A DNA stretch of 32,985 nucleotides from Nitrosomonas sp. (lineage in GTDB: Bacteria > Pseudomonadota > Gammaproteobacteria > Burkholderiales > Nitrosomonadaceae): assembly GCA_017879645.1 (NCBI GenBank), contig JAAEXZ010000020.1, forward strand, positions 1 to 32,985. The letters are read 5' to 3'. The translations under genes were made by a program, and so were the position numbers. The notes below the pieces were generated by a model. It ran no database searches. It worked only from the letters and a program-made list of their open reading frames with translations, and had not been told where the DNA came from. Positions 1 to 32,985 of this stretch are shown here, piece after piece (positions within the stretch are counted from its first letter, which is position 1; each line of letters opens with the position of its first letter).

Positions 1-94
1 CAATAGCATGCTGCTCGCCTCGTTACCATTTTCCAAAAGGATCATTTGCGGCTATAAATAAAGCATATCGAATAGCGGCAAAACTGCACTTATT
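1..94. other. Short non-coding edge stretch
   Basis: This is the region downstream of the coiled-coil gene that ends at 95. It is AT-rich. I see no supported gene, RNA or clear terminator hairpin before the window edge. Confidence 0.4.
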
Positions 95-1933
95 TCACAT
101 ATTGGAAACAGCCTGACCTCGAGTGTGCTCCGCTGCGGCAATTTCTGCACGTATACGTGCGGCGGCTGCGGCGGTTGCGTCCTTGTCAGCCTGAGAGCGG
201 GCAAATAAAGCTTCCATCGCCATGGTCTCCACAGCTTCGCGTTCCACTGCGGCTTCGAGTGCTTCTGTCTCAAGCGCAATGCGCTCCTGCATGGCAACGA
301 GGGCAGCAGATTCGGTTCTTGCCTTTTCCAAGGCCACCTTGGTTGCTTCTTTTTCTGCTTCGAGCTGGGCTTTGGCTTTGTGTGTAGCCATGATTTTTGC
401 TTGTGCACGCGTGATGGCCAGTGCGGTTATTTTTTGTTCAATATCCAAACGTTCAGCCACCACCTGTTTGGCATCTTCCATGGCTTTAGCACGAATTTCC
501 GCATCATCGAGCAAACGCTGTTCAAGTTCGATTTTTTCATTGACTTCTTGCGTGGCCAGCTTATCCATTTGTATTTTTGCTTCGGCAGTAGTCCTCAATC
601 GAGCTTCCGCTTCTGCTCTTTGTTTTGCGACTTCCTTGCCATCCAGCTCAGCTTTGGCTCGTGCTTCGGCTTCTTTTGTAGCTTGTTCTTCAGCCTTGAT
701 GCGTTTCTGGAATTCTTTGGTGGCATTGATTTCCGCTTTCTTTCGCTCTTCAGCTTTTGTAACGGCCTCTTTTTCAACTTGCAGCGCTTCGGTAGCCACG
801 ATCAGTGCTTCAGCCTCGATTTGCATGCGTTTGTTGGTTTCCTCGAGTAATTCGGATTCAGCGATCAATCGTGCTTTGACTGCATCAGCTGCCGTATTTT
901 CTTTTGCAATGATGGATTCGGCAATTTCTTGTGCGACCATTTCTGCATTGACTCTGTCGCGAGCGGCTATCGTAGCCAGTGTATCGATTTCCGCGCGTTG
1001 TTTTGCTTTCTCGTTTGCAATCATTTCAGCTTCGGCTTTTTCTAGGGCTAAGCGAGTTGCCGCTTCTTCAGTCTGTAGCTTCAACTCCTCTGCTGCTCGT
1101 GCCTGGGCCTCGGCTTCCAGGCGCCGATTGGATTCTGTGAGTATCTGGGCCTCCGTTCGTGTACGCAGTAAAGCTTCTTCATAAGCCTGTTTTTCTATTT
1201 CTTCATAGGCTTTTGCCAATGCTAGTGCTTTTTGTGTCTCCTGAATCTTGGCGCTGGTTATTGCAGCAGCATTAGTATCGGCCTCGATAGCGGCGATTGC
1301 AATTGTCCGTGCTTCTTCAGCCATCCTGGCTTGATGCATCGCTACCGCAGCCGCTTCATCCTGTTTGAGTGCCGCGGCATGAGCGTTGTCCAGAGCGGTT
1401 GCTTCTTGTTCGACAAGTTGCTGGGTTTTCTCGACTATCGCAGCTTCCGCTTTGATTTTTGCTTCAAGTAAGGCACTCAGGGCTTTCTCCGCCTTGTACT
1501 TTTCCTCGGCAAGATGTTTGGCCTTGATTTCGAGTTCTCTTCGTGTATGGGCTTCCTGTATGGCTAAAGCCTCGGCTTTGGCTCTGGCGCGTATCTCATC
1601 GGTTGCAGCAGCTTCTGCCTGAATTCTGTTTTCGGCAGTGAGTCTTGCATTGGCTTCGGCGCGCGCCCGTGCTTCAGCGGTGACTCTTGCGACATTCTCG
1701 GCTTCGATACGCTTGTGGGCTTGTTTGATGGCGCGATCCTCGGCGCTTAGTCGCTCGAGATAAGCCGATTCGAGTTGCTGCTTGATACCGTTGATGAGGG
1801 AAGATTGTTGTTCTGAGTCGAATGATTCGTGCATCGATGAATCGGCTTCAGAAACAGAATTTTCATATTCATCCGACATGTCGGACGCAGAAGTTTTGCG
1901 CAGTGAACTGAGTAGACGTGACTTGAATGTCAT
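95..1933 (-). CDS. Large 14-residue-repeat alanine-rich coiled-coil protein
   Basis: I do not recognise this 612-residue protein as a named family. Residues 1-56 form a head: a basic amphipathic start (FKSRLLSSLRKT) followed by a Ser/Asp/Glu-rich acidic stretch. Residues 57-603 are about 39 consecutive 14-residue units with a loose pattern of Arg/Lys at position 5, Ala-Glu at 8-9 and Ala at 12. The phase slips by only one residue, near 449. Fourteen residues equal two heptads, so a continuous alanine-rich coiled-coil rod is expected. The tail is only nine residues. There is no signal peptide or membrane segment, so it is probably cytosolic; the basic amphipathic N-terminus could contact membrane. 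It lies 121 bp downstream of fliR on the same strand, with no clear terminator between, so it may be the last gene of the flagellar operon. The ATG at 1933 has only a weak ribosome site. A structural or scaffold role is inference. Confidence 0.8.
   Translation of the reverse strand: MTFKSRLLSSLRKTSASDMSDEYENSVSEADSSMHESFDSEQQSSLINGIKQQLESAYLERLSAEDRAIKQAHKRIEAENVARVTAEARARAEANARLTAENRIQAEAAATDEIRARAKAEALAIQEAHTRRELEIKAKHLAEEKYKAEKALSALLEAKIKAEAAIVEKTQQLVEQEATALDNAHAAALKQDEAAAVAMHQARMAEEARTIAIAAIEADTNAAAITSAKIQETQKALALAKAYEEIEKQAYEEALLRTRTEAQILTESNRRLEAEAQARAAEELKLQTEEAATRLALEKAEAEMIANEKAKQRAEIDTLATIAARDRVNAEMVAQEIAESIIAKENTAADAVKARLIAESELLEETNKRMQIEAEALIVATEALQVEKEAVTKAEERKKAEINATKEFQKRIKAEEQATKEAEARAKAELDGKEVAKQRAEAEARLRTTAEAKIQMDKLATQEVNEKIELEQRLLDDAEIRAKAMEDAKQVVAERLDIEQKITALAITRAQAKIMATHKAKAQLEAEKEATKVALEKARTESAALVAMQERIALETEALEAAVEREAVETMAMEALFARSQADKDATAAAAARIRAEIAAAEHTRGQAVSNM
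125..1765 (-). repeat. Array of about 39 degenerate 42-bp (14-codon) units
   Basis: The coding array corresponds to residues 57-603 of the coiled-coil protein. Aligned every 14 residues, units such as QAHKRIEAENVARV, TAEARARAEANARL, ESNRRLEAEAQARA and EFQKRIKAEEQATK share Arg/Lys at position 5, Ala-Glu at 8-9 and Ala at 12. One extra Thr separates units 28 and 29. The units are diverged, so this is an old internal expansion, not a recent slippage tract. Confidence 0.8.
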
Positions 1934-2054
1934 AAGTTTTAACCAAACAGTAAGTTTTAGGTATTGCTAAACAGCTTATTGCAATTGATGAGTGATAACT
2001 TTAACAATATTTGGGTGTAAAAAAAGCGTGGAAAAGAAGGGGAATAATGTCTTT

Positions 2055-2852
2055 TTATGGCATATCGATTTTGCCAATGTTGAGAATCCCCATCATCAGA
2101 TTTAGTCCATCCTGTACGAACTGCTCAAGGATCGGGGCATAGAACGGCATGCTCAGTGCCAGTACCAGCAAACCAATCGATAGTGTCAGTGGAAAGCCGA
2201 CGGCAAAGATGTTCAATTGGGGAGCGGCGCGGGTCAGGATACCCAGTGCCAGGTTTGTAATTAACAAAGCCGTCAGGACCGGCAAGGAGAGTTGCAAGCC
2301 TGCTTTGAAAACTTCTTCACCCCACTGTGCCAGTGTGGTGAATGTGGCATTGGTGACGCCTTCGATGCTCACCGGTAATGTACTGAAGCTCTGGGAAATC
2401 AATGCAATCATCAATAAATGACCATCCATGGCCAGAAATGCCAGGCTGGCGATAACACCCAGGAAACGACCGACGATGTCGATTTGTCCCGAGTTTTGGG
2501 CATCAAAGAAAATGGCAAAGCCCAGACCCATTTGCAAGCCGATCAATTCTCCGGCCATTTCAACTGCGACAAAGACGATACGCATGACGAAGCCGATGGC
2601 GATACCGATCAGGAGTTGCTGCAGCAGAATGATCAAACCGATACCTGTGGCCGGATCAATCGAAGGTAGCGATTTTTCCACTGTGGGGGTGACCAGAATC
2701 GTAATCATGATTGCCAGACCGAGCTTGACTCTCACTGGAATACTCGGATTTCCCAGAATCGGTGCGGTTGCGATCATGGCAAGAATCCTGCTGAATGGCC
2801 AGATGAACGTGGCGATGAGCGTGTTTAATTCAGCGGTAGTGATATTGATCAT
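2055..2852 (-). CDS. fliR: Flagellar export gate protein FliR
   Basis: FliR is part of the FliPQR export gate of the flagellar type III secretion apparatus in the inner membrane. The 265 residues are the usual family length. The protein is hydrophobic throughout with about six membrane segments. The conserved central stretch (AGELIGLQMGLGFA, then QNSGQIDIVGRFLG) and the C-terminal APQLNIFAVGFPLTL block are typical of FliR. It follows fliQ by about 100 bp and is the last recognisable flagellar gene of the operon. flhB, often next in other bacteria, is not here. The start at 2852 follows family length; the ribosome site is weak. Confidence 0.97.
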   Translation of the reverse strand: MINITTAELNTLIATFIWPFSRILAMIATAPILGNPSIPVRVKLGLAIMITILVTPTVEKSLPSIDPATGIGLIILLQQLLIGIAIGFVMRIVFVAVEMAGELIGLQMGLGFAIFFDAQNSGQIDIVGRFLGVIASLAFLAMDGHLLMIALISQSFSTLPVSIEGVTNATFTTLAQWGEEVFKAGLQLSLPVLTALLITNLALGILTRAAPQLNIFAVGFPLTLSIGLLVLALSMPFYAPILEQFVQDGLNLMMGILNIGKIDMP

Positions 2853-2951
2853 GATCGGGCGCGCTGTTATTTTGGCGATGGAATTTCAATACCGAATCAG
2901 TATGGTTCGGTGCCTGAACAAGGCAAAGTTTGACGTAGATGCTTTCTGGTG

Positions 2952-3224
2952 TTAACCGATGGCCATCCATGGAATGCTGGTGAACAGTCTTTGCATGTAA
3001 TCGGTCATGAGATTGATCATCCAGGGGCCGGCCAGTACCAGCACCAGAAACATGATCAGCAGTTTGGGTATGAAAGACAATGTCATCTCATTGATTTGCG
3101 TTGCAGCCTGGAAAATACTCACCAGCAAGCCGGTTGCCAACGCCGAGAGCAGTAGCGGAGCCGAAACCATGAAGGTAATTTCGAGTGCTTGCCGACCAAT
3201 CGTCATGGCACTTTCTGGGGTCAT
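2952..3224 (-). CDS. fliQ: Flagellar export gate protein FliQ
   Basis: FliQ is the small two-helix subunit of the FliPQR gate. The 90 residues match the family. Two membrane helices (about residues 16-38 and 50-72) flank the conserved loop with SIFQAATQINEMTLSFIPK, a hallmark of FliQ and its type III homologues. The ATG at 3224 is preceded by a good GAGGAGA ribosome site, and the gene starts 13 bp after the fliP stop. Confidence 0.97.
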   Translation of the reverse strand: MTPESAMTIGRQALEITFMVSAPLLLSALATGLLVSIFQAATQINEMTLSFIPKLLIMFLVLVLAGPWMINLMTDYMQRLFTSIPWMAIG

Positions 3225-3237
3225 GTGCAGTCTCCTC

Positions 3238-4074
3238 TCAAGTGTAAAAGCTTTGTGTCAATGAGCCGATGATCAGGTGCCAGCCATCCACCAGCACGAA
3301 CAGCATCAACTTGAACGGCAGGGAAATGATCATGGGCGATAGCATCATCATACCCATCGCCATCAATACACTGGACACGACCAGATCGATGATCAGAAAC
3401 GGAATGAAGATGATGAAACCAATCTGGAATGCAGTTTTGAGTTCGCTGGTGATGTAGGCCGGTACCAGTATTTTCAGCGGCACATTGTCCCGGCTTTCCA
3501 GTTCTTCATGATCGGAAATCTGGACGAATAGAGCCAGGTCTGTTTCCCGTGTTTGCTGCAGCATGAATGCCTTCAACGGTACGCTTGCTTTTTCGGCGGC
3601 CTGCATGATGCTGATCTTGTCTTCGGAGAAAGGCAGATAGGCTTCGTTGTATACCTTGTCGATCACCGGCGACATGATGAAAAATGTCAGGAACAGAGCC
3701 AATCCAAGCAGGACCTGATTGGGAGGGGAAGATTGTGTACCTAACGCCATGCGCAGCAGGGACAGGACAATGATGATGCGGGTAAAACTGGACATCATCA
3801 GCACGACAGCGGGCAGGAAAGTCAGTGAAGTCAGGAGCAGCAGGGTTTGCAAGCTCAGGGTATAGGTTGTGCTGCCGCCTGCACCGGGTGTACTGGCGAA
3901 TGCCGGAAAGCCTGCTTTTTGCGCCAGTACCGGAAAAGCCATGAAACCGGTACACACCATGGCGATCTGTAACCAGCGCCGTGCGCTCATGCTGGCAAAG
4001 CTGAACCGGGAACGGAATGTCGATGGTAGAGCACGCTGTTCAGATTGAATCATGTTTGATCTTGAATTAAACAT
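3238..4074 (-). CDS. fliP: Flagellar export gate protein FliP
   Basis: FliP forms most of the flagellar export gate. The 278-residue reading frame has a cleavable signal peptide region (about residues 30-52, ending FPVLAQ), as FliP normally does, then the conserved membrane segments. Typical motifs are [17 protein letters not shown], the [14 protein letters not shown] block and the C-terminal [15 protein letters not shown]. coli FliP is about 245 residues, so the first 28 residues may not be translated. Other ATGs lie at 4053 (13 nt after the fliO stop) and 3990 (directly before the signal peptide). None has a clear ribosome site. The 4074 start overlaps the fliO end by 8 bp, which would suit translational coupling. 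Confidence 0.95.
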
Positions 4075-4501
4075 TGTTTTTTCTGATACTGCCGTTGAGT
4101 TGTTCGACGAAGTCTGCGGCCACCGGTTCCGGTGCAGTATCCTGTTGTGAACTGACCGAAGGCTTTTCCATGCTGTGCAGCATGTTCACACGCCCTGGTG
4201 CAACACCCAGTACGAGCCAGGTGCCATTGATTTCGACGATCACGACGCGTTCTCGCTGACCTACACCCGTTGCAGCCACCAGTTTCATGGTTCCATTGGC
4301 TGTGCCGGGAACCAGAGAGAATCGCTTCAGTACCCACGCCAGGCCCAGAATGATGATCAGTACCAGCACCAACCCTCCCAGCATTTGCATCGTATTTTCG
4401 GTCGACAAGGCCGATGTCGGCTGCAAAACGGGTTTTCCTGTTTCGGCGATTGCGGGTAACGAGCATGACCAAGCTGCAAGCAACCAGTAACGGTTTGGCA
4501 T
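4067..4501 (-). CDS. fliO: Flagellar biosynthesis protein FliO
   Basis: FliO is a membrane chaperone that helps assemble the FliP ring. The 144-residue protein has an N-terminal signal-like segment (residues 1-20, ending AIAE) and a single membrane helix at about 39-58. A cytoplasmic domain follows with [22 protein letters not shown], the typical FliO/FliZ fold. FliO is poorly conserved, so position between fliN and fliP is strong supporting evidence. It starts 6 bp after the fliN stop and overlaps fliP by 8 bp. Confidence 0.93.
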
Positions 4502-4507
4502 GATTGT

Positions 4508-5026
4508 TTACCGATTCAGTTTACGAATACGTTCGCTGGGCGTGATAATGTCCGTCAACCGGATACCGAATTTGTCGTTGACGACCACGACTTCACCCTG
4601 GGCGATGAGGCAGCCATTTACCAATACATCCATAGGTTCGCCGGCCATGCCTTCGAGTTCTACAACCGACCCTTGGGCCAGTTGCAACAGATTCTTCAGG
4701 GCAATCTTGGTGCGCCCCAGTTCGACGGTCAATTGCACCGGGATGTCCAGAATCATGTCGATGTCATGGCGTGTTCCGGGAGCGGAGTGCTCCTTCGAGA
4801 AATCTTCAAACATGGCGGCAGTTGGCGCTCCAGTCAGAGGATTTTTGGTTTTGTCGGTCGCCGCCAGATTATTCTTGCTGTCGCTGGTGGCTTGTTCTGT
4901 CATGGCAGCAGCCCAGTCATCAGTTTCGGTTGATTCCTCGGGTTGAGTAGCCGCAGATTGTTCTGCCATGGCGGCAGCCCAATCATCAGTTTCGGGAGTA
5001 GCGTTGGTTGCGTTGGGATCTGACAT
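4508..5026 (-). CDS. fliN: Flagellar motor switch protein FliN
   Basis: FliN forms the lower part of the cytoplasmic C-ring and, with FliM, sets rotation direction; it also docks the FliH-FliI export complex. The SpoA domain at about residues 88-170 is typical: DIPVQLTVELGRTKIALKNLL, then GEPMDVLVNGCLIAQGEVVVV and the terminal GIRLTDII. I chose the ATG at 5026 (172 residues) because GGAGA precedes it; a TTG at 5038 would add four residues. Unusually, the N-terminal DDWAAAM motif, present once in most FliN (E. coli has DDLWAEAL), occurs twice here, 22 residues apart. It starts 17 bp after the fliM stop. Confidence 0.97.
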   Translation of the reverse strand: MSDPNATNATPETDDWAAAMAEQSAATQPEESTETDDWAAAMTEQATSDSKNNLAATDKTKNPLTGAPTAAMFEDFSKEHSAPGTRHDIDMILDIPVQLTVELGRTKIALKNLLQLAQGSVVELEGMAGEPMDVLVNGCLIAQGEVVVVNDKFGIRLTDIITPSERIRKLNR

Positions 5027-5042
5027 CTTTGTCTCCAATTAA

Positions 5043-6026
5043 TTATTCATTCTCGGAATGCGAGATCAATTCGTTTATCCTGAGAGCATAATGGCCATTC
5101 ATGATGCCGTAACGGCATGCCATGAGTGGAACACCGGCAGCATGTGCGGTGATTGTCTCCGGAATTTCCAACGGGATGACATCGCCAACCTGCATGTTGA
5201 GAATCTCATTGAAGGTGACCTGGGTTTCACCCAAATTGGCTATGAGCTCGACTTCTGCACCCTGTACCTGCTGCGACAACATTTTTACCCAGCGTTTATC
5301 GACCTCAAGGTGATCGCCTTGCAGGGAGTTGTAAAGCAGATCCCGGATGGGTTCGATCATGGAGTAGGGAATGCAGACATGGAGTGAGCCGCCTTTTCCT
5401 CCTAGATCGATATCAAAATTAACACTGAGAACCACTTCATTCGGTGTGGCAATACTGGCAAATTGTGGATTCATTTCCGACCGGATGTACTCAAACTTGA
5501 CCGGATAAACTGATTTCCAGGATTTTTCGTAATCGGTAAAAACCACATGCAGTAAGCGCTGAATGATGTTCTGCTCGGTCTGAGTGAAATCCCTGCCTTC
5601 CACTCGGGTATGGTATCGGCCATCGCCGCCAAAAAGGTTATCGACGATCAGGAAGATCAAACTGGGATCAAAAACCATCAGGGCTGTTCCTCGCAATGGT
5701 TTCATGTGCACCATGTTGAGATTGGTGGGAACCACCAGATTGCGGACGAATTCGCTGAATTTGATCACCTTGGCCGAACTGACGGTGATATCGACCGTGC
5801 GCCGGATGAAATTGAATAATCCAAAGCGCAACAGTCGTGCAAACCGTTCGTTGATGATCTCAAATGTGGGCAGTCGTCCCCGTACAATCCGCTCCTGGGT
5901 GGCGATGTTGTAGGGACGAATGCCACCTTTCTCTTCTTCCTTTTCTTCAGGCACATCATCGCTTTCGCCGGTCGCACCTTTGAGAAGCGCATCTACTTCG
6001 TCTTGTGAGAGAAAGTCTTCAGCCAT
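5043..6026 (-). CDS. fliM: Flagellar motor switch protein FliM
   Basis: FliM is the C-ring switch protein that receives phospho-CheY. The 327 residues are a normal length. The N-terminal LSQDEVDALLKG is the CheY-P binding peptide. The middle CheC-like domain carries IVDNLFGGDGR, where the GG pair contacts FliG. The C-terminal SpoA domain (about 250-325) pairs with FliN. It sits between fliL and fliN, 10 bp after the fliL stop. An intact CheY-binding peptide implies chemotactic switching, though no che genes lie in the window. Confidence 0.98.
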   Translation of the reverse strand: MAEDFLSQDEVDALLKGATGESDDVPEEKEEEKGGIRPYNIATQERIVRGRLPTFEIINERFARLLRFGLFNFIRRTVDITVSSAKVIKFSEFVRNLVVPTNLNMVHMKPLRGTALMVFDPSLIFLIVDNLFGGDGRYHTRVEGRDFTQTEQNIIQRLLHVVFTDYEKSWKSVYPVKFEYIRSEMNPQFASIATPNEVVLSVNFDIDLGGKGGSLHVCIPYSMIEPIRDLLYNSLQGDHLEVDKRWVKMLSQQVQGAEVELIANLGETQVTFNEILNMQVGDVIPLEIPETITAHAAGVPLMACRYGIMNGHYALRINELISHSENE

Positions 6027-6036
6027 GTTATGTGAG

Positions 6037-6519
6037 TTACTGAATTACAAAAGAGGTGAACAACACTTCCAGTACATCCGCTTTCAATTCGTCCTTGCCT
6101 AATGATTGCTTGATTTCATCAACAATCTGTTGACTCAGGTTTTGTTTGCCAGTCATTCCCGAAATTTCGGTGGCTTTCTTGCTTGAAAGCAGCATGAGCA
6201 GGCGATTGCGAATTTCTGGCATCTGTTTCTTGATTTCTGCTACAGCCTCACCTTCCTTGGCCTTTACCGTCAGTCCTACTTGTAAGTACTGACTGTCATC
6301 CGGCTGCAGGTTGACTGTAAAGATTTCCAAATCAACGAAAGTGTTGGGTTTCTCTACCGGAGGAGGCGGTTCTGAATCACCGCCCATCGTTTTCATTGCA
6401 TACCATGTGCCACCTGCACCGGCTACAATGGCAATTACTGCGATAAGGATAATGATCAATACCTTTTTGTTTTTTTTACCTTCTGCACCGGTCGGTGCTT
6501 CTGCTGCTGCATTTGCCAT
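6037..6519 (-). CDS. fliL: Flagellar basal body-associated protein FliL
   Basis: FliL is a single-pass inner-membrane protein that surrounds the stator units and helps torque generation. The start at 6519 (160 residues) is chosen because a strong AAGGAGA lies just upstream; a longer frame to 6600 adds 27 unlikely residues. A short Ala/Lys cytoplasmic tail precedes one membrane helix at about residues 19-40. A Pro/Glu linker and a periplasmic domain follow, with TFVDLEIFTVNLQPDDSQYL and RNRLLMLLSSKKATEI, both typical of FliL. It lies about 215 bp after the fliK stop, the widest gap in the operon, which contains an inverted repeat. Confidence 0.96.
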   Translation of the reverse strand: MANAAAEAPTGAEGKKNKKVLIIILIAVIAIVAGAGGTWYAMKTMGGDSEPPPPVEKPNTFVDLEIFTVNLQPDDSQYLQVGLTVKAKEGEAVAEIKKQMPEIRNRLLMLLSSKKATEISGMTGKQNLSQQIVDEIKQSLGKDELKADVLEVLFTSFVIQ

Positions 6520-6653
6520 GGGTAGGTCTCCTTTTTTGATGAAAACAATTATCGTGGAGCCAATATCAAATCGATCCGGCAAATAACACTGAAATAACAC
6601 CGCTTTTTATGCATACGCTTGACGGGTTGATGGCATCAAGCCTTGGTTGGGCG

Positions 6654-6691
6654 GCCTTGACAACAAGGCTCCGCAGTCATGTTGTCAAGGC
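6654..6691. repeat. 11-bp perfect inverted repeat between fliK and fliL
   Basis: GCCTTGACAAC at 6654-6664 is exactly complementary to GTTGTCAAGGC at 6681-6691, leaving a 16-nt loop. No U-tract follows in either direction, so this is not a standard intrinsic terminator. It lies in the only sizeable spacer of the fli operon. A role in mRNA processing or stability, or as an operator, is possible but unproven. Confidence 0.55.
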
Positions 6692-6735
6692 TTGAAATCG
6701 TACCGATGTTGCAGCTTCGCTACATTTGTTGAATA

Positions 6736-8181
6736 TCAGGCATAAGTATTCACGATACCGACATGCCGGACTGGCGAGGAGGTATCGATAGGCAATCCGG
6801 TTTCGGATTTTCCGTCAGACAAGTGAAATGATTGGTTTGGGGTCGCATGCTGGCCTTGTTGCTGGCGATGCTCCTGTTGAAAGGAGTCCGCTCCTACAGT
6901 GACGTTACCCAGTTGAATCCCGCTGTCGGCCATCATCTCCCTTAGTCGTGGGAGAGCCTGTTCAATGGCATCGCGTACGGCCAGGTGGGGAGATGAAAAT
7001 TGTGCCGTGGCTTGATCCTGGGAAATGGTTAACATGACTTCGACAGGCCCAAGATGGGCTGGATTCAAACGAATTTCCGCAACTTGCTGTTGCTGGTTCG
7101 TTAACCAAACAACCTTCTGAGCGAACTCAGTATTCCATTTGGGTTGACCAACGGGTAAGTCGACTTTGATGTCATGTGCCGGTGTGTTGGCGGTCGTTGG
7201 AGCAGGGACATGAGCATGATTCTGGGTAAGGCTCAAGGAAGACGAAGCAAGGGAATCTTCGTGCCACTGCAAAGCGGGTTCGGTTGTGCTCATTCGAAGT
7301 GTATCGCTCAGGGAATCAGGGTCGAAGGGTAAAAGATTGCCGTCAACGGCAGAATTTGCCGCAGCCTCGGCTAAAAATGCATCATTGAGCAGGGTCGTCA
7401 CATTCATGCTGCCTAAAGATTCACTGTCAGCAGCAAAGTGGAGGGAGCTTGCAAGGGGTTGTTGGGGTGTCTTTGCAGGTTGCGCGACTGGCATTGAGGG
7501 CATGAGTACTTGTCCTCCGGTTGCTGGTGTTGCCGATGGGGTGTCCTGAGCTAGTAGTATGGCCTGCTGTGGCAGGGTGGATTGCTGCATCACAGCTTGA
7601 GGCAAACCCGGTGTCCCTGAAAGCATAGTCGTATTATCTGGTTGAATAGTCGTTCCGGCATTTTCTGCCAGTGTGGGTGTTGATGGTAGTATCGGAGCGG
7701 GAAGTGGCTGTGGTTCTACTCCTGGTTGTAGTTGTGATTGACTTGCTGGTGAAGCGTCGGTCGATTCACTGGTTACCAGGGGGATAGCCCGATCCGGATC
7801 GGTCTTCTCGATTTCTTCAGATTGCTTGGGCGATTCCGGCGACACGGGTTTGTCCTGTTTTGTGGGTGTGGCATGCGCAGCATGCTGCCGAGGATGCTCC
7901 ATCTTGGGAGAGCGCTCATGCTTGGGTGCTGCTGGGTGATTGGAGTGAGACTGGGGCGATGCCGTTTTTTCTGGTTGTATTTTTTTCTCGATCGACTTGG
8001 TTGCGACAGGAGTATCGTTATGGTTGCCTCTATCCCTTTTTCCGGAAACTTCCCGTTGCAGTATCTTACTGAAGTCATTTTCTGGTGTGGATTCTTTGCC
8101 ATGCGTCATGGTTTTGTTGGGTAGCGATGCAGATGTGTCGGGTGTTGACTGCATTTGAAGCATGGCTGAAATGTTTTGCAT
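6736..8181 (-). CDS. fliK: Flagellar hook-length control protein FliK
   Basis: FliK is a secreted molecular ruler that measures hook length and triggers the export switch through FlhB. The 481-residue protein has a long low-complexity Pro/Gln/Ser/Thr-rich N-terminal and middle region, as usual for FliK. The conserved C-terminal hook-control domain spans roughly residues 345-450 and carries VAEIRLNPAHLGPVEVML and RLREMMADSGIQLGNVTV. The ATG at 8181 has AGGAT at a good distance; a GTG at 8196 would add five residues. The ruler part is expected to diverge fast, so only the C-terminal domain supports the call directly, along with position between fliJ and fliL. Confidence 0.95.
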   Translation of the reverse strand: MQNISAMLQMQSTPDTSASLPNKTMTHGKESTPENDFSKILQREVSGKRDRGNHNDTPVATKSIEKKIQPEKTASPQSHSNHPAAPKHERSPKMEHPRQHAAHATPTKQDKPVSPESPKQSEEIEKTDPDRAIPLVTSESTDASPASQSQLQPGVEPQPLPAPILPSTPTLAENAGTTIQPDNTTMLSGTPGLPQAVMQQSTLPQQAILLAQDTPSATPATGGQVLMPSMPVAQPAKTPQQPLASSLHFAADSESLGSMNVTTLLNDAFLAEAAANSAVDGNLLPFDPDSLSDTLRMSTTEPALQWHEDSLASSSLSLTQNHAHVPAPTTANTPAHDIKVDLPVGQPKWNTEFAQKVVWLTNQQQQVAEIRLNPAHLGPVEVMLTISQDQATAQFSSPHLAVRDAIEQALPRLREMMADSGIQLGNVTVGADSFQQEHRQQQGQHATPNQSFHLSDGKSETGLPIDTSSPVRHVGIVNTYA

Positions 8182-8295
8182 AGTTTTATCCTGCACGGTG
8201 GTTGTTATGGTTTCTGCAATTTATGATGCAAACTTTGTGCCACAATGGCGTGCTACGTCAGAAAAATTTACAGAAATGCGTATTTTTTGGAGAAT

Positions 8296-8745
8296 TTATG
8301 AAGAAGATGAGTTTCGCCAGAACGAATTGATGGCGAATTCATCCAGGAGTTTTTGTTCCAATTTGTTCTGTTTCAGGGTTTCGGCCATGTGCTGGCGTTT
8401 TGACAAGGTTGAGTAGGATTTCAGTTTGCGCTGACATGCCAGAAACTCATTGTTTGCGATGGTTGTCAGGGTCTTGGCGTGCAGGACGGCCTGGCGTTGT
8501 TCCGTGACAGCCGCATCCAGTTTATTCAGAAAGGCGTTGAAATTACGCCATTCGATCTGATCAATGCCGTTGGCGATGGAGCTTTGCAGTTGCAATTGAT
8601 AGTTTTGGCGATATTGCAGCAGCAGGTTCAATTTTTTCTCGGCTTCCTGTTGCTGATAATTCAGCTGTCCGAGTTTTCTGGCCGAAGCATCGGTTTGTTG
8701 CTGCGCTAGTTCGATCAGTAGCTTGAGGGATGAGGAATTGGCCAT
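8296..8745 (-). CDS. fliJ: Flagellar export chaperone FliJ
   Basis: FliJ is the small coiled-coil stalk of the flagellar export ATPase, similar to the gamma subunit of F1, and links FliI to FlhA. The 149 residues are the usual length and almost wholly helical, with charged and Gln-rich heptads (QLNYQQQEAEKKLNLLLQYR) and a second helix ending in KSYSTLSKRQHMAETLKQ. FliJ is weakly conserved; the position directly after fliI supports the call. It starts 27 bp after the fliI stop. Confidence 0.93.
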   Translation of the reverse strand: MANSSSLKLLIELAQQQTDASARKLGQLNYQQQEAEKKLNLLLQYRQNYQLQLQSSIANGIDQIEWRNFNAFLNKLDAAVTEQRQAVLHAKTLTTIANNEFLACQRKLKSYSTLSKRQHMAETLKQNKLEQKLLDEFAINSFWRNSSSS

Positions 8746-8772
8746 GATGTTCTGGGATAAGAAACAGAAATC

Positions 8773-10170
8773 CTACGATCCACCAAGCAGCTTGGTTAAT
8801 CGCTCCAGACCGCCATTGAAACTTTCCTGCTGCGTCATGGTTTGATACAGGAATTTTTCCATTGTGGGGTACAGGCGGATGGCTCGGTCCAGTTCCGGGT
8901 CGGTTCCGGCTACGTAGGCACCCACACTGATCAGATCATGGCTGCGCTGATATCGGGAGTACAAACTCTTGAACTGTCTGGCCATGTCAATATGCTTTTG
9001 CGAAACCAGGCTCGACATGATACGGCTGATGGAAGCCTCGATGTCGATGGCCGGATAATGTCCGGCTTCTGCAAGTCTGCGGGTTAGCACGATGTGACCA
9101 TCGAGAATGGCTCGTGCACTATCGGCGATGGGATCGTTTTGATCGTCGCCTTCGGTCAGCACAGTATAAAAAGCGGTGATGGATCCGCTATTTTGATTGC
9201 CATTGCCCGCACGTTCGACCAACTGTGGGAGCTTGGCGAATACCGAAGGTGGGTAGCCTTTGGTTGCCGGTGGTTCTCCGATGGCCAGGGCGATTTCCCG
9301 CTGTGCCATGGCATAGCGGGTTAACGAATCCATGATGAGCAGGACATGCTTTCCGGTATCGCGAAAATATTCTGCAATGGCTGTGGCATAAGCCGCACCC
9401 TGCAGGCGCAGGAGCGGGGAGGTATCGGCGGGAGCGGCAACGACGATGGAGCGGGCCAATCCCTCCTCGCCGAGGATATGTTCGATGAATTCCTTGACCT
9501 CGCGACCCCGTTCACCGATTAATCCCACTACAACGATGTCGGCGCTGGTGTAGCGCGCCATCATGCCCAGCAGTACGCTTTTTCCCACGCCACTACCGGC
9601 AAACAGCCCCATCCGCTGTCCGCGGCCAACGGTCAGCAGTGAATTGATGGCACGCACGCCGACATCGAGGATGGTGGTGACAGGGACGCGTTCCAGCGGG
9701 TTAAACGGGCGGCTGTATAACGGAACATGGTGTGCGGTGTGTATCGGACCCAGGCGATCCAATGGTTCGCCGATACCGTTGAGTACTCGTCCCAACAATT
9801 CGGGGCCCACGTTGATCTGTTTGGCGCGATCGGCTGCCCGTCTGCGCGGGTGTTGAATGTTGCCCAACCTGGGCGCTTCGGCGATCGATTCGGTGGGTAT
9901 CACTCTGGCGCCGGGTGATAATCCATAGACATCACTGGTCGGCATCAGGTACAAGCGTTCGCCCGAAAATCCGACTACTTCGGCCGAGACGGAATGGCCA
10001 TTGGACAGAAAAATCGTGCAACTGCTGCCAACGGGCATTCTGAGTCCGATGGCTTCCATGACCAAACCGGCGACCCGGGTGATGGTGCCGCTGGATGACA
10101 GGGGATTGGCTGTTGCCGCCAATTGTGCGCAATTGCGGAGTAAACCGCTCCATTGATCGTGACGATTCAT
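8773..10170 (-). CDS. fliI: Flagellum-specific export ATPase FliI
   Basis: FliI is the hexameric ATPase that powers and chaperones flagellar export at the base of the C-ring. The 465-residue protein has an F1-beta-like N-terminal barrel. Walker A is AGSGVGKS at residues 191-198. The Walker B region is [19 protein letters not shown], followed by the type III ATPase signature [20 protein letters not shown]. Length and motifs are complete. It starts 3 bp after the fliH stop, consistent with coupling to its stator-like partner FliH. Confidence 0.98.
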
Positions 10171-10173
10171 TTT

Positions 10174-10881
10174 TTAAAGGGGGTTGTCAAACCAGTCATG
10201 GGTTTGTCCCAACGTGGATAAAACTCTCTGCCAGCGCATGGCCAGGCTGGCGTCGACTTCTCCGCCACTGTTCTCGATTCGGCAACCGCCTCGCAGCATT
10301 TGCGCGTCTTCCCGAATAGACCAGTTATCTTGGGTGATGGGTTCGGCAAGATGGAGTTGAACCAGTTTGGCATCTTCCGGATGCAGGTAGACACGGATTG
10401 CCTGTTGGGTCTGCGGCAGACTGAGTACGGCTTCCTGAACGATCGGTAAAATCAGTTCGGGTTTGATTCGGAAGGCTTGACCGATCATTTTCTTGCTCAG
10501 GGTAATGGCCAGTTCCAGTAAATCATTGGCCACGGTTTGATCCAGGGTGGTAAGGTCATGCTGAAGCTGCGACAACACTTCTTTCAGGTGCATGACTTCC
10601 ACATTGATTTCAGTCTCGGCCTGTTGCTTGCCTTCGGCATAACCGGCTGCGTTACCTGCCTGATAGCCTTCTGCGTATCCTTCTTCCCGGGCATGCTGAA
10701 GAATGGCGGCGACTTCATCCGCGGTGGGCAGGCTTATCTGCACAATTGGAGCTTCTGGCGGAGTGAGTTCTTCGCTGGTCGCCAGTGACTGATGCTTCGC
10801 TGACAATGGATCCAGCGATTCCATTTCCCAGCGCTGATACGCACTGAGTTTTTCCTTGGGGATGAAATTGCTGGCTGTCAT
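10174..10881 (-). CDS. fliH: Flagellar assembly protein FliH
   Basis: FliH is the peripheral stalk-like regulator that binds FliI and tethers it to FliN and FlhA. The 235-residue protein has the conserved N-terminal aromatic peptide (LSAYQRWEMESLD). A helical region follows with glycine spacing typical of FliH (EGYAEGYQAGNAAGYAEG, GxxxG-like repeats near residues 67-84). The C-terminal domain carries LLELAITLSKKMIGQAF and ends in DWFDNPL. GGAG precedes the ATG at 10881 at good spacing. Confidence 0.96.
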   Translation of the reverse strand: MTASNFIPKEKLSAYQRWEMESLDPLSAKHQSLATSEELTPPEAPIVQISLPTADEVAAILQHAREEGYAEGYQAGNAAGYAEGKQQAETEINVEVMHLKEVLSQLQHDLTTLDQTVANDLLELAITLSKKMIGQAFRIKPELILPIVQEAVLSLPQTQQAIRVYLHPEDAKLVQLHLAEPITQDNWSIREDAQMLRGGCRIENSGGEVDASLAMRWQRVLSTLGQTHDWFDNPL

Positions 10882-10956
10882 GATCTATCTCCGAGTATCA
10901 CCATGTAAGGTTGGATCATCGTAACCGATAGGTAAAAGCAACATGAAGCTGGATGG

Positions 10957-11952
10957 TTAGACAAAGCTGTCATCGCCTTTTCCTCCCAGGACGATCTGTC
11001 CATCGTCTGCCAGTTGTCGCAGTACTTTGAGGATTTCTTTCTGCTCTGCCTCAACCTCGGAGAGACGAACCGGACCTTTGCTTTCGAGATCTTCCTTGAG
11101 TGCTTCGGCAGCACGTTGCGACATATTCTTGAAGATTTTCTTGCGCAATTCTTCCTGCGCACCTTTCAGCGCAATGATCAGTGACTCGGATTGCACTTCC
11201 CTGAGGAGTAACTGGATACCATGATCGTCCACATCCATGAGATTGTCGAACACAAACATTTCATCCATGATTTTTTGTGCCAGATCTTCATCGAATTGCT
11301 TGATGTTTTCGATGACACTGGTTTCCAGCGCAGTGGGAACGAAGTTGAGGATTTCAGCTGCCGTGCGCACACCGCCCAGTGGGGTTTTGCGAATATTGCT
11401 GCTTCCTGACAATAAATTGGTCAGGACATCGTTCAGTGCGCGCAGTGCATCGGGCTGTATGCTATCGAGCGTGGCAATGCGCAATAAAGTGTCGTTGCGC
11501 AGCCGTTCCGGAAATAAACTCAGGATTCCGCTCGCTTGATCGCGTTCCAGATGAACCAGAATGGTGGCAATGATCTGTGGGTGTTCGTTCTTGATGAGCT
11601 CGGATACCGTCGCGGCATCCATCCATTTGAGCCCCTCGATGCCGCTGGTGTCATTACCTAATAATATACGATCGATTAAATTGGCAGCCTTTTCTTCTCC
11701 CAGTGCACTGGTCAGAACATTACGCACATAATCGTCCGAATCCTGCCCTAAAGTCGTTCTGCCCTCGGCTTCATGACAGAAATCATGCAGCACGGTTTCG
11801 ATTTCAGTGCGCGAGATGTTTTCCAGACTGGTCATTGCTTCACCCAGCTTCTGCACTTCCTTGGGCCCCAGCAGTTTGATTACTGATGCAGCTTCCTGCT
11901 CACCCAAGGTCATCAACAGGATTGCACTTTTTTTAACGCCTTCATCATCCAT
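10957..11952 (-). CDS. fliG: Flagellar motor switch protein FliG
   Basis: FliG couples the MS ring to the C-ring and provides the torque helix facing the stators. The 331 residues are the standard length. The EHPQ motif of the middle domain is at residues 123-126 (KNEHPQIIATIL). The C-terminal domain contains MFVFDNLMDVDDHGIQLLLREV and the charged torque helix that follows. Its start overlaps the end of fliF by 8 bp, matching the tight FliF-FliG partnership. A 75-bp gap separates it from fliH. Confidence 0.98.
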   Translation of the reverse strand: MDDEGVKKSAILLMTLGEQEAASVIKLLGPKEVQKLGEAMTSLENISRTEIETVLHDFCHEAEGRTTLGQDSDDYVRNVLTSALGEEKAANLIDRILLGNDTSGIEGLKWMDAATVSELIKNEHPQIIATILVHLERDQASGILSLFPERLRNDTLLRIATLDSIQPDALRALNDVLTNLLSGSSNIRKTPLGGVRTAAEILNFVPTALETSVIENIKQFDEDLAQKIMDEMFVFDNLMDVDDHGIQLLLREVQSESLIIALKGAQEELRKKIFKNMSQRAAEALKEDLESKGPVRLSEVEAEQKEILKVLRQLADDGQIVLGGKGDDSFV

Positions 11953-13639
11953 TTTTGGCTACCCAATCTTTAACGACGTTTGCAACAATACCAGGTTGTT
12001 CCAATGCTAAAAGCTTGGCTTTCTTGAGGTTTTCATCAAATATCAGCTTTTGCCTTGCTGCCTGCTGTTCTGTTAAATCCGGTCTTTCATCCAATTGACC
12101 CATTGCAGTACCGTCATTCACCAGCTCACCGATCACAGCACCTTCGGTGGCTGGATTGGGTAATGCCGGTACAGGTGGAGGAGACATACTCTTCAGAAAC
12201 GGCTTCAGGATTTTCAGCAGGAAGAACAGTACTACCGCTGCGATGATCAGTTGTTTGCCGATATCCTTGGCTAGCATGATATTGTCCGGATCTTTCCAGA
12301 ACGGTGTTTCTGCAACGACTTCGCTTTCGGCGGTAAACAGGTTGTTGGTGACGGTCAGGGAGTCGCCGCGTTTCTCGTTATAGCCCATGGCTTCCCTGAC
12401 AAGACCATTGATTTCCTTCAGTTCGTCAGCCGTCAGAGGTTCATGGGTAACTTCACCATTCTCGTCAGTTTTCTTGCGGTAGTTGACCACAACGGCGGCT
12501 GTCAGGCGTTTGACATTGCCTGCGGACTGCTGCGTGTGTTGTACCGTTTTGTCCACTTCATAGTTGATGGTTGATTCTTTTTTCCGTTCCGATGGTACGG
12601 GCGGTGCTTTGTCTCCCTCTTTGTTTGCTTCAATCGGTGCACTGGCCTGTTCCGGTGGTCGATTCGTCAGTGCGCCAGGGATGCCGCCATCCATTTTTGA
12701 TCCTGTGGATGCAGATTCGGATGATTGCTGGCTGCGTATCGTGGCTGCGTCCGATTCGGTGTTGTTGGGGCGATAGATCTCTTCTGCGCGTTCGATCCGG
12801 GAGAAGTCCAGGTCGGCCGTGACCTGCGCGCGAACGTTAGCGGCTCCCGTAATGGGTGTCAGTATGGCTTCGATGCGGCGAATGTAGTTATCTTCGAGTT
12901 CCTTCACGTACTCCAGTTGCTTGGCATCGAAGCGCTTGTCCTGCTTGTTGTCATTTTGAGTACTCAACAGGTTGCCATGCTGGTCGACGACCGTGACATT
13001 TTTGACTGGCATGTTGGGGATGCTGCTGGACATTAAATGCACAATTGCACTGACTTGCTCGACACTCAGTACCCTGCCTGGATGCAGATTGAGTAACACT
13101 GAAACACTGGGAGGTTGTTTTTCTCTTGAAAATACCGAAGGTTTGGCAATGGCCAGATGAACGCGAGCGCTTTGTACCGCAGATAGCGATTGTACGGAAC
13201 GGGCCAGTTCACCTTCGAGGGCGCGCTGGTAATTGACTTGCTCGAGAAACTGGCTGGAGCCAAATTTTTGGTTCTCCATCAATTCAAAACCAGGCAGATT
13301 GCCTTTGGGTAATCCTTGTCCAGCCAGTTTCAGTCTGACTTCGTGTATCTGTTTCTCAGGGACCAGGATTGCACCGCCACTTTCGGAAAATTTGTACGGT
13401 ACGTTCATTTGTTGCAGCGCGCTGATGATGGAGCTGCCATCCTGATCGGAAACGTTGTTATACAGAACGCGGTATTCCGGGGTTTGGCTCCACATGAATG
13501 CACCGGCAAGCAATGCCACGATGGCCGCCGCAGATAGAATGAGTCCTAGCTTTTTCTGGTTCGATAATTGATTGAATTGCTCGAACCGGGAAGCGGGTAT
13601 GGGTTGCGATATATTGGTTTCGCTAGGTACGGTTGCCAC
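11945..13639 (-). CDS. fliF: Flagellar MS-ring protein FliF
   Basis: FliF forms the MS ring in the inner membrane, the first structure of the basal body. The 564-residue protein has two membrane helices (about 29-51 and 463-481) around a periplasmic part with ring-building domains. The first of these shows YRVLYNNVSDQDGSSIISALQ and ARVHLAIAKPSVFSREKQPPSVSV. The cytoplasmic tail ends in QPGIVANVVKDWVAKNG, the FliG-binding peptide. The start is a GTG at 13639 behind TAGGAGA. It is the first gene of the minus-strand operon. fliE, normally just upstream, is instead behind flrC on the other strand. Confidence 0.98.
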   Translation of the reverse strand: MATVPSETNISQPIPASRFEQFNQLSNQKKLGLILSAAAIVALLAGAFMWSQTPEYRVLYNNVSDQDGSSIISALQQMNVPYKFSESGGAILVPEKQIHEVRLKLAGQGLPKGNLPGFELMENQKFGSSQFLEQVNYQRALEGELARSVQSLSAVQSARVHLAIAKPSVFSREKQPPSVSVLLNLHPGRVLSVEQVSAIVHLMSSSIPNMPVKNVTVVDQHGNLLSTQNDNKQDKRFDAKQLEYVKELEDNYIRRIEAILTPITGAANVRAQVTADLDFSRIERAEEIYRPNNTESDAATIRSQQSSESASTGSKMDGGIPGALTNRPPEQASAPIEANKEGDKAPPVPSERKKESTINYEVDKTVQHTQQSAGNVKRLTAAVVVNYRKKTDENGEVTHEPLTADELKEINGLVREAMGYNEKRGDSLTVTNNLFTAESEVVAETPFWKDPDNIMLAKDIGKQLIIAAVVLFFLLKILKPFLKSMSPPPVPALPNPATEGAVIGELVNDGTAMGQLDERPDLTEQQAARQKLIFDENLKKAKLLALEQPGIVANVVKDWVAKNG

Positions 13640-13829
13640 GAACTATTCTCCTACTTTGTTTTGTTTCGTTAATGACTTGGCTTGATGCGCATTACTGAAT
13701 ATTCAATTTTCCTGGATTTGTGTCGTTTGCAACTCATCGAATTTTCAGTCGCATCAAACGCAATCGTGTCAATGTGAAAATTATCGATAGATTTAAAAAA
13801 AATGAATGTTCAAATAAAACGGATTTGCC

Positions 13830-13844
13830 GGCTTTATTCTCGCC
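13830..13844. promoter_or_regulatory. Possible overlapping divergent sigma-54 elements
   Basis: On the minus strand TGGCGAG-N4-AAGC (13845 down to 13831) keeps the GG-N10-GC spacing of sigma-54 promoters and points to fliF. On the plus strand CGGC-N7-TCGC (13829-13843) keeps the same spacing and points to flrB, whose GTG is 62 bp on. Both are partial matches to TGGCAC-N5-TTGC. The neighbouring gene is itself an NtrC-type sigma-54 activator, which makes this worth noting. The GG/GC skeleton alone is common by chance. Confidence 0.35.
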
Positions 13845-13904
13845 ATTGACCTGCACAACTTCAGCTAAGCTACGAATTACTTCAAATAGCGTTAAATAAT
13901 TTCT

Positions 13905-15104
13905 GTGCAAAACAACGAACCTTTACGTTTTCGGACTTCTTCCGCTGACCAGGAGCAGTTGCAGATTGCTTTTGCTGCATTCAACGAGGCGTCCCAGCAG
14001 TTATCCGGTGTTTATCAGGAACTGCAATGCCGGGTCGCGGAGCTGACCCATGAGTTGGCGCTGGCTAATGGGGAATTGCACAAACAATTGCTCGCCAAGG
14101 AAGATTTGTCGAAAAAGCTGAGTTTTTTATTGAATGCCCTGCCGGGCGGGGTCGTGGCACTTAATGCGGAGGGCTGTGTTGAGCAGGTCAATCCCGCTGC
14201 TGTCGCCATGATTGGTGAGCCATTGATGGGGCAGGTATGGCAGAAGATTGTCGAAGGACGTTTGTCTGCAACAAACATGAGCAATGAATGGTATGTCAGG
14301 AAGGATCATGTCAGTGCAGACAAAATCCGTATCCGGATCGAGAGTAGTGCAGCTGATTCAACCGGGAGACAAATCCTGCTCATCAACGATATTACACAGG
14401 CTTACCTGATGCAGGAGAAAGTCAAACGCAATCAGCGACTGACTGCTATGGGTGAAATGGCAGCCAATCTTGCGCATCAGTTGCGAACACCGCTTGCGAC
14501 GGCCTTGTTGTATGCAACACATCTTGGAAGCAGCACGCTGACAACGGGTGATCGGCAGAAATTCGCTGACAAAACAGTAGATCGCCTGCATCATCTGGAA
14601 AGCCTGACGAAGGACATGTTGCGTTTCGTGAAAGGCGAGACAACCCAGTTCGAGGATGTTGCAGTGACTGATGTTTTGCTGGAATTGCAACAGGTCATTG
14701 AACCGCAACTGATGCAACATGAATTGCAGCTTGTCGTGCGCGATCATAGTCAGGGCGTAATCCTGAAGACAGATCGCCAGGCGCTATTCGGAGCGGTGAT
14801 GAGTTTGCTTGAGAATGCCATGCAGGCATCACCCGAAGAAGGGCAAATCGTTCTGGCCAGCGAAATGGACGACAGTACTATTTTTATCAGTGTCAGTGAT
14901 GATGGACCTGGTATCAGCCCGGAATTACAGGAAAGGCTGTTCGAGCCTTTCTTTACCACGCGGGCGCAGGGTACAGGTTTGGGATTGGCGATCGTTCGGG
15001 GTGTAATCCAGTCGATGGGAGGCACAGTACACATCCATTCACGTCTCGAAGCCGGAAGCGAGTTTCTGATACGGCTTCCAAGAACCAGGAATCAGGGGGT
15101 ATAG
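13905..15104 (+). CDS. flrB: Soluble sensor histidine kinase, FlrB/FleS type
   Basis: This is a cytosolic two-component kinase, probably the one that phosphorylates the next gene's product to switch on middle flagellar genes. The 399 residues lack membrane segments. An N-terminal coiled coil (about 15-70) is followed by a PAS domain (about 71-170, LLNALPGGVVALNAEGCVEQVN). Next come the dimerisation helix with His191 in LAHQLRTPLATALLYA and an HATPase domain with LLENAMQASP, DDGPGIS, FEPFFTT and GTGLGLAIV. All catalytic boxes are present. The start is a GTG with a weak ribosome site. It ends 4 bp before flrC. FlrB/FleS is inferred from architecture and flagellar context. Confidence 0.9.
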   Translation: MQNNEPLRFRTSSADQEQLQIAFAAFNEASQQLSGVYQELQCRVAELTHELALANGELHKQLLAKEDLSKKLSFLLNALPGGVVALNAEGCVEQVNPAAVAMIGEPLMGQVWQKIVEGRLSATNMSNEWYVRKDHVSADKIRIRIESSAADSTGRQILLINDITQAYLMQEKVKRNQRLTAMGEMAANLAHQLRTPLATALLYATHLGSSTLTTGDRQKFADKTVDRLHHLESLTKDMLRFVKGETTQFEDVAVTDVLLELQQVIEPQLMQHELQLVVRDHSQGVILKTDRQALFGAVMSLLENAMQASPEEGQIVLASEMDDSTIFISVSDDGPGISPELQERLFEPFFTTRAQGTGLGLAIVRGVIQSMGGTVHIHSRLEAGSEFLIRLPRTRNQGV

Positions 15105-15108
15105 GGTT

Positions 15109-16419
15109 ATGCGAACATTACCGGTACTGGTGGTGGAAGATGATCAGGATTTGCTCGAAGCCATTTGCACGACACTGGAACTGTCGGGTTATCAAGCGTT
15201 GGCAGCAACCAACGGAAATGATGCCATGTCGATTCTACGCGAGCATCAAGTCGGTATTGTTGTCAGTGATGTACAAATGAAGCCGTTGGATGGGTTGACA
15301 TTATTGAAGCAGATCAAGGGATTTGCGCCGGAATTGCCTGTTCTGCTGATGACAGCCTACCGGGAGATCGACAAAGCAGTTGCGGCAATGCGGGCGGGAG
15401 CATGTGATTATCTGCTGAAACCATTTGAGCCTGTAAGCTTGATATCGCATGTGGAGCAATACGCCATGGCTGATGCTGAAACAGGCGAGCAGATTATCGC
15501 ACGTGATCCCAAGATGCGGGCAATGTTGTCGCTGGCCAAGAAGGTTGCACAATCAACGGCCACGGTCATGCTGACAGGAGAAAGTGGCAGTGGAAAGGAA
15601 GTCATTGCGCGCTACATTCATCAGCATTCGTTACGTGCATCCAAACCTTTCGTTGCGATTAATTGCGCAGCCATTCCGGAAAATTTACTGGAGGCTACCC
15701 TGTTTGGCTATGAGAAAGGTGCCTTCACCGGTGCTGTTCAGGCTCAACCGGGAAAATTCGAGCAGGCGGAAGGCGGTACATTGCTTCTGGATGAGATTTC
15801 CGAAATGCCTTTGGAGTTGCAGGCGAAACTGTTGCGGGTTTTGCAGGAGAGAGAGGTAGAAAGGGTTGGTGGGCATAAAACGATCAAGCTGGATATTCGT
15901 GTGATTGCCACTTCCAACCGGGATATGATGGCTTTTGTCAAGGAAGGTAAATTCCGGGAGGATTTGTTCTATCGGCTCAATGTGTTTCCTATCGAAATTC
16001 CACCTTTGCGGGAGCGCCTCCAGGATATCGAGCCATTGGCGCAAAGAATCCTGGAGTCAGCCTTGGTTGAATTGGATAAATCAGCTTGCGTGCTGACGAA
16101 AGAAGCAATCGATAAACTTGTTCAGTATCCCTGGCCGGGTAATGTAAGAGAGTTGGAAAATGTTGTGCAACGCGCCATCATCCTGGCAAGTGATTGCGTC
16201 GAAGCAGATCATATTCTGCTGCCGGAAACGAACCGGAGTCGGAATTCTGAGCAATTGTCTGCTGACCCTGTGTTGCAGGATATGAAGACACTCGAACGTA
16301 AACATATTTTGGATACATTGGCTGCCGTTAATGGTTCGCGCAAACTCGCCGTTAAAAGACTTGGGATTTCGGAGCGAACTTTGCGGTACAAATTGCAACA
16401 ATATCGAGAGTCTAGTTAA
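15109..16419 (+). CDS. flrC: Sigma-54 response regulator, FlrC/FleR type
   Basis: This NtrC-family activator is probably paired with the preceding kinase and drives sigma-54 flagellar promoters. The 436 residues have three parts. The receiver domain (1-120) has Asp54 in VVSDVQMKPLDG as phospho-acceptor and Lys104. The AAA+ domain has Walker A GESGSGKE (157-164), the sigma-54 contact loop GAFTGA (204-209) and the arginine-finger region FREDLFYRLNVFPI. The Fis-type helix-turn-helix at the C-terminus is AVKRLGISERTLRYKLQ. All parts look intact. The master regulator FlrA/FleQ is not in the window. Confidence 0.93.
   Translation: MRTLPVLVVEDDQDLLEAICTTLELSGYQALAATNGNDAMSILREHQVGIVVSDVQMKPLDGLTLLKQIKGFAPELPVLLMTAYREIDKAVAAMRAGACDYLLKPFEPVSLISHVEQYAMADAETGEQIIARDPKMRAMLSLAKKVAQSTATVMLTGESGSGKEVIARYIHQHSLRASKPFVAINCAAIPENLLEATLFGYEKGAFTGAVQAQPGKFEQAEGGTLLLDEISEMPLELQAKLLRVLQEREVERVGGHKTIKLDIRVIATSNRDMMAFVKEGKFREDLFYRLNVFPIEIPPLRERLQDIEPLAQRILESALVELDKSACVLTKEAIDKLVQYPWPGNVRELENVVQRAIILASDCVEADHILLPETNRSRNSEQLSADPVLQDMKTLERKHILDTLAAVNGSRKLAVKRLGISERTLRYKLQQYRESS
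16371..16384 (+). promoter_or_regulatory. Possible sigma-54 element for fliE inside flrC
   Basis: CGGAGCG-N4-TTTGC keeps the GG-N10-GC spacing, with a good -12 half (TTTGC) and a poorer -24 half. A start about 12 bp on would give a leader of roughly 80 nt to fliE. The bases also encode the recognition helix of FlrC, so coding constraint may explain the match. Confidence 0.25.
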
Positions 16420-16437
16420 GTAATTGATGTGTATTGA

Positions 16438-16443
16438 TATAAT
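16438..16443 (+). promoter_or_regulatory. Possible -10 box upstream of fliE
   Basis: A perfect TATAAT lies 31 bp before the fliE ATG. No good -35 hexamer is found 16-18 bp upstream; GTTAAG is the nearest. It may be chance in an AT-rich spacer or a weak housekeeping promoter. Confidence 0.25.
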
Positions 16444-16473
16444 CTGTTTGGATTGACAGTGATGGAGTAAGCG

Positions 16474-16797
16474 ATGGATAAATCAGGAATTGATAATATT
16501 CTGCAACAATTGCAAGCAGCTTCTGCCCTTGCCTCAGGAACGAAAAAAGAAGCCAGGTCTGATGAAATTGCCAGTGTCGATTTTGGTGACAAGCTCAAAG
16601 CTGCGATTGATCAGGTCAATAAGACACAGCGGACTGCAGATACGTTGAGCGAGCAGTTTGTCAGCGATCAGTCCAATGTGGATCTTCATGAAGTAATGAT
16701 TTCATTGCAGAAAGCAAATGTGTCATTTCAATCCATGATACAGGTTCGCAATAAACTCGTGACTGCTTATCAGGAAATCATGAACATGCAGGTTTAA
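16474..16797 (+). CDS. fliE: Flagellar hook-basal body adaptor FliE
   Basis: FliE joins the MS ring to the proximal rod and is one of the first exported proteins. The 107 residues are the usual length. The conserved C-terminal half reads [39 protein letters not shown] in family terms, ending in the typical EIMNMQV. The N-terminal part is variable. GGAG lies 8 bp before the ATG. It lies 54 bp behind flrC on the plus strand, not upstream of fliF where it is usually found. Confidence 0.96.
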
Positions 16798-16802
16798 AAA
16801 CG

Positions 16803-16816
16803 GGAATTTTTATTCC
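16803..16816. terminator. Small hairpin between convergent fliE and yheS
   Basis: GGAAT and ATTCC pair around a TTTT loop in the 12-bp space between two convergent stop codons, extending over the yheS stop. The stem is only 5 bp and no long U-tract follows, so a bidirectional terminator role is weakly supported. Confidence 0.25.
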
Positions 16817-18666
16817 TCTAGTGCAGATTCGAGTGCCAGCCAACTTTCTTCCAAGTCTGCAATTTTTTTCTCGAGTTCTGCACGGATTGCGCTCAATTGA
16901 CTTATCTTGTTATGTGAAGCATTGGCATAATTGATCGGGTTTGCCAACTGGCGATTTACTTCGTCCATTTCTTTTTGTGCCGAGATCAGGTTGGTTTCCA
17001 GTTTCGCCTGTTCCAGAAGTAATTTTTTTTTGTTGGGTTTGGAGGGGGCTCCAGACGATGTGGTTTTGTTTGGAGAGGGTTGAGTCCGAGCATTCTCTTG
17101 AGCACGGCGAGTTTCGAGCCAAGCTTGATAGTCGGTCAAGTCTCCATCAAATTGACGAACCTGATTATCCGATACTAGCCATAATTCATCAGCGATGGCT
17201 GTAACCAGACTGCGGTCATGTGAAACCAGTACGATTGCGCCCGCATAGGATTCTAGTGCGAAAGTCAATGCACTGCGCATTTCGAGATCGAGGTGATTGG
17301 TTGGTTCGTCGAGTAACAGTACATGCGGTTTCTGCCACGCGATGAGGGCGAGGGCTAGCCGGCTTTTTTCTCCTCCAGAGAAACTCGAGATGCAGCGATT
17401 TTCATGGGTGCCACCCAGTCCAAAATGTCCCAGGAAGTTTCTTAGATCGAGTTCGGTGCGATTGGGCGCCAATTGTTGCATTTGTTGCAGCGGGGTCAGA
17501 TTACCTTGCAGGCTTTCCAGTTGATGTTGGGCAAAGTAGCCGATACGAACATTGGAAGCCCAATTCAGGGATCCTGAAGTGGGTTCGATGGCTTTGGTGA
17601 GTAATTTTATGAAAGTGGATTTTCCTGCTCCGTTAGGGCCGACCAACGCAATACGGGCGCCAGTTTGTAGGGTTAGGTTGACCTGATGAAACAAATTTTG
17701 CTGGTCATAGGCAAATCCGAGATTTCTTACAGTCAGTAAAGTATCGGGGCCGTGTTCAGGTGCTTCGATCGCTAATTCAAAATCATCGGTGTCAAGTTGC
17801 ACCGGTGCGAGGCGTGTCAAACGTTCGAGAGCTTTGATACGACTTTGGGCTTGCTTGGCTTTGGTTGCCTTGGCCCGAAAACGTTGTATGAAATCTTCGA
17901 TGTGCGCTATTTGCCTTTGTTGTTGTCGCATGGACTGAGCGTGCTGCTTGAGTCGCTCTGCTCGCGTGCGCTCGAAATCATCATAATTGCCGCTATATTT
18001 TTCAATTTTGCGATTGCTGATATGCGCAATCTGGTTTACACAAGCATTGAGGAATTCCCGGTCGTGCGACACAATCAGAAAGCTGCCGGGATAGTGTGCC
18101 AGATACTGTTCCAGCCATAGAATAGCTTCCAGATCCAGATGATTGGTGGGTTCGTCCAGTAATAGCAGATCAGCACGGTGCATGAGTGCGCGGGCTAGAT
18201 TTAAGCGCATACGCCATCCCCCGGAGAAATGACTGACAGGCTGTTCTAAAGTCAATTGCGCGAAACCCAATCCATCCAACAGTTGCGCAGCCCTTGCTTT
18301 GGCTGTGTATCCACCAATTGCCTCGTAGCGCTGCTGGGCTTCGAACCATTTGTCATCATGGTTCTTTTGTTCCAGGATCATTTCCAAGTGCCGCAATTCG
18401 CTATCACCATCCAATACGAATTCGATGGTATGTTGATTCGAGCTCAGAATTTCCTGCTCGACAGAAGTGACGGTTGTTCCAGATTGAAGAAAAACTTCTC
18501 CGCTATCCGGTTTTATGGTGTCCAGAATTAAGCGAAATAGAGTCGATTTGCCACAGCCATTTTTCCCAACCAGGCCAACGTGTTGGTTTGAAAAGACTTG
18601 TAAGTCACAATTTTCCAACAGTGGAATTCCGTCTTTTAGGTAAGTTAAGCCTTGGATATTCAGCAT
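16810..18666 (-). CDS. yheS: ABC-F family ATPase, YheS type
   Basis: ABC-F proteins bind the ribosome and relieve translational problems; they have two ATPase domains and no membrane part. The 618 residues show Walker A GKNGCGKST, signature SGGWRMRLNLAR and Walker B LLLLDEPTNHLD in the first half. A charged P-site tRNA-interaction linker of about 70 residues follows (QQRQIAHIEDFIQRFRAK). The second half has GPNGAGKST, FSGGEKSRLAL and LLLDEPTNHLD. A Lys/Ser linker leads to a C-terminal coiled coil (about 540-612). Order and length fit E. coli YheS (about 637 residues) better than EttA or Uup. It is convergent with fliE and has no evident link to motility. Confidence 0.9.
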   Translation of the reverse strand: MLNIQGLTYLKDGIPLLENCDLQVFSNQHVGLVGKNGCGKSTLFRLILDTIKPDSGEVFLQSGTTVTSVEQEILSSNQHTIEFVLDGDSELRHLEMILEQKNHDDKWFEAQQRYEAIGGYTAKARAAQLLDGLGFAQLTLEQPVSHFSGGWRMRLNLARALMHRADLLLLDEPTNHLDLEAILWLEQYLAHYPGSFLIVSHDREFLNACVNQIAHISNRKIEKYSGNYDDFERTRAERLKQHAQSMRQQQRQIAHIEDFIQRFRAKATKAKQAQSRIKALERLTRLAPVQLDTDDFELAIEAPEHGPDTLLTVRNLGFAYDQQNLFHQVNLTLQTGARIALVGPNGAGKSTFIKLLTKAIEPTSGSLNWASNVRIGYFAQHQLESLQGNLTPLQQMQQLAPNRTELDLRNFLGHFGLGGTHENRCISSFSGGEKSRLALALIAWQKPHVLLLDEPTNHLDLEMRSALTFALESYAGAIVLVSHDRSLVTAIADELWLVSDNQVRQFDGDLTDYQAWLETRRAQENARTQPSPNKTTSSGAPSKPNKKKLLLEQAKLETNLISAQKEMDEVNRQLANPINYANASHNKISQLSAIRAELEKKIADLEESWLALESALEE

Positions 18667-18999
18667 GACAACTTGAAAGGGTGGAAGAGGATCTGGATTC
18701 TGGCTGCAGAAAAGGGCAATGAAAGTAATATGATAGTAGATCCAGTGCGTTGTTGCATTTGCGCAACACAGGATTAATATCGCCTTGACAGGGAAAAGTA
18801 CCTTATATAAGCTGCGCTGTAGTCAAATATGACACACTTATGTTTGTTAAGCAATGTCAGCGGTAGGCGTTTGAATGAAAATTTTCCAGCCAGCAAAAAA
18901 TGGATTATCAATTTTTAAAGAACAGAGTTGGCACGCTCAACCACAAATACTTGCCTATGAAAGCAAGATGACAAGTACTTTTACTTCGAGGGGAAGATC
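18667..18999. other. Divergent spacer between yheS and the lipid cluster
   Basis: This 333-bp AT-rich stretch holds a possible promoter at 18785-18811, a 6-bp-stem hairpin (TGTTGC at 18751-18756, GCAACA at 18763-18768) and a small open frame at 18875-19003 that runs into the next gene. No RNA gene is recognised. Confidence 0.5.
18785..18811 (+). promoter_or_regulatory. Possible sigma-70 promoter of the lipid cluster
   Basis: A perfect -35 box TTGACA (18785-18790) is followed by TATAAG (18806-18811) at a 15-bp spacing, slightly shorter than ideal. A start near 18818 would give a leader of about 180 nt before the acyl-AMP ligase. Confidence 0.4.
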
Positions 19000-19003
19000 T
19001 TGA
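18875..19003 (+). CDS. Possible 42-residue leader peptide
   Basis: An ATG at 18875 opens a 42-codon frame (MKIFQPAKNGLSIFKEQSWH onward) whose TGA overlaps the TTG start of the acyl-AMP ligase as TTGA. This arrangement suits translational coupling. The upstream ribosome site is weak (TAGG about 10 bp away), the peptide has no signal or recognised motif, and a frame this size can arise by chance. Confidence 0.3.
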   Translation: MKIFQPAKNGLSIFKEQSWHAQPQILAYESKMTSTFTSRGRS

Positions 19004-20823
19004 GTTCGACAATAATCGAGTTGAACGCTCCGCAAACGCAGGCGTTTGATTTTCAACCTTCAAGCGAATTGCAAATAATACCAACACCGACACTTAATAC
19101 ACTCGTGCAACAGTTGGCGGGTTTTGACTCGTTAACAAGTGCTTTGGAATATGCAGCGAAGGGGGTAACTGGATACAATTTTTACGATGCGCGAGGTAAT
19201 TTGCGCTCGGTTTTGCCCTACAGTGTACTTAGGGAAAATGCACGTGATCTGGCGCGTCGTTTTATGAATTTTGATTTGCCACGCGGAAGTCGAGTGGCAA
19301 TTATCGCGGATACTTCACCTGAGTTTGTCGAGTTGTTCTTTGCATGCCGCTATGCAGGCCTAGTTCCATTCGCAATGCCGATACCCGTAAATCTTGGTAG
19401 TCGCAAAATTTATGTTCAGCAGTTGAAAGGAATGCTTGAAAGTAGTGAAGCAAGTATAGCGTTGTCCAATTTGGACTACATTGAGTTTTTGAATGAAGCA
19501 TCAAAGGAAAATATTAGTCTTAGGTGGTCTGGGACGCCCGGTGATTTGAAGCAATTGCCAGTTCGAGATGTTGACCTTGAATGCAATCACTCTGATGAGA
19601 CTGCATATTTGCAGTTTACATCCGGAAGCACGCGTTCACCCCGGGGTGTGGTGATTACAGAGCGCGCCTTGATGTGCAATTTGCAAGGCATCGTACGCAA
19701 CGGTCTGGAAATTACACCGCAGGATCGCTCAGCATCATGGCTTCCGTTTTATCATGATATGGGATTGGTTGGTTTGGTATTGGCTCCGATGGTAACGCAA
19801 ATATCCGTGGATTATTTGGCCACCCGGGATTTTGCAATTAGACCTTTACAATGGTTACGTTTGATCAGTCGTAATCGTTGTACTGTTGCATTCAGCCAGC
19901 CCTTTGGTTTGAAGCTTTGCTCCATGCGTGTCAGAGAATCCGATTTGAAAGAATTGGATCTTAGTTGCTGGAGGGCTGCTGGAATCGGAGCGGAAATGAT
20001 TCGTCCTGAGACTTTGAGGGCATTTGCTGAAAGATTTGCTACAGCAGGCTTTAGCGAAAGTGCTTTTTTACCATGCTATGGGCTTGCAGAATCAACGCTT
20101 GCCGTGACTTTTTCAAAGATTGGCGAGGGTTGTAAAAGCATACAGATAGATAGCAAAACACTTATAGACAAGAAAATGGCCGTGCGATTGCAGGCTGATG
20201 GTCGCAAACAAAGCGAGTTTGTTAATTGCGGTCGACCATTACCCGGTCATACGGTGAAAATAATGAGTGATGATGGTCAGCAACTGCCAGAGTTGATGGT
20301 CGGCAGTGTTTTGGTTCAAGGTGACAGCGTAATGTTGGGTTATTTCAATAATCCAGAAGAAACCAATAAGGCTCTGAAATCTGGGAACTGGCTTGATACC
20401 GGTGATATAGGATTTTTGTTTAATGGTGACTTGTATATTACGGGGCGTCGCACTGATGTCATTATTGTGAATGGGCGTAATATTCGCGCTCAAGATATTG
20501 AGGAGCTGGCAGAACAACAGCCAGAAGTGCGGTCACGTGAAGCTTCGGCTTTCGGTGTAACTGATGAAGAAGGTTCGACAACGATCGTGTTGGTTATCGA
20601 ATGCAGATTGACCTCAGTAACTGAACGTCAAGCGTTGATTACAAGATTGCAACAGTTGGTATACATGGCGTTTGGTGTCAACTGCATCGTTGAATTGGTT
20701 CCACCGCATACATTGCCTCGTACTTCTTCTGGCAAGCTTTCTCGGTTTGCTGCAAAACAGGGTTATATCCAGAGAATGGGCTTGGGTGAGCAGCTTTCAC
20801 TTGCAGAGTCTGGTGATCGCTGA
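19000..20823 (+). CDS. Fatty-acyl-AMP ligase / acyl-ACP synthetase (AasR-like)
   Basis: This enzyme activates a fatty acid as acyl-adenylate and probably loads it on the acyl carrier protein two genes on. The 607 residues are the usual FAAL length. The ATP loop reads FTSGSTRSPRGVVIT; Arg where acyl-CoA synthetases have Gly is typical of FAALs (compare TSGSTRTPAGV in mycobacterial FadD proteins). SWLPFYHDMGLVG is another FAAL hallmark, and YITGRRTDVIIVNGRNIRAQDIEE marks the C-terminal hinge. The start is a TTG at 19000 behind GAGGGG; no ATG occurs before residue about 88. Next to an epimerase-like reductase, an ACP and an SPT-like enzyme it resembles the acyl-ACP synthetase AasR of Caulobacter ceramide synthesis. 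The true acyl substrate is unknown. Confidence 0.88.
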   Translation: MSSTIIELNAPQTQAFDFQPSSELQIIPTPTLNTLVQQLAGFDSLTSALEYAAKGVTGYNFYDARGNLRSVLPYSVLRENARDLARRFMNFDLPRGSRVAIIADTSPEFVELFFACRYAGLVPFAMPIPVNLGSRKIYVQQLKGMLESSEASIALSNLDYIEFLNEASKENISLRWSGTPGDLKQLPVRDVDLECNHSDETAYLQFTSGSTRSPRGVVITERALMCNLQGIVRNGLEITPQDRSASWLPFYHDMGLVGLVLAPMVTQISVDYLATRDFAIRPLQWLRLISRNRCTVAFSQPFGLKLCSMRVRESDLKELDLSCWRAAGIGAEMIRPETLRAFAERFATAGFSESAFLPCYGLAESTLAVTFSKIGEGCKSIQIDSKTLIDKKMAVRLQADGRKQSEFVNCGRPLPGHTVKIMSDDGQQLPELMVGSVLVQGDSVMLGYFNNPEETNKALKSGNWLDTGDIGFLFNGDLYITGRRTDVIIVNGRNIRAQDIEELAEQQPEVRSREASAFGVTDEEGSTTIVLVIECRLTSVTERQALITRLQQLVYMAFGVNCIVELVPPHTLPRTSSGKLSRFAAKQGYIQRMGLGEQLSLAESGDR

Positions 20824-20828
20824 ATGAC

Positions 20829-21740
20829 ATGCCAAAATCGGTAGCCATTACCGGTGCTACAGGTTTTATTGGTAAGACCCTGCTTCAGAAGCTATCAGAA
20901 TCAGATTGGAAGATTAGAGCGCTTACGCGCTCTAATCATTTCGATCATCCTTCCATACAATGGATTCATGGCGATCTCCATAATCTGGATGCTTTGCATC
21001 AGTTGATTGATGGTGCAACGCATGTCATTCATTGTGCAGCGACAGTCAAAGGGAGTTCATTCGAAGAATTCTGGCGTATTAATGTTCAAGGTACCCAGAA
21101 TATCGTAGATATATCGCTCAGGCAAAATCCTGTTCCTCGATTACTACTGATATCATCGCTTGCCGCCAAGTTGCCTAGCTTGTCTTGGTATGCACAAAGC
21201 AAGTACTTGTCAGAATTAGAGCTTGCTCGCCATTCGGATTATGAGAACTGGACAATATTTCGCCCTACCGCTGTTTATGGTCCTGGAGACAAGGAAATCA
21301 AACCGCTTTTTCAAATGGCGCATCGTGGATTTCTTCCTGTGGTGGGACAGATTCATAACCGATTCGGTCTGATCCATGTGGACGATCTGGTCGCGGCCAT
21401 TTTGGCATGGCTTGATTCAGAAACTCGAATTCATGGCATTTTTGAGTTGGATGATGGACTGACTGGTGGATATAGCTATCAGGAAGTGGCAACTTTGGCT
21501 CAGCGTACATGGGGGCAGTTTGTTCGTTGCATCGAAATTCCCGACAAGTTGATACGGAGTGTTGCATACGCAAATCTGTGGTGCGCCCGGTTGCTACGTT
21601 ATTCACCCATGCTGACTCCAGGAAAAGTAAATGAATTACAACATAGCGATTGGGTGTGTGATAATACGGCGTTGATTCGCTCGCTTCCAGCATGGAAGCC
21701 GCGTATTCGTTTGCAAGATGTATTATCTACAGTAATTTGA
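20829..21740 (+). CDS. NAD-dependent epimerase-like reductase (CerR-like)
   Basis: This is an extended short-chain dehydrogenase of 303 residues. The dinucleotide loop TGATGFIG is at residues 8-15, an acidic HGDLHN follows the third strand, and the catalytic YAQSK is preceded by a Ser pair in LLISSLAAKLPS. FRPTAVYGPGD is the usual substrate-domain entry. By position, between an acyl-ACP synthetase gene and an ACP-SPT pair, it is likely the equivalent of CerR, which reduces the ketone of a 3-oxo-sphinganine or 3-oxo-ceramide. Sequence alone gives only the superfamily; a sugar epimerase cannot be excluded, but no sugar genes are near. It starts 5 bp after the ligase stop. Confidence 0.82.
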   Translation: MPKSVAITGATGFIGKTLLQKLSESDWKIRALTRSNHFDHPSIQWIHGDLHNLDALHQLIDGATHVIHCAATVKGSSFEEFWRINVQGTQNIVDISLRQNPVPRLLLISSLAAKLPSLSWYAQSKYLSELELARHSDYENWTIFRPTAVYGPGDKEIKPLFQMAHRGFLPVVGQIHNRFGLIHVDDLVAAILAWLDSETRIHGIFELDDGLTGGYSYQEVATLAQRTWGQFVRCIEIPDKLIRSVAYANLWCARLLRYSPMLTPGKVNELQHSDWVCDNTALIRSLPAWKPRIRLQDVLSTVI

Positions 21741-21764
21741 AATCTAACCCAATTCTAGCTCGAC

Positions 21765-22019
21765 ATGACAGACAGCAAATATGATGAGATCATGCAGTTA
21801 CTCTGTGATCGCCTAAGCAGCTTAACCAATACTCATATTGAAATCACACCGGAAACCAATCTAATCAGCCAATTATCCATAGACTCAATCAAATTGTTAA
21901 ATTTGATCATGGAAGTGGAAGATGCTTTTGATATTTCAATTCCAATAAATGCCCTCGCCGATGTTCAAACGGTTCGTGAGCTGGTGGATTTGATATATAA
22001 AATTAAAACGACTGCATAA
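21765..22019 (+). CDS. Acyl carrier protein (AcpR-like)
   Basis: This small acidic carrier of 84 residues has a phosphopantetheine site at Ser41 in QLSIDSIKLLNLIMEVEDAF, where DSIKLL replaces the usual DSLDxVEL of housekeeping AcpP. It is thus a specialised ACP. Its TAA overlaps the ATG of the next gene (TAATG), so ACP and oxoamine synthase are translationally coupled. It likely carries the acyl chain made by the upstream ligase to the downstream enzyme. Confidence 0.9.
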   Translation: MTDSKYDEIMQLLCDRLSSLTNTHIEITPETNLISQLSIDSIKLLNLIMEVEDAFDISIPINALADVQTVRELVDLIYKIKTTA

Positions 22020-23203
22020 TGAATTTACTGGAAAAACTGGATGCTGCTGCCGCAGCAAGAAAAGCATTGCTGCCGGATGGGGTTGGTGCTTTTGGTATCC
22101 CGATTGAAGAAGTTTATTCGGCGACTGAAGCAAGAATAGGGGATCGCCGCGTACTTCTGCTTGGAACCAATAATTACCTGGGATTAACCTTTGCACCGGA
22201 GTGTATCAGTGCCGCTCATGCGGCTATTGACCGTGAAGGAACCGGCACCACGGGTTCGCGCATGGCTAATGGAAGTTATCATGGGCATCGTGCGTTGGAA
22301 AAGGAGTTTGCTGAATTTTATCACTGTACTTCGGGCATTGTTTTTACTACCGGATACCAGGCTAATTTAGGCACTATCTCAGGGTTGGTTGGAAGCGGTG
22401 ATACCGTATTGATTGATAGTGATTCCCATGCCAGTATTTATGATGGCTGTATTTTAAGTGGAGCCGATATTGTTCGCTTTAAGCACAATGATGTGGCTGA
22501 CCTCGAAAAGCGATTGCGTCGCTTGGGGGATCGGGTTGAAACGACCCTTGTCATCGCGGAAGGTATATACAGTATGCTGGGGGATCAAGCACCGCTGGCT
22601 GATATTGTCCGATTAAAGAAAGCCTATCAATTTACTCTGTTGCTGGATGAAGCACATTCTTTGGGGGTACTGGGGGAAACAGGACAGGGATTGGTCGAGA
22701 AAACGGGATTGCTGGATGAAGTTGATTTCATTACAGGCACCTTCAGCAAGAGCCTATGCAGCATTGGCGGTTATTGCGTGAGTAATCATCCACAACTTGA
22801 GCAGTTGCGTTATGTTAGCCACCCTTATATTTTCACGGCATCCCCATCTCCAGCTACGATTGCTTCAACGCGAGCTGCGCTTGAACTGTTGCGCAAAGGA
22901 GGACATCTGCGTAAACAACTTTGGGATAATTGCACGCAGCTCTATGAAAAATTAAAGCAATCAGGCTATGTCGTTGGTCCGGATCCAGGACCCGTAATTG
23001 CAGCTATTCTTGATACGCCACAGCAGGCATTACTGTTATGGCGGAATTTGCTCGAGCATAATATTTATGTGAATTTGATCTTGCCACCGGCTGCTCCGGA
23101 GGGTAAATCGCTGGTGCGATGCAGCGTGAATGCCGCACATACACCCGAGCAGATGAGTTACGTTGGTGATGTTTTTTCCAAACTGCGCAGTCTTGTGAAC
23201 TGA
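22019..23203 (+). CDS. spt: Serine palmitoyltransferase-like alpha-oxoamine synthase
   Basis: This is a PLP enzyme that condenses an amino acid with an acyl thioester and releases CO2. The 394 residues are a typical length. His137 (SDSHASIYDG) would stack on PLP, Asp210 and His213 lie in LLLDEAHSLG, and Lys244 in GTFSKSLCSIGGY is the Schiff-base lysine. GTTGSRMANGSYHGH and FTTGYQANLGTISGL, with DSDSHASIYDG, resemble bacterial serine palmitoyltransferases more than 8-amino-7-oxononanoate synthase (which has NHASLIDG-like text) or 2-amino-3-ketobutyrate ligase. No other biotin genes are nearby. The coupled ACP suggests an acyl-ACP donor. The product would be 3-oxosphinganine or a homologue; substrate choice is inferred. 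Confidence 0.85.
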   Translation: MNLLEKLDAAAAARKALLPDGVGAFGIPIEEVYSATEARIGDRRVLLLGTNNYLGLTFAPECISAAHAAIDREGTGTTGSRMANGSYHGHRALEKEFAEFYHCTSGIVFTTGYQANLGTISGLVGSGDTVLIDSDSHASIYDGCILSGADIVRFKHNDVADLEKRLRRLGDRVETTLVIAEGIYSMLGDQAPLADIVRLKKAYQFTLLLDEAHSLGVLGETGQGLVEKTGLLDEVDFITGTFSKSLCSIGGYCVSNHPQLEQLRYVSHPYIFTASPSPATIASTRAALELLRKGGHLRKQLWDNCTQLYEKLKQSGYVVGPDPGPVIAAILDTPQQALLLWRNLLEHNIYVNLILPPAAPEGKSLVRCSVNAAHTPEQMSYVGDVFSKLRSLVN

Positions 23204-23247
23204 TTGGCATAGTCGTTTGTAACCGATTGGGTTTATGGAGTAGTGGC

Positions 23248-23901
23248 ATGAAAAAATTCTTGATGCTGCTGATAGGTGTTTTCTCATTTGCATGCCATGG
23301 TTATGTGTGGGGGATATCCATTAGCTATACGGGTTTTGAGTGCTTTGCGATCATTGATGACAATGATCCTTCTTCCAATCTGAATGTCATCGAGAGCAAA
23401 TTTGAGGTCAGTGAAGTCGTCGATGGTGGTTTTTACCGACTCAGACTGACGGGGGGAATTCCGCGCTTTACGAACGATAATCAGGAAGTATGTATCGACA
23501 GTATTGCAGCCATTGGTTATTCGGGCGTGCCGGAAACGGAAGGTTTGCCCAGTCAGTTGTCTTCTGTTGAAGCCACTGGGTATTTCAACGGGACTGATCT
23601 CGTTGTTTCGACTAACTCAATTTATACCGACCTGAGCGCTATCCGAGGTGCATTTTCTTCGTTCAGCAGCAGTAGAATTTATCCTGTATCCAATACATTG
23701 TTTTTCAGGTTTAATCCGCAGAAATCCACGTTTGTTTTGCAGAAGCTGATTCATAACAAAGGATTTACGCATACCAGTACAGGATCAGCCACTTCGATCC
23801 CGTTTCTGGAAACGATACTTCCTTCTTTTAACGATTCGATAATCGATAAGCCGATCATCCTGACTCCAACAATTAATATAGAGTATCAATTAATACAATA
23901 G
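23248..23901 (+). CDS. Unrecognised secreted protein
   Basis: I do not recognise this 217-residue protein. It starts at the ATG at 23248, with GGAG 7 bp upstream. The N-terminus MKKFLMLLIGVFSFACHG is a signal peptide; Cys16 is not in a convincing lipobox. The mature part is rich in beta-type residues, Ser and Thr, and has two further Cys (about 32 and 82) that could form a disulfide in the periplasm. No membrane helix or known motif is visible. It lies 44 bp after the SPT-like gene on the same strand with no terminator between, so it may be co-transcribed with the lipid cluster. A role in envelope lipid handling is conceivable but rests only on position. Confidence 0.75.
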   Translation: MKKFLMLLIGVFSFACHGYVWGISISYTGFECFAIIDDNDPSSNLNVIESKFEVSEVVDGGFYRLRLTGGIPRFTNDNQEVCIDSIAAIGYSGVPETEGLPSQLSSVEATGYFNGTDLVVSTNSIYTDLSAIRGAFSSFSSSRIYPVSNTLFFRFNPQKSTFVLQKLIHNKGFTHTSTGSATSIPFLETILPSFNDSIIDKPIILTPTINIEYQLIQ

Positions 23902-24268
23902 ATTGTGAGTTTCTTGTGATAGGCATACCTGGTTCCTTCATGTCATCCAATGATGGTGGGTAACAAGGTGCTTTCTTGTTTATTGATACTCTTGGAGAGC
24001 CATAATCAAGGGGTGTAGACTGGATATAAATCTTTTATCTTTTCTGTGCTTGCGATTAAATCACTCATGCGGATTGCGTTATAAGCAGAAAAGTGTGATA
24101 GTTCTCAACGCAACATTATAGTTAGTCCGATAACAATAAATATAACCAAGTTTTTTATGGCTCCGAGGACTAAATTAGTCGCGCAATGAAGTTTTGGGAT
24201 TGTCATTAAAGCATGCGCCTAGCATGAATTAATGATGTTTAATCATGATATGTTTTTGGAGGACAACA
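23902..24268. other. AT-rich spacer upstream of the lipoprotein gene
   Basis: The 367-bp spacer contains no supported gene. It holds a 13-bp palindrome at 24168-24180, one copy of CTGGATATAAAT at 24020-24031 that recurs behind the lipoprotein gene, and a separated 7-bp inverted pair (TTGCGTT/AACGCAA) near 24075-24111. No clear promoter or terminator was found. Confidence 0.45.
24168..24180. promoter_or_regulatory. Palindromic site, possible operator
   Basis: GACTAA-A-TTAGTC is a perfect 6-bp-arm palindrome about 90 bp before the lipoprotein ATG. The half-site TTAGTC also occurs at 24122-24127. A transcription-factor site is possible; no regulator is known. Confidence 0.3.
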
Positions 24269-24778
24269 ATGAAAATTAGAAGAATCAATAAAGTAACATC
24301 ATTGGCGGTTGTTTTTCTTGCTGCTGGTTTGTTAATTAGCTGTAAACCCATATTTGAAAAAAAGCCTATTCCAAAAGAAGGGGACAAAGCAGCGGCAGCA
24401 GCACCGGCTGCTCCTGCGGCAGCATCGGCTCCGGCACCTGCTGCTGCACCAGCACCAGCTCCTGAACCGGTCCCAGCACCTGCTGCAAAAATTGAAGAAG
24501 TTAAAAGTCTGGAGTCCACTGCTGAATCGGTTGCCGCAGCGGAGCCTGTTCAATCCACCCCAATGGTGGATGACGGCAATGACGTTGTGAAAGTCACTCC
24601 AGATTTAATGCGCAAGATTCAACAAGCCCTTGTCAATGCAGGGTATAATCCAGGGCCAGTGGATGGTGTCAGTGGTGCCAAGACAACAACGGCTATTGAG
24701 AGTTTTCAGAAAAAGAATGGTATACCGACCGGAAAGATTACTAAGAAAACACTCCGGGCTTTAGGTGTCGATTTTTAA
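24269..24778 (+). CDS. Lipoprotein with C-terminal peptidoglycan-binding domain
   Basis: This 169-residue envelope protein starts at the ATG at 24269, behind a strong TTGGAGGA. The signal sequence ends in a lipobox LISC with Cys25 as lipidation site. The next residues are Lys/Pro, so outer-membrane sorting is likely. Residues about 40-75 are an Ala/Pro linker able to span the periplasm. The C-terminal PG_binding_1 domain (about 108-168) carries IQQALVNAGYNPGPVDGVSG and TTTAIESFQKKNGIPTGKI. It probably tethers the outer membrane to peptidoglycan. No catalytic domain is present. It ends before a strong terminator and looks monocistronic. Confidence 0.88.
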   Translation: MKIRRINKVTSLAVVFLAAGLLISCKPIFEKKPIPKEGDKAAAAAPAAPAAASAPAPAAAPAPAPEPVPAPAAKIEEVKSLESTAESVAAAEPVQSTPMVDDGNDVVKVTPDLMRKIQQALVNAGYNPGPVDGVSGAKTTTAIESFQKKNGIPTGKITKKTLRALGVDF

Positions 24779-24815
24779 TTGCAGTAAGAAATTTAAGATA
24801 ATTAAATAAAGAATG

Positions 24816-24849
24816 CACCAAGAACTCTCTGGGTTCTTGGTGTTTTTTT
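24816..24849 (+). terminator. Strong intrinsic terminator after the lipoprotein gene
   Basis: CACCAAGAAC (24816-24825) pairs perfectly with GTTCTTGGTG (24833-24842) around a 7-nt loop and is followed at once by seven T (24843-24849). It lies about 38 bp after the stop codon. Confidence 0.92.
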
Positions 24850-24932
24850 AATATCCAGCCTGGATATAAATTCACGATAAAAACCGGATTAATAAAGCAG
24901 TAATCCATGATTCAAATGGTTTTAAAATTTAT

Positions 24933-24961
24933 TTGCTATGGACAGAGTCATGTTCTATAGT
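24933..24961 (+). promoter_or_regulatory. Probable sigma-70 promoter of hpnH
   Basis: TTGCTA (24933-24938) and TATAGT (24956-24961) are separated by exactly 17 bp and match the -35 and -10 consensus at four and five of six positions. A start near 24968 would give a leader of about 190 nt before hpnH. Confidence 0.5.
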
Positions 24962-25059
24962 TTTAAAAAATAATTAAAACCAAATTCTAGATTCTGATGG
25001 GTAAATTATGGAATCTATGGAAATTTCTGTTTCAGTCACTGTTCGGAGTAATAGATTGC

Positions 25060-25080
25060 GCCTTGACTCCAAGGCTTTTT
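25060..25080 (+). terminator. Terminator-like hairpin in the hpnH leader
   Basis: GCCTTG (25060-25065) and CAAGGC (25070-25075) form a perfect 6-bp stem with a 4-nt loop, followed by five T. It lies between the promoter candidate and hpnH, so it could act as an attenuator; no competing antiterminator pairing was found. Confidence 0.4.
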
Positions 25081-25157
25081 CTCATGTTTTGAGAGCTTGT
25101 GATTGAAGTTGGCTGAGTAAGTATTCGATTTTGTAAAGTTTTTTTGGAGGTTTTCTA

Positions 25158-26276
25158 ATGGGAGTTCCTTTACGGCAACAGATTGCGGTTGGTAGTTATC
25201 TCATCAAGCAGAAGTTAAAAGGGGTCAAGAAATATCCTCTGGTACTGATGCTGGAGCCTTTGTTTCGCTGTAATCTGGCTTGTGCAGGATGTGGGAAGAT
25301 CGCACATCCGGAGGATGTTCTGGATCAACGCCTCTCCTATGAAGAGTGTATGGAAGCAGTGGATGAGTGCGGTGCGCCAATGGTTTCTATTCCGGGCGGC
25401 GAACCCCTGCTGCATAAAGATATGCCCAGGATTGTTGAAGGTATCGTTCGGCGTAAGAAATATGTTTATCTGTGTACCAATGCTCTGTTATTGAAAAAAA
25501 GAATTGAAGACTATACGCCGTCTCCTTATCTGACTTTCTCCATTCATTTGGATGGCATGAAAGAACGGCATGACGCATCCGTTTGCCAGGATGGCGTGTT
25601 TGATCGCGCCATCGAAGCGATCAAACTGGCTTTGGATAAGGGATTTAGGGTGACAGTGAACTGTACCTTGTTCCAGGGAGAAACCCCCGAGGATGTTGCG
25701 GAATTTCTGGACTATGCGATGGAACTGGGAGTGGAGGCAGCAACGATTGCCCCAGGATTCAGTTATGAAAAAGCGCCACAGCAAGACGTCTTTATCAAGA
25801 GTCAAGATACCAAGATCCTGTTTCGAGGCATTTTTGAATTAGGTAAGAAATTAAAACGCAAGTGGCGACTCAATCACTCTGCACTTTATCTGGATTATTT
25901 GGCTGGGAATCAGGATTATAACTGTACCCCTTGGGGTAATCCGACGCGTAATGTGTTTGGTTGGCAAAAGCCATGCTATTTGTTGTCCGATGAAGGATAC
26001 GCAAAATCTTTTAAAGAGTTACTCGAGGATACCCCGTGGGAAAAATATGGCACAGCCAATAATCCCAAATGTGCTCAATGCATGGCGCATTGTGGGTATG
26101 AGGCAACAGCCGTGGAAGATACGTTGCGGCATCCTTGGAAAGCGCTCATCACATCATTGAAAGGTCCGAGAACGACAGGGCCGATGGTGGCCGAACCTAC
26201 ACCCAAATGGACAAGCAAAGAGATCAACGCTCCCGAGAAGTTATCGGAGATCACGGCTTCTATCATCAACAAATAG
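25158..26276 (+). CDS. hpnH: Adenosylhopane synthase HpnH (radical SAM)
   Basis: HpnH joins the 5'-deoxyadenosyl radical of SAM to diploptene and gives adenosylhopane, the first step to C35 extended hopanoids. The 372 residues are the family length. The radical-SAM cluster Cys are C38, C42 and C45 in RCNLACAGCGK; GGEPLLH is the SAM-binding glycine motif. The C-terminal part has CTPWGNPTRNVFGWQKPCYL and CAQCMAHCGYEATAV, typical of HpnH. A strong GGAGG precedes the ATG. hpnB and hpnM follow. Squalene-hopene cyclase and the HpnG nucleosidase are not in the window. Confidence 0.96.
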   Translation: MGVPLRQQIAVGSYLIKQKLKGVKKYPLVLMLEPLFRCNLACAGCGKIAHPEDVLDQRLSYEECMEAVDECGAPMVSIPGGEPLLHKDMPRIVEGIVRRKKYVYLCTNALLLKKRIEDYTPSPYLTFSIHLDGMKERHDASVCQDGVFDRAIEAIKLALDKGFRVTVNCTLFQGETPEDVAEFLDYAMELGVEAATIAPGFSYEKAPQQDVFIKSQDTKILFRGIFELGKKLKRKWRLNHSALYLDYLAGNQDYNCTPWGNPTRNVFGWQKPCYLLSDEGYAKSFKELLEDTPWEKYGTANNPKCAQCMAHCGYEATAVEDTLRHPWKALITSLKGPRTTGPMVAEPTPKWTSKEINAPEKLSEITASIINK

Positions 26277-26335
26277 GCTAGTCCTGATTCAATGGTTTTG
26301 GTTTTGCCATCTTTCCATGTGCAGCAGCGGTGTTA

Positions 26336-27463
26336 ATGGAATTGCTATCGTATCTATGTCTATGCGGCGCACTGTGCTGGTGTGCCCTGATTTTATTGCC
26401 ATGGCGGCCTTGGAGTACGCGTGAGAGACTAGAGGCGCCGAGCGCAGAACATGCGCAAGCACGATTGAATGATATTACTGTACTGATTCCAGCGCGCAAT
26501 GAAAGCGATTGCATTGAGCAGACACTTCGCGATTTGAGAGCACAGGGTAGTGAGATGCGTATCATTGTAATCGATGATCAGTCCAGCGATGATACGGCGT
26601 TCAAAGCTGGGTTGCTGGGAGCGCAAGTCATCTCCGGTACAACGCCATCGCCGGGTTGGAGTGGTAAGTTGTGGGCGTTGGAGCAAGGTTTGAAAGAAGT
26701 TTCAACAACGTATACCTTGCTGCTGGATGCCGATATCCGACTTTCCCCGGGAATAGTTGCTTGCTTACGCCAAAAAGCATCTGAAGAGGGCCTTGCGCTA
26801 GTGTCATTGATGGCAGAGCCACCACTGCAGAATTTCGTGGAGCGCTTATTGATGCCGGCTTTTATCTTTTTCTTCAAGTTGCTGTATCCATTTGCTTTGG
26901 CTAATCGGCCGACGTCGACCATGGCAGCGGCGGCGGGCGGTTGCATTCTGGTTGAAACGCGGGCGCTACGTAACGTGGGTGCGTTTTCCAGTTTGCATCA
27001 TGCTCTGATTGACGACTGTACATTGGCATCCAAGATCAAGCATGTCGGTTTGCGGACGTGGCTTGGACTCAGCCATGCTGCGCGCAGCCATCGAGGTTAT
27101 CAGACACTGCAACCCATTTGGCAAATGGTTGCGCGTACCGCTTACACACAACTCAAGTATTCGCCTATTTGGCTGGTGTTGTGTACAGTCATCATGGTAG
27201 CGATGTTTTGGGCTGCACCATTCGCATTCTTATTGTCAGCACCTGAAGAAGCGTATATGTTAAGCGTTCTGACTTGGGTGGTGATGCTGATTACGTATAC
27301 GCCAACCCTCATTTATTATCAGCGTTCCCCGCTCTGGGTGTTGGCATTGCCTGTCATAGGCACTTTATATCTGGCAATGACTTGGACATCGGCATTGCAA
27401 TACTGGCGTGGGGAGCGCGCTTGTTGGAAAGATCGACGATATGAAAGTAAAACAAATCATTAA
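26336..27463 (+). CDS. hpnB: Hopanoid-associated glycosyltransferase HpnB
   Basis: This membrane GT2 glycosyltransferase is found in hopanoid gene sets. The 375 residues begin with a membrane helix (about 2-24). The GT2 catalytic domain has ITVLIPARNESDCIEQTL, VIDDQSSDDTAF and the metal-binding LLDADIRLSPG. Several C-terminal membrane helices follow (one about 170-190, three after 280). Start choice is uncertain: the ATG at 26336 or a GTG at 26330, neither with a good ribosome site. Its end overlaps hpnM by 23 bp. The transferred sugar and acceptor are not fixed by sequence. Confidence 0.88.
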   Translation: MELLSYLCLCGALCWCALILLPWRPWSTRERLEAPSAEHAQARLNDITVLIPARNESDCIEQTLRDLRAQGSEMRIIVIDDQSSDDTAFKAGLLGAQVISGTTPSPGWSGKLWALEQGLKEVSTTYTLLLDADIRLSPGIVACLRQKASEEGLALVSLMAEPPLQNFVERLLMPAFIFFFKLLYPFALANRPTSTMAAAAGGCILVETRALRNVGAFSSLHHALIDDCTLASKIKHVGLRTWLGLSHAARSHRGYQTLQPIWQMVARTAYTQLKYSPIWLVLCTVIMVAMFWAAPFAFLLSAPEEAYMLSVLTWVVMLITYTPTLIYYQRSPLWVLALPVIGTLYLAMTWTSALQYWRGERACWKDRRYESKTNH

Positions 27464-28073
27464 ATTTGTTCAATGGCAATTTTGTAGTGCGATGCTGCTT
27501 TGGGCTTGTGCCGTGTTTGCGGCATCGGATGTGAAATCGGGCGAACCGGATGCCGTGATACATGAATTGCAATCAGCTTTGCTGCGGGCGATGCGTGAAG
27601 GAGAAAAACTGGGATATGACGGGCGCTATAGCTTTCTGGAGCCCATCATTGAAAAAACGCATGACATTGAATTGATCATCAAGACGATCCTGGGTGCCAC
27701 ATACTGGTCACAACTAGACAAGGAACAGAAAAGTCTGGTTGTCGATACCTTCCGTAAACTCAGCATAGCGACCTACGCCGGTCAATTCAAGCGTCACGAA
27801 GGTGAACAATTCGAAGTGATCGAGCAGCGGGATTTGCCGCACGAGCAAAAGCTGGTACGCAGCCAGTTAACCAAATCAGATGGGGGAACGGTCAATTTCG
27901 ATTATGTTCTCCATCAGGCCGAGGGACGTTGGCGTATCGTCAATATTTTGTTCGATGGCGTGAGCGATTTAGCGATAAAACGTGGCGAGTATCGCGCCAT
28001 CATGCAGCGGGAAGGCTTTCAGGCACTCATTGATCTCATCAAGCAGAAGATCGAGCTAGCCAAGCAAGGCTGA
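27441..28073 (+). CDS. hpnM: Hopanoid-associated MlaC-like protein HpnM
   Basis: HpnM is a periplasmic lipid-binding protein of the Ttg2D/MlaC family, thought to work with the RND transporter HpnN in moving hopanoids to the outer membrane. The 210 residues start at ATG 27441 inside the hpnB end. The signal peptide ends near AVFA-AS (about residue 28). The MlaC-type fold shows in YSFLEPIIEKTHDIELIIKTILG, FRKLSIATYAGQF and RWRIVNILFDGVSDLAIKRGEY. The 23-bp overlap with hpnB suggests coupled translation. hpnN does not follow in this window. Confidence 0.92.
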   Translation: MKVKQIIKFVQWQFCSAMLLWACAVFAASDVKSGEPDAVIHELQSALLRAMREGEKLGYDGRYSFLEPIIEKTHDIELIIKTILGATYWSQLDKEQKSLVVDTFRKLSIATYAGQFKRHEGEQFEVIEQRDLPHEQKLVRSQLTKSDGGTVNFDYVLHQAEGRWRIVNILFDGVSDLAIKRGEYRAIMQREGFQALIDLIKQKIELAKQG

Positions 28074-28158
28074 TCACAATCCCTACTCACTACCTGCGAT
28101 AGGAAATCGAATCAGCGTGACAAATAGAAAGAAGCAACCGAGCAGGCAGTTGTGAATC

Positions 28159-29415
28159 TCAACTGATTCGCGTCAATGCGGCTGCAAAAAAACCATCGGT
28201 TCGATGTTCTGTTGGAGAGAGTTGCAAGAATTGTCCGGTATTTAACATGATATGTTGCTGCATCAGTAATTCCGAGCAATCCAGCAAGGCAAACTGCGTG
28301 TGTGTCTGTAAAAAATCATGGATGATATTTTGATTTTCTTCAGGCAAGAAGCTGCATGTCGCATACACCAGACGACCTCCTGGTTTTAGCAGGCTTGCCG
28401 CCGCTGCGAGAATAGATGCCTGCTTCACCTTGAGTTCATCGATGGATTCGGGAGTTTGCCGCCATTTCAAGTCCGGATTGCGACGCAAGGTGCCCATGCC
28501 ACTGCAGGGCGCATCGACCAGGACGCGGTCAATTTTTTCCGCCAGTCGCTTGACCTTGCTGTCATGTTCATGTGCGATACGTTGGGCATGGAGATTGGAC
28601 AGGCCGGATCGTTTGAAGCGTGGTTTCAGGTTCTGTAGACGCTTTTCCGAAATATCGAAAGCATAGATTCGTCCTTTTGACTGCATGAGTGCGCCCAGCA
28701 GTAGCGATTTTCCCCCAGCACCGGCACAGAAATCGACTACCATTTCGCCGCGTTTGGGAGCCAGTAAATATCCCAGTAGTTGACTGCCTTCATCTTGTAC
28801 CTCGATTTTTCCGCTCAGAAATAATGCATGACGATTGATGGCTGGTTTTCCAGTCAATCGGATGCCGCAGGGAGAATAGAGTGTGGTTTGCGCTTCGATT
28901 TGTTCGGCGTTGAGACAGTCGAGAATGTCACTGCGCTTTGCTAGGATGGTGTTGACCCGCAAATCCAGTGGTGCCGATTTTTGTAAGGCCAGACCAAGAT
29001 CGAGGATGGCTTGATCTGACATGCTCTTTTGCAATTTTTCGACCAGCCACTGTGGCAGTTCGGCCTGAATCGGCAGCGGTAGCGTATCAATGCGCAATGC
29101 TTTGATTTCTGCCAGCCACTTGCTTTCGGAAGAATTGACCATGCCTGACAGTTGGCGAAGATTGATGTTGCCAAATTTGGCCAGATAAGCCAGAACCAAT
29201 GCACGTGGCGTGATGTGTTGTGCGCAGTGCTCAAGAAAAAAACGGTGACGCAGAATGCCGAATACCGTTTCGGCGATGACAGTGCGGTCTCGTGCACCCA
29301 GTGCCGGGTGTTCTTGAAAGAATCGCCGCATTAACGCATCGGCAGGTAAATCCAGCGGCAGGATAGCGCGCGTGGCAGAAATGGCGGCATCCAGTTGGAA
29401 AGCGGTTAATTGCAT
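28159..29415 (-). CDS. RsmB/NOP-family 16S rRNA m5C methyltransferase
   Basis: This is a SAM-dependent RNA cytosine-5 methyltransferase of the RsmB (Sun)/NOL1/NOP2 family. The 418 residues have an N-terminal NusB-like helical domain (about 1-140), a small linker domain (about 145-230) and a Rossmann domain. The SAM loop is VVDFCAGAGGKSLLLG. The two catalytic Cys lie in VDAPCSGMGTLRRNPDLKW and YATCSFLPEEN. C967 of 16S rRNA is the RsmB target, but betaproteobacteria may carry a second RsmB-like protein, so I leave the symbol blank. It is the last gene of the purM-purN-DUF3108 unit, 29 bp after DUF3108, and is convergent with hpnM. Confidence 0.9.
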   Translation of the reverse strand: MQLTAFQLDAAISATRAILPLDLPADALMRRFFQEHPALGARDRTVIAETVFGILRHRFFLEHCAQHITPRALVLAYLAKFGNINLRQLSGMVNSSESKWLAEIKALRIDTLPLPIQAELPQWLVEKLQKSMSDQAILDLGLALQKSAPLDLRVNTILAKRSDILDCLNAEQIEAQTTLYSPCGIRLTGKPAINRHALFLSGKIEVQDEGSQLLGYLLAPKRGEMVVDFCAGAGGKSLLLGALMQSKGRIYAFDISEKRLQNLKPRFKRSGLSNLHAQRIAHEHDSKVKRLAEKIDRVLVDAPCSGMGTLRRNPDLKWRQTPESIDELKVKQASILAAAASLLKPGGRLVYATCSFLPEENQNIIHDFLQTHTQFALLDCSELLMQQHIMLNTGQFLQLSPTEHRTDGFFAAALTRIS

Positions 29416-29444
29416 GAATAGATATGAATCGGATCGGAAATGGG

Positions 29445-30161
29445 TTAATGCTCTGGTTTGTAACTGATATTGATCGACGTAACCATCTTTTCTATCTCGC
29501 GGCCATTTTCTTCGATCGAAACGATCCGTACCGGCAGCATGTGATTATTAGGTGCAAGCCAGAGCTTGCGCTTGACCTTGGCATGCTTTTCTTCTTCGCG
29601 AGTGAGTACGATCGTATCGATTTCGCCGATGGGTGTATGTAATTTTTCTTTGGAAATCTTGAACCGCGACAGGTGCAAACTGCGACCATCGGTAATATGC
29701 TTCTCGACATGGTGTTTGGGGAGAGGCACAAACATGAAACTGTACGAGAAGCTCAGGCGATCGAGCGTGTCTCTGGGTAGAGGTTTGTGTTCCTCCTTGC
29801 CCTTGTGCTGCAGGGTAATGACATGTTTTTCCCAATTGAACAAGGCAATGCTGGGTTGTTTGGATTCGCGCTGATCGGAGAAATGAGCCGGTTGAATACC
29901 GTGTTTGGTGATCATGCCCTGACTCTTGCGAATGATGCTGCCCGGTTTGACCAGTTTGTATATGCCCGTGGCTTGCGCCTCGCTGTCGATGGTGTAGCTG
30001 TATGCACCGTTGATATGCCTGATTTCCATGACTTCATTGAGCTCGCCCTGGCCGATGTCTGTCGTCACGGCATAGCTCATTTCGACACGCGATGGTATAT
30101 CGGTTGCCACTGCCGGCATACACAAAAGCAACAAGGTCATGAATGCCAATATCCGTTTCAT
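29445..30161 (-). CDS. DUF3108-family exported protein
   Basis: This exported protein of about 238 residues has no established function. The start at 30161 overlaps the purN stop as ATGA and gives a clean signal peptide (MKRILAFMTLLLLCMPAVA). An ATG at 30170 is also possible. The mature part is beta-rich, with GQGELNEVMEIRHINGAYSYTI, LDRLSFSYSFMFVP and KRKLWLAPNNHMLPVRIV, the pattern of DUF3108 proteins found next to purN in betaproteobacteria. It is probably periplasmic. Its operon with purine genes is likely historical, not functional. Confidence 0.85.
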   Translation of the reverse strand: MKRILAFMTLLLLCMPAVATDIPSRVEMSYAVTTDIGQGELNEVMEIRHINGAYSYTIDSEAQATGIYKLVKPGSIIRKSQGMITKHGIQPAHFSDQRESKQPSIALFNWEKHVITLQHKGKEEHKPLPRDTLDRLSFSYSFMFVPLPKHHVEKHITDGRSLHLSRFKISKEKLHTPIGEIDTIVLTREEEKHAKVKRKLWLAPNNHMLPVRIVSIEENGREIEKMVTSINISYKPEH

Positions 30162-30796
30162 GTCGTGCATCCGGGTGAATAAAGCGCGGTTTCGGAAGTA
30201 TGTGAACCGCTGATGGTCACGTGATTGCCCGTGATGCGTATTTGATCCTGCAAGAACCATCGTACGGCCTGGGGATAAACGCGGTGTTCCTGTTGCAGCA
30301 CACGCTGCGCCAGTGAATTTTCCGTATCGGTCGGCAGAACGGGAATGGCGGCCTGAATCACGATGGGACCATGATCAAGCTGTGCTGTGACGAAATGCAC
30401 GGTGCAGCCATGAATGCGAGTACCTTCCTGTAATGCCCGTGTATGGGTTCCCAAGCCGGGATAGGCCGGTAACAATGACGGATGGATATTCATTAATCGA
30501 CCTTGATAGTGATGCACAAAGCGATCGCTCAGTATACGCATGAAGCCGGCGAGTGCAACCAGTTTGGGGTGACAGGCATCGATCGCCTGTGCCAGCGCCA
30601 GATCGAATGTCTGGCGATCGGCAAATGCACGATGATCCACGATGCGAGTCTCAACACCTTTCCGCTGTGCGATGAGCAAGCCTGCAGCGCCGGGATTGTT
30701 GCTGATTACGGTGATCCGGTTAACCGGCAGATCAGCATCCAGCAGTGCCTGCATGTTGCTGCCGCGCCCGGAAATGAGTATAACCAATGAAGACAT
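30158..30796 (-). CDS. purN: Phosphoribosylglycinamide formyltransferase PurN
   Basis: PurN transfers a formyl group from 10-formyl-tetrahydrofolate to GAR, step 3 of purine synthesis. The 212 residues are a normal length. ISGRGSNMQALLDA binds the phosphate. The catalytic Asn, His and Asp lie in LMNIHPSLLPAYPGL and QLDHGPIVIQAAIPV. HGCTVHFVT is conserved. It starts 22 bp after the purM stop, a common pairing, and overlaps the next gene by ATGA. Confidence 0.97.
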   Translation of the reverse strand: MSSLVILISGRGSNMQALLDADLPVNRITVISNNPGAAGLLIAQRKGVETRIVDHRAFADRQTFDLALAQAIDACHPKLVALAGFMRILSDRFVHHYQGRLMNIHPSLLPAYPGLGTHTRALQEGTRIHGCTVHFVTAQLDHGPIVIQAAIPVLPTDTENSLAQRVLQQEHRVYPQAVRWFLQDQIRITGNHVTISGSHTSETALYSPGCTT

Positions 30797-30818
30797 GAGT
30801 GGCGTTGGAGCCCTACGT

Positions 30819-31913
30819 TCAGATCAGTATGGTTGCAGCCTGATGTGAGCTGCGTGGCTGGATTTCACCCATCTGCCAGACCGTTTCACCGCTGGCCTGC
30901 AGGCAAGCCATCGCTTTTTCTGCATGATCGGAGGCAACAACCAGTACCATGCCGATGCCGCAGTTGAAAACACGTGCCATTTCAGCATCAGCGATTTGCC
31001 CTTGTTGTTGTAACCACTGAAACAGAGCAGGTGTCGGCCATGCATCCCGGTGCAGGACCGCCATGACCGGGTCGGGCAGGATGCGGGGAATATTTTCAAC
31101 GAGTCCGCCGCCGGTGATGTGTGCCAGCCCTTTTACCGGGCATTGCTGCATGAGTTGCAATACCGGCTTTACGTAGATGCGGGTTGGCGCCATGATGGCA
31201 TTGGCCAGGGATTTTCCGGCTAGGTCGAGGGATAAATCGATATTGTTTTGTGCAATGATCTTGCGGATCAGGGAATAGCCATTGGAATGCGGACCACTGG
31301 AAGCCAGACCCAGTACAACGTCACCGGGTTGTATCGAAGCGCCATTGATGATGCAATCTTTCTCCACAGCACCGACAGCAAAGCCGGCCAGATCGTATTC
31401 GCCCGGTGGATACATGCCTGGCATTTCCGCTGTTTCGCCACCGATCAGTGCACAACCGGCCAGTTCACAGCCGCGGGCAATACCGCTGATGACGGTGGTC
31501 GCTGTTTTGACATCCAGTTGGCCACAGGCAAAATAATCCAGAAAGAACAGTGGCTCGGCACCCTGTACCAGAATGTCGTTGACGCTCATGGCAACCAGAT
31601 CGATACCGATGCTGTCATGGCGATCAAGCTGAAAAGCCAGTTTTAGCTTGGTGCCTACGCCATCGGTACCAGAAACGAGAACTGGATTACGGTATTTTTT
31701 CGGAATCTCAAACAATGCACCAAATCCACCGATTCCGGTCAGGACTTCGGGACGCAGGGTGCGTTTGGCGAAGGGTTTGATGTTTTCCACCAGACGATCG
31801 CCTGCTTCGATATCGACCCCGGCATCGCGATAGGACAAGGGTTTTGTGTCTGGGTGATCAGGATCTTGAGGAGTCAAATCGGGTACTCTTGTTGTGCGGA
31901 AGAAAGACTGCAT
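30819..31913 (-). CDS. purM: Phosphoribosylformylglycinamidine cyclo-ligase PurM
   Basis: PurM closes the imidazole ring to form AIR in purine synthesis. I use the ATG at 31913 (364 residues). An in-frame extension to a TTG at 32006 adds 31 residues unlike the family. Motifs are [21 protein letters not shown] at the core start, [37 protein letters not shown] and the late [16 protein letters not shown]. coli PurM is about 345 residues and begins near the LSYRDAGV block, so the first 35 or so residues here are a short extension. It is the first gene of its operon. No PurR-like operator was recognised upstream. Confidence 0.97.
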
Positions 31914-32257
31914 TTTACCGCAAATGCAGGGGGTATCGCTTGCATAAAGTCGGAAGCCGCGATCATGCCGATTTCGTCCAGCGGGATCGGATTTTGTAAT
32001 GGACAAAATAATTGTTTCTTTAGTTGAATTTACTACCTCTTTGCGTCAGAATCGCGCCGATACATCTCTAATGCCGGAACGATCAGGCAACAAACCATTT
32101 CACTGTCATAATGCGTTTTGATGATCAGCGATCACAACCAATGAATGCTATGATTTCTCACGTTGCACACACCGGCGGGGCATGCCGTTTTTTTGTAGTT
32201 CTTCCTGAAACTGGGCATTATTTTTTGTTTTTTTGAATTTACACACAGAGGTTAGGT
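31914..32257. other. Divergent spacer between purM and the aminotransferase
   Basis: This 344-bp spacer has no confident gene. On the plus strand it holds a small frame (32141-32236) and a short GC hairpin with seven T (32173-32194). No clear sigma-70 promoter pair was found in either direction. Confidence 0.45.
32173..32194 (+). terminator. Weak terminator-like hairpin upstream of the aminotransferase
   Basis: CGGC (32173-32176) and GCCG (32184-32187) flank a 7-nt loop and are followed by seven T. The 4-bp stem is short. It lies inside a 31-codon frame about 65 bp before the aminotransferase start, so an attenuation role is possible but weakly supported. Confidence 0.25.
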
Positions 32258-32985
32258 ATGACATTCAGTATTGCGGGTTTGCTAGCACAGCATCGTTCGG
32301 ATAAATTCGACTTGCATGAGCACTATCTGAATGCGCAAATGGTGAGAGTACTGAAGACGATTGGTTACGATCGCAATTATCATCGTGCAGCCGGACAATA
32401 CCTCTACGACGAACACGATAACGAGTATCTGGATTTATTGAGCGGATTCGGTGTGTATGCGTTTGGCCGCAATCACCCGGTCCTCATCAACGCCCTCAAG
32501 GAAGTACTGTCGCTCGACATGCCCGATCTGGTGCAACTGGATGTTTCTGTATTGAGCGGTTTGCTGGCGAAGGAGATCCTGGCCACGACTCCGGATAATT
32601 TGCAACGGGTTTTCTTTTGTAACTCGGGTACCGAAGCGGTTGAAGCGGCCATCAAGTTTGCCCGGTATGTGACCAAGCGTAACCGCATTGTTTGCTGCGA
32701 TCATGCCTATCACGGTCTGACGATGGGGGCGCTGTCTCTGAATGGCGAACAGATTTTTCGCGATGGCTTCGGACCTTTGCTGCTGGATTGCGGTTCGGTA
32801 CCGTTCAACGATCTTGAAGCGCTCGACAGAGCACTGAGCAAGCGTGATGTGGCCGCTTTTGTGGTCGAACCGATCCAGGGTAAAGGTGTCAATATACCAG
32901 ATGATCATTACCTGCCCGAAGTCGAGCGTATATGCAAGAAATATGGCACCCTGTTTGTTGCGGATGAAATTCAGACCGGAATCGG
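32258..32985 (+). CDS. Class III PLP aminotransferase, cut by window edge
   Basis: The first 242 codons of a fold-type I class III aminotransferase are present; the rest, including the PLP lysine, lies outside. The start is the ATG at 32258 behind TTAGG. Visible motifs are the N-terminal YLDLLSGFGVYAFGRNHP, FFCNSGTEAVEAAIKFAR (PLP phosphate loop), CDHAYHG (ring-stacking aromatic), VVEPIQGKG and ADEIQTGIG. The family includes acetylornithine, ornithine and omega-amino-acid transaminases. It also includes HpnO, which makes aminobacteriohopanetriol. The hopanoid genes 4 kb away make HpnO attractive, but the intervening purine genes and the missing C-terminus leave this open. Confidence 0.85.
   Translation, partial: MTFSIAGLLAQHRSDKFDLHEHYLNAQMVRVLKTIGYDRNYHRAAGQYLYDEHDNEYLDLLSGFGVYAFGRNHPVLINALKEVLSLDMPDLVQLDVSVLSGLLAKEILATTPDNLQRVFFCNSGTEAVEAAIKFARYVTKRNRIVCCDHAYHGLTMGALSLNGEQIFRDGFGPLLLDCGSVPFNDLEALDRALSKRDVAAFVVEPIQGKGVNIPDDHYLPEVERICKKYGTLFVADEIQTGI

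Follow-up and report, generated by a model that had tools for sequence, protein, structure and literature searches.

The window, by which we mean the whole stretch of 32,985 nucleotides analysed here, carries four consecutive genes on its forward strand. The features to which we will refer are these.

18667..18999, unstranded: intergenic region between a divergent ABC-type ATPase gene and aasR, the expected site of an operon promoter (unplaced)
19000..20823, plus strand: aasR, predicted fatty acyl-AMP ligase or specialised acyl-ACP synthetase, 607 aa, TTG start (NF006624)
20829..21740, plus strand: cerR, predicted NAD-dependent epimerase/dehydratase-type reductase (3-oxo to hydroxyl), 303 aa (PF01370)
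21765..22019, plus strand: acpR, predicted specialised acyl carrier protein with a DSIKLL phosphopantetheine site, 84 aa (PF00550)
21885..21887, plus strand: codon of AcpR Ser41, counted by hand from the translation; the expected phosphopantetheine carrier, as in this protein family
22019..23203, plus strand: spt, putative serine palmitoyltransferase (SPT), 394 aa, overlapping acpR by 1 bp (NF047599, PDB 2x8u, tree)
22427..22429, plus strand: codon of SPT His137, aligned with His159 of chain 2jg2
22748..22750, plus strand: codon of SPT Lys244, within SKS, aligned with Lys265 of chain 2jg2

The first-pass annotation had placed four genes here with gaps of 5, 24 and -1 bp, which the list of open reading frames bears out, and the motifs that it quoted are present: DSIKLL in the acyl carrier protein, FTTGYQANLG and DSDSHASIYDG in the SPT-like protein. 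It had read the cluster as one for ceramide synthesis, a reading that gains support from the SPT tree and from a bacterial ceramide synthase gene (bCerS) elsewhere in the genome. Its guess that the DNA comes from an ammonia oxidiser was a good one, as the nearest loci among the matches listed are named Nitrosomonas. In our judgement this is very probably the ceramide-backbone operon aasR-cerR-acpR-spt of a Nitrosomonas species.

AasR scores 849 bits against the NCBIfam fatty acyl-AMP ligase model NF006624 (cut-off 600); the role of acyl-ACP synthetase is taken from a part of PMC9386255. CerR matches PF01370 with 93 bits, has a GATGFIG Rossmann motif from residue 9 and is without an N-terminal extension. 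The match of AcpR to PF00550 is 45.5 bits. A purine-rich stretch, GAGGGGA, lies just 5' of the TTG start of aasR, and the residues that follow this start recur in the other Nitrosomonas examined. A consensus scan for promoters in 18667-18999 gave 10 sites where 13.2 were expected in shuffled sequences. Since this is no richer than the shuffles, we leave the operon promoter unplaced.

Several lines of evidence point to serine palmitoyltransferase as the identity of the fourth protein. It scores 571.2 bits against the NCBI model for this enzyme (NF047599, cut-off 500), and its best PDB matches are SPT chains (2x8u, E=9.4e-118). In a tree of 64 rows chosen from the collected loci, with CqsA and ALAS left out, it joins the solved SPT chains 2jg2 and 2x8u with 100/100 support. 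In the same tree a branch of length 1.11 with 100/100 support leads to a clade of beta/gamma, some Nitrospirota and alpha SPTs, separate from BioF and Kbl. Alignment shows that the residues matching His159, Asp231, His234, Lys265 and Arg390 of 2jg2 are conserved, and the active-site set is present as His137, Asp210, His213 and Lys244. Lys265 of 2jg2 is the PLP lysine, the His and Asp residues belong to the active site, and Arg378 is a further residue of importance in SPT. The lysine keeps the SKS context of proteobacterial SPT rows, as opposed to G-K in BioF and Kbl. Where 2jg2 has Arg378, leucine stands in all 11 Nitrosomonas rows (that of the window among them), and a residue other than arginine in 36 of the remaining 38 rows of the SPT clade and the Bacteroidota. 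Arginine occurs there in two of the four alpha rows and in BioF, and in no beta/gamma, Nitrospirota or Bacteroidota row. Because most SPT rows are without it, Arg378 is not a defining feature of SPT.

If the enzyme is not an SPT, it could be of the BioF or Kbl type and serve an unrelated lipid or secondary-metabolite cluster. The fold and catalytic residues are common to all these enzymes, and the bioF model TIGR00858 matches with 320 bits, though below its cut-off of 426. However, the genome has a separate BioF-like gene: on contig C65 lies a further protein that fits the SPT model less well, and it groups with E. coli BioF. The window protein stands apart on the tree from this gene, from E. 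coli BioF and from E. coli Kbl; it passes the SPT cut-off, and bCerS is in the genome. We have rejected a BioF or Kbl identity, which we find scarcely conceivable, and the earlier preference for SPT over biotin-type enzymes stands, with CqsA left off the tree. A different suggestion keeps the chemistry and changes the substrate. With alanine or glycine the operon would make 1-deoxy bases, and with cysteate the base of a sulfonolipid. The alpha-oxoamine synthase fold alone leaves the amino acid unfixed, the PDB matches include a cysteate C-fatty acyltransferase (weaker, E=2e-55), and the residue at the Arg378 position differs. Set against this are the SPT cut-off, which is exceeded while BioF, Kbl and cysteate enzymes match far more weakly, the placement with solved SPTs, and a gene set that is the ceramide set. 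A substrate other than serine is improbable in our view, and we treat the protein as an SPT whose specificity for serine would be that of its characterised relatives.

The N-acyltransferase had been reported as lying outside the window. A search with E. coli YghO, a protein named in a part of PMC9386255, found a bCerS homologue on another contig of the genome (G000:C8:25943-27046(-); 51% identity, E=1.4e-126), and this genome holds all five genes of the rhodobacterial ceramide pathway: AasR, CerR, AcpR, SPT and bCerS. Pfam PF04339, which we had expected to be the family of bCerS, gave zero matches in this genome. The expectation did not hold, as YghO and the bCerS found are both without a Pfam match at E 0.001; nor did Pfam match the 326-aa protein of the adjoining module. 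Clustered with bCerS are proteins with NTP-transferase, LptF, LptG, CDP-OH-P-transferase and lipid kinase domains. By domain and neighbourhood, this module resembles the one for ceramide phosphoglycerate (CPG/CPG2), which in Caulobacter takes in CC_1161, 1160, 1159, 1153 and 1152; the lipid kinase, CDP-OH-P-transferase and NTP-transferase domains would fit. For the 17 genes of the Caulobacter cluster, PMC11324152 counts at least 13 with a good orthologue in N. eutropha.

We collected at least 79 SPT-like loci; in 56 among the matches listed, the identity of the SPT to that of the window is 75% or higher. In 55 of these the four genes are all there, on a single strand and in unchanged order; in the 56th (L026), whose contig begins inside cerR, three are present. 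Since 55 of 56 related loci keep it, the cluster is not a chance arrangement. Within the genus Nitrosomonas, SPT was found in 82 of 85 genomes, bCerS in 82 and both in 81; one genus genome, 91% complete (G047), gave neither in our search. Across the family Nitrosomonadaceae, SPT is present in 120 of 125 genomes. Eight Nitrospirota loci have the four genes, and seven of them also have bCerS. The genome of locus L059 lay outside the searches for bCerS. That the Nitrospirota received SPT directly from ammonia oxidisers is an idea that we dropped, as the tree puts their proteins near another gammaproteobacterial row (87/77); this support is modest, so we name no donor. A separate observation concerns hopanoid genes. 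Within the fetched flanks, hpnH occurs in 25 of the 56 related loci among the matches listed, in two arrangements. Hopanoid neighbours were considered as part of the ceramide operon and rejected, hpnH being missing in 31 of the 56, 17 of them with full 10-kb flanks.

Gene content, gene order, family membership, conserved catalytic residues and distribution are direct observations; every reaction, the specificity for serine, the head group and the destination of the lipid would be as in characterised relatives. The pathway would run as follows. AasR would activate a fatty acid and load AcpR with the acyl chain, and SPT would condense acyl-AcpR with L-serine to give 3-oxo-sphinganine. The second acyl chain would be attached by bCerS, encoded on its separate contig, and CerR would reduce the 3-oxo group before or after this N-acylation, an order that the literature disputes. 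The lipid kinase, the CDP-alcohol phosphotransferase-like and the nucleotidyltransferase-like proteins beside bCerS probably add a head group of the phosphoglycerate type, and LptF/LptG of the same cluster probably send the lipid to the outer membrane. Among the papers listed, none gave lipid, enzyme or expression data from Nitrosomonas.

What might such a lipid do in this family? LpxC is the committed enzyme of lipid A synthesis. We searched for it, and for LptF/LptG, in 16 family genomes picked from 125 mostly for completeness. LpxC was found in none of the 16, nine of which are single-contig, as against two of two genomes of another family of the same order (and 4 of 14 named controls). The LptF/LptG pair adjoining bCerS is the sole pair in 15 of the 16, and the LptF of the family falls inside the clade of sphingolipid clusters (LptF tree of 34 rows, LptG tree of 29; open reading frames above 385 residues trimmed to their last 385; L056, L058, L146, L148, L152 and the copies in L168 to L173 left out). 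Since SPT and LptF share their nearest outside relative on the trees, ceramide genes and transporter look as if they arrived together. We lean towards the view that the Nitrosomonadaceae lost lipid A and build the outer leaflet from ceramide-based, probably phosphoglycerate-headed lipids, exported by a sphingolipid-type LptF2/LptG2 that displaced the lipopolysaccharide-type pair. If so, this family would, like Sphingomonas, have exchanged lipopolysaccharide for sphingolipids.

A less likely course of events, though one to be taken seriously, is that a divergent first enzyme still makes lipid A, or that the lpx genes went through genome reduction with nothing replacing their product, and the single LptF/LptG exports whatever is made. 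In a passage of their 2010 survey, Opiyo et al. (PMC3087551) find almost no lipid A genes in N. europaea and Nitrosospira multiformis, only lpxK in the former and only lpxA in the latter, and ascribe this to genome reduction. Furthermore, the family's LptF and LptG exceed the NCBI cut-offs for lipopolysaccharide export (308 vs 230 and 314 vs 240 bits). But the E. coli cluster pair exceeds them too, so these cut-offs do not separate the types. The count of LpxC within and outside the family and the place of the family LptF on its tree also speak against lipid A having been kept, or lost without replacement. Replacement of lipid A, if true, would explain the near-missing pathway in N. europaea and N. 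multiformis.

The operon is already known, and because the same set has been published for N. eutropha, the operon as such adds only a species to a list. Our own addition is the context: a near-universal SPT, LpxC unseen, and a lone LptF/LptG of the sphingolipid type. It is still debated why lipid A is required by most Gram-negative bacteria and dispensable for a few (PMC10964400); an anionic sphingolipid is reported to contribute to the survival of C. crescentus without lipid A (PMC10331486). A family with cultured members, SPT in 120 of 125 genomes, LpxC in 0 of 16 and a lone sphingolipid-type pair would be a natural test case. Replacement, if true, would have consequences for how ammonia oxidisers respond to detergents, cationic peptides and grazers, and for lipid biomarkers of nitrifiers. 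It would also add, beside the sphingomonads, a further proteobacterial clade with sphingolipid in place of lipopolysaccharide.

The nearest known system is in the same genus. The legend of Fig. 9 in PMC9386255 lists the ceramide genes of N. eutropha C91 as Neut_0458, 0459, 0460, 0461 and Neut_1100: four consecutive genes in the same order and a bCerS gene far off, as here. The N. eutropha loci L049 and L060 belong to another species than the window, with protein identities from 52% (cerR) to 78% (spt). The first-pass annotation had the gene order of Caulobacter right, judging from the locus numbers given in parts of PMC9386255 and PMC11324152 (CC_1165 aasR, 1164 cerR, 1163 acpR, 1162 spt). Caulobacter crescentus has, by the account in part of PMC11324152, the same ceramide genes in the same order together with head-group and LptF2/LptG2 genes in one region, CC_1168-CC_1152, whereas the Nitrosomonas genes are split over at least two contigs. 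There LptF2/G2 come as a second set, whereas 15 of 16 Nitrosomonadaceae genomes have no other pair.

E. coli BL21(DE3), with yghO-aasR-cerR-acpR-spt-lptG-lptF, has the same four-gene order and 1-bp acpR/spt overlap, and its cluster also includes LptF/LptG and the bCerS YghO. Identities to the window are 47% for aasR, 41% for cerR, 42% for acpR and 54% (210/390) for SPT. The NTP-transferase, CDP-alcohol and lipid-kinase proteins of the Nitrosomonas module were unmatched in a 35-kb stretch of BL21 at E 1e-5. Finally, Sphingomonas is Gram-negative and has sphingolipids and no lipid A (PMC10964400), and a title in the reference list of PMC11324152 concerns S. paucimobilis lacking lipopolysaccharide. 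If replacement holds, the likeness would be a sphingolipid outer leaflet without lipid A. Unlike Sphingomonas, this is a family of ammonia oxidisers, in which we would expect a head group of the phosphoglycerate type rather than sugars.

Four open reading frames, all on the + strand and spaced by 5, 24 and -1 bp, form the operon, and further genes follow it:

19000-20823, + strand: aasR, fatty acyl-AMP ligase (849 bits against a cut-off of 600)
20829-21740, + strand: cerR, NAD-dependent epimerase/dehydratase (family profile match)
21765-22019, + strand: acpR, acyl carrier protein (family profile match)
22019-23203, + strand: spt, serine palmitoyltransferase, SPT (NF047599, 571 bits against a cut-off of 500)
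23227-23901: protein with a hydrophobic N-terminus that belongs to no known family, just downstream of spt
25158-28073: hopanoid genes hpnH, hpnB and hpnM, about 2 kb downstream of spt

The first-pass annotation had given the four genes exactly these positions and gaps, and the family names it chose are matched by the profile scores. Its observation is confirmed; its interpretation, a ceramide synthesis cluster, is supported by the comparisons that follow. A divergent ABC-type ATPase gene, named from its own sequence, lies upstream of aasR, and a peptidoglycan-binding-domain protein is also encoded downstream of spt. HpnB, at 369 bits, scores slightly below its cut-off of 379. Elsewhere in the window (95-1933, - strand), near flagellar-type genes, is an ORF of 612 aa, rich in Ala, Glu and Lys and with many near-repeats, which by eye looks coiled-coil-like.

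Among the matches listed, SPT is at least 75% identical in 56 of 79 loci. All four genes occur in the same order on one strand in 55 of these 56, and the remaining one ends at a contig edge. The 23227-23901 protein has a counterpart downstream of spt in 31 of the 56, at varying distance, and the flanks hold hpnH on the same strand in 18 loci and on the opposite one in 7. The nearest named locus among the matches listed is that of Nitrosomonas sp. GRE_AOB_2 (SPT 98% identical), in agreement with the earlier suggestion of an ammonia-oxidiser-like host. The host assembly, 90.6% complete, has a total length of 2.81 Mb over 186 contigs.

The best solved-structure matches of the window SPT are SPTs (2x8u, E=9.4e-118); we take chains 2x8u and 2jg2 to be the sphingomonad enzymes. 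Phylogeny against other oxoamine synthases, proposed earlier as a check and run here with BioF and Kbl (maximum likelihood, 64 chosen rows), groups the window protein with SPTs. It sits among Nitrosomonas rows, within a single 100/100 clade of Nitrosomonas, gammaproteobacterial, some Nitrospirota and alphaproteobacterial SPTs that includes both PDB chains; E. coli BioF, E. coli Kbl and the host's own BioF-like protein fall outside. Residues aligned with His159, Asp231, His234, Lys265 and Arg390 of 2jg2 are kept, and we assume for them the roles given in the general SPT literature. The lysine is flanked by serines on both sides in the window SPT and in other proteobacterial and Nitrospirota SPT rows; the residue before it is alanine in Bacteroidota and glycine in BioF and Kbl. 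The Arg378 position is leucine in the window SPT and is non-arginine in every other beta/gamma and Nitrospirota row too.

The ceramide N-acyltransferase, bCerS, had been noted as absent from the window, and a genome search finds a homologue elsewhere in the genome. With E. coli YghO as reference, adopted from the available text of PMC9386255, the host genome gives one match only at E 0.01 (G000:C8:25943-27046, - strand; 51% identical, E=1.4e-126). On the same strand 3' of it follow an NTP-transferase-like protein (4-bp overlap), LptF and LptG, and the cluster continues with a CDP-alcohol phosphotransferase-domain protein, a lipid kinase and a protein of 326 aa that matches no Pfam family. Second, distant bCerS-like genes (35% identity) occur in two Nitrosomonas genomes, at G001:C18:1073-2191 and G033:C10:43244-44356.

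Of 85 Nitrosomonas genomes, 82 have SPT (81 above cut-off), 82 have bCerS and 81 have both; neither was found in G047, a 91% complete genome. Across Nitrosomonadaceae, SPT is present in 120 of 125 genomes (119 above cut-off) and in 4 of 4 genera, and in 98 of 99 genomes with at least 90% completeness and at most 5% contamination. An even draw from the class gave 23 of 369, 2 of them Nitrosomonas. Separately, complete E. coli genomes were searched with the spt DNA at E up to 10: 4056 of 5426 gave a match, with 60-80% identity, and those among the matches listed (best 10 of 4056) are annotated as spt.

What might such a sphingolipid be for? LptF/LptG proteins were counted by PF03739 in 16 Nitrosomonadaceae genomes (14 Nitrosomonas, 2 of another genus). 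Exactly two were found in 15 of them and three in G017; two ceramide-cluster Nitrospirota genomes have four. In the 14 Nitrosomonas genomes, bCerS and the nearer LptF/LptG gene are 92 to 926 bp apart, and in the other two genomes the pair is within the same cluster. The pair could be read as serving lipopolysaccharide export, since family LptF and LptG both pass the NCBI cut-offs for that function, but the pair of the E. coli ceramide cluster passes them as well. On the LptF tree, family LptF falls inside the ceramide-cluster clade (97/96), and LptF of E. coli K-12, 6mjp and 5x5y fall apart from it on a tree with no betaproteobacterial LPS-type LptF. One genome (G489) supplies the nearest outside relative of both family LptF (97/90) and family SPT (100/92). 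The LptG tree agrees more weakly, placing family LptG with three ceramide-cluster rows (85/82), with E. coli K-12 LptG unresolved. The extra LptF-like gene of G017 (G017:C1:1623171-1624190, locus L168), 74% identical to the host's own LptF, lies apart from the main cluster and adjoins an NTP-transferase-like gene (70%).

To our knowledge, every known lipid A synthesis requires LpxC. A search for LpxC gave no match among the 16 Nitrosomonadaceae genomes (13 of them assembled in one or two contigs, at 99-100% completeness); at E <1e-100 it found LpxC in both of the two genomes from another family of the order, in 2 of 2 Nitrospirota and in 4 of 14 named controls. A 2010 survey had credited N. 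europaea with only lpxK of nine genes and cited lpxA alone for Nitrosospira multiformis, a pattern that it put down to genome reduction; the word sphingolipid does not occur in its available text (PMC3087551). From the lone ceramide-type LptF/LptG pair, the missing LpxC and this survey we infer that in Nitrosomonadaceae a sphingolipid may have taken the place of lipid A. If correct, the LptF2/LptG2 pair would be a remnant of the export system, kept because its cargo is sphingolipid. The value of the operon would lie in this family-wide context, which opens to direct test the idea that ammonia oxidisers have an LPS-free outer membrane based on sphingolipid.

Eight Nitrospirota loci (L054-L059, L061, L069) have aasR-cerR-acpR-spt in order. 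Seven of them add bCerS and the NTP-transferase-like gene, six of these seven an LptF2-type and five an LptG2-type gene; the eighth (L054) ends at a contig edge. Among the seven of these genomes that were searched, bCerS was found in 6; that of L054 had none. On gene content these loci are predicted ceramide clusters outside Proteobacteria. An even draw from Nitrospirota put 3 of 148 genomes above the SPT cut-off, including G087, the genome of L056; 56 of 148 match at E 1e-110. A Black Sea survey reports Spt-like proteins in 38 phyla, and "Nitrospirota" is absent from its main text, though its supplements may name the phylum (PMC11334938); none of the papers listed in our search dealt with a ceramide cluster in Nitrospirota. 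A deeper SPT-like group (L103-L114, L135, L136), from Nitrospirota and two gammaproteobacterial genomes, has a cerR-like neighbour (26-30%) in 14 of 14 loci and a bCerS-like match above 60 bits in 11 of 14.

How does all this compare with known systems? For N. eutropha C91, both the four genes (Neut_0458 to 0461) and bCerS (Neut_1100) are already in the literature (PMC9386255, available text), so the window adds a species to a known operon. Among the papers listed in our search, which was thin on subscription journals, none reported sphingolipids extracted from Nitrosomonas. Where PMC9386255 and PMC11324152 spell out Nitrosomonas, their available text does not state that it lacks lipid A. CerR of C. 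crescentus has been assigned to the periplasm (PMC11087976, in part). In the window CerR the Rossmann motif GATGFIG starts at residue 9, too early for a signal peptide to fit before it, provided that the start codon is correctly assigned; the same holds in E. coli and six other Nitrosomonas CerR proteins examined. This bears on the order of reactions without deciding between orders. Sphingomonas is naturally without lipid A (PMC10964400), and C. crescentus cells are helped by an anionic sphingolipid to survive without lipopolysaccharide (PMC10331486, in part). According to the available text of PMC11324152, at least 13 of the 17 Caulobacter cluster genes have good orthologues in N. eutropha, which should form the ceramide phosphoglycerates CPG and CPG2. 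By gene content, the bCerS cluster described here resembles the Caulobacter CPG and transport genes of that paper.
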